Positions 1 to 64,000 of a stretch of 64,000 nt of DNA are shown here, in pieces; within the stretch, counting starts at the first letter, position 1, and every line of letters begins with the position of its first letter. This DNA comes from Brachionus koreanus (lineage: Eukaryota; Rotifera; Eurotatoria; Ploima; Brachionidae): NCBI GenBank assembly GCA_016987375.1, contig PJRA01000263.1, forward strand, positions 2,132,800-2,196,799, written 5' to 3'. Under the pieces are notes generated by a model, which saw only the letters and a program-made list of their open reading frames with translations, was not told the origin of the DNA and searched no databases. The position numbers and the translations under genes are program-made.

Positions 1-45
1 AAATAAATAAGATTTGATAATCAAAAATCTATAAAAAAATTTTAC

Positions 46-1502
46 AGGAATTCCGTTGGATTGCTCGCCAAATTCGTCAAACTTAGTCTGAACTGATGGC
101 TTAGATGCCTCCTCTAAATTACTTAATTCAAGCATTAGATTCTAAACGAAGTATTTTAATTCAAAAAAACAAAATCTTATAAAAAAAATCTACTTGTTTC
201 TTTTGAGACATGTCTCTTATAGCATCCTGATTTACATTTCTATCAGAAGTCAAATTAATTACATCAGAAGGCATTGGTTTATAACCTCTGACTTCTCCTT
301 CTGTCGAACAGCAAATTAATTGATCTATGCCGTCCATTTTATAATCAGCCTTGATTTTCAAATAAATAAAATAAATCAAAGTCTTACAATTTTATACAAA
401 ATACATTAATAATCCCGGCAATTGAATGATCCATATTACATTTGAATACAATTTCTCCATTTTTGATGTTCCTTGCATCAATTTTACCACTACTCCATCC
501 AGTTATTAATTCTGGCACGCCATCTGCATTTATGTCAAAACTGTGTATAGCCATCGCATTATTCCGGCTCTAAAACTAATTTTGTTAATTCTAAATTTTG
601 AGTATCTTATTTTTACCTTAATTCGCCAAGTTCTAATATTTTTGTCATATACTCCCACAGATCCGTTTGCCAAAGCATAACCAAAATGATTAGGACTAAG
701 TTTTACAAGATCCAAAATGGCCTAATGTTTAATTAATTTAAGCAAAAAAATTAATTAATACTTTTTATTATACCTCTGTCTCGGACATTTCTCCAATTAT
801 TTCGTCATCTTTAAATATTCTAATATCAAAATCTTCGGAGCCGACCAAAAGTTCGTTTAAATTATCATTGTTGAAATCAATCAATTCCAAGGAACAAACA
901 TTATCTCCAGTCACTGTCCACAAAACTTCCTCGCCAATGTTGTTTAGAGCAATTATGGAACAGTTTCCACCAACAACAACTACTGGATCTTGAATAGCAC
1001 CAAAATTGCCACATTTTATAGCATTCGCTCCATCAGGTAACTAGAAAGATTCAATCATTTTTGGATTAATAAATAATAAAATAAGAAATTTTTTTAATTA
1101 ATTTACATCTTTGTAAAAAATGTCTGTGTTATTGTGAACATCATAAGCCAGAATGTTTGTTTTAGTTCCTACAAAAAGATAATCACTTTCTTTGGATGAG
1201 TCCAAAGAACCAGTTGTCAAAGAACTAATAACGGAATTTATGTTCAATAGACTTAGATTAGAGTCCACTACTGGTTCAATATCTGTGCGTCCTGTTCCTG
1301 AAAACGAATATTGTTGATGAGGATTATGAATAAATACCTGAAATATATTATTTTAAAGCTGAATATTTCATATTATTTTTTTTACTTTTCCAGCTAGAGT
1401 AGCTGCTGTTAGACATGGATGAATTCCGTCATATTTGCCGATGGCAACTGTTCTTGAACAAATTTTATTATTCAATTTCAAAGAAAATATTGGTACAACC
1501 AT
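46..1502 (-). CDS. BBS2: BBS2, BBSome subunit (5' half only)
   Basis: BBS2 is a core subunit of the BBSome, the coat complex that moves membrane proteins in and out of cilia. Seven coding exons are visible, in transcript order 1386-1502, 1107-1337, 774-1040, 617-721, 405-569, 194-349 and 46-141. All are in phase 0 and together give 379 codons, against about 720 residues in vertebrate BBS2, so the gene continues beyond the left edge. Family landmarks include [13 protein letters not shown] near the start, [68 protein letters not shown] and [13 protein letters not shown]; this is the N-terminal beta-propeller. An in-frame ATG lies 21 codons upstream (1565), but [10 protein letters not shown] at 1502 lines up with the usual start MLLPVFTLKL, so I prefer 1502. 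The gene is divergent from the next gene, about 370 nt away. Confidence 0.93.
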
Positions 1503-1870
1503 CTTTTTAAATATTGATTTGGGATTAAAGTATTTAAGAAAATTAAAATTGAATATTTTTTCCATTCGTGACCATGGTTACCGTTGAAAATATCTAAAAG
1601 CAAGATGCTTTTTTTATTGTCTTATATTATCTATTTTAATTTATGCAACAAAATGAATAAATAATAATATCAATTTTTTTTTTACTAGAGAGCTAAAAAT
1701 TAATATTTTATCTTTTAGGATATTGGAATTGTGTGAAGCATTATGCCCTATTTTAACAGAGTAATAAATTTCCCTTTTTTATTATTTTTGTTTTTAAATT
1801 GTCTATTTCATAGATCCAGAAGAGTTTTTCTAATTTGTTAATTTTTAGCTCCAAATAAAAGATAGTAGTT
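1503..1870. promoter_or_regulatory. Shared intergenic region between two divergent genes
   Basis: These 368 nt separate the preferred BBS2 start (minus strand) from the start of the 5-phosphatase gene (plus strand). No open frame or repeat of note is visible. A bidirectional promoter is inferred from the head-to-head arrangement only; I see no motif that proves it. Confidence 0.45.
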
Positions 1871-4287
1871 ATGGAAATTCGCAATAGGCAAAGTTTTTTT
1901 TATGCCCGACTCACTGACCAAGAATCTACATCAGAAAGTGATTCAAATCAATCTTCCTGGCAGAATTTAAAGTAAATTTCAATCAGACATCTAGTTTTGT
2001 ACAAATGGCTTTTTTTAATAATTAAAAGGTTGTATATTTGTACATGGAATGTGAATACAAAGAGTCCAACTTTTGATATTAAAGAACTTATCCAATTTGA
2101 TTTATCGGATATGCCTTCAATTTGTGCTTTTGGGTAGAGATAAACTATAAAATGAAAAATAATAATCTTTTTATTATCTTATTTAAAAAGATTTCAAGAA
2201 ATAAATTCAAAGCCTTGGCAGAGAATTTTGGATTTTTTTTTAAATGATCCTTGGACAAATAAACTAGACGAAATTCTTGGGAAAATGAACTACGCAAGAG
2301 TTAAAAAAATTTTAATATATATTTTTTTTAAATAAATTTAGTAATTTTTTTATTCCAAAAGGTTCAATCAACTCGACTTGTTGGAATACTATTAAATATC
2401 TATGTTAAAAAAACCCTTTTGCCAAATGTTATTTGTTGTTCTCAAGATTGGATTCGACTTGGTCTTTACGGATTTTGGGTAGTTTTCTTTGTTAAATAAA
2501 TTTCTTAAACAAATTCAAAGTAATGATGAAAAAAGGGTAATAAAGGTGCCAACATTTGCTCTATTAAAATTGGAGACACTAACATATGTTTTGTCAATAC
2601 ACATTTATCAGCTCACGAACATCAGGACAAAGAACGACTAATTGAACATTCTAAAATAATGTATCATTCTTTCCAATTTGGAGATAGCATTCAGTCTGTT
2701 ATTGATCAGAAGTAATTTAAAAATATTTATTTTTGAAAATATTTAAAAAATTTTTCAAAAGTTATCTTTTTTTTTTTGGCGATCTAAATTTTCGTGTTGA
2801 AAATTTAGATATTTTTCATGTCAAGGATCTAATTGATCGCGAAGAGTTTAAATTACTTCAAGAAAATGATCAGGTAATGTGTAGAAATTTAAAATATTTT
2901 TTATTTTAAAAATTTGAAATAATAATTAAATAAAAAAATAAATAAGAAAAAATTTCGAGTCATTTTTAAAAAAGTATTAAGAAATCAAATTAAAAATATT
3001 CTCATTTTTTTAAAAATAAAGCTGATGCAGGAGATTTCGAAGGCGTCTTAAAAATCGGTAAATAGTTATGTATTCCCAGACAAGTGTATTCCTATTATTA
3101 GGTCCTATTTATAACCATGATTAAATAAAAGAGATTAATGCCAGATTATTATAAATTTCAAAATGGAAAATAAGAAATTATTCCTAAAGTATCTTAATCT
3201 CAATTCTTTAATTTTGTTCTAGTTTTGTCAATGGTTAGATATTTTTAATTGATTCCGAATTGATTTTCTCTAAAGAATTTCGATCAGATAATATGATCAC
3301 TGCTAATTGAAAAAAAAAACAGCATTTTTCTCTTGGATTCTTATTAAAGAAAATTACATTAAAATTTTTGCATTCATTTTGTAGGAACAAATTATTCTGT
3401 CAATTGATTACTATTAATTGTTCGGTACTATTTACTATAAATTGTAAAAAAACAATTTGTACATTTTTAAAAACTCTGATAACATAAAACCAAAATTTAA
3501 AAATTAAACTTTTTCAAACAAATTTAAAAAAAGAAAATAAAATTTTTTTAGCTCCAAAAAAGCATCAATAAAGAAAAGTGTTTTTCTTTGTTCAAAGAAG
3601 ATACTATTAATTTTCCACCCACATATAAATTTATATTGAATACTGATGATTATGATTTGAGTAAAAAAAATCGAGTTCCTTCTTATTGTGATCGTGTTTT
3701 ATTCAAAATACCAACGGATGATTTTTTCTGTCGTCCACTTAAATACAACCATATACCGTGTCTGAAACAAAGTGACCATAGGCCAGTGTACGCCTCATTT
3801 GAGATAAGGACTATTCTCTTACAGATTAATGATCCTGCAGTATTTTTTTTCAACATCTGTGCCAATAACGATCAAAATTTAGAAATAAATTATCAAGTAA
3901 AAAATTCATTCAATACCCATTTGCGGGATTGGATCGCAATATATGATGTAAGTAAACAATAGATCAAATGTTCTCTGTTTATAAATGAAAAAAATTAAGG
4001 AAAATTTTAAAAGTATTGATGATTACATCACATATAAATGGGCGCCAAGAGTTGAAGAACTTGAAAATTCCTTTGTGCAGTGTTTTGAAAAAAGTAATTT
4101 AAAAATTCAACTAAAAATTATATTAAAATTTTAATTATTTATTTAAGAAACAAATAGAATTTTCTGTCGTAGAATTGTTTTCGATCAAAGTTACATAACA
4201 TCTGGAAATTTTATTATTGGATATTTTAGTTATAATTATAAATCCTTGATTGGGATGAGCAGTATTGTACAGATAAATCTAACTTAA
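1871..4287 (+). CDS. INPP5K: Inositol polyphosphate 5-phosphatase, INPP5K/SKIP-like
   Basis: This predicted enzyme removes the 5-phosphate from phosphoinositides such as PI(4,5)P2 and PI(3,4,5)P3 on membranes. Nine exons: 1871-1971, 2029-2133, 2191-2299, 2362-2478, 2536-2711, 2762-2873, 3552-3947, 4000-4093 and 4148-4287, giving 449 residues; human INPP5K has about 448. The catalytic core shows LYICTWNVN, FQEINSKPW (the Mg-binding Glu), GNKGANICSIKI, NTHLSAHE, the signature FFFGDLNFR, and RVPSYCDRVLF followed by QSDHRPVYASFE. After it comes a SKICH domain (DWIAIYD ... DYITYKWAP ... IIGYFSYNYKSLIGMS), which in the family targets the plasma membrane and ruffles. Intron 6 (2874-3551, 678 nt) is long for this gene and holds nothing I recognise. 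INPP5J shares this architecture, but the short length favours INPP5K. The third intron starts GTTAAA, a weak donor. Confidence 0.91.
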
Positions 4288-4297
4288 TTTATTTGAA

Positions 4298-4303
4298 AAT
4301 AAA
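4298..4303 (+). terminator. Candidate polyadenylation signal AATAAA of the 5-phosphatase gene
   Basis: AATAAA begins only 11 nt after the stop codon, which would give a very short 3' UTR. In such AT-rich DNA the hexamer occurs by chance, so this rests on position alone. Confidence 0.4.
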
Positions 4304-5673
4304 GTTTGTTTATCATTAATTTTTAAATAAAATTTTAATTCAGTTTAAAGGATCTTTCACTTAAAAATCAATTTACGTGTCGCCTAAAAAAAAGAAATTC
4401 GTGTTGAAAAATTTTCAATAGAAGATCAAGTTAATTTAATTTAAAAAAATTAATATTTTTGAAAAATGAAAATTCTAAATCATGAAAAGAACAATAAAAT
4501 GCTTCTTTCAGGAATTGATTTTAAATATTTGATTTCAAAATTTTTTCTATTATAATTTAAATTGAACAAAAAATTTTCAAGATTAATAGCTAAACATTTT
4601 TCACTTGAATATTTTAACATAAAATCAAACTTAAGCTGAAATTTTATGTAAATAACATATTTAAAAAATACTCTATGCTTGTTTATTTACTTTAATTTTT
4701 AAAAACTTTATTTATTATAGCTTTTGATATCATAAATTATATTCAAATAAAAAAAAACAAGACCTAGTTGGTTTAATTTTCATAGAAAAAAAATCATGAT
4801 TGTAACAAAGCTTGTTTATATTCAAGTTAATTCGATTCTTTAAATCATTGAATCGTGCAAAGCCTAACACTACTTTATCTTAGGGGATGACAATAAGTTT
4901 CTCACAATATAGGCTCAAAATTCAGTTTAAACAAATACTGAGCCACAATTATGAATTGTTAAAAATTGGTAGCACAAATTAATTCTGAATTTAGGGCAAG
5001 ACTCATTTGTTTTATTAAACTTTGTACAAATTAGTTTCTAGAATATCAGTCCCTGAAATTTAGACTAAATTTTAAATTTAATTTTTTTTAATTCCATAGG
5101 TCAATAATCCAAGTTTGACAAAAGACAAATTAAAAAGCTAATAAATTAGTAATATTTTATTCAAAAATAATGTTAAGCAAACTTTTGTCACTTTAAATAT
5201 GTATAAGCCAAATAGAAAAAAAAATTAATTGCAAAAATTTATTTTTTTTTGAATAATTTAAAATTTTTTTAAAATAAACTAAAATTTATTAAGTTGTTGG
5301 TAAACTTAGTGGGATGATATCGCAAAATAGAGAATTTTGGTGACGCAAAAAATTATTGATTTTTGTTCTTATAGGGATTTTGACTTTTAGAAAGATCGTT
5401 AATATTCTAATTATCAAATTTTTTCTTGTATCCTAATAGTTTTGTTTGATATTTTTTTATTTTAGTGGGTCATGAATTTTTTTCTTTAATGATTGTAGAC
5501 TCCAATTTTAATATACAATTTAACTGTCTTTTTTTTTTCATTTAAGATAACTAATGGTTAAACCTATGTGAAATCAATGAGATGAAATGATCGATAAAAA
5601 GAAACACATAATCGAATTGCATTGAAATTTGAAGCAAAAAATTATATTTTGAACACTTAAATAAATTTTTGAA
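4304..5673. other. Intergenic, no gene seen
   Basis: About 1.4 kb of AT-rich DNA between the 5-phosphatase and palmitoyltransferase genes. No open frame with recognisable protein, inverted repeat or RNA gene was found by eye. Confidence 0.5.
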
Positions 5674-8097
5674 ATGAAGAAATGTTGTAAATCTACTGTT
5701 GTTAGGCGATATGAGGTGAGTAAATTTTAAGTTTCAAATACTTTTAACTTTATTCTTATAAACTCTAATTTCATTTGAAGTCCACTAAAAATTTAATTAA
5801 AATAAGTAAAATGTCAACATTGATGATAATAATATAAATATCTTTATAAGGACTAGTGTAGCAACCCTTGTGTTTATTTGATTAAGTTAATTTCAAAAAA
5901 TTGAAGCACAATTTTCTTTATTTTAAAATGATTCACAAACAAAAAGATAAGCTTTAGTTTAAGCAATATGTGAATGGCTAAGAAAATTTTTTTTTAGAGA
6001 TTTGCCTAGTGAATTATCTTTAAAAGCGATGATAAGATTTTATAGAAATAAAATAATTTTTCTTAAATTTTTAAAATGGTAAAAAAATTTTGAATAATTT
6101 ATGAATCACTGAGAATGAGTAATTTTTATTTTAACGTAACAAGATTAGTGAATTCTCTTGCATTCAGAAAAATTGAACCTGTTCAAAAGTCAAATTAAAA
6201 TCAATAACAGTGTAATTGATTTATATTTTTTTAAATACTTCCTAAGAATCTTACTACCTACACTGGCCAAAGTTTCTTTTTTCAAACATAAAGTTTTTGA
6301 TTTTCAAAATATCTTTTTTTAAATCATGTTTCGTATTTTCTTCTAAATGAGTTTTAATATGAATTTGTGGACGCGTAAAAATTTTTTATTTAACATTTTT
6401 TTCAAAATCTAACAAAAAAAGCAGTGATTCATTTGAAATTTGAAAAATTTTTAATCAAATTTTTTTAAGGTACTTGAGAGCAAAAATAGGTATTATTGTA
6501 GAGGAAGATGCCTTGGATCACAGCAGATTGGTCTATTTTTATTCACGTTATTTTTAATAATTGGAACTACAATACTTTTTTTTATTTTTGAGTAAAATAA
6601 AAATTAATTTTTTTATTACAAAATTTAAAAAATAAATTCAATAGCTGTCCTTATTTGTACAAAAAATTAACCATAGCTATTCCTTTAGTTGGCGCTCTAT
6701 TATTCATATTCGTTTTATGTGTTCTCTTTCGTACAGCTTGTACTGATCCAGGAATTTTACCTCGATCAGAAAAGGACGAAGTTTTATTTAACGAACGACA
6801 AGCAATGGTGGCTTCTAATCTGGTTGATCAACAAATGGTTAGTAATTTTCAGATGCCCAGATACAAAGAAATAATTTTAAAAGGAAAAACTGTAAAATTA
6901 AAATACTGTTTTACGGTAAAGTTTTATGGCTTAGTTTTTTTTATTTTAATTGATATATTTTAAGTGCAAACTTTATAGACCACCACGATCTTCTCATTGT
7001 AGTGTATGTGACAATTGTGTTGGTAATAATAACTTAATTTAAAAAGAATTTTAATAATATTTAATAACAGAAAGGTTTGATCATCACTGTCCATGGGTGG
7101 CTAATTGTATTGGTACTATTTGAAACTTAAAACTTTATTTTGTCTAGATATCATTATTTTTAGGAAAACGAAATTACAGATTTTTTTACATGTTTTTGGT
7201 ATCTCTATCAATTTTGTGTGTTTATATTTTGGCATGTAATATTACCAATATTGTTCTTCGAAGTCAAAGCCAACTCGTGGCTGATGCTATCAAAGCAACA
7301 CCTATTACATATCCTTTTTAATATTCTAATCATTCTATTAAAAAGTTTGAAAAAAATTCAATTTCCTTAACTTTTTCTTACTGTTGTACAGGCAGTAATA
7401 TGCTTTTTCAGCATGTGGTCAATAATGTGCTTATGTGGCTATCATACATATTTGATATCATCTGAAGTATCGACGAATGAAGATGTAAGTGATCTTAATA
7501 TTTATGAAAATTCAAATTTTTTAGTTTTTTTCATTGTACAAAATTTATGTTGGATAAATTTATTTCTAAAAATTTTGCAAAACTAGACTGAAATTTCTTA
7601 ATCTAAAAAAATTTCAAAACTTTAAGTTGGAAAGATTTTTGTACACAGGCAATTTTATTTAGCACTAATTTTTCAAAATTTGTAAATAAATGTAAAAAAA
7701 GAGGTTCTAGTTTATTCAAAAAAATTTTAATTTGTAATATTAAAAATAAAAAGGATTTTTTTAAGTTTTTATGTCAAAATTTTTTTTTTTTTTAAAGATA
7801 AAAGAATCATATTCCAAAAAACGTAACGAAAATTCAAATCCATTCGACCGAGGAAGCATTTGTTTGAACTTCGCCAATCTTCTGTGTAGTTCAATTTCAC
7901 CCAGTCTGATAAATTTAAGAGAAACAATTCCTAGAAAATTAGTTAATGAATGTAATTATAACTTCGATCAGCTTAGATCAACAAATGCAACAAAAACAAT
8001 TAGTAGTTCGGTTGATGCCCGAGATAACAGCTTAACACTTAATCAAAATGGAACAAGTTTTAATAACACTAGGCAATTTATAATAGAAAATGTTTAA
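5674..8097 (+). CDS. DHHC palmitoyltransferase, ZDHHC9/14/18 group
   Basis: Membrane S-acyltransferase that attaches palmitate to cysteines of target proteins, typically in Golgi or plasma membrane. Eight exons: 5674-5715, 6470-6591, 6645-6915, 6965-7022, 7071-7112, 7164-7308, 7382-7484 and 7798-8097; total 360 residues and every phase agrees. TM1 is [20 protein letters not shown] and TM2 [18 protein letters not shown], followed by the TDPGILPR motif. The Cys-rich domain reads [25 protein letters not shown], then [18 protein letters not shown]; the DHHC cysteine is the acyl carrier. TM3-TM4 follow, then STNED in place of the family's TTNED and the tail motif [17 protein letters not shown]. 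The Ser/Asn-rich C-terminus is weakly conserved. Intron 6 (7309-7381) is AT-AC rather than GT-AG (separate entry). Intron 1 (5716-6469, 754 nt) is featureless. I cannot choose between the ZDHHC9, 14 and 18 orthologues. Confidence 0.93.
7309..7381 (+). other. Candidate U12-type AT-AC intron
   Basis: The 73-nt intron starts ATATCCTTTTTA and ends TTAC. It contains TTCCTTAAC at 7363-7371, the classic U12 branch-site consensus, about 11 nt from the 3' end. No GT donor fits: read-through gives ATP-ITYPF then a stop, whereas removing exactly 7309-7381 joins AC+T and yields [19 protein letters not shown]. As I recall it, the human ZDHHC9 sequence there is KETPGTVLEVLICFFTLWS, so the match needs no gap. 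Donor, branch site, spacing and protein continuity therefore agree. Confidence 0.88.
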
Positions 8098-8201
8098 AAA
8101 TAACATATATTGATTGCTTTTTTTTGAAATGTTTTGTAAATGAGACCAATTTTTATTGTATACAAAACTTTGAAGTAAAAATTTTTCGGTAATTGTTTGA
8201 A

Positions 8202-8207
8202 AATAAA
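8202..8207 (+). terminator. Candidate polyadenylation signal of the palmitoyltransferase gene
   Basis: AATAAA lies 105 nt after the stop codon and is the first copy downstream on this strand that I noticed. Chance occurrence is possible in AT-rich DNA. Confidence 0.4.
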
Positions 8208-8606
8208 GCTTTCTTTTATCAATTGTCAGTATCTATTTAGTGAAAAATTTTTTATATTAACGTCTTAGATTTAAGAAAAATATAAACTTGGAAATAATTA
8301 CTTTTTAGTATCAAATAGACAAAAGGTTTAAATAAAAATTGAAAAATAAATCGGAATTTTTAGTTTAATTTTATTAAAATTTTGTATTGACATTACAAAT
8401 GAGAAATTATTTTTTATTTAAGAGAAAAAAAAAGAAAATAAAAAATTTTTTTAATCTCTACTTTTTTAGTAATAAATTTTAAATCGAATCGAGTAGAAAA
8501 AATTAAAGGCTTTAAAATAAAGATGTCGTGATGGTATGTTTGCTTAATTGCGATGTGCCTCAAGCGACTGAGAACACACAACGTATGGTTCTGGGTATAA
8601 ATCGTT

Positions 8607-8786
8607 TCAAGCAGAAACAAAGTTAAGTAGATGGTGGATCTCCATTACATGTTCAAAATGTGGTTGTAGCAGTCTTGTAAGATGGCTAACTATCATCCGT
8701 GAAGATTGATTACTCAGTTTTGGTTTGGGAATTGGATTAAATGGGATATATTCTTCAGAGCTCAATTCAACCTTCGTATTTAGCAT
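8607..8786 (-). CDS. Short open frame of unknown status
   Basis: A 59-codon frame from ATG at 8786 to TGA at 8607. It lies in a stretch less AT-rich than its surroundings and has a balanced composition (for example EEYIPFNPIPKPKLSNQSSR and LTRLLQPHFEHVMEIHHLL). I do not recognise it. It could be an exon of an unseen gene, a small protein or a transposon relic. No splice partner is evident. Confidence 0.2.
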   Translation of the reverse strand: MLNTKVELSSEEYIPFNPIPKPKLSNQSSRMIVSHLTRLLQPHFEHVMEIHHLLNFVSA

Positions 8787-10118
8787 TTTTCAAAATCCCT
8801 TGCTCACTGGAAAAATTTTCTGTTAATTAAAAATATGAACGCTACGTTCAATGTACGTATCTGCCTAATCATTTTTACGTTCTGTTAATTGCAACTAAGG
8901 AAAATTTGAACCATAATTATTATTATTTTGAGGCATCAATATAAAGATTCAAACCATTGTAGTTATCCGATTATTGAAATGAAATTTTTTATGAAATTTA
9001 GCAATTGAGAAGTTATCTTTTTATCAGGAAGATGCAGTAATTTACTTTCTTTGAAATTTGCTAAGTTTTTAAAAAAATTCTATTAACAGTTAGTTTCGGT
9101 CATTGAACCTTGAAAAATTGATTTTATGGCAGACTGAAAAAATCTGATTATCAAACTGAATCATAGTTTCCTTTGCAAGAAATTTATACTGGGGATGTTC
9201 CAAAAAGCCTAAATTTTAATAATCAACTCCAGAAATTTCATTTTGAAATTATATGTTTTCAGAAATTCATTTAAAATCAATATTTTTTATCAACAATAGA
9301 TAATTGTAATAGATGACTTAAATCCTGAAGTAATAGTAGAAAAGATTCCAAAGAAAATTATTTTGTTTTTATTATCTTGAATGATTTTTTAAATAAAAAA
9401 TGACGTTAAAAATACTTTTATATTCATTATTTTTTAAAATACGTACAAAACTAAAAAAAAATGTTCAAGCATGCCCCTAATTATTAGATTTTAACATAAT
9501 ATAAAAATATTTAAAAATTTTGTCTGACGGAATAAAAACTAAATATGCAGTATTTTAAAGGTCTTATTCTTCTGAAATTTATTTTCAAAGAATTAAGACC
9601 TAAATTTTCTGGGGATTCAAATTAATTTATTTTTATCAGAAACAGTTGCTTTTTTTAATTAAATCTATATTTTTACTTTTGAATTTAAATTAAAAATAAA
9701 AGTATTTTTTCTTAAAAAATAAATATTTTGCTACAAAATGGTATGTAATACGTATAAGTTGAAAAAAAATTTTCTCCAATTTATTACTAAATCAATCAAA
9801 AAGCATTTTTAAACTTACTCTTCTTTAAAGCGATATTTTGGAAAACCCAGGAAGCTAGAAGGCCAATTCTTTCAAATTAAGATTCCTCAAAGAATTTCGT
9901 TACTGAAAAAATGAAGCCAGTTTTTGTTCATACGAGAGCAAGGATTAAGTTAATGAATTATCCGAATTTCATCTGAAAATCTCAATAAATGAAACGTTAA
10001 ATTATGCTAGTTCTTTAAATTTTTCTAAAAAGAATATTCTTTTATGAATGCTTAAAAAGATAAAATCGTAAAATTTTATTGAGTTTTAATTGAATCAATT
10101 AAATTTGAATATAAAAAG

Positions 10119-10155
10119 GAATGATTTTAAGAATGCTTAATACTTAAAATCATTC
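10119..10155. repeat. Small 13-bp hairpin
   Basis: GAATGATTTTAAG at 10119-10131 is perfectly complementary to 10143-10155 across an 11-nt loop. Such short palindromes arise by chance in AT-rich DNA; no function is suggested. Confidence 0.5.
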
Positions 10156-10423
10156 ATAAAATCATTACCTTAATAATTAATTCATTGAGCTTTAAAATAA
10201 TTAAATTTTGGACTCAGTAGCCTACAAGCTTGGTAAAAATGTGTAAAGACATATCAAGATTCGTATCAAATTATTTTTTATTTGGTTTAAAAGTCTTTAC
10301 GACTTATTAGAAGTGGACTTAAATACAGAAATTTAGTTTTTTATATGATTAATTGCATATTTTTAGGCAACTTATTTGTTTTCATATGATCTTTTAAATA
10401 TTTTTATGTTTTTATTTATTTCT

Positions 10424-10470
10424 GACTATGAGGCTTGGATTGATAATAATAAATTGATAAATAAAATGGT
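10424..10470 (+). repeat. Possible LINE 3'-tail fragment
   Basis: The block CTATGAGGCTTGGATTGATA followed by AAT repeats resembles 35661-35700, which has CTATGAGGCTTGAATTAATA followed by AATAATAAT. Both are preceded by an AAGTGGACTT-like stretch at roughly 85-115 nt and 30 nt respectively. A shared dispersed repeat, perhaps the 3' end of a non-LTR retrotransposon, is plausible but divergent. Confidence 0.3.
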
Positions 10471-11099
10471 TCCAATTATATTTTTTATTATATTTTTTTT
10501 CAATTCATCATTTCTCTCTGAGGATTCATGTGTGCATTTTCAAATATCTATTGGAGATAATTGATTTAAACATTATCTGTCTTAGTCAGCAATTTCTACC
10601 TAAGTGTATTATATCACATTTTATAACATAAATATGATATGCCATTTATTTTTCATATTTTTATTTTTTGACAAGAAAAGATTTATTCAAAAATTTTTTT
10701 AATAAGAATTTTTGCTACTTTGTTCATCATTCGGATAATTTCTGCTCATTATATTATTTCTTAAAATTTTTCGTGTTTAATTTTAGTTTATTTGACACAA
10801 TTAATTATCCGAAAATATTTTATGCGAATATGCTTTTATTTTCCATTAAAATTCAAAAACACTTAGAAGGACAAACCCAATTTCGGAATTGCTTCAAAAA
10901 AGATCCTGATTGAAACCCTTGTTTGCCTCTTTTTAAATTTTAATATTAAAAAGAGATTATTTAGTGAATAGTTATGTTGGCTAGACTTCATTTTTTTTCG
11001 ATCAAAATTCAGTTAGCAAAGTTAAATGATGATTTCATTTGATTTATTTTAAATTTTAACTAATTTTATTTAATTAAGCTTAGTTCGGAAAATAGTAAC

Positions 11100-11640
11100 A
11101 TGGAAAAATTTTTAGAGTAAGAGAATTCCACGAGTTGAACTTGGGAAGGCGGGATAGAGTTCCAAAAAGATCTGTACCCGGAGTACAAGGATCTATTTTT
11201 TCTGAACATAAATGACTTACCTGAATATGTTATAAATAGAAAAGATGCGGATGATTCTAAATTATTTGGCATAGTAAATTAAGTATTTCAAAGAGTGATG
11301 TTGCAGAAATATCTGGATAGATTGAATGGCTAGATGTGAGACTTATGGAACAATGAACTGACAAATGTAATCCATTTCGACAGACTAAATCTAGAACATA
11401 ATTATGTCAAAAGTGTCAAAAAAAGTTGATATTAGCTCGAATGTCTTATTTACAGCCACTCATATGTCTGAAGGATCTATGATTGATGGTTTCATCAGAT
11501 TTAAAGTGGACCCACCAAGTTAAGGGTGCATATCATTAAAGTGATGTTGGTTGTATTAATATTTGAAATAGTGAAAGACAAGGAAGAGCAACTTCAGTGT
11601 AAATGAAATTTTTTTCATCTTAATCATAGATAGCAAGCAA
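11100..11640 (+). pseudogene. Decayed non-LTR retrotransposon (LINE) reverse transcriptase
   Basis: Fragments of a LINE reverse transcriptase can be read in shifting frames with stops. A decayed form of the GVPQGSVLGP box lies around 11155-11190. LNINDLPEYVINRK then ADDSKLFGIVN follow at about 11200-11278; the catalytic DD of the A-DD box survives. A DVAEI...DRLNGW-like stretch is next (about 11297-11330), then SDLKWTHQVKGAYH near 11497-11535, matching the ITSDLKW..QV..A motif typical of CR1/Jockey-type elements. Frameshifts and stops show it is dead. No target-site duplication was identified. Confidence 0.75.
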
Positions 11641-12084
11641 TTAAATTTAAATAATTTAAATGGAACCAAAAGTTATAATTGTTCATTAACTAATTAAAAA
11701 TCAGTTTATTGGAAGTAAGCTTTAAAATTAAATCAAACTATTTAAAGTTCTTAAGCAAAAAAATTTATAACCATGAAATTAATTTGTAGAAACTCAAATT
11801 CGATTTATAGGCTTTGATTATTCATGTGTCATAAATTTTTATTTAAAATATAAATTTATTTTATTTACTTTTTCAATCATTGATAAATTAAATTCATTAA
11901 ATTCATTAGACCAAACTTTTTTTTTCTTTTAATTAAAGAGTTTTCTAAATTTTGCTTTTGATATTATTATCGCAAAATTTAGTCAAATTCAAATTTTTCG
12001 GGGTAATATTTTCAATTTTAATTTTATATGCTTATGCTAACTACAGTTTAGATAATCAATTCGATGGAGTAACTTCTGAGTCAG

Positions 12085-12180
12085 ATTAGAGCAGTTGCTC
12101 AAAGATACTGGAAAAGGAGATCAGCACCTCCCCAGCACCCTTATTCGCTTGAAAAGAAAAGGGAAAATTATTATTATTAG
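12085..12180 (+). repeat. Possible degenerate LINE tail
   Basis: A locally GC-richer stretch (GGAGATCAGCACCTCCCCAG) ends in an ATT microsatellite, reminiscent of the 3' end of non-LTR elements whose tails are short repeats. The protein reading is not conclusive. Confidence 0.22.
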
Positions 12181-14872
12181 ATTTTTTCTTAATTTCTAGT
12201 CAAAATTTTCTATTAGTTTTCGATGAATAACAATTATTTTATAACTAAATGAAACAGGTTTTCAATAAATGGATCAAAAAAGAATGAGAAACATTTTCAT
12301 GCTAATTAAGCTTTCCATTTAATTTTTAAAAAACAATTCCTTTTGATAAAGAAAGAAATACATTTTTATAAAACCTATTTTAAATTTCTTTCAACGATCG
12401 AATATGAATTCATGGGGATAAAATTTCTCTAGTCAAATGTTATTTTTAATAAACAAATATTTTTGACGTATTTAAAATGAGCTGTTTAAAACCAATCAAT
12501 ATAGAGGCACTTAAGAATATTTATTTTTTGTGAAGGAATCTATTAAAAAAATTTTCATAAAAAAAAAATTTTAAATTAGTTTTTAGAGAGCTTTAATAAA
12601 AAGTAATATTTTGCAATTTTTTCTGATTAAGAATTTTTTTTTGATTTTTGAATCGGCTTCAACTTTTTTCTCTATCAATATAATAACTTAATTTATATAT
12701 CATTACTAATTTAAGTTTTTAAATGGTTCTAGTCAAAAGATTTCTTAAAGAGATTACTTGAAAATTATCTGCTTTTTTATTTTAGTCTTTAATTTTTATA
12801 CGTTATCAATTTTTGAAAAAAAAAACATTATTTAGTCATATATATAAATAGCATTTTTGAATAATAAAGAGAGAAGGCTTTTATTTGTTACATGATCAAC
12901 AATAGTTGATATTAAATTGTTTTAAAATTATTTAGTATCGGTTTAAATTAAAAAACAAAATTTAGTCATTTTATTTTTTATTTTTGCACAATTGATATTA
13001 ACAAATAAATAAACCTCAAAATAAAATAAAAGAAATTTTTACAAAAAATTATAATTGCAAATAACAATTATTTTAGAGAAAGAAAACAATTACTTATTTT
13101 GTAAAAATTTTAGGTTAAATTTAAAATCGTTTTAAAAATCATCAGTCGATTTAAATGAATTTATATTTTTATTCTAGTTGAATTGATAATTAGTAGATAA
13201 TTGAATTTTACTTAAATTATGAATTTCAAATTTTTGAAAATAAAAGATTTATGATTTTTATTAAAAAACATAACTATTTCTAGATGAATAAGATGTTGAG
13301 TTCTAAATTTTTTATTGAAAAAGGATAATTATTAATAATAATTAATAATTTGAGAAATAAATCTAATTGTACAATAATATTTATAAAAGAAAAGGGAAAT
13401 AGTTTTTAAAGGTAAGTTAATATAGATTCTGGTTCGCGAGGAAAATTTTTAGGCACTATTGCGAAATTTTTCGAGAAATTTCTGTAAAAAGCAATTTTGG
13501 TAGACAGCCTTGTTTGCTTTTCTTGTTTGGAAAAGAAAACGAGCATCTGGACGGAGGTTTCGTGTTGAAATTATTTTTTAAATTTTTTTTCAATTCCATC
13601 TGTTATGCGCCTATTTATATTTCCTACTGCGGCATATTTAATGATGCTAATTAATTTAGAAAAATTTCGAAAAAGATTTATTTTTCTAAATACTATTCGC
13701 AATTCAAAAAATACTTCAAATATGCTTCATTTAAGAACACTCTTTATTTTAAGTTTTTAAAACAATTTGAATAATATAAATTAGATTTTAATTCAATTTT
13801 TATTCATAGGATATTTTTTTTTAAATAACTATTTAAACTTAAAACTATTAATAGTTTAAAAACTTTGAAAGTTTTTTTGTTTCTTGTAGTTTTCAGTTAG
13901 ATTATGATTATGCATTAATTATTTCTGAAAATTATTTAACTTTTTTTTTTCATTATTATAAAATGAACAAAAATTTTTATTTAATTCTAAATCATATTTT
14001 TTACAAAAAATATTACATTAATTTATATAGTAAAGAGAAATTTATACAGAAAATTAACTAAGATATCAATAACAATAAAATTTGAATTTTATTTGCTTTC
14101 AAATAAAATTTTATAACACATTGTTTTGTCTTTTTTTAAATATGATTAAAATTTTGAAGATATTTATTAAATCTTTTTCAAATATTATATGCTTTAATAT
14201 GAATTTTTGGGTTTTATTTTTTAATCAATTAATTTAAACAAGAAAATTAGAAACCAGATTAATACAGAGTATTTTTTTGTAAGTATTCTAAGAGGCTTAT
14301 TTGATTTGTATTATATTTATTTAATGGTTTTAAAAATTTTCAATTTTCATAATTTTTATTATAAATTTTGTGTTTATTTTTTAATTAAAAGTAACCTGGG
14401 AAAAAAAACAAAAACGCTTATAACTGCCTCGAAAAATAAAACATTATTTAGAGAAATAAAATTGAAACGTCAAAAATTATCAATAAAAATACCACATTCC
14501 CTTGTTCGATTATGCTCGATTTGGTGCAGCACTAAAAGTTTAATTATTTAGATTTTTATTAATTTAAATTCGAGTTCTAGTTCTGCTTTATTCTAATATA
14601 ATTTTAATAAAAAAATAAGAAAAATTTATTTAGTTAATAAAAACCTTTAATCGAAATTTATAATATTCATAAAATTATTAATCAGATTTTTTTTCATCTT
14701 TTTGATTTATTTCTATTACTGCTTTTTAATTTGTATTAGATAATTTTTTTTTCTCTTTCAGTTTTCAAATTGGATTTTTGACTTGCAAAAGTTGAAAAAT
14801 ATGAAACGACTTTTTGTATTTTTTATTTACTGGAATTCTTATTAGAACAAAAAATATGAATGGCACATTCTG

Positions 14873-15125
14873 ACTAAAAATTGAAAACAGACTTTTGCTT
14901 TGAATAGATCTTCCACCATTATTACTAACTGATGATTATGTAGAAGAAGAAGACTTAATTGACGATGATAGATGCCTTTTTGATGATTAGATCGCAATTC
15001 CAATACCTGAAAATAATGGCATTGAAACACAAAACTAGAAATTCATCAGTAATGGACTATTTTCATAATCTAGGAATAATGGTGGAAGGTCCATTAAAGG
15101 CGAAAGTTCGATTTCAAATTTTAGT
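14873..15125. repeat. Imperfect inverted repeat with ~50-nt arms
   Basis: Arms 14873-14924 and 15075-15125 are reverse complements at roughly four positions in five, the best block being AATAATGGTGGAAG and its complement. The spacer is about 150 nt. No target-site duplication was found, so transposon origin is unproven. The next gene, a GPCR, begins about 450 nt downstream. Confidence 0.55.
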
Positions 15126-15580
15126 TGAATGTTACATTGACGTTTCGATTCTTTTTCATCAATTTTTTGTCATTTAACACAGATTAAGTATGAAAAATTT
15201 TCAGCTTTGATATCCTTGCTCAAATTGAATTTTTATCAGAATTCTAATCAAATCAAATTAGCTTTAACATGAATTAGGAAAATGTAAAAATTTTAAGTCA
15301 AATAACAATTTTTCATAAATTAAAATCTTTTCATTTCTTCGTCAAGCAATTTGGCTTCCTTATGCTTAAAAGAGTAACCTGACTTAAAACTACTGAAATT
15401 GAAAATAGTAGAAATAATACAGCTTATGTGAAAACTCATTATCTAATTGATTTTTATCTAGTTAAATTATATTTTCTAAACAATTTTATTTATAGTAAAT
15501 AAAAATTATTTATTTTTAGAAAAAAAAATTAATTTTTTCTGAATGTGAATTGTTTTCATTTAAAATCACCAAATCATATA

Positions 15581-16696
15581 ATGAATTCAACAAACGAAAT
15601 TGACAATTTTACCAACAATATTGGCTACAGATACCTTATACCATTTGTTTGCACTTTTGGCATACTTTGTAACATTATTAATTTAATTGTTTTAGCTAGC
15701 CCACGTCTTAAACAATCTCCTTACATTTATTTAACTTTTTTGGCTTTATCGGATCTATTAACACTATCTTTTACGCTTACGTTATCATTCACAAGAGGTT
15801 TTCAGTTCGAAGATGTAGGCACTCAATATATTGTAAAAAAATTAGAAAAAAAAATTTTCATTCCATCAGCAAATGTGTTTTCGGCCATTTCTGTAGTAAT
15901 AACAGTAGCACTAACAGTTGAACGGTATTTTTACATCAAATTTCCAATGCATGCATCCAACTTTTACACATCCCAGTACGCCAAAAGAATATCTATAATT
16001 TTATTCATTTTGATCGCTATTTTTCGTATGCCCATGTATTTTTTTACCGATGTAAAAAAAATTCAATTAAACGAAAATTACCTAATAATAATAGAGAGAA
16101 ATTTGGAAAATTTTCAAAAAGGATACTTTTTTACATCATTTCTTTTGTTCGAAATAATTCCTTTTATTTTATTGTCTACATTAAATTTTAATTTAGTCTT
16201 TCTGGTAAAAAAATCAAACAAAGAAATTTATCGTAATTCAAATTTGGATCAATTGTACCGCAAAGAAAAGGATGATCCAAAAACAATGTCCAGCATTGAA
16301 GGTGAATGTTCAACAGGATTGTCTGTTAGCCGTATAAATGTGAAAAAATTATCATTCATAAGCTATAATAGTGTAAGAAAACGCAAAGAAGTAAAATTGA
16401 CAAGAACCCTGATATCAGTTGTATTTTTGTTGCTCTTCAGCGAAATCAGTTCAATAATTACTTATGACAAAGTAACCGAATTTATTGTAAAGGGATATTT
16501 TCCCGACTACATGAAAACCTATCACAAGCTTCAAGTATTTATTTCTAATCTAATTGTCTTGATTGTTCATTCGGTGAATTTTTTTCTTTATTGCTTTTTT
16601 AATGAAAAATATTATAACATTTTTAAACAAAAATTTATTCGACATTTTAAGACTGAGCATCAAGCGATTAAGTTTTCCAAAAAAATAAATCTGTAA
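15581..16696 (+). CDS. Rhodopsin-family GPCR, peptide-receptor-like (intronless)
   Basis: A 371-residue seven-transmembrane receptor in one exon. Helices by eye: TM1 YLIPFVCTFGILCNIINLIV, TM2 around YLTFLALSDLLTLSF, TM3 ending in TVERYFYIKFP (ERY for DRY), TM4 RISIILFILIAIFRMPMYFF, TM5 FEIIPFILLSTLNFNLVFLV, TM6 LTRTLISVVFLLLFSEISSI, TM7 LIVLIVHSVNFFLYCFFNEK (NFFLY for NPxxY). The N-terminus has likely glycosylation sites (NST, NFT). LSDLL in TM2 and FFLYCFFNEKY in TM7 resemble invertebrate FMRFamide/myosuppressin-type receptors. The usual disulfide cysteines at the top of TM3 and in extracellular loop 2 are absent. I start at the ATG at 15581; upstream in-frame codons include no earlier ATG close by. 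The ligand cannot be inferred. Confidence 0.87.
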   Translation: MNSTNEIDNFTNNIGYRYLIPFVCTFGILCNIINLIVLASPRLKQSPYIYLTFLALSDLLTLSFTLTLSFTRGFQFEDVGTQYIVKKLEKKIFIPSANVFSAISVVITVALTVERYFYIKFPMHASNFYTSQYAKRISIILFILIAIFRMPMYFFTDVKKIQLNENYLIIIERNLENFQKGYFFTSFLLFEIIPFILLSTLNFNLVFLVKKSNKEIYRNSNLDQLYRKEKDDPKTMSSIEGECSTGLSVSRINVKKLSFISYNSVRKRKEVKLTRTLISVVFLLLFSEISSIITYDKVTEFIVKGYFPDYMKTYHKLQVFISNLIVLIVHSVNFFLYCFFNEKYYNIFKQKFIRHFKTEHQAIKFSKKINL

Positions 16697-17321
16697 ATAT
16701 ATTCTTAAATTTTTTTAGTATCCATTTAATGTATTCAATATATATATTTCAATTATTTATTTTACAATAAGAAAATTTCTGGTGATTGATAGTTTGCTAA
16801 ACCTTTGTAAATAATCATGAAATTTTTTCAATATTTTAATTTTTTTCTTATTTTGAAGCAAAGAAGAAGTTTTTAATCTAAAAGAAAATAATTATTAAAC
16901 CAAAGATGTGTGTTACCTAGTAAAGAAAACTAATAATAATTAAAATAAACTTTGAAAATTTTGAATGTTTAAATTTTTTTTCAAATTCAAAGTTTAATTA
17001 TTTTATTTTTATAAAAATAAAGAATTTTTTGAATCTTTTATTTTTCATTTTTTTTATACTGGCAAAATTGAAAATTTAAAAAAAAAAGAAGGAAACCTAA
17101 AGTTATAATTTATAGAAAATGTTTATATTCTTAAACAAATAGTTATTATAGGTATCAAATTTTACTTGTCTTTATAGAAAATTAATTATTTATTTGTAAA
17201 TAATGATGCTCAATTGTTATGATTAATAGATCCTTTAAAAAACGCCTAATAAGATGATATGGAAATTTTATTAAAATTATTTCAAACTTAAAAATCAAAA
17301 ATTGGAATTATTATGTATTCA
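16697..17321. other. Intergenic, no gene seen
   Basis: About 0.6 kb between the convergent GPCR and DNAH1 genes. It should hold the GPCR 3' UTR; an AATAAA at 16944-16949 could be its polyadenylation signal. Nothing else was recognised. Confidence 0.5.
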
Positions 17322-17327
17322 TTTATT
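17322..17327 (-). terminator. Candidate polyadenylation signal of DNAH1
   Basis: AATAAA on the minus strand, about 63 nt beyond the DNAH1 stop codon (17392-17390). The position is typical; the hexamer itself is weak evidence in AT-rich sequence. Confidence 0.45.
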
Positions 17328-17389
17328 AATAAAAATTATTTAATTAAAAATTTTCATTAGCCAAGGACAAGAAAAAACAGAAAATTAGT

Positions 17390-20300
17390 CTAATAATTCA
17401 AAGCACAAAGCATAGCAACGCCTCTCTTAATCCAATGGGTTTGTCTCTTATCAGAAGGCAATTCAACACTAAATACAAAATTTGTTGAATGACCAGTGGT
17501 TGATAATGTTCCAGCTCTAGTTAAAGTCTTATAAACCGGGCAAACATATATTCCACTTGTTGGTTGCTGCCTATTCACCGATGGCTTAAGCCAAATAATT
17601 GGCATCATCGAATACAATTCTTTCGGTTTTGATTCTCCAAGTTTTCCATTTTTTTTGTCCCATCTAGCACCTTCTATATACAAGCCTCGAATATAACATC
17701 CATCCTCTGGTGGTGTATCTATGTCATCTACTTTCAAATTCAGTATTTCGAATCCAAAACTAATTGTATCAATTGATATGACATTACTACGGGCATAATT
17801 CTGCAATGTTCCTGTTAAAAAAGCCTGTGGAAAGAAAAAGCCGGATATCCAGTAAACTTTTGGTAATCCATCAGCAACCCAATTTTGAATAAAATCCATT
17901 CTCAAAACCAAATCAGTTACCCAGGCAGCCAATGGTTTTAAGCTTGGATATGCAACTTTAGCCCAAAGGTTCGGTACTTGATTGTTAAACAAGCTATTAG
18001 ACATATCTTCGAGCTCTTGAGACATGACGACAAGACCTTTGAGTGCCTTGAGCAAATCTTGCAATGTTTTGTGTATTACTGATAATAATTTGTTGTATCT
18101 TAAAATAAATTTTTTAAATCAATAATTTTTCTTCACCATTTTATTTTCACATGATTAATTAAATTATTTGCTAATCAAATAAATTGAGTGGCAGCATCTA
18201 AGGAAAGTCTATTCGTTATTATTATTGTGAGGTAGACTGAAGATGAAAATTTTAATTTTATCAATTAAATAATGAAAAAATTTTTGATCAGATAATTCAG
18301 AAAAGACATACTGCAAATTTTTTGACCGCTTTTAGAATTTAATTTTCTCATTTTTATTTTATCAATTCCTTTAAATCGTGAAAAATGATTGCAAACTGGT
18401 GTTCAGATAAATGTGTACTCGGTTTTTTGTTTTAAAAATATTTTTTTACTCATCACTTCTTACTTATACTTGATATATATAGGTGTATGTTAATTCTACA
18501 TTTATAATGTAAGATCAAGTGTGATCCTTCCTTAATGAAAAGTACTCAATAAATTAATGCAGTAATTACCTGATTATTTCTTGTACAAGCACAGTATTCA
18601 TTGATTGCTCATACATTACCGGATATTTTTCCATCACAGCTCCAATATTTATTGGCTTGGGTACTTTTTCAAGGATATTCTTGGCTGTTTTTTCCATTAT
18701 TTCCTCTCTTGAAATTCCACCACCACTTTGCGACTTAGGTTGCAAGAGCAATAAGTCACCAAGAGTTCTAAATGTTTCATTTTGAGCAAAGGTAATATTT
18801 GCATTGTCGTGTAAACCAAATATTTCTGGTGTATCGTTAATTGGAAGGCTTCTAATGTAGGCCATGTAGGCTACATGCTCGGAAGCTGAAGGCAATTGAT
18901 GGTAAATCTTGGACTCGTCAAAACTAAAATTCTCATCTACCACAGTCGGATTGTAAAAGTCCTGTAAAATGTTCATTATACAGCGTCTGTCCCAATCATC
19001 AGTAACACGACCACCATAATTTATGTGACCAGCTGTATATTTAAGAACTTTATAAGGAATTTCTGAATATTCCATCAAAAACATTTTCAATTGACTAAAA
19101 CAAATTCTCAAATCTCCATCGGTAAATTCATATGGTATATTGAATCCAAGTGGACCGAATTTTCGTCTTTCCAAAGTGACACCATGGAAAAGACATAGAG
19201 AAAATAGCAAAAATTTAAATACTTCTACTCGGCCTGTACACGAATTAAAGAAATCGTCATTGATTGTTGTATACGATTTAAGTAAATTGGCCTTGATACC
19301 ACGAGGTGGCTCAACAGTCATTTTGCTGCCATTTTGAAGGATCATTACCGGAAATTTGGGACTAGGCATACTTGTTAGCCAAAGTCTAAAATCTTTATGT
19401 ACATGCTCTGGATCTATTTGTTCGACCAGTCTCTCAAGCGAAGGCATCCATGATGGTGCTAAGTGACAATTTTGGAAAAATACCCAAAGACCTCGCTCCA
19501 TGGCACTTCGGGTCATGGCCTCAGCTCTAGGACCTTGACCTTGACCTAATGAAATTGCCGACAATTTTTTTGAAAATTTCATTTCCTCAGCAAATTTGTA
19601 CAAATCAGCTGCTGGATCGGTTCCTTGCGATAAAACAAAAATAAGAGGAGTTGAAGGCGACGAATCTTTAAAAACTAAATTCAACTCAGCAGTCTGGGGC
19701 TCAATAAATCTTTGACCAATATTTTCGGAAACAAAGTCTTGCATTGCGTTAGTCACCTTGTCCGGTCTCAAGCACTTGAGAAAAATTATTTTCTGAAATG
19801 AGTCCAACTTAGAACTCCATTGATCTGGCAATGATTCTTTATGCGGCTCAGACGAGTCAAATATTTTCTTGTAAAAACTCAAATGATTCTTAAAATCTTC
19901 TACGAAAGTATCAAACGAATTCAGTGATTCGAGTGTTAAAATTTCACCCCAGGCCCGCTCTGAAATCCAATCCGACGATGGATTAACTATGTTTTTTGGT
20001 CTACTAGTTCCTCCAGCTAAAAAGAATCTATATTCTTCCATTAAGATTTTTTTATCGTTCATCATTATTCTGACGGTAAGCAAAAAGGCAAACAATAGTT
20101 TGTGTTTTTCAAACAAACTTCTACAAACATTAGTGTATAAATTAAAAGTAAAATATTCATTTATATTTTTAATTCTTTCTTTAAGAGTTTCGGCTTTTGA
20201 AGCATTTTGAATGCTATTTAAAAATATTCTAGTGAACCATTCAAGTGAATACTGGTACATGGGATCAATATTGGCCAAATCACTCACACAAAAAAACAGT

Positions 20301-23300
20301 ATTTGTGTATTGATAGCTACTGGTACGTATTCGCTACGGGTTGCGTCTATGTCTTTTTCAGTTTGTTCTGACACAATAACCTTTGCCTTAATCTCGGTAG
20401 ATTTTACTTTAGATTGTTCTAATGCATTTATGAGCTCAATATCATCAACTGGGTTCTCTGATTTGCTAAGTCTTAATAGAATAGTGTCTTCAATTTCTTT
20501 TAATTCGTTTTTCATAATAGAGTTGGAAATGATAAGTTGATTTTTGGCTTCTTCCAAGTCGGGTCTTTCTTCAGCCACTACAGCTCCCAACATCTGATCC
20601 TCAAGACCACTTGGAGATAAGGTGAAATTAATCAAAGTTACTTTGACCGATACTTCTGGTGTATAGTGTGGATTCGGCAGCTTAGTTGTTATATAAAATT
20701 TAAAGTCTTCGTGATACGGTATAACAGCATCACCAAGTTTAATTACTAAGCTACCAGACTGCTTGAATGTTTGTCTCAAGAGAACTGGCTCAAGAGCTGG
20801 ATCAAGCTCAGTGGAAACATTTTCGAGCAAACATGGTTTACCAAAACGAATTGCATTCTCAAGGCTTCTTAAAAAGTCTCTGTCTGAAAGTTTTATTACG
20901 TCTACACCATTATCTTTTTCCAAATTTTTGATCCATTTATTAGCCTGGCCTTGAGGATCAATAAACAATGGCCATCTTTGGGAATACTGAACAATTATGC
21001 CATTCTGAACGGACAAACTGTCTTTAGGTAGACCAGCTAGTTGCCAATTTCGGATTTTGACTGGGTCTCCGAGTGTTTTAACCACTTCCGGAGATTCAGT
21101 ATGTGGAACTTTGTACTTGATCAAATGTTCTATCCATTTATGTGTCATTTGTTCTCTGTATTGCCCCTAGAGAAATCAAAATTTTAATTTTCAATTTAAA
21201 AATAAGAGAATAACATTTAAGTAAAACCAGTTTACATATTAAATTTTTCTTTAAAAAAGTGATTTAGTAGTCAAAAAAAATTTGTTTTATTTTTTCAAAA
21301 AAGAAAATTTTTCGAAAAAAAACCTAAATTTTTTTGATTTGTGTGCCTAAAAATAGAAGGAGTAAGACTGTAATTTTTCGTTAGATATATTTATTAATAA
21401 TTATCTCATATTTAGAAGAAAAAAAAATTTAATTCTTTATGATGATGAAATTTCAGATCAAATAAGTATTTTTGTTTTCAAATGGTTTAATTTTTTGTGT
21501 TTTAATTACAAAATGAATGAATTACTGTTTAAATAAAATTAAAAAAATTTTCTAAGTACTTTATTAAAAATTTTAAAAATCATTTTGGTTTAAATTTAAA
21601 TTCAACCGTCGTCAAAAATTTTCATTAATATGTAAACCTTAAGTATTACTATTATCATCTATTTTACTTTTTAAAAGACTAGAATTATGTTAATCAATTG
21701 TACCATTCAATAGAATTTTATGTTTTTTCTTTAAATTTATTTATCTCGATAATTGCTTTTAATAAGCAGAACTAGTTCAAAAGAGGCAAAGTAAAATTTT
21801 TGACCAAATTTCATTTTTCTAAAATGATCAAAACATTTAAATGTGCAATTAAATTTCAGTGCATTTTTAAAAATTACAATCCTTTTGCTAAAGTCAAAAA
21901 AAAAGCTTTGAAATATTAGAAAAATTCAAAAATCTTCGATGAATTAAATTGCGCATCATTTTAGAAAAATGAAATTTGGTCAAAAATTTTACTTTGCCTT
22001 CAAAAGAATATTTTTGATTCTAATATCTATATAATAATAAATAAGTTAATATAGTTTGCTTCTAAACGAATTGAGCCATTTTTGACATTTCAATTTTCAA
22101 AAAAAAAAGCTATTTATAGATAATTTTATTTATCAAAAAAGTAATATGAATTGTTTAATTTTTTTTAATCAAAAAAATTGTTGTTTATGACGTTTGTCAT
22201 CAAAATTAATTCTAGAAAATTGATTCTATCACAAGTGGATTGTTACTGATGAACGAAAAATAGGTTCATAGCAAATAAAAAATTTAATTCGTTATATTTC
22301 ATCAGAAAGCTTAATTTCAAATATGAAAATGATTACAATATTAAATTAAAAGGATGAGAAAGAAAAAACGTAAGTTTTTAAAAAGAATATGAATAATAAA
22401 AATGAGGCAAAAATTAAATTAAACAAGAATTTAACAAAGATTTATTAATTTATTTTCTCATAATGTAACTAAATCTAAGTAATTGTACTTTGTAGCAAAT
22501 CAATAGTACTCATCTGATCAAAGTACGATATATGAAATATAAATGTTTAAATGAACTCTAGAACTAAGCATCTTGTTTTTAATTTTTAAAAAAATTTCAA
22601 TTAATTTTCAGAAAATATATGTCTTCATAATTAAATTTGAAAAATTTATTAATAATCAGCCGGGTTTTCTAGTCTTAATGTCAAAATATTTTCTAAATAG
22701 ACCCAAAGCAGGTCATAAGCAAAAGGCTGGTCCTTGTTTTCAATAGCAGTAATAGAAGAAATTAAATTATATTTATCTTTTTCTTTTTATGTTTTTTTTC
22801 TTTCTTATTTGTTTCATCCTACCTGTCACAAATTAAAATCATTTTTAATTTGATATTGAAAAAAAATATTTTAAGCATCGCATTTTTTAAATTTTAATTC
22901 AACAGTAGAAACATTTTGTAAAACACAAAAAATTAAACCAAATTCGAACAAGTTAATTTAAATAAAAAATAATCAACTTACAGTAAAAGGTCCTAGGTAA
23001 GCAATAAAACCAGATGCAACTAGGACATCACCTATTACATTTGAAATTGAATACTCAAGTTGTTTTACATTCTCAGCCCAACGAATTTTTTCATCTCCTA
23101 AGCCATTCACAAGCTTTAAGATAAATTTTTATTAAAAAAAAAATAAAAAAATATTTTTGTTTTATTACTTTTCCAGCTCGAACAACTTTTTCTTCACATT
23201 CTTTAACTTTGACCTCTAAATCAGCTTTCTTACGGACTGAATCATCATATTTGGCTTGTAAAGTAGCCAATTTTTCTTCAACTTCCTTCAATTTGGCTTT

Positions 23301-26300
23301 TGCATTGGCCAAATTCTTTTGATTTTCAGCAAGTTCTTCCAAAGCAATTCTTTGAGCTTCTCGTTTTGGTTCTACACTCTTATTCACAAAATAATATTTG
23401 TACATAGCTCTTACCCAGGAGCAAATAGAAGTACAAGCTTTAGAAACTTGAGCAATAGCTGCTGGTAAAAACTTATCATTGTTAATATAAGGTTCAATTT
23501 TTTGTATAACTGGTTCAGGGATATTTTCTTTATCATAGCTAAACAATCCTTCTAAAAATTTTGCAGGATCAGTCAACAAATTTCTAGCTGGCTCAGAATA
23601 GTCATCAATTTTAGATCCAGGCTTATCGCCAGCTACTTTTTTAGGTGGAATACCTTTCATAATGCACACTGCTTCAAGAACCAGCTTTACACCATCAGGT
23701 GGATTTCGCATAGCTTTTACTTCAACGACATCATTTTTATTCAGCGACTTCAAACTAGCCAAGGCTGCGTCCAACGCTGGTAAAGCTTCATCTAAATCTC
23801 TTTGTGCATCATCAGCGATTGCCTTCGCTTCTTTGGCTTTTTTACCAGCTTCTTCTTCTTCCTTTTGAACAATTGCTCTTGTCTCGGCAGCTACTTTTGA
23901 ATCCACAGAAATAGTTTCCATAGTTGAAACAGCTTCTTGAACTGCTTCCTCCAATAAAGGTTGCATTTGTTCCAATTCTGCGCGTAGTTTGGTTACTTCT
24001 TTTTCAGTAGATAACAACTTATCAAGGCCAGTCTTTGTTCGACGTCTTGCTTGTATCAGCTCGTTTTTTTTCATTCCAAAAATTTTTGAAAATATACTCA
24101 ATAATTCCAAGTAGGAAGTTGGCGTTACATAGTTTTGTCTACCTTGTTCTTCTTTGAATCTCAGAGATTCTTGTACAACAGTTTGATGCATTTCTTGACA
24201 AATATTCATTAAACCATCAACTACTTCATCGGAAGCTTCTAAATCTGGCATTTCTTGCAAATACGTCATTGCCACTGATTCTAAAGCGTCTTTAGGCCAT
24301 TCGCTGAACCAATCGATTGTACAGCAATTTACTAATGCCGGAAACTGACGCAAACGAGCACGGAAAATTTCACCAATTGGACTCATACAAATTACCGAGT
24401 GCAAGTTATTACGGACCCGTTTAGTGTATGCAGAGAACAAATTTGTTTTAGTTGGAGGAAGACCTGCATCTTGTACACTTGCTTTCATTGCTGTATAAAT
24501 TTGGTCCAACTCGTCCAGAGTGTAAATGTTTGGTACATCTCCTGAGTTAAGAATGTTATTTATATCTTCCAAAAATGATTCACTTTTTATCTTAATTAAA
24601 TTGAATAAAATTAATTTAATCATATTTTGTGTAAATATTTACCTGTGTATCGCTAAATAAAAATACGGTTTGTCTATTTTTCAAGCCAGCAGCGATCATC
24701 ACTTTTTTTAAGTCCTCTCTCCATTCCGACATACCATAGTTCTTTGCCAATTCAATTTGAAAACAATCATATTCAGCCCTTAAACAAAGATTGTTATTTT
24801 TTTTTCAAAATAAGTTTTATTATATTTTATTTTAATAAATTCACATTTTTTTAGTGAATAAACGAAGTAAATGATTTTAAAATTTAGTTGATATTTGATT
24901 TTTTTTGATGAAAGGATTTAGAAAGGTTTTAAAAGATTTACTATATGAAATGCTTTGGTCGACCGAGTACTTTATTAAGTTCAGTTCACAAAAGCATGTT
25001 TATTTAAAGTTTGATAAACCATTAAGCTAACAAATTGCAAAAATGTAACAAATTTCATTAAATTTGAAGTAAAATCAATTAGGAATGAGAATTATTAAGA
25101 AATTCTCAAAGAATTGGACCTTTTGAACATTAAAGACAAACCTAAAAGAAGTGACTTGAATATTTATAAAATGTTCTAGAATAATTTTTAATTTTTTACA
25201 ATATTTATCCATTTGAAAATTAATATTAATTATCTAAAATCATTGTGTTGTTTTTTTGTTCGAGAATTGAAAATAAAACTAAAATAATTATTTTGTACAT
25301 CTAGAAAAAAAGAAGCTTGAAATGTTCTTCAAATGATAAGATTATATGTTTTATTTAAAATTATTAATTTTTTTGATAAAATTTCAATATAAAGTGCGAT
25401 GTGAATCTTTAATAATTAAATTATTATTTCTAGTATATTAATAAAATTAAAAAAAAAATAGAATCATTGAAGCCGAATATTTTCATTTAATTAATAAACA
25501 AATATTTACATGTGGGATGCAAGTCTAGTTAGAGATTGCCGTCCAGAGCCACCGACACCAAGTAATAAAGCATTTCCGAAAGGCTGACGAATAATTCGAC
25601 TTATTCTGGAAATGTGCTTCATGGCATCCATAAAAAGGACAAGTCTCATTTTAGCCGAGTTTATTTGATTATAGTCTTCCAAGCTTTCGTCAATAACTTT
25701 TTTCATCTTCAATACAAAAAATTGAAAATTTTTTGAAAAAATTACTGCTACTAAAAAAAATTTACCAATTTAAAATCACTAATTTCCGAATAAATTTTAG
25801 AATCAGTGTTTTGAACCATAAAGTCACCATAAATAACTGGCTCATTTTGTATCACGTCAGAATATTCAAAATTAAAATTATTCTTTATCTTTTCTTTCAA
25901 TAAATTTTTAAACCAATTTCGATCTTCGTCATTTATGAGACGATCTTGGAATACACGACAGCTTTCATGATACCAAAGTCTTAACAATTGTGGCACGTTT
26001 TCTATTGATTTAACTTCTGCCATCAGAATACCCTGGAATGTTTTCGATAAGTCTCTCAAATTAAAGGTATAATGACTTTTAGCTGGAGTTGGAAGAAGCT
26101 GTGACGAAATTGTTTTGTAAACTGATATACAACTTTGAACCAAATTAGAAGCACTTTCCGAAATTTTATCATTGCTTTCTATAAAAAAAAGGTAAGTTAG
26201 AAAATTAGAAAATAAATACTATCTAATAATTACTTATCCACCAATTAAGAATAGTACCAAAAATTTTCGTCATACTAACTTCTTCCATTTCGACAAAGCT

Positions 26301-29300
26301 TAAATGATTGAAATGTCTTGTGAGTCTGAGAGATACAGGATTACGTCCTCCACCAGGTGGACCCATAGCACAGCAAAAATTAATATCGACTAAATGACGA
26401 AAATCTCCTATAGCTTTTCGATCATACCAGCCTCTAAAGTCCATCCATTGTCTTATTAATTCAATAGGAGGCTGGGCGTCATACACTTCTAAGGCAGGCA
26501 TATTCAAATCATCGATAAAAAATATAAAATATTTTCCTAATGGTGGACCATAAATGCCTTTTCTTCTTTTATCAAGTTTTGAATCGATCAAATCTTGGGT
26601 CTGATTGGCACTAGTCTTTGCTGAAAACACAATAAATTCAGGACTGTATTCTTTAGGCATTGTTCTGGCTAATTTATCGACAATGGTAAGTGTTTTTCCA
26701 GTACCAGTCGGACCAACACACAAAACTGTTTTGTCATTTTTCAGCAAGAATTCAATTAAATGAGCGTTACGAACATTGTCAATGGTTGGTACAATTATAT
26801 CCGAAAACTTGGTATCAGATGTCATATTTAATTCTGGTAAATCTGCCATCCAATTTTTCCATTGAGTCTTTTAAAAGATTAAATTTTAAATTTAAATAAT
26901 TTTTTTTAAAATAATTAGTTATTACTATTTTGACTTTTTTGACCTCCTCTTCATTTTCATCTTTATTTTCTTCTTCATTCGTGAATATTCCACCATCATC
27001 AAGTATGTAGTCATAAACAAGTCCTTGAGGCGGAAAAGGCATTTTCAATTCATTTTTTTCAATTTTTTGTCTTAGCCAGTCGTTGAATTTAATGCGTCCA
27101 TCATTGTCGCATGAAGCCCCCACAGACCAAACCAAAGAAAATAAAAACCAAGGCTCCAATAATTCAGGAAGCTTTTGAATTGCTTCTTCAGAAAGTGGCT
27201 TGTCATTCTAAAAAAAAAATATTAACATTAGCTTTAGATAATTTTATTTTCTAGCTAATTTGTGAAGCTATATTTATTAATGCAATAGGCCAGTTTTTTG
27301 TTAACGATCATTCTTAATAAAAGCAAATTAATTAGCAGCTAAATTCGATTCTAAAAATCTAAAAATAAATACGCGAAAAATGTTCTGTTATTGGGTTAGT
27401 TAAAAAAAAAAGTTAGTTTGGTTACGTAGGATTATTTAAAAATTAAAGTGTAAAATATACCCGTATTAGTTTTGATTTGTCAGATCGCTGTGATTTATTA
27501 AAAAAAAACAAAAATCAGTGATGTTTTGAAAAAAATCAAATTGTGTTATTAATAAGTAAAAAGATGGGGGAAATATTTTTAAATAGATAATATATTTAGT
27601 GTAGGGAATGGAAAATTATAGTAAAAAAAGGAAAAAATTTTTTTCATATTGTGAAAAAATGATTCCGTAAACACAACGATATTGTATATATTTATAAAAC
27701 TGAATTCTAAGCTCTGCAAAACTTGTGCCTTTTATTGCATATTTAAATCAAATGATTTTTTGATGGCATGCATTTTAAAAGAAAAATGAATGGTATTTGC
27801 ATTGCTTGGAATTCAGCTGTATAAATTTGTACAATATTATACTGTTTATAGAACGATTTTTGCACAATCAGAAATAAAATTAAATCATTTTTGTACTTTA
27901 AATTTTGTACAAAAATTTCACATTATCTTTCCTTTAATTTGAGATTTTATTTTTATACAAAAGAGAAATATTAGCTTTATCATTAATAAGAACTTTAAAA
28001 TTAACTTATCTAACATTTTCTTCAAAAGTACTATCAAGTGGCTCAAAGAAAGGACAATTTCAAAGTCTTCATTTCAACCGGCCAAGGCTTTTTCTAAACT
28101 ATTTAATAAATGAAAAAAAAAGATATTGATATTAGCGTAAACATTTATTTTTTAACGCTGGGCTTAAACTCAAAAATTCAGCTATTGATTTGATTTTGAA
28201 TTTTTATTTTGCATTATCTTGATCAAATTTCCATTTTTTCTAATTATATTGCAGCAGAAAACTTTATGCACAATTAATGAATTCCTGAAAAACTTATTTA
28301 AATGCATATGTCTAAAGTTGAAAGAATAATAACATGGATTGGATGGTAAACGGCGTATGTGCCAAAGCTGAATTTTTGAGTTTTAGCGCAGCGTTAAAAA
28401 CAAATATTTATGGCAGATATTTTCCTTTGATATTAAAATAATATTTAATAATTTTAAATCGTTCAATTTGACTAGCATTTAATCTAAATGTCAAAACTTT
28501 TAATTTATTAAAAATTTCAATTTTGTTAAACAAAAAATATAGTGAAAATTAGAAAAATTTAAGAAAATATTCTTGTGATAAAATTTTTTAATGTATTAAA
28601 ACTGTGAAAATTTGAAATTAAAGCACAAATCCTGAAATTATTTTACCCCAAGTCTAGAATTCTAGAAAAATTGAAAATTAAAAATTAAGAAAAATTTTCA
28701 ACCCATAAGAATAATTTGATCTTACCTCTTTTGGTCTATAAGGAGCGAGAAAACAGTCCATTAGTTTTAGTAAACTAAATGTCAAATTACTATCCATAGT
28801 TGGTATGATTTCTTTGACATTTTTACGAATAAATTTTATAGCAGGCTAAGAAACAAAATTTGAATAATTTAAGATTCAAAAAAATAATGAAAATACATAC
28901 TTCTAAGAATATTTCAAAAAGACTATTTAATTTTTCTTGATAAGCAAAAACACTTTCAGGCAACTTTCGAATCCAACATTCGACAAAAGGTTTTAGACCC
29001 AATATACTAGGTTCTAAGTAGACCATACCGCATCGACTCACTGTTGCTGGACTAGCAACTGCTAGATCAGCCACTTCAAACATCATAGTCATAGCTTCAG
29101 TCATTTTGATAATTTCTCCATTAGTTAAGCAAAGTTTTTTATTATCGTCTAATACAGTATTCATATTCTCGATCCATACAGCATCTACCGGACCATCGAA
29201 CAGATACCATCTTTTATCATCATTTTCAGCTTCTACTCCTTGGCCCATCAATACAGACAAAATACCGTCAGTCCACTCATGTGTCATTAGATCAAATTCA

Positions 29301-32300
29301 CCATATAATTGACCCATGGTTATTGACTTTGGGTTTAATATGTAAGTATGAACAACTTCAAAAGGGGTTCCTGCAGGTGAAGGCTGACCAGCTAAAGAAG
29401 TCATGGCTGCTTTTAAAGTTTCATAGCATTTTGTTTTTCCAGAGCCCGTTGGACCTACCAACATTAGACCGTGACGGACGACGGTTGTTTCATAGAGCTG
29501 AATACACTTTAGAATAAAATTATCAACATCTTTTATATCCAATTTAAAACATGATTTTCTAAGCGAGCTTTCCAAAGCACCATAATCAATCGGCTCCTCT
29601 CTTAAATTAAAATTTTAAAGAAAAAATACTCAAGATTCTAATTCTTACTTTATTTTAGGAAATAAGTCTGATACTATGCCATTAAACAGTTTTAAATCAT
29701 CTTGTAAAAATTTAGGTACGTTCACATCACGAATAGCTCTTAAGCAAATTAATTCCTTATAAAAATTTTTTAGTGGCTTACTATAATAATAAATTTTAAT
29801 GAAATTTTACTTCATTCATGTCCGGATTTTGTCTCTTAAGGTTTCCAGCTGCAGAAATTACTGACTTGACAGCTCTCATACCAAAATCATAATGGTCTTG
29901 TGAGCTAAGCTGTTCGGACGATAGTTTAAAAGTAGTTACAATTTTTTTAGCTAAAGTTTTGGCATCCGAAAAACCAAAAGAAAATAGAGATATTTCTGCG
30001 ATCAAAGCATAATCCGGTACCATCATAGCAACAGGTCGAAACAAAGCCTTTTTTATAACTATTTAAAAGACGAAAAATGAATTAATGTTTAATACTTTTA
30101 AATTGTCTGGTAATTCGGTACGGCCAGCGTATCCAGGATTCATAGTGATAAATACAGCACATGATGGCTTCAATGCTATTTCAACTCCTTCAAAAATGAA
30201 TCTTTCTGCCTTTAAAATACCGATTAGCAAAAAAACTTATTGAAAATTTAAGTTAAGTGATTACTAAGCTAAATAATTAAAAGAGCATAAATTTTTTAAA
30301 ATAGTCATTCAAAAATAATCTTTTTATTTTTCAGATTATTTTTGATTAAAATTCAAGAATAAGTTTTAAAAAATTTGCTTAAAAAAGCCTAGATAATTCG
30401 TTAGTTTGAAATAGATAAATACTAACTTAAAATTAAAAAATTCTAAAAAAATAATAGAAAAATGCACAAGAATTCATTCAAAGATTAAATAAAAAATGCA
30501 TAAGGATAAATTAATTTCAAGTATTTTAATTTTGATCTCAGTTTTATTTATTTTTTCGAAATATTATAAATTTTTCATATTTTACAATTGAAATATTTTC
30601 CCTAATTTTTAATAGACATCATTATTAGTGAATAAAAATTAAAAATTTTTAATATTTGATTTTTGATTTTGAAAAACAACACCAAGAAAACCTAATTGAA
30701 TAATGCTAATAGGTAAAAAAAATAGATCTAAGCTAATGGGGTAATTAGTTGAGTTAGGATTTAGTTAATAAAAATTTTTATGCTTTTCAACTTTTTTCAA
30801 ATTTCAATGAAGTATTTTTGTCAATTGATCAAAAATTTTGAACAAATTTAAAAAATTAAAAAAAAATGAGATCAAATTTAAAAAAAAAATTGAAATATTA
30901 CAAAATTAAGTTTGAGATGACCATAAAAAGAAAGTTCAAAATAAAATCAGGGAAAGAAATTTAGATCTAATTGAAAATTAATAGAATTTTTATCATGCTA
31001 AAATTATTTTGGTTCAAAAAATGAACTAAAACTAATGTTTTCTGAACCAACATTCTAGATTTTCTTATAATGAAAAAAAATATTACGCCGCTTCGAGCCT
31101 ATTAAATATTTATTTAAATAAATTAATTTTGTGCCACAGAAAAATAAAGACAATAAAGCAAACCCGTTGAGTAAGAGCTTGTTGAATCTGTTGAATTTGC
31201 TGAGCAACTACTGATAAGACTTCTATATCGATACGATTAAACTCGTCAAAGCAAGCCCAAGCACCAGCGCTAAATTAAATTTAAAAAATATTGATTTGTT
31301 AATTAGCATCTAAGTTGGATATTTTGATTTTGCCAAGGGAGGAAGAATCAAGGATAAAAGCTAAAGCTAATGCTCTATTTCAAAATATAATTGTTTAGAG
31401 CTTTTTTCACTCTTGTTTTTCTACCTTATTTCTTAAATTTTTTTGTAAATAGGATATCTGTTGTGCAACAACAGAAAGGACTTCAATATCTATTCTATTG
31501 AACTCATCAAAGCAGGCCCATGAACCAGCACTATTTCAAGTCAAATAAATTAGTCAATTAACACTTGGCAAATTTTCTAATATATTTTTTTATTAAGATC
31601 ACTTACCTGGCTAAGCCCTTGAAAAATTTTCCCATAGCCATAAAATCAAGCTGATCTGAACAATTGAATACCACACATTGGATAGCCATCGCTTTAGCTA
31701 AATCTTTGGTAGTTTCTGTCTTACCAGTTCCTGCAGGTCCAGCAGGTGCACCTCCAAATTTCAAGTGCAGTGCACCAGTCAATGTCAAATAACATCTATC
31801 TGTTAGAGGTGTGATTACCAAACGAGATGAATTTCCCAGATATTCATAACCATATAAAAATTCTGCATTCACTGCTCTGATATACAAATTATCATTCATA
31901 TAATAATATCTTAAATTGAGGAAATAAAAATTTCAAAAAATTTTATAAATTTTTTAATTTATACCTAAGCTGACTTATCCATTCAAAATCATTAACATCA
32001 GAAACTTTTTCATTAAGAAGATTGATAACTACATCCCTCGCATGTACTTCAATTACAATAAGAGCTGATAATGTTTGTCTTGCTTTAGAGCTTAATTTTC
32101 CTCGGACCAACTCTCTCAAATCGTCAAGTTCTTTTAGTTGCTTTTGATGATATTCAGGTAAATTGTTTTCTTCTAAAGCTTTACTGACAAGTGTTGTCCA
32201 GTATGTCTGACAACCGGCTATAACAACCTGACCAGGCCATTCAATTACCCAACTTGTTCTCGGTTTCTAGAAACAAATATTTATTTAAAAAAAAAAAACA

Positions 32301-35300
32301 GCTAAATATATTGTTTTTGAATACTGTTTTGTAATCTTCTAAAGAATCGCGAATAATTTGTCTTAAGCTTTCTTTCATGACTCGTTCAATTTCAAGCATC
32401 CAATCTTCAACATTACCAGTGGGATATATATTTTCTCTAAATTCAACTCCCTCATTTTCGGCTGAATACATTGTTGATATTCTCATGTCTTTTTCGAATT
32501 TTACTCTATAAATGCTTTCGAAACATTTACGCAAATGTGGCTGAACAGCTTCTGGATCTTTGGTCTTTGAAAGAATTTCCAAGAGCTCATCATCGGATAA
32601 GAAGTAAAATCTCGGAAACGAAGTTCGTTTTGTTTCTAAGTATTCACTCAAGCCTTTTTGGACTTGTTCTAATAATTTATTGCATTCTTTTAGTTGGTCT
32701 CTTAAGCGCGCATCAGGACACAAGCTTATTACCTTAAAATAAGAAATTTTTTAAGTTTATTAAATAATTTTCAACAAAGCTTAATTAAATATCAATTTAT
32801 TTTTTTTTAATTAACAAAGGCTTTTTGAAACTTGATATAAAAAGAACAAGACAAGATTCTAGAAAAAAAATAATATTTTTCAAATTAGCTAAAAAGGGGT
32901 CTTTACATAATAGCATATAACGAAATAGCACATAACGAAATAGCCAATCAAAAATTAATTTTTAAAAGAAAAATAAAAGTGTTTTATTAAATGTCAGAAA
33001 TCAATTATCGTTTATATAAACTAATTATTTATTTGGATTTATAAGATACATGTTCGCAAATTTTCAACAATCTTTCATGTTTCAAATTATCAAAATCGTC
33101 TAAAAACGCTGCTGCTAAACTCATTTTATCTTTGAATTTTTTTTAAGCTATTATGAAAGATTTTCATTACATATTACACTGTAAGCGATCGAGGTACATA
33201 ACAATGTACAAAAACTGTGAAAAAAACATATATGTGCAAAATTATAGTCTGTATTTTTTTGAAAAATATAAGTGTACATTTAGCTTGAAAAAAGAGTATA
33301 AATTTATTGATTTTAAAATATTTACTTTTTTGAAAAAAAAATTTAACAAAATATACAAAATTTTTTATATTTTTGATAAAAAATTTTGTACTTCAATGTA
33401 CATTTTAAATGTATAAATATTGTGACAGAATTATTTTTTAAAATGACATCTTTTGATATGTAGAAACTAATATCGGGAGGCAACTAAATTGTTCCTAACA
33501 CAAGAAGATCAGACAAAACATTAATAATTATTTTAAGATTATTTTACAATATCAAGTCATTAATTTTTTTAATTTAGAATCAATTACATCAGAAGCTTAA
33601 GCGAAAATTTTATTCAAATAGATGTGGTGACATACCCTCCGAAGAGATTGTACAAGCTCGTCTAAAGTATGCTCGAAAGAATCCATATTCAGATAGAATA
33701 AAAAAAAAGCAATTCAGATGCAGAAATTTCAAATGAAATGGACCATTAATTTTTTTGATTTTTTAAATTTAACTTTTTTCAATAAAAAATTAAACATAAA
33801 TTATTCTTATTTTTAATTTATTCTAATAAATTATGCACAAAAAACCGTCTTTAAGATTGTACATTTAAGTGTTGAGTTCAAATATTGAAAATTAATGTCA
33901 AAAAAGAAAAAAGTACATTTAAGTCAAAAAAATTTTGCAACATATATATACATTTTCTTTATTTGTATATTTATGTGTGTAACACTCGAATTTTAACTTA
34001 ATACACAAAAAATTGTACCTCGATCGTTTACAGTGTATCATACGTGTGCTATTTTGACATGTAATACATTACAATATAGCAGATTAATAAAAAAATGCAT
34101 AATTTTAAAAAGTGTTGCTATTTCGTAAAAGTGTATAGCTATTTCGTAATGCGTGCTTGCTATTTTGTAATGGAGTTATAATTTATGATATTTAGTAAGG
34201 AAATTTATGTGTGTATGCTATTTTGTTATGGAGCCAGCTAAAAATCAGTTCTGCTTGTACAATAAATGTTTTTGAATTAATTGATTAGGTCTGCTATCAC
34301 GTGCAAAATCTCTGACAAATGCAATGTGCTTAGTAAAATAGAAATAAATTTCTTTTTTAAGTTACAAAGTTTATGCAGATAGACTGAATTTAATTTTTAG
34401 CTACCAGGAAAATTTTTTTTAGTCTTTGAGAATTCTGTAATGTTTATTTTAGAACCAATTTTAACAAAAACATTTAAAACTTAGTAAAAAAATTTAATGT
34501 GTTTTTAAATTAAAAAAAAAAATATTATCATTTCAAAGTAAATTTTTGATATAAGCAAAAAAATCTTAATTCTAATAATATTTTGATAGTTCACCAAAAT
34601 TTCCTATTGCTAATAGTTTTTCTTATTAATATTATTAAAAATATTTTTTCATTTCTGTAAATATTATGAACTTAACAATGTAATTCTATTTTTACAATAC
34701 TACATGTATATTTCAAATAAACAATAGCAAAAGGAGTTTTATAACTCAACGTCTATTTATAAATAAAAAAATCTAAAAAAAAAAAGAGACTGCGTTAAAT
34801 AATCTTAGAAAAACGAACATATTCTTAATTTTTTTTAACTGAAGTTAGTAATAATTCTATTTATTTATATATAATAAAATCTAAAACAAAATAATCAAAA
34901 TATAGATTTTATACAAATATAATTAGTACTTTTTTTTTTATATTTTGATAGGTATAGCGCATTAAAATTACTTCTTAATAGACAATTAGCTGATTTAGAT
35001 ATAATTAATAAAATACTTGTGTGTCGAATAATTTTTTTGAATACTGGAAACACCAGGCATTTTTTCATGTTTTTAAAATTCAAAAATATTTTGAAAATAA
35101 ACTATAGTTATCTTACTAAATAATATCATTTTTAAAGAAAATTTTAAAATTTACATAACTCAAAAAATTCAAAAAATCTATTCAATTACAAATTAATTTT
35201 TATTTGATGCTTTTGCTGCAAAACAGCTGTTCTTATAGTAAGTCAAAAGTTCGAAAACTACAAAATGGTAGATAATTTGCTCAAACACTTGTTTTTTTTC

Positions 35301-38300
35301 CTAAGCTAGCCTTTGATTGTGGAGGCTGATATGAGATATTATTTGGAATTTTTCTATTAAGAACAATTTTTCTTTTAAAATTGTGTATTTGACAAAAGTA
35401 AAAAAAATAAAATAAATGGCTAACATCAACGTTGTTTTAACTGCATTGTTGTACAGTTGAACTTTTGTTTCATTTTAATGAATTTTTTGTAAAAAAAAAT
35501 GAATCAATTTTTATTATATTTGACACTATTTTATCAATTATTTTTAAGTTAATTAAAAATAATCCTGCTTTCAGTATTTTTGTTTTATACAGTATATACA
35601 TTTAATTTTAAGCGATTTATCAAAAGTGGACTTTTATACCTGATTATAAATTTTACTCTTTTGCCTATGAGGCTTGAATTAATAAATAATAATAATACAT
35701 TATACCGATAATTATTTTTAGTTAAAAATAATTAATTTCTTTCATCAATAAAAATCGAATTAAAGGATGAGATTTATCTGATTATTGCTTTAAAATGACA
35801 AGTTAAATTTTATTAAGCAACATCTTATTTTAAGAAATATCTATTTAGTTTGAGAAAACCATAATACTTTTTTTATAAAAGAAGGTAGTTTATTAATATG
35901 TTATATTTGCTGATTTTTTTTAAGCATAAATGGTAATCAAATGTATTTTTGTCAAATATTTACTAAAACTAATAGATTAAATGTAAAATTAGAAAATTCT
36001 GTAAGCTATGTTAACTAAAAAAACTGTCTTTAACTACTAACTAAAGTATTTTCAATTAATGATAAATATTTACTAGCTAACTAAATTTTCCAATGATAAG
36101 AAACAAATTTAAATTATCATCCAGTTTTTAAAGATTTTTAAGGAAAAGTTGGTATTAAACGTAAGAATATTTACATTAATAATTATCAAATTTTTTTATT
36201 GAACAGAATTTTTATTTAAATAAAAAAGTTGTGTTAATTTAAATTAATATTTGAAAAAAGAATTAACCAGTAAATTTTGAAAAAAAATAAAACCTAAAAT
36301 AAGTGAAATCTCATCTTTGAAATTATCACTGAATTCGAAGAAAAAAAAATTAATTACTTTAGTATTTTTATCTATTTTGCTTTACCTTCATAATCAACTC
36401 TAGTTTCGAACTCGTCACGTCCTTGCTTATCAAATACTACAATCGTTAGAGAAAAAAATTATCACTAGTCACGAGGTATTCGAAAATGGATTCAAATAGA
36501 ATTTTTTTTCTTTTAAAATAAATTTTTCTTAACCTGAATTTAAAATTTTTAAACAATGACTGAAATCGAAGTTCCCATAGACACCACCAGACTGCTTGTC
36601 GATGGAGTTTTGGATACTTGCACAGACGAAATGCTTCAGTTGTACATTAGTCTCATAATAAATTCTGATTTGGATGAGACTTTTAAAATTGAGGAATTTC
36701 GTCGCAACAAGCGTCGAGTGATGCTTAAGTTTAATCGCAGTTTTAAGTTTGACCAAGCCATAAATAAACAAAAAAAACTACCTGAGCTAACAGGCAATTT
36801 GATTATGTTAGATCAAGTCAGAACTCCGGATACTATCCGAGTGTCTGAGTTGGCCAACAACTGTACCAAAGAGGTCCTAAACTTGTATTTTTCCAACTCA
36901 AAAATGAGTCAAGGTGGTGACATAAAATCAATTAAACTCTTTCCCTATGAAAATAAGGCTTTAATTCAATTTGCTGATTATCGTGTGGTTGATCAAGTTT
37001 TGACCAAAACTCATATAATTTGCGAGAATCTTATCAAAATAGAAAAGTACTATGGCCCTATTGAAGACGAGTTTTTTCTTGATGAAGAAGAACAAAAAAC
37101 CGAAGAAAGTGAAACTTCATCTGGAAGAAAAAAATCGCTTTCCAGCATGACTAGTCTCAGGTCGTTCTCTACACCTTTAAATACTATAGATAAAACTAAA
37201 ATTGTTTTATCCAATATTCAGGAAAATATTAATATTCAACACTTGGACTTTTATATACAAATTCTATGCAATCGGCATGAAATAAATAGCATTAATTGGA
37301 GCTTAGAAAATAAGGGTAAACTTTTAATCGATTTCAAAAAAGAAATTGATATAAACAAAGTTTTAACTGAGTTTAACACGAATAATTTGAATAATTTAAA
37401 CTCGAAACAGATTCAGATTGAGACAGTCAATGCAACTAGAGCCATAGTTGTATTGGTCAAGGACATAAAGCCCAAAGTATCACTCAAATTAGACTCGCAG
37501 AACGAGGATGACGACTACAGGCCTGAAAATATACCAGCCACTAGAGACTTGTTGGATTTGTATTTTAGCAATAAACAAAGAAGTGGTGGAGGCGAAATAG
37601 AGTCAATAGAAAGAAAGTCGTCACGATACTGGATCATAACAGTGAAAGAGCAGCGTCTAGTCAGAGATATTTTGTCCAGAAAACACACTTTGGACGACAA
37701 GCCAATTAAAGTGTTTCCCTATTATGAAAATTTCGGCTTACCGTACATGTTCAAACCAATTTTTGATGACCTTCAAAATCGTTCTGTCATATTCAAACTT
37801 AAAATCAAAGACGAACGATTGCGCTATTTTTGTAAAGTGAAAAATTTACACAAAAAATCAAATGAGATTTTGAGCGAGTCAAATGCCGAGTCCAAATACA
37901 GCAAACAAGAGTCAAACATTTTGTATGTGAACTATATTGAACGTTTAAATTCAAAAGTTCCGTATACGGAACGAATGTGGCGACTTAAAGTAAAAGAGTC
38001 AATTGAATACTTTTTACAAATATATAAATTTGAAAAATTGACTCTAAGCCATCAACAATGGACGACCATTTCAAAGACCAAACAAATTAGTAGCTATTTG
38101 ATGGCAAAAAACAGCAACGCTGATGAAATCTATCAAGAAACAGACGCAATCGATGCTACTTCTGTATTAGTTGATAAGGTCAAATATATTAGTAGCAATT
38201 GTGCTATAATAAATATTAACGAAACAGCAAGCAATGTGGAAATAAATATAGTTGGGCCTAATATAGAGGTGGATCGATTTATAGTCAAAATAAAGGATAT

Positions 38301-41300
38301 TATTTGCAAGGCGTATTTTACTTTTGAATTAGAAGAAAAGATAATCAAATTTAAAACTTATTTATATGAATGCGAGGATTTGCTGACTAAATGGTTGAAT
38401 GAAGCAGATGGCATTGAAGAAAATGAGAATGAAGTAACACTTGCTTCGGCTCGATCAAATGATAGCGACTCTTTTTCGGCAAATTACTCGAAGCGAAATG
38501 ATGGTAGCAAATTGAATAAGAGCAGAAAAAATACTATCGATGAATTCCTATCCAAATTGGAACGCGATCATTTGGATATGGAGCTATCATATGGAAAATT
38601 GTTCCAGGAGTTGGGCTACACATTTTTGAGTAATGCTGGTAATCAGGATAATGAAGAAGAAGATGATGCTGACTACAAGGATTTTAATGATCGGCTTAGC
38701 AACAGTTTAGAGGAGACTGTGATACTTAAGCCAGGCGAACAAACAGAAAGTCAAATGGATAAGATTAAATTTACGCTCGATGACTTGAGAAACCGTATAA
38801 ATGATATGAAAAAAAAATTCAGACAATTTGTTATCAAGTCAAAAAGATCGAAGGCGCTCAAAGAAACCGATTTAAGCGAAGATGAAGAGTCTGATTTTGA
38901 TGATATTGAAAATGAAACTGACAGTGATATGATTAAGCTTTGTGTTTATGTAAAAGATCAAGCTAAAATTGTTACGTTTAACATGAACCGAAGATGTAAA
39001 GTCAAAGAACTAAAGCAAGTTTTAGTTGAAAAATGTGCTGATGCTGAAGTTGATTCTATCAATGAGCTTAAGTTAACTTTCAATAACGTAGAGCTGAGCA
39101 ATAATAATTACACCATTTCAGATTATGATATTGGTGACAAGAGCACCATAACACTTGAATTCAAATAGATTAGTTTAAATCTATTAACTTTAAAACATTT
39201 TTAATATCTAATAAATTAATCGAATAATTTTTTTCTTAATTCCCTTTTAAAAAAGTCATAAATTAAAACTCAAGTTAAAATATAGTAAATAATTCACATG
39301 ATACATTTTTATTTTAATTAAAAACTTAACTGAAATAAAAAAATTGCATTTATGAAATACTTTCAATTTTTTTCATGTTTGTAGTTTTGAGAATGGAAAG
39401 ACTCTCATAAAATAAAACTATTTTGGCACTTGAGTAAATTTTCATGTCCGTGTTGGAAGAAAAAATTTGTTTCATAAAATGCAATTGGTATCCGTTATAA
39501 TAATGGTTTACTTTCATTTAGACTCAAAGAATTCAGTAAGAATTAAAAAACCTGCTTTTTTCACACTTTTTTATTATTTCTTATTCTCCTAAAAAATATA
39601 TTTTTGCTACTAATAAAAATAAATTTTCAACTATAATAATTATTATCCTTTATTAATGGTTTTAATCATGATAATAATTTTATTGTAAATATAATATTAT
39701 TTTTCAAAAGAAAAATGTTTGCTTAATAAAGCGGGGTTTGCAAATTTATTTAAAGATTTTATATTCAAAAACATTTAAAGTTTTTGTCAAAAATTCCTTC
39801 TGAAAATTTTATTAACTAATACCTTAGTTTGTAACATCCGAATTTTGTATGTTCAAAAACTCAGCTAGTATACAAAGAACTAATAGCAATTTTAAAAGTA
39901 AGTTGCTGAAATTTTACATAGATTAAATTTTCTTATTCCTAATGCTTTGAGATTTTTAAAAAAACTTTAATTTAGAAATTTTAATAGCCTTTGAAATGAT
40001 GGGAAAAAAAGTAATTCTTAAAAACAAAAACTAACCTCTGGATTTTCTTTGGCTTGCTTCATAATCTTTCGCCACATTCTTTCCATTGTTTGATACCTTT
40101 TACTCTCAACCGGAAGCTGTCTAACTATATCCTCTGATGAAAAAATCGGCTCTAAATACAGCCATGAACGTTGACATACCAACCATTCATCAAGTACATC
40201 CTTTAAAATAAATTAAATAAATTCAAATGAATCTTCAATAATAAAAAAAAACAAAGCGATCCACAAGTTTTACAAGTTTAATATAAAATTGAATATCTTA
40301 GATGCTTTTTAGCAAGATTTTTTATCGCTATGTTTCTAAAAAATACAATAAAAAAAATTTACCTGAGTGATTTTTAGTTTATTCTCCCAAGAAGAAATTC
40401 TTTCTTCAAAAGCTTTTTTAAACGGCGAAAATGACATACTCTGAGTCATTACTATATGATCATCCAACAATTGTGAAATTTCATCTGAAGCTTTGACAAT
40501 AGAAGTTCCAGTGTTCTTATAGGGAAGCACTTCAAACTTAATTGATTTCCACTCGCCTTCCATTTTGTCCAAGGCTTGCTCAATCGTATATTCTTTTCCC
40601 GCTATTTCTGCAACCTTTGATATTTTATCTATGTGACGATCAAAGCCCATTTCAAGGCATTTCTTAAAAGTAAGATCTTTTTTGGGACGCACGGGGAGTT
40701 TGAGCTCCTCAGTCAACATCTCCCAATGTCTGTTTCTCATACCTGGATTACGCAAAGCTTGTATTAAAGGGATGTTAGGACGGAAATCTTCTATTTGATT
40801 TTTTATTTCCACTGCGACATGTTGTACACCTAAAAATTGAAAGATTAATTAAAATTTTTAAATAAATTCTTTTTGTGCTTTAAAAGGATAAAATTACTTT
40901 ATTTTACATATATTTACACTTTTTAATTTAAATTTTATTTACATAAAATGAAGTAATCTACCTTTTCTTTTTTGTTTTAAAAAAAATTAATTTAATGACA
41001 CAATCATGCAAAATACATTTCAGTTCATGCATCTTATAAAATGATATGCAACTTTCTTAATATTTGGCTAACTAATATTTAACACCTATACAAAAAATAC
41101 ATTTTATATCCTCGTCAAAAAATTCGTCATTATTATCTTCTGTCGCAATAAATTTGATTTAAATATTCTAGTTAAATTAGAAATCTTACTTTCAGCATCT
41201 TGAAACTGTTTTATAGCCTTATGCATTGACTTATAAGCTTCAGTAACGTTTTTTTCAATATTTTCTGCATCAATAAATGAAATTGCATCATTCATCCAAC

Positions 41301-44300
41301 CGTCATACCATCTTAACCAGTCTGAAGAGGTTATCCATAAATTTCTGAATGGTTCAAAGTCTTTTAATAGCTTGTTTAATTTTTCATACTTAAAAAAAAA
41401 ATTATTCAAGTAAAGAAAATAAGCTTATTCTTGTTTACATTCGTGACTGGTATTCCAAATAAGCGTTCTCTGTTATTGTACAAAGTAGCTGATTCTTGAC
41501 ATTCTTTAAGACTTTTATTCAAACGTCTGCATTCATTGGCCACTTCGTGTGCTTTATCTAAATTAGAATGTGAAGACAAACCAGCAACATTCATCTTAAT
41601 AATTTATTTTAGACTTTAAAATATAAAACAGTGTTTAGTCCTACAATTAAAGAGTCTAGTCTTTCATTGAGACTAGCAGTATCATGCATTTGAAGTTTAC
41701 GGAATCTTTCTTCGTCTTCGGTATGTTGCTCCTCGACTTGAATAATCATGTTATTTATCTTCCATGACCATGATAGTAGACCCCATCTTTAAGAATTACA
41801 AAATTTTAATAAATGTTTAAATTATTTTTTTATTTAGCCAACTAAACTCTTAAATTTTAAAATTAAAAAAAGTAGTTATGATTATTTGTATTTTCCTAGA
41901 TCTGTGTCCTTTGCCAATAATTCTATAGATTAAATCTAAAATTCTTTACCCAAGAAAAAAAAATACAGTTAACTTTGTAAAATCTCTAAGTATGATATTA
42001 TTTTAATAAATATCTATTTTGAGTCTATATTGATTAAAATAAATTTATAAAAATACCTAAAAATTTTTAACTTAACTTGTAAAAAGTAAAAATAAAAATG
42101 GAAAAATTACTTCATGTTAAAATCTTCATTTGAAAGGTTGTACAAAAATTCATCAAGGAGCCCAAATTCTTCCATAACATTTGTAATATCTTCTTTTTTG
42201 TCATCTAATAAACCTGGTATTAATTTCATCCATTCACGATGCTCATGCAATTCTTCCATGTTATTTGGCTTTTCAAATAATTTGCGCTGGATTTCTCTAA
42301 ACGAGTTATTGGTCTCTTCGGCCTTAATTCGAACTTTCCGTGTCTGATAGTTAAGAACTGCTTCGGCTAACATTTTTCGCTTATTTGACAAATTTTCTCG
42401 TATTTTACTAGTAATTATATAAAATGGTCCTATTGTGATAGATGAAGGTATAACTTTTTCTAAAGCATCTCTCTCTCTTAAATGCATTCGAACTTCTTCT
42501 CTAACTTGATCAGCAGTTTTTTCAGTTTTTTCAAAATCTTTAATATAATTATCTAAATTTAAATTCATCAATTGGGTGTATTTTTCGTAGCTTTTTGAAT
42601 AAGCTTTTAAAGGAATTATCGCTTTGCTCATTAAATCTATAATAGTTTCCTTCAATTCTACGATATGTGGTTCCATGTTACCAACAGACTCAAGTAATGG
42701 AGTTCCTGAAAAAAATATGTCTTCCATGACAAATTTTTCTAGCTGTGGCACTGATTGAGTTGAAGCTATTGATTTTTCAAATAAACCACAAAGTGTATTT
42801 AAAAAATTTTCATAGGCTATGTTATATCTTGGTCCATTTTTATCTATTTGTAGTTCTATCATAAATAAAGAATTTTTTTTAGGCTTAATATTTGAATTCA
42901 TTAAATCCTTGTTAGGCCACTCGAACTCTTCTTGAATCTCTTTTACTTGCCAACAACTGTCGACAACCATTTGGGTGTAGCTGACCAGCGAGTCTTGTAC
43001 CAAAAATCTTAATGAATCTTGCATTTCGAATTTTACAAGTTCCATAAATTTTTTTAATTTTGATATCTGATAGACTGACCAATCTTGTTCTTTAATATTG
43101 AACCAGCCTTTTCCAAAATCCATAAATGCTGATCTAATGCCACTTCTTAGTGTATTTATCCAACTATCTTTTAGATAAAGGGCGATCTGAAAAAATGAAA
43201 TTAAAATAATATTTTTAATAAATTAAACAAATAAAATTTTTAATTCAAGCCTTTTTATTTGACTTCTGTTTTTACAAAATATCTTTTAAATTCTTTATTC
43301 TAATATTTTAATTCCTATAGTTAATTAAATTTAATTGAATAATGACTTAAGCAAAAATTTGCTGATTTTCTAAATTAAAGTGAGTATTTATATGCTACTC
43401 TGCAATAAAGCCTTTTTCTAAACATTAACTTTTTAATTAGATTTTTTAAAAAGTAGACATATTGATAAAATAAGAGCTGATAACTCCAGAAAATATTGAT
43501 TCATTGTCAAACTAATTCAAGATAAATTTATGTGGTTAAAGATTTTAATTTTTAATTTAGTTGGTAATTATTTTTCAAACAAAATTTTACATTATTTATT
43601 TCCCAATTATATCATAAAATTTTTAAACAAATCTATCCATAAATTTATTTTTGATTATTTTCGATAATTTCAACATATTCTAAATTTTGCAGTAAAAATC
43701 TGCTAACAAATTTCTTTTCTTTAATAGATCAATATTGAATCAATTCAATTTAAAAATTTTTTAATAAAAAGAAAAATGTTCAATGATGCTTTTAACTTCT
43801 ATAAAATTAAAACAGAATTTCATTTTATTAAGACTTTTGAATTTTTTTTGAGTTATAAGCAATTTTATTTTTTTTATTAATAAAACTTACTTGGGAAATT
43901 TGTTGATTTTGACTTTGTTCGAATTCATCAATTTTCATTGCCTTTATTGGAATCTGAAAGAGAGACATACTTGAGACCCTATTGCATTCGACTTTGACTC
44001 TTCTTAATGCTTCAATAGATTCTTTTTTTGTCAAAAGAGAGAAAAATGAAAAATCGTAGTACTGCTTGTCAAAATCATATTTTGGTATGTCTAGGATGCA
44101 TCCTTTGATCGGTGTAGTTTTTTCTTCACTTGGCGGAATTGACACAAATTTAAATGCATCTAAATGTGATGTTATTATTTTATCAAATGTTATTTTATTG
44201 ATTGTTCGTTTAAAATCAATATTTATCTCTTTTTCAAGTGAAATAACACTATCTTCTCTATTTTTTTCAGGCAAAGTTTTCAGTCCTGGATTTTCAGTCC

Positions 44301-45493
44301 AATTTAGCATTCTTCTAAAGGAAACTTGGTCTAAATCAAGCACTCCGTCATTGGGCATTGAGTCTATATAAAATTGATATCTTAAGTATGCTTCGGTTTT
44401 TTTTCTCTCGAAAAATGCTGCCTCGACTCTGTTTGCAAAAACACGCGGATCCTCTGCTAAAAATTGAAGTTGAATTCGAGGAATCCAAAATTGATTTGGT
44501 AATTGGATTCTAGTGCTGCTTGATTTCAAACCTTTATTTACAATTGGATTACCGTTTTGGTCTAATACTCGCTCTTCTTCGCTTAGTTTTTGAACAAGCC
44601 AGCATTTTTTATCTTCATCAAAATCAATGATTCCAACATCGTACCACTGATAAACTATTTTCGGGTCTTTTGGATCATCTTTTAAAAATTTAAATATATT
44701 TTTTTGATTAAATTAAATTGTTTCTTTTCTTACTGTAAAGATTTGATGGAATATCAGGAAGAAGAGCACGACCTGGCAAAGGCCTATAGACATTATTATC
44801 CAGTCCTTTGTCAAGCCATTCGAATGGTGTCCATACTTCATATTCTTCATTGTCAAAATAATGCAAAGGCAAAAATGGAGGAAATGGCGCAGGATCCTGA
44901 CCAATTCCATTTAGAAGGATAATCTCATCAGCAGGTCTATGTATAGGCATCAATTTGTCTGGCTGTAGATTTTTTTTCGCCAAAAGTTCGCTAATATCCA
45001 TTGAAAGATAAAGTCGCTTAAGACGATCAATTTGAACTTTTCGTGGCAAAGAACCAGGTGGAGTATAAAATGGAATAAAGCATTTTGGTAAGTATCCATT
45101 AAGAGTAAAATCGGTTGTTTTTATAATTTCAGTAGTTGCACCATGAATTTGGTTTTTTAAAAGTTGAGAAAATTTTTCTGGATCTATTGGATGAATATTT
45201 TCGTGAACCAAAGGGACATGTTTTTCTTTTTGAACTTGCCAAGCATGAGAATGACTTACATCCGGAGCTTGGTCAATTATCTAAAAAATATATTTTTTAG
45301 TATATTTTTTAGTAAATAAGAAGAAAATTTAAATCAAAATTACTCCTGTTTTCTCTACATTGTCTACACTAGCAATGTCAGAATAAAATCCTCTGAGTTT
45401 TACTAGTGGATATTTGTTACCCTTCCAATGGCTAAAACTGTCTTTTCTAGCTCTTAAGCTAGAATTTTCGTTTGTCTGGTCAAAATCAGACAT
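17390..45493 (-). CDS. DNAH1: DNAH1, axonemal inner-arm dynein heavy chain
   Basis: Motor heavy chain of an inner dynein arm in motile cilia. Complete: 27 exons, 4202 residues (human about 4265), all phases consistent. Exons in transcript order: 45344-45493, 44734-45280, 43891-44678, 42111-43186, 41645-41786, 41439-41594, 41190-41388, 40363-40829, 40036-40200, 32325-32732, 31965-32266, 31607-31909, then 31425-31530 or 31164-31269, 30096-30209, 29811-30047, 29649-29755, 28901-29600, 28726-28845, 26926-27207, 26234-26867, 25766-26178, 25510-25706, 24643-24778, 23169-24590, 22982-23113, 18570-21166, 17390-18098. P-loops: AAA1 [11 protein letters not shown]2 [11 protein letters not shown]3 [11 protein letters not shown]4 GVGGSGRQS. 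The stalk coiled coil lies in 23169-24590. The start ([14 protein letters not shown]) and end ([15 protein letters not shown]) match DNAH1 rather than DNAH3/7/12. Featureless introns over 300 nt: 18099-18569, 24779-25509, 30210-31163, 43187-43890. Confidence 0.97.
21785..21998. mobile_element. Mutator-type MITE with 44-bp perfect terminal inverted repeats
   Basis: The 44-nt arms 21785-21828 and 21955-21998 are perfect reverse complements starting GGCAAAGTAAAATTTTTGAC. They are flanked by an exact 9-bp direct repeat TTCAAAAGA (21776-21784 and 21999-22007). A 9-bp target-site duplication with long inverted repeats is the hallmark of Mutator-like elements. At 214 bp with no open frame it is non-autonomous. 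It sits in the DNAH1 intron 21167-22981, which otherwise shows nothing. Confidence 0.87.
28138..28410. repeat. Inverted repeat with ~45-nt arms in a DNAH1 intron
   Basis: Arms 28138-28183 and 28366-28410 share a 33-nt inner block with only two mismatches (AAACTCAAAAATTCAGCT and its complement at the inner edge) and a looser outer part. The spacer is about 180 nt. AGATATT occurs just outside both ends, but not cleanly enough to call a target duplication. It is probably a MITE or fold-back relic within intron 27208-28725, which is otherwise featureless. Confidence 0.65.
31164..31269 (-). other. DNAH1: DNAH1 alternative exon 13b (AAA1 Walker B, downstream copy)
   Basis: A 106-nt exon, entering in phase 2 and leaving in phase 0, encoding 35 residues beginning [18 protein letters not shown] and ending [17 protein letters not shown] carries the AAA1 Walker B acidic residues. 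Acceptor TTTAATTTAG; donor GTTTGC, which is weak. Of the two versions it is the one closer to human DNAH1 (QQITTIQKAQQQR). It is mutually exclusive with 31425-31530: splicing both gives a stop eight codons into this exon. Confidence 0.9.
31425..31530 (-). other. DNAH1: DNAH1 alternative exon 13a (AAA1 Walker B, upstream copy)
   Basis: A 106-nt exon with the same phases and length as 31164-31269. It encodes [18 protein letters not shown] and, after QQI, the divergent tail [10 protein letters not shown]. The first 25 residues match the other copy at 24 positions; the last 10 match at 2. Many synonymous third-position differences rule out a recent assembly duplication. Acceptor TTGAAATAG, donor GTAGAA. 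Skipping both copies frameshifts the next exon to a stop. Confidence 0.9.
33029..33124 (-). CDS. Short open frame inside the Mutator-like element
   Basis: A 31-codon frame from ATG at 33124 to TAA, reading [20 protein letters not shown] then [11 protein letters not shown]. Its composition is unlike the AT-driven frames around it, suggesting protein-coding origin: a remnant of a transposon gene or a captured fragment. I recognise no family. Confidence 0.3.
   Translation of the reverse strand: MSLAAAFLDDFDNLKHERLLKICEHVSYKSK
33177..34035. mobile_element. Inner inverted-repeat unit with TA flanks
   Basis: Arms 33177-33198 and 34014-34035 (22 nt) are reverse complements with one mismatch, beginning CACTGTAA. 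Each is flanked outside by TA (33175-33176, 34036-34037), the target duplication of Tc1/mariner-type elements. It may be an 859-bp non-autonomous element nested in the Mutator-like one, or a second inverted repeat belonging to that element. No transposase was found. Confidence 0.6.
33578..33736 (+). pseudogene. Exon-like coding fragment inside the transposon
   Basis: Directly after an acceptor-like TTTTTTTAATTTAG is a 52-codon open frame ending in TGA, with segments such as [19 protein letters not shown] and [20 protein letters not shown]. Its balanced composition contrasts with the surroundings. It could be the last exon of a transposon protein or a captured host exon. No family recognised. 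Confidence 0.35.
35640..35700 (+). repeat. Possible LINE 3'-tail fragment
   Basis: Contains CTATGAGGCTTGAATTAATA followed by AAT repeats, similar to 10424-10470. It sits in the large DNAH1 intron between the Mutator-like element and the nested gene. The two copies are divergent. Confidence 0.3.
36556..39168 (+). CDS. Nested RRM-repeat protein with C-terminal ubiquitin-like domain
   Basis: A 870-residue protein in one exon, wholly inside a DNAH1 intron (32733-40035) on the opposite strand. The start AAACAATGA has a good context. At least three or four RRM-like units occur in the first 390 residues; the clearest hold [19 protein letters not shown] (about 110-130) and [20 protein letters not shown] (about 330-350), the pattern of the N-terminal RRM-like repeats of PARP14/PARP10. 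A KH-like segment may lie around 530-600. Acidic, Ser-rich linkers follow, then a helical stretch ([20 protein letters not shown]). The last 80 residues ([14 protein letters not shown] ... [13 protein letters not shown] ... [12 protein letters not shown]) read as a ubiquitin-like fold. I see no macro or PARP catalytic domain and no C-terminal diglycine, so it is probably an RNA- or ubiquitin-pathway scaffold. Function unknown. Confidence 0.85.
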   Translation: MTEIEVPIDTTRLLVDGVLDTCTDEMLQLYISLIINSDLDETFKIEEFRRNKRRVMLKFNRSFKFDQAINKQKKLPELTGNLIMLDQVRTPDTIRVSELANNCTKEVLNLYFSNSKMSQGGDIKSIKLFPYENKALIQFADYRVVDQVLTKTHIICENLIKIEKYYGPIEDEFFLDEEEQKTEESETSSGRKKSLSSMTSLRSFSTPLNTIDKTKIVLSNIQENINIQHLDFYIQILCNRHEINSINWSLENKGKLLIDFKKEIDINKVLTEFNTNNLNNLNSKQIQIETVNATRAIVVLVKDIKPKVSLKLDSQNEDDDYRPENIPATRDLLDLYFSNKQRSGGGEIESIERKSSRYWIITVKEQRLVRDILSRKHTLDDKPIKVFPYYENFGLPYMFKPIFDDLQNRSVIFKLKIKDERLRYFCKVKNLHKKSNEILSESNAESKYSKQESNILYVNYIERLNSKVPYTERMWRLKVKESIEYFLQIYKFEKLTLSHQQWTTISKTKQISSYLMAKNSNADEIYQETDAIDATSVLVDKVKYISSNCAIININETASNVEINIVGPNIEVDRFIVKIKDIICKAYFTFELEEKIIKFKTYLYECEDLLTKWLNEADGIEENENEVTLASARSNDSDSFSANYSKRNDGSKLNKSRKNTIDEFLSKLERDHLDMELSYGKLFQELGYTFLSNAGNQDNEEEDDADYKDFNDRLSNSLEETVILKPGEQTESQMDKIKFTLDDLRNRINDMKKKFRQFVIKSKRSKALKETDLSEDEESDFDDIENETDSDMIKLCVYVKDQAKIVTFNMNRRCKVKELKQVLVEKCADAEVDSINELKLTFNNVELSNNNYTISDYDIGDKSTITLEFK
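39210..39215 (+). terminator. Candidate polyadenylation signal of the nested gene
   Basis: AATAAA lies 42 nt after the stop codon of the nested gene, on its strand. The transcript could thus end inside the DNAH1 intron. Confidence 0.45.
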
Positions 45494-46708
45494 TTTAATT
45501 TTGGATAAATTTTGAATTGTGTTTTATCAATTTTAAAATATAATATTTTAAATTTTCTAAAGATAAAAAATTATTTTTATTTCAAAAGATTACAAAACAG
45601 CAAAGCGAATCATAAAATAATATGTTATTGAGATTTTTTCATTTATTTTTATTAAAAATCAAAAATTTCATATATTTATAGTTGCTTAGATACAATTAAG
45701 ACCTCTTTTAGTGAACCAACTAAAAAAAAATTATATTTTAATTCTTGAAGATAATTTTTAACATTTTACATTGGGACACATGCATTTTCATCTATGATCA
45801 AAATATATTTTTTTTATATTTTCATGAGAACCTAGATAGAAAAAAATTCTATAAAGATCTATCGAAATAGAAATTGAAGTATTGTTAAAATTATTTTCTT
45901 TTTCTTATATTTATTTTTTTCCAAAATAGCAAAAAAAATTTAAATTTGATGAAATGAATTCTAAAAAATAAGAAATATTTTGGGGCTCGGATTGAGACAA
46001 GAGAACTGTCTAGTAGTTTTTTTAATTTCTTTGCTAATTTATACCAATATAATTGTAGTTTTCCATAAGCGAGTCATATTCTGAAAGCAAATACATTCAA
46101 ATATAAGGTTTTTAAAAAGTTAAGAAAACAATTAGTTTCTTGAATAAAGATATAAATAAAAACCGATATTGATTGAAAAGAGAAAAATAATATATATATT
46201 AATTTAAAAAATTTAGTCTATTTAATGAGGGAAAAAAATATAAATTTAAAAAAAACCTAAATGATTGAAATGAGGAGAAAATTAGAATGATTCATTTTTG
46301 AAAAGCGAGAATATTGGAACGTTTCACTAATTTATCGATTGATTTGACCTCCTAAACTTAGCTTAAGTCTGAATAATAATAATTTAAGTAATATAATACT
46401 AAATTTTATAATAGCGGAGACACTCATCTTCTTTTCTAGCATCTTTTTGTATCTTGTTTGAATGCTAAGTACAAATTGAAATGCTCCTAGTTCAATTTTC
46501 AATTTATATTTAATTAAATTTTAAGCTAACATTAAATGATTGACCGCTTATAATCGGCATAATTAAGCTGTAACCATGTATTGAAAATTAATAGCATGAA
46601 TGTTAGTGATTGTTTTTTTGAGTTTTTACTATGTTTTTTTCAGCGTTGGAATGTGATCGTTTTTGAAAACTCTATCTAAAACAGCATCAAATGTTTCAAT
46701 TAATTAAT
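45494..46708. other. Intergenic, upstream of DNAH1
   Basis: About 1.2 kb of AT-rich DNA that should include the DNAH1 promoter and 5' UTR. No motif, repeat or gene was recognised. Confidence 0.45.
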
Positions 46709-46810
46709 GTTTTTTAATTTAATACAGCATTGACAATAGAGTTTCTGTTAAACCAAATGCACAATTAATGACAGAAGCTCTATTGTCAATGCTGTATTAG
46801 ATTAAAAAAC
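46709..46810 (+). ncRNA. Candidate hairpin RNA with 40-bp stem
   Basis: Arms 46709-46748 and 46771-46810 pair over 40 positions with a 22-nt loop. Only two positions are not Watson-Crick; both are U opposite G if the plus strand is transcribed, but A opposite C if the minus strand is. This favours a plus-strand RNA fold. The inner core is GCATTGACAATAGAG and its complement. No target-site duplication flanks it, unlike the MITEs here. It may be a miRNA precursor, a hairpin siRNA source or an unusual fold-back repeat. I recognise no known miRNA. Confidence 0.55.
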
Positions 46811-46820
46811 TTTACTTAAA

Positions 46821-46930
46821 ATGCGACCCAAGACTCGAAACACAACTTTGACGCATGCACTGTAAATTAAGAATGTTTTAACATTGGCGAGATGGTGCCA
46901 AAGTTGTGTTTCGAGTTCTGAGGCTGCAAT
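46821..46930 (+). ncRNA. Candidate miRNA-like hairpin adjacent to the first
   Basis: ACTCGAAACACAACTTTG at 46833-46850 is perfectly complementary to 46899-46916. Imperfect pairing with bulges extends outward to about 46821 and 46930, and the loop is 48 nt. The shape resembles an animal pre-miRNA. It begins about 10 nt after the first hairpin, as in a miRNA cluster. The strand is assumed from its neighbour. Confidence 0.5.
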
Positions 46931-47931
46931 ATCGAACGAGACAATACGGTTTATTTTAGTTCTTTTTTCTGTGACATAAAGTTTTTTTTATAATAACAAC
47001 AGTCTAATTATAATTAAAATCTTATTTTTCAGCTTAAACGCTGTATAGACGCTTAACAACTACTCTACTTTACAATAGTTTGGAAAGAATATAATAATTT
47101 TTTTTTATGTTATTAATTTAATTTTTTATGGCATAATTTTGTTTAAATTTTTGTGTTTTTCTATTTATCAAAAATAAAAAATTAGAATTAACTTCTATCT
47201 TGGCTCTTTTAACTCCCGTTTACCGGCTGTTTTTTATTTCCTTTTTCTTTTTTTATTCTTTAGGAGCTTCAAATAAACAAACAAATAAATTCAGCCAAAA
47301 AGATTCAAGTAAATTGGCTTGCATCTTAATTTTACAAACACTTCTGTATTTAATGATTAATTAAGAAAGAAAATTGTTTAGATTGTCAAAATACGAACAA
47401 AGTTTGTTGCTAAATCTTAGAATAACAGCAACCAAAGTTTTTTCAGAAATATTTATTAATTTTATAACTTTTAATTAAGCATTGAAATGAGTCTTCAAAA
47501 ATTAAAAGTCACATTTTTTAAATTTAGTATTAAATTTTTTTCCTTCAATTATTTAATTTTCAATTGTGAATAAACTAAAAAAAAATTTTAAAATTTTATT
47601 TAAAAAAAATACGAATTAATTCAATTGAGAAAGATAAGAGCTCGTATTTTCGAATTTAAAAGCCAAGTTGAACAATAAAAAAATAACATTACATTTTTTC
47701 ATTAATTTGATAATTATAAAATTTCCTCAACAATTGTTTCTTAAACTACTAAACATAGGTTATGAGCAAAAATTACCGGGCTATAATACTATTCAAAAAG
47801 TAAATAAAAAAATCATTTAATGTAAGATCATTTGAAACAATAAATACAATAAATTAAACAAAGTGGTTATGGTTTCACATCTCGTCTTGGCTTGCCTTCT
47901 AGCTTGCACTCATTAGTTAAATCGAACTAAA
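46931..47931. other. Intergenic, downstream of the ankyrin/SOCS gene
   Basis: About 1 kb of AT-rich DNA between the hairpins and the ankyrin/SOCS stop codon, presumably including that gene's 3' UTR. Nothing recognisable. Confidence 0.45.
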
Positions 47932-50900
47932 TCACTCAATGTATAATAGATAATTTTTTATCCGTTTGGGCACTGGTAAATCTTCAATACTTTCAGTAAC
48001 CTGAATTAGACTGCTCTTGTTGTTCAAATCATTTGCCAACTTTTCGTTTTCCTTTAACCGATTGAGTATCATTCGTCTACAAATAGATCTTAACGATCGT
48101 GGACTTGCCACTAAGCGTTCCAAGTACAAATCCAGCGATTCAAGCGAATAGACTTTTTGAGTTTTGGGCAAATTTTTTTTGTGGTGAAAACTATGATGAT
48201 GCTGATGATTATGATGCGAACAAATTTGGGCTTCATTCACTAAATTTTTTGCCAAAATTATCTCATTTAATTTAGCATTTTCCATCGAGTCAAACATAAG
48301 TTTGACAAATCTTTTGTAATAATTCAAAAATAGCACCATGCTATCTACGACAATATTGTTTGATTTTACATTTGAGGTAACACTAACTCCATTTAAATTA
48401 TTAAGTGCAAGCAAAGAGACAAACGAGGGCGATGGAGTTAAAAGACAAATTGGATTGGAAAGATGATTTTTGCGAGCTACCAAATTGGGAGAAGCACAGC
48501 CTTCAGACATTCGTCTAGTTATTTCGATCTCTTTTTCGGAGATCAAAGGCGAAACATGGTGATTTAAAATGCGATCAGTGGCAGATGCATGACCTTGTTC
48601 GTTTATGGTCGCAAAAACTTTGTCTTTAAAGTAGTCATTGAAATAATTATGATGGTGATGGTGATGATGACTGTGATGATGCCTCTGCTCGTCATTTTTG
48701 TGATGAGGCCGCTGATGTCGACTCAAATTGACACTGGTCAATATTGGTGACGGTCTTTCAGTCAAAAACGGATCACATAGCTGAGCTAATATTGAATTGT
48801 TGACTTTTAAGCGATGACTGCTAGACGAGTTTAGATTAAATGGTTCCAAATTAGGATCAGCTCCATGTTGGATCAATGTTCGCATCAAATCGTACACTAG
48901 TTCCATTTGATAGCATGTCTTGCTCAAAAATACCAATTGAACACAGTGATTTAGTAAATTATTTGACTGTATGTACTCGGTGCCGGCTTGTACTTGACAA
49001 GTCGAATCGTTCGGATCGTACAACTCATTTTTGATCAATTCAATTAGTATATTTTTAATGAAATTATTTTTTTCAAATTGTTGACTTGAATTTAAAAAAT
49101 TTGGATACAATATCCAATTAGTAATTAGTCGTTTAACAACTTGGGCATTTATGAGCTTTGACCAATTTTTAAATGAAGATTGAAGTTTAACTCTTAATTT
49201 ATTATTTAGACACATTTGAAATTTTAGCAGTATTTTGAAAACTTCATTAGCCGAGCTAAAATCGTCTATTTGACAAACTAGCAAAAGCTCGAGATATTTT
49301 TCAATAGAGCAATCTCTTTGCGGTAATCTAAGCAAATGGTCTTGATTGTTCACAGCACTGACTGTGTTACTCAATGGACAATTTTTGCTCAAATTTAACC
49401 TAATCGAATTTAAATCAATTACATCATTTAAAATGTATTCTAAAAATTCGATGTCCAATATTTTATGAAGATTAAATTTAGTTATCTTTGGACTTGGTCT
49501 GTTGGTGTCGATATTGGATGGTGAACGATTGCGAAAGTTCTTGCGAATCGAATGCTTCAGCAAGTTATTGAGTAGTGTTTCGACACAATTGTGGTAGCCC
49601 TCGTTTTCAAGCTCTACATTGTTTATGTTGAGAAGAAGATCAGCGCCCGACTTAAGCAACAATCGCAAACATTCCTTGAACTCGGCCTTCCATTCGTTAC
49701 GATTTACTTTATCATTCTCTTTGAAGAACACAGTCTCGATCAGCTCGTCCCATTCGAACAACGATTGTAAGCAAAGCTTTCTCTCGTTGTTCAAAGTGTT
49801 CACATGGGTCTTGAGACCGCCTTTTTTGAGCATCAAAAAAAGTATTCTCGACAAACTCTTTGGATCGTTGTACTCGGATAGAACTTTTTTGCTTCGGGAA
49901 AATTTGCTAGTCACATTTTCGTTAAACAAACAGTGCAAAGCCGTGTTGCCAGTGATCGGCTCACGCTTAGTCAAATCAAAGCCACAATTTAGAAGAACTT
50001 TGATTATTTTAGATGAACGCGTATTTTCCAATATGTAAAACATGGTATTTACATTCTTGTTAAATACGCGTCTCTTTGAATTAGAGTCTAGTAAATTTGG
50101 CAAACTTTCACTATTCAAATTGGATAGCAAATAGACTAGGCAATTTTTGGACTGAAATTTAATGGCATAATAAATGAGCTCGTAGTCCTCATTGGGCTTG
50201 AAATAATTGAACAATAACTGATGATGTTTGTACAAACGCGAAAATATGTCCACGTCGTCCAAGCACAGCGAAGCCATGATCGGCGACAATGGTCTCAATT
50301 CAACTTCTCCAAGCTGATCCGGCTCTGAATCGACCTCGTCGCCTGTCTCACTATTGCACTCCGATTTGCTCAAATTGTACCATTTTTTCAGCATCAATTT
50401 GGATTTTTTGTTCATTTGTCTCAAATTGCTCAAGCTTAATTTGGAAATTAGATATTTATCGGCACCGTTGTTTAGTAACAAGTCGACTAGTTTAAGTCTC
50501 AATTCATTTAGCTTTTCATAAATGAAATTATTTTTAGTACTTAAGTTGCTGCGTGTCGAACATGTGGTCGATTTTGGATTTAGGCTCTTGCAATGTTCAT
50601 TTGAAGATACCAACGAATGTATCGAGGTTGATAAGGAATTTTTGGGTCTTGAATAATCAAAATAATTTTCGCTTGAGTTTAATTTGTAACATGCTGAATT
50701 GCAATCATAGTCATATTTGTCATAGTAGTTTAGCTCATCTTTTTCTTTATAGTCGTACAAATTGGACGAGTCGACTGATTCAGAGTCCGAACCATCGTCG
50801 CTTAACTCCTCGTCCGAGTTGTTCGATTCGGTATACGAAATAGGATTGAAATTTTCGGACGATTCGGACTCGGATTTGGTCATTTGGGCTTTGTTTACTT

Positions 50901-52197
50901 TAGCACTAGTTTTGAATAATTTTGATATGGAATCGGCTGATTTTGAATAGCAGCTTATTAGCGATGAATTAAATGAGTTAAATGAAAGACATGAAGAAGA
51001 CGAAAATGAACTGGATGAGTGGGTTTTGGTCGAACTGGAGCTGGACGACCAGAGCGAGTGCAGGTCCGAATATTCGTTGTTTATTGAATTGAGCGAGTTG
51101 GAGCGAGACAATTGATGCTTAGTGGACTTTTCAATAAATGTTTCAGTTTGAATGGTGTTTCGTCTGTGCGGCAAATAGTCGCTCACCAATGGTGGTGACA
51201 CTGCATGTTGAGCTCTTTTTTTATTCAAATTTGAAAAACTTAATAAATTAGTAGAATTATATACACAGCAAATTATTAAGAGTGGCGTGTCTATTGGAAT
51301 TTTGCTTAGATCACAAATGCTTTTCTCGTCTGTATGATTGGTAATTATGGCTAGATCAATGTTGGTAATGTAAGAACAGGGTGATGTCGACCTAGGCCGT
51401 GGACTTAGTCGAGTAGGTGAATTTTTTACAATTGTGTCCGCAGTTACTTCACTAGGCGTGTCTGATTCTATTTTAGTTTGATCCTGATTAGGCATGTCGC
51501 CATCACTTGAACTTACTTCAAAATCTATGAGTACATTGTTTGAACGAAAGCTTTTATTTTCGTGAAAATTTTTTAAATTTGGCCGTTGTAGTTTGGGCGT
51601 TTTTGTGTCAAAAATCAAGTCGTTTGAGCTAGCAGATACTTCTATGCAATATTTGGTCTTGTTAGTCAAAAGCAAACCACGATTCGGATCACACGAGTAG
51701 TTTTTGAGCAACAAAGAAAATAAGTTTAGTCGTTGACAAATCAAATAGTCATAGTCGTTTTCAATATTGGACATGTTTTTTTCCATGAAAATTTTGAAAT
51801 TTTCAATCAATACATTGTGTGCAAGTTTTAGAATTGAACTGGTCATGGTCTGAATTAGATTGTAGCCGTTTTGTTTGTTGGTTATCAACAAAAGATCCTT
51901 TGACTTGAACGAATCAATATTTTGAATTAGCAAATGCATCAGGGTGCTTATGTTTTTTGAGTCGAATTCGATCAATTTTTCTAACTCGGCTATAGTCAAC
52001 TTGTTGCTCATTGACAACAGATTCAACTGGGATCTATTCTGGTTCAAAAGTTTGACAAGTTCGCTCTTTGATACATAGTTGAACAACTGCTCCACTAGTT
52101 TTATGTCCGTATCGGTTAGGTCACGACCTAACAAATTATACAATAAGCTCGAGCTTAGGTCGATTACTGACAGAGCTGTGTGCCATATAAAATTCAT
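47932..52197 (-). CDS. Large ankyrin-repeat, SOCS-box protein (ASB-like), one exon
   Basis: A 1421-residue single-exon protein, several times longer than typical ASB proteins (300-600). Ankyrin-like units are scattered: LVDLLLNNGADKYLI near residue 576, KVLLNCGFDLTKREPITGNT then ALHCLF near 735, LRLLLKSGADLLLN near 845 and RTLIQHGADPNLEPF near 1105. The C-terminal 61 residues form a SOCS box: SPRSLRSICRRMILNRL fits the Elongin BC box (L-x3-C-x3-I), and EDLPVPKRIKNYLLY fits the Cul5 box (LPxP, then YLL). In known ASB proteins this recruits Elongin B/C and Cullin 5, so a ubiquitin-ligase substrate receptor is predicted. Ser-rich and acidic low-complexity stretches fill about residues 200-560, and a His tract sits near 1177. 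The target is unknown, and several ankyrin units are degenerate. Confidence 0.86.
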   Translation of the reverse strand: MNFIWHTALSVIDLSSSLLYNLLGRDLTDTDIKLVEQLFNYVSKSELVKLLNQNRSQLNLLSMSNKLTIAELEKLIEFDSKNISTLMHLLIQNIDSFKSKDLLLITNKQNGYNLIQTMTSSILKLAHNVLIENFKIFMEKNMSNIENDYDYLICQRLNLFSLLLKNYSCDPNRGLLLTNKTKYCIEVSASSNDLIFDTKTPKLQRPNLKNFHENKSFRSNNVLIDFEVSSSDGDMPNQDQTKIESDTPSEVTADTIVKNSPTRLSPRPRSTSPCSYITNIDLAIITNHTDEKSICDLSKIPIDTPLLIICCVYNSTNLLSFSNLNKKRAQHAVSPPLVSDYLPHRRNTIQTETFIEKSTKHQLSRSNSLNSINNEYSDLHSLWSSSSSSTKTHSSSSFSSSSCLSFNSFNSSLISCYSKSADSISKLFKTSAKVNKAQMTKSESESSENFNPISYTESNNSDEELSDDGSDSESVDSSNLYDYKEKDELNYYDKYDYDCNSACYKLNSSENYFDYSRPKNSLSTSIHSLVSSNEHCKSLNPKSTTCSTRSNLSTKNNFIYEKLNELRLKLVDLLLNNGADKYLISKLSLSNLRQMNKKSKLMLKKWYNLSKSECNSETGDEVDSEPDQLGEVELRPLSPIMASLCLDDVDIFSRLYKHHQLLFNYFKPNEDYELIYYAIKFQSKNCLVYLLSNLNSESLPNLLDSNSKRRVFNKNVNTMFYILENTRSSKIIKVLLNCGFDLTKREPITGNTALHCLFNENVTSKFSRSKKVLSEYNDPKSLSRILFLMLKKGGLKTHVNTLNNERKLCLQSLFEWDELIETVFFKENDKVNRNEWKAEFKECLRLLLKSGADLLLNINNVELENEGYHNCVETLLNNLLKHSIRKNFRNRSPSNIDTNRPSPKITKFNLHKILDIEFLEYILNDVIDLNSIRLNLSKNCPLSNTVSAVNNQDHLLRLPQRDCSIEKYLELLLVCQIDDFSSANEVFKILLKFQMCLNNKLRVKLQSSFKNWSKLINAQVVKRLITNWILYPNFLNSSQQFEKNNFIKNILIELIKNELYDPNDSTCQVQAGTEYIQSNNLLNHCVQLVFLSKTCYQMELVYDLMRTLIQHGADPNLEPFNLNSSSSHRLKVNNSILAQLCDPFLTERPSPILTSVNLSRHQRPHHKNDEQRHHHSHHHHHHHNYFNDYFKDKVFATINEQGHASATDRILNHHVSPLISEKEIEITRRMSEGCASPNLVARKNHLSNPICLLTPSPSFVSLLALNNLNGVSVTSNVKSNNIVVDSMVLFLNYYKRFVKLMFDSMENAKLNEIILAKNLVNEAQICSHHNHQHHHSFHHKKNLPKTQKVYSLESLDLYLERLVASPRSLRSICRRMILNRLKENEKLANDLNNKSSLIQVTESIEDLPVPKRIKNYLLYIE

Positions 52198-52977
52198 TTT
52201 TTGGATTAGCTTTTTATTATGCTTGCGATTAAAATTTTTCTATTTCTTCATTTATCTAAAAAAAAAAGTGATTTAAATTAATAATTATGCCCATGTAGTT
52301 AAAAGATTTCGTGTGTTTGTTTCTTCTTGTTGGTAAGATGGACCAATATTTCTAGCCGTGACACACCTAATAATTTGAATTGAAAAAAAATTATAAATTT
52401 TGACTAAAATTATCAAAATGATAAGGTGGTGAAAAAAAACGTGGCCGCAAAATAAAATTGCCTAGAAATGAAAAAATGTATTTATTTTTTTTTTTGATAA
52501 ATGAAACATTATTAACTGTAAACTTTGAATATAAACAAAGTAAAATATTCAATTAGACTTTGATCCAAAACAAAATTATGAACAAAAATGCAAATTTTTG
52601 TTCAAATACGCTTGAATTAAAAATTATTTTAAATTTTTGAGATTACCGAACAAAAGAGATGGATTGTTGTTGTTCCATTCCTAAATAATTTAATTTTTGT
52701 CTTTTAAATTATTTCATAATAAATAAAATTTAAGAAAAAATCTGATGAGATTAAATGGTGTTTTAAGGCGCATTTCAAACCAATATCAAGACACTAATAG
52801 CTCTAAATTTAGGTTGCTTAAACTAAAAACTCAATATTGCTTGAGCTATGTATTTAGAGGAGAGAATCACGAGTTTCGCTAGTGAGTGAGGATATTTTAT
52901 ATTTATAATATTAACCTATGAATTCAATTTCGTTTTAAAATCATATGTTTTTTCTCTAACTTAAAAATGCATTTAAA

Positions 52978-53063
52978 TCAAATTAAACGCTATCGGATTG
53001 TTTAAGATAGTACTTTTGCGATTAATTCCTTTTTGAATGTTTAGCGATAGCGTGTCTAATTTG
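52978..53063. repeat. Small imperfect hairpin
   Basis: TCAAATTAAACGCTATCG pairs with 53044-53063 (CGATAGCGTGTCTAATTTGA) apart from a small asymmetric internal loop; the terminal loop is about 48 nt. It lies about 0.8 kb upstream of the ankyrin/SOCS start. It could be a miRNA-like fold or chance. Confidence 0.45.
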
Positions 53064-53231
53064 ATAAGATAAAAATCAACTAGTCTATTCATGTTCATGA
53101 AAATTCAAGCCACTTTAAATAAATAAATAAAGTGTTATGAATAATCATGTGCTGTTTGTTATCTTTTGTTTATTAATATAAGCACACAAATCAAAAAATA
53201 TGATGCAATTTTTTCATTTTATTACTCAATC

Positions 53232-53384
53232 ACCTGGTTTCACAAATTCTGCTTTCTAGGCCGAATCTTGTAGAGAAACCATGTCTGGAATATAAAACCT
53301 TTCAAAAGGTGTCAAAACATCAAGCTTTTATCGAAATTAAAATACCTGGTGACATTTTATCAAGTGACCGAACAGTAATACAAT
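53232..53384 (-). other. Exon-like fragments, unassigned
   Basis: On the minus strand, after an acceptor-like TTTTTATAG, the frame reads DCITVRSLDKMSPG. A 47-nt GT-AG stretch of normal intron size follows, then FIFQTWFLYKIRPRKQNL and a stop. This looks like the end of a spliced gene, but no upstream exons could be found in the 2.6 kb before coronin. It may be a gene remnant or a chance frame. Confidence 0.3.
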
Positions 53385-54884
53385 CTATAAAAACAAAAAT
53401 AATCACTTAAAAAAACTTGCTGTTTTTAAATTTAAAGCTCATAAAAATTCATGACCTTTTTAGAAATGAACTTAATTCTTTAACCTATATTTTTCTTAGA
53501 CTAGAAAGGTTTAGACTAGAAACAGCTTGTTATGTCCTAGTTTATATGTGAATTAAATTAAGTTTAGAAAAAAAATTACAGATATAATAGTTAAATAATA
53601 TATAATAAATGATTATTAAAAACAAATGAATAGTTATATGATTATAGAATTATTAATTGAAAATGGAAGATACCGCAGGAAAAATAAATTTGCAAAGTTA
53701 AAAATTTATATATTTTTTTGGCGGTTTTTGAAAATCGATGTCAAATATATATTAATATACGAGTGAAAAAATTTATTAATTGCAAAATTGAGTTATATTT
53801 TTAGATAGCAATGAAAACTGTCTAAAGGCTTAGAGAAAAAACTAAAAATAGAAGCTATTTTGTTCGTATATGCGATATTAAAATTTGGGTGATTTCTCAA
53901 TTTGGTTCTCTTCTCTAATGCTCTAATTTAACAATCATTTAAATACTATTTTTTTTTCGAATGTCGATGAAAATTTACTATTTCTGTAAATTAAAATAGA
54001 ACTTTGGTAACTAAATTTTTAATTTGTAGAAATCACTCGCTCAGCTTATGCTTTAATTAATGATACGATTCTCGAGATACTCAAATGCATAAATTATTAT
54101 AGTTTTAAAATATTTAATTTAAGCCCTGCTAAAAAATAAAAAAAAAACTAAAGCGAATATTTGTAAGTCAATGAGATATCTATTAACCATTTCAATTTAT
54201 GTATTTTTTTATCTCTCTTTAAGAGAGCTTGCGTTCACCAAGTGATCAAATAAATGATCGACGCCTGATCTAAAGAAAGCTTCTGTTGCAAATCATGAGT
54301 TTTTTTTACACGATATTCAATTAAAAAAGTAAATTTTTTTTTCTAAATTTCAATAATTTTGTAAAAAATCTTCAAGTTAAAACCACTAAGTGTAAAATTT
54401 AAAAAAATCAATTTCTTTTACGGACAAGATAATTCTTTGAAAATATTTAAAGAATTTTTTAACAACAAAAAAATTAAAACAACTTATAAAAAAAATTAAT
54501 AAAAATTTTAGATGTTTCAAGTTTTTAACACTTGTTTTTGTACACCACACAAGTCCACTGGCTTGGTGCCTCAAAAAAAATAATTTTATAGACTTACAAT
54601 GAAAAATCAAAATTAAAATTTTTGACATTTATTTGCTTTCAAGTTCATATATTTTCATCTTTAGTTTGTCGGCTTTTTGTGCGGAGTTGAAAAGAATTTA
54701 CGATAATCAAAAAAATCATTTGTACTTAGATTAAGTGTTATTAAAATTTCTTAATTTTCACATTACAGAATAGCAATTAGTCAATACTTTAGAAATAAAA
54801 TCAAAAGTTTAAAAGCATAATAATCAAAAATAAATTTTATTTAAATTGTCATATTGATTTTGAATATTGGTTTACTTTTTTTAA

Positions 54885-55076
54885 CACTCAAAAACCGGAT
54901 GACTTTTTTGACCCTTTTATTTAAATCATTTTATTTACTCTTTTTCAATGAAAATAAAATTATTTTATAGAAAAAATTAAATAATTTTATGATATTTTNT
55001 TATTAAATTTATTGAATAAAAAACACATAAAGGAAGTTACAAAAGGGGTTCAAAAGACCCCTTCGGTTTTTGAGTG
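54885..55076. mobile_element. piggyBac-type MITE flanked by TTAA
   Basis: A 192-bp unit bounded by TTAA on both sides (54881-54884, 55077-55080), the piggyBac target duplication. The first 13 nt, CACTCAAAAACCG, are perfectly repeated inverted at the right end, and weaker pairing continues inward for about 20 nt (CCTTTT and its complement). No coding capacity. A single undetermined base (N) at 54999 lies near its centre, possibly an assembly ambiguity in the fold-back. Confidence 0.75.
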
Positions 55077-55080
55077 TTAA

Positions 55081-55892
55081 GCTTCTAAAGGAAATTAATA
55101 GACCATATCTCAAAAATTCATAAATATCTTTAAAAAGGATTAATTTTAAATATTTCGTATATTATTATCTTATTTAAAAAAGAATAAGCTTATTTTGTGA
55201 AAATAAATGAACATTTTAATTTTTCTTTTTGCAATCTTTCTTTTTCAATTTAAATCAAAATTGACACTTAAAATTATATGGTCATTATTGAAAATTTTTT
55301 CTTAATTAATATAAGATATTACCTATTATCATTTTTTTCTAGATATTTTCAGTTTAAATCACAAAAAATTGTAATTCACTAAAAAAACTTGATATAGATT
55401 ATTTCAGTTATTTGAATGCTGAACCTGAGTATTTAAATTCTTTTCTAATTTAATAGAAAAGTTATTTTCTCAGTAATTTGAAATTTATATTTAAAATAAA
55501 AATTTGAAAAAATTAATCTCAAAATTCTAGAAAATACTATAAAATGATAAATTTAATTTATTACCCAAAAACTTTAGGTGTTTGAATATAGTTTATTAGT
55601 ATTAAAATTTGAGAAAAAAAATAATTTTACCCTGAAGTAATTTTGGAGTAAAATTATTTTTGGTTACATAAAGATAGAGAACCAAGATTCATTAAGAAAG
55701 CAAAATGTGAGATTCACGCTCCTTCGAAAGAATAATAAATGCTATCTTAAAACAGTATGTTTAAATTTTTTAATAATTTGTGCATAAATAAAAATGATGA
55801 ATATGCTTAAATCAATTCAAAATTTAGATAAAAAATAATTTTTAAAAATTTGTTTTCAAATAAAATATTGACTTATTTTTCTTATTTAAAAT
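55081..55892. other. Intergenic, no gene seen
   Basis: About 0.8 kb between the MITE and the coronin 3' end. AT-rich; nothing recognised. Confidence 0.45.
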
Positions 55893-55898
55893 TTTATT
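55893..55898 (-). terminator. Candidate polyadenylation signal after the distal coronin exon
   Basis: Minus-strand AATAAA about 84 nt beyond the stop codon of the distal alternative coronin exon, consistent with a transcript ending there. Confidence 0.4.
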
Positions 55899-55981
55899 TC
55901 TAGAAAATAGCTAAATGTAAAAAATAAATATTTTAAAATCTACTATCCCATTAAAATCAAAAAGAAATTTTTAAATTAAAT

Positions 55982-61975
<5,994 letters not shown>

Positions 61976-61981
61976 TTTATT
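61976..61981 (-). terminator. Candidate polyadenylation signal of the LamG-like gene
   Basis: Minus-strand AATAAA about 70 nt past the stop codon of the LamG-like gene; position is plausible, motif is weak evidence here. Confidence 0.4.
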
Positions 61982-62050
61982 ATTTAAAAATAAATCAAAA
62001 CGCTTTTAAATTTAAAATAAATTATCAAGGCATATTTTTGCAAAAAAGGC

Positions 62051-62974
62051 TTAATTTAAATCATCAATTATTTCTTCTAAACTAAGAGCTCTGTTGAAAA
62101 TTTTAAAATCATCAATGTCTGCTTCAGCATTCGGATTACCCATGTTGCTTTTGCCAATAAAATTTAGATTTCTTTTAATTCCACTTGGAATATTCGACAA
62201 ATGATTGTTTTGAAAGACACCATTAAAATAAAGTGATAGAGAATTATCTTTAAGGACAGCAGCTATGTGAAACCACTGGTTTAGTGCTACAGGTTTGATG
62301 AAAGTTGAATAGGTGAATAAATCATTCGAAGAAATTACATCAACACCAGGCTTTCCTGTACCAGCTTCAGAAAAAAATATCAAAACACTACTTCCGGTTA
62401 TTCCAAAATCAAACAATCTTGAAAAACTGACCAGTTTATTTACTTTTGCCCATGCCATTACGGTAAAATCTCCACTAAAATAAATTCCCTCAGGAACATT
62501 GTAATATCCATTTTTTAGACTAATAGCTGAGTCTAAATTACCATGTCTATCAACTGTTGGAAAGGCATTTACAGGTGAATATAAATCTTTTCTTTCAATC
62601 ACATCATTTACTTGTGAGTTATACAAAGGCCAGTAATTTATTAGACCATCTATATTTGTGCATTTATTTTTGCAATAGGCTGAATTTTTTGACTCAACCA
62701 ACATACCGTAAGCATATCGTTTTAGAAGTCGACATTTATTTTCGCTTATTGATACAAATGCACAATATGAAATTTTATTACATTTAGAAAAACATAAAAT
62801 TAGGCTCAAATTTTCATAAACTTTAATTAAATTTGTATCTTGAAAATTGGGAAAGTCTAAATTTTGAGCTTTTATGTAAACTTTATTGATTAGTTTTGAT
62901 TGACTGTTTCTAAATAGAATACTCGATTCCATAAAGAAAAAAAGACAGCATAATTCTAAGTTTTTTGAAAACAT
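62051..62974 (-). CDS. Predicted secreted PAN/LamG-like protein, one exon
   Basis: A 307-residue protein in one exon. The N-terminus (LELCCLFFFMESSILF) looks like a signal peptide. A Cys-rich module around residues 55-105 (ENLSLILCFSKCNKISYCAF, then SENKCRLLK and YCKNKCT) resembles a PAN/apple domain. The rest is a concanavalin-type LamG-like (LamG_3) jelly roll: NYWPLYNSQVNDV, FTVMAWAKVN, NQWFHIAAVLKDNSLSLYFN, IGKSNMGNPNAEADIDDFKI then FNRALSLEEI. The last motif is diagnostic for this fold, which usually binds glycans or proteins outside the cell. A second in-frame Met (15) could be the true start. Specific ligand and role unknown. Confidence 0.83.
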   Translation of the reverse strand: MFSKNLELCCLFFFMESSILFRNSQSKLINKVYIKAQNLDFPNFQDTNLIKVYENLSLILCFSKCNKISYCAFVSISENKCRLLKRYAYGMLVESKNSAYCKNKCTNIDGLINYWPLYNSQVNDVIERKDLYSPVNAFPTVDRHGNLDSAISLKNGYYNVPEGIYFSGDFTVMAWAKVNKLVSFSRLFDFGITGSSVLIFFSEAGTGKPGVDVISSNDLFTYSTFIKPVALNQWFHIAAVLKDNSLSLYFNGVFQNNHLSNIPSGIKRNLNFIGKSNMGNPNAEADIDDFKIFNRALSLEEIIDDLN

Positions 62975-64000
62975 TTATTTTTTTTTCAAAATTTTGTGGT
63001 GAGTAGTTTTCTTTTATATTTATAAAATTGTTTCTTATTTGCTTTTTACTGGTTACTATACTAACAAGATCTATGTTCTACATTGAGACAATTTAGAAAT
63101 TGCATGATTTATTGAAATAAGCTCGATTTTCTAAATTATTAGATTTTAATTGCGTCACTGAAAGAATTATTGATTGATCGAAAGCTAATTATATTGAAGT
63201 TGATTTCATCTTTTTTTAAATTTTGTAAAATTAACTCTTCCTTGAAATTAAACTGAGAAAGATACAGATAAGAATTTGGCAATTTGTCCAAATAAAAATA
63301 GAAAGAGGATATGGAAAATTAAATAAAAAAAAAAGACTTAGAAAATTTAAAATGTGTTAAGCTAAATTTAGTGGTTAGCTTTCTTTTGACAAAATAGGGG
63401 TAGGGATCAGTTTAATTAAGAGAAAATTCTTCAATTAGAATACATGTTACAGTACAGTGCTTTTCTACAAAACACCCAGAATTGGCTAAATTTTCGTTTT
63501 GTTGAAGTGATTTAATACGTTCTAACAAACTAATTATTCAGTGAATAATGGCTTAAAACTGATCGTTACTTAATCAAAGAACGATCGGAATAAAAAGTCG
63601 CATTAGTTTTAAATATTTATTAACTAAAATAAATTTTCAATAAATATAATTTTGTCAAAAATTTTTTGATTTTGAGTCTAAAAAAAAGTGTAATTTTTGT
63701 AAAATTATTTTAAATAAAAAGAAATGTTGAGATTTTTTTAATTTATTTAATATAAAATGAATACAAATTTTTGATATTTTAAGTACCATTTTTTTTCTCA
63801 ATTATATTATCAAACTATATACGTAACTGATACGTAACTTATGGAAAAGAGTAAAACTCATTTTGCAACCTCATGCAAATTATGTCGTAATATGGTTCAT
63901 AAATTATATTAAATTTGTGTGATTTGATTTGAGTTTAAGGCCCAGCAAAAAAATTTATTGCTCACCATGTTCACTCATCTTAGATGATGAAAAGTATTTT
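62975..64000. other. Right end of window, no gene seen
   Basis: About 1 kb upstream of the LamG-like gene, AT-rich, with no recognised coding or repeat feature. Confidence 0.45.

Follow-up and report, generated by a model that had tools for sequence, protein, structure and literature searches.

Two tandem, probably mutually exclusive exons at the AAA1 Walker B region of the axonemal dynein gene DNAH1 in the rotifer Brachionus koreanus

A 64,000-nt stretch of the Brachionus koreanus genome (contig PJRA01000263.1; hereafter the window, with positions counted from its first letter) carries two tandem exons, A and B, in a DNAH1 gene. The two exons are in-frame alternatives, locked by the reading frame against the inclusion of both or neither. 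We consider them a mutually exclusive exon pair with a probability of about 80%. Judged from the sequence, the animal probably has the means to produce two DNAH1 motors that differ slightly. A preliminary description of the locus had already proposed two motors; the in-frame alternatives at AAA1 and the frame lock speak for it, and that both exons are actually spliced is what we infer from them.

The gene encodes an inner-arm axonemal dynein heavy chain and runs on the minus strand from about 45280 to 17399 of the window. An 866-residue stretch (21166-18566) scores 1438.7 bits against the PDB chain named DNAH1 (8j07) and 990.8 bits against a DNAH7-named chain, and the AAA1 piece scores 172.9 bits against DNAH1 and 151.5 bits against DNAH3. 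By this top match, with its clear margin over DNAH7, the gene carrying exons A and B is DNAH1, as initially assigned. Its exon set was obtained with a simple dynamic-programming gene model, from which doubtful exons were removed prior to the duplication count described below. The model is untrustworthy within the large intron (40036-32732); it also placed the start of the exon upstream of the pair at 31876, which is wrong compared with 31909, and joined A to B via a donor-like site at 31411. Inside the large intron (approximate borders), on the opposite strand, an 871-aa open reading frame (36553-39168, plus strand) shows PARP14-type RRM domains and a ubiquitin-like end that stays under its Pfam cut-off; going by its sequence, it is probably a gene nested in the DNAH1 intron. 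Elsewhere in the window, a 387-aa open reading frame (15533-16696, plus strand) matches rhodopsin-family GPCRs (PF00001, 63.8 bits), and a single open reading frame of 1435 aa (47935-52239, minus strand) has marginal ankyrin-repeat and SOCS-box matches.

The exon pair and its neighborhood comprise the following features:

31607..31909, minus strand: upstream exon with the AAA1 Walker A motif (GPAGTGKT) and the donor CAG/GTAAGT; start set by comparison with the Brachionus calyciflorus protein P0006
31425..31530, minus strand: exon A, 106 nt; AAA1 Walker B strand and alpha-3 helix, helix end divergent
31405..31424, minus strand: region of the alternative donor-like site (31411/GTGAAA), which would lengthen A by 14 nt
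31270..31424, minus strand: intron between A and B, 155 nt; GT-AG ends, ordinary fold, faint similarity to A and B
31164..31269, minus strand: exon B, 106 nt; AAA1 Walker B strand and alpha-3 helix, end near the family consensus
30210..31163, minus strand: intron after B, 954 nt; no further exon copy found
30096..30209, minus strand: downstream exon with the pre-sensor-I hairpin and the sensor I strand

Both exons are preceded by AG and followed by GT, enter in phase 2 and leave in phase 0, so that each borrows two codon bases from the upstream exon and closes on a complete codon. These borders and lengths agree with the preliminary description of two tandem 106-nt exons, which had also correctly placed the difference between the two motors just behind the main ATPase site, here directly after the AAA1 Walker B motif. 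The exons are identical at 70 of 106 bases. The shared motif CFDEFNR named at the outset is present, but the sharing is wider: 24 of the first 25 residues are common to both exons, the sole difference being Ser/Ala at residue 3. The 10-residue tails differ as described, at eight of ten positions (codons 26-35), with Gln29 and Leu32 common to both. When joined to the neighboring exons, A alone and B alone each remain open. The product of A joined to B stops after seven codons (RWCLGLL, then stop), and skipping both exons leads to a frameshift and an early stop. The earlier claim that both and neither end prematurely is upheld by these two products, but there is an in-frame path from A to B through the donor-like site 14 nt beyond exon A (31411/GTGAAA), which scores lower than all 24 other donors of the gene.

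Each splice site was scored leave-one-out against the remaining donors and acceptors of the gene, 24 of each, including one acceptor that stems from the wrongly set exon start. This version was preferred to scoring without leave-one-out, which ranked the acceptors of both A and B last. Only two of 24 acceptors score lower than that of exon A and only one of 24 donors lower than that of exon B. The acceptor of B (eight of 24 lower) and the donor of A (nine of 24 lower) are not weak. The donor of the upstream exon outscores the other 23 donors, and 13 acceptors score lower than that of the downstream exon. One weak site per exon, the acceptor in A and the donor in B, is suggestive of regulated exons. 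Of the 21 introns measured, 13 have 48-59 nt and 14 are shorter than the A-B intron; crowding is therefore no bar to joining A with B. RNA structure as a means of exclusion found no support, the fold of the A-B intron being nothing unusual (z -0.10). AT-rich inverted repeats were also listed, without a chance control. The one exclusion mechanism supported here is the reading frame.

In the proposed mechanism, the strong upstream donor (31607) would be joined to the acceptor of either A or B, and the chosen exon to 30209. Messages containing both or neither would carry early stops and presumably be removed by nonsense-mediated decay. The outcome would be two proteins that share the Walker B strand and the greater part of the following helix, apart from residue 3, and which differ in the last helix turns and in the turn leading into the AAA1 pre-sensor-I hairpin.

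The position of the swap was read from the predicted fold of a 164-residue DNAH1-like fragment (P0204), whose prediction has a mean pLDDT of 56.7 overall and of 88-94 in the blocks covering 111-140. Exon residues 26-35 correspond to residues 113-122 of this fragment, i.e. the end of a helix (102-120) and the turn ahead of two strands (125-128 and 131-134), after which a further strand follows (140-143). We take the helix to be alpha-3, the hairpin to be the pre-sensor-I insert and the last strand to be sensor I, as known from AAA+ proteins. On our best reading, the choice of exon exchanges the final part of helix alpha-3, ahead of the pre-sensor-I hairpin in AAA1. Both versions match the Pfam family of the dynein hydrolytic ATP site (AAA_6, PF12774; cut-off 25.2 bits), A with 157.1 and B with 165.6 bits. 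The swap would probably tune the onward signalling of ATP binding and hydrolysis at AAA1.

To what extent the two copies have been kept alike is seen from their codons. Of codons 1-25, 13 carry silent differences and one a replacement (17 nucleotide differences in all); by the Nei-Gojobori method, the synonymous sites differ at 14.0 of 16.0 and the replacement sites at 3.0 of 59.0 (ps 0.875, pn 0.051). When 17 changes were placed at random in these codons, a mean of 11.4 and a minimum of 5 residues were altered, and none of 200,000 neutral trials altered one residue or fewer. Since one residue is altered here and at least five are in the random trials, chance is ruled out as the cause of the likeness. 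With synonymous sites this close to saturation, selection must have acted on both copies for a long time. The tails are not conserved between the copies (codons 26-35: ps 0.51, pn 0.62). By these measures the copies are old, with the Walker B part kept to the same protein in both and the ends differing.

The duplication is confined to this pair. All 27 modelled exons, translated in the one frame that is open in each, were compared with positions 16001-46500 of the window, and only A/B was found duplicated. A tblastn search for a third copy, using six exon versions against 17001-46500, gave nothing below E 1e-3 beyond A and B (next 0.041). The A-B intron weakly resembles exon A (15 of 500 shuffles as good) and exon B (9 of 500). 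It also repeats TTGAAATAG of the exon A acceptor and aligns faintly to A/B and upstream sequence; this similarity may stem from a dead third copy. No copy was found in the 954-nt downstream intron, where 194 of 200 and 39 of 200 shuffles were as good.

Related proteins were taken from searches that covered the best 120 of 3752, 120 of 1746 and 120 of 2370 matches, 318 different proteins overall; residue counts refer to 167 distinct segments from these. Among the matches listed, the protein P0006, DNAH1 of Brachionus calyciflorus (a rotifer), is the nearest relative. Its tblastn alignment to the window consists of 17 pieces with identities of 79-98%, of which 11 exceed 87%, and the length-weighted identity of the whole gene is about 90.1% (16 pieces, omitting the second match to the exon pair). 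Related species had been named early on as a place to look for the exon versions, and P0006 does carry an A-type exon: 29 of 35 residues are as in A, with differences at positions 3, 7, 27, 32, 33 and 34, against 10 of 35 differences from B. Because six of 35 residues have changed and the upstream exon is 98.0% identical between window and P0006, exon A evolves faster than the exon preceding it, and a little faster than the gene average. One of the changes, Phe to Leu at position 7, turns CFDEF into CLDEF and counts against strict constraint. The A version alone is visible in the B. calyciflorus model; B is assumed to exist there.

Across the matches listed, residue 31 is Asn in one of 167 distinct segments (P0006 only) and Ala in 150, residue 28 is Leu in six and Ile in 159, and residue 27 is Tyr in none. 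Exon B has the commonest residues at 28 (Ile) and 31 (Ala), and exon A departs at both. Some oddities of A are thus common to two species and rare or absent elsewhere among the matches listed. In the search with the A version, no A-type tail was found among the best 120 of 2370 matches. B would be the ordinary form of DNAH1, and A a form specific to the lineage.

A strays from the consensus of the family at positions 28 and 31, has a weak acceptor and differs from B. calyciflorus at six of 35 residues, CLDEF included, all of which would also be expected if it were a declining duplicate, rarely or never used and slowly decaying while B makes the working DNAH1. We consider this improbable: despite near-saturated synonymous sites, A is open, of equal length and one residue away from B in codons 1-25, and it is A, not B, that the B. 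calyciflorus model holds. Somewhat less probable again is that the main role of the pair is that of an on-off switch, with the amount of DNAH1 set by the destruction of double and skipped messages. The early stops of both kinds of message and the A-B intron, long enough for splicing, would suit such a switch, but it does not require the Walker B protein sequence to be preserved in each copy.

Doubled exons are also met in more distant DNAH1 models. In the bdelloid Adineta steineri (P0041), the model reads ...AQQIQVINQALMQK and continues directly with a second exon copy; in the annelid Paralvinella (P0005), it reads ...AQQIATIQKALTQR, followed by 24 residues unlike the exon and then by a second copy. 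In both cases the annotation looks as if it had been forced through a tandem pair of exons. These two models have the ordinary version first and the window has it second; given this opposite order, the bdelloid and annelid pairs may be independent of A/B. Seison (P0106) has a single version, with AGSW as in exon A. A showed no clear orthology with the bdelloid or Seison version: Seison matches A and B equally (77% each), and the second copy of Adineta is closer to B (71%) than to A (64%).

Two copies per protein, as in the Adineta and Paralvinella models, would also be the product if A and B were both included through the 31411 donor, so that DNAH1 would contain the Walker B helix twice. This join is open and was picked by the gene model, but it depends on the lowest-scoring donor of the gene, and the extra helix would be expected to disrupt the AAA1 fold, which makes double inclusion very unlikely. 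An assembly or haplotype artefact, a general possibility and nothing beyond that, can be practically dismissed, given that 36 of 106 bases differ, nearly all silently in codons 1-25, and that an A-type exon occurs in another species.

Further candidates were set aside. AMQ tails of molluscs (Octopus, Argonauta, Haliotis, Mya) were rejected as the second exon of a conserved pair, their flanks being 0.79-0.88 identical to molluscs with ordinary tails in the pairs compared; they may be paralogues or plain substitutions. The flanks of the Biomphalaria and Aplysia tails are likewise diverged (0.795 to B. pfeifferi and 0.823 to Elysia), and no mollusc was counted. The doubled Walker B of P0003, P0004 and P0007 was ascribed to model or assembly doubling, as the exon stretches are identical and lie 335, 791 and 230 residues apart. 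Ten genome-contig loci, all lacking an intron between the exon and the one upstream of it and with a dynein heavy chain only 50-77% identical to the query, were not accepted as DNAH1 of a near relative and were attributed to eukaryotic contamination of MAGs. Contigs of one Verrucomicrobiaceae MAG (L009, L010, L011, L012 and L018) encode motor regions of dynein heavy chains, so this MAG appears to hold eukaryotic contamination. No match to the exon region was found in the viral contigs searched.

Axonemes are usually taken to vary through different heavy-chain genes. In this case, a single gene appears able to supply its main ATPase domain in two versions, nine residues apart. If A and B are mutually exclusive exons, nature has supplied a minimal pair with which the role of the alpha-3 helix end in dynein can be addressed, as can the possible use of differently tuned inner arms in the sperm and cilia of rotifers. 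Should the bdelloid and annelid doubling be real, the exon would be a repeated or ancient target of motor tuning. More speculatively, the DNAH1 Walker B exon could be an old splice switch of spiralians, present in two versions in rotifers and annelids and providing two grades of one inner-arm motor (e.g. for the sperm flagellum and for coronal or body cilia) by changing helix alpha-3, the link from the main ATPase site to the pre-sensor-I insert, with the catalytic residues untouched; we regard this as possible, though doubtful.

The orthologous chains in the PDB named DNAH1 (8j07, 9fqr, 9d2f) or DHC2 (8glv), to which the 96-residue AAA1 piece aligns ungapped, have one version of the helix end (ITTIQKAQQQR in two alignments), in contrast to the two exon versions found here. 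In the full-text literature searched, with subscription papers and preprints outside its scope, no exclusive exons were found for an axonemal dynein heavy chain: PMC5740500 has 'dynein' once, in its reference list, and no DNAH, the main text of PMC3303723 has no 'dynein', and PMC10886578, in the extracts considered, deals with other dynein subunits. The initial statement that no such switch was known at AAA1 of an axonemal dynein agrees with this search, but a mutually exclusive exon has been published for a cytoplasmic dynein heavy chain, DHC1 of Schistosoma mansoni (PMC3228551). As presented in the passage on SmDHC1, that case likewise consists of two homologous exons of equal length, with exclusivity judged from length, phase and alignment. 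It differs in that the dynein is cytoplasmic, the exons lie in 'the middle of the gene', with no domain given in that passage, and codons are split at both exon ends; the A/B pair belongs to an axonemal inner-arm dynein, lies at the AAA1 Walker B and has a split codon at one end only. The arthropod muscle myosin heavy chain, as covered in the relevant part of the same paper (PMC3228551), is similar in that an exon swap in the motor domain tunes the product of one gene, and different in that the Daphnia gene has nine clusters and encodes an actin motor, compared with one pair and an AAA+ motor here. Exclusive exons are therefore not new to dyneins; going by the literature searched, what appears to be new is their probable occurrence in the axonemal DNAH1, at an unusual and functionally pointed place.
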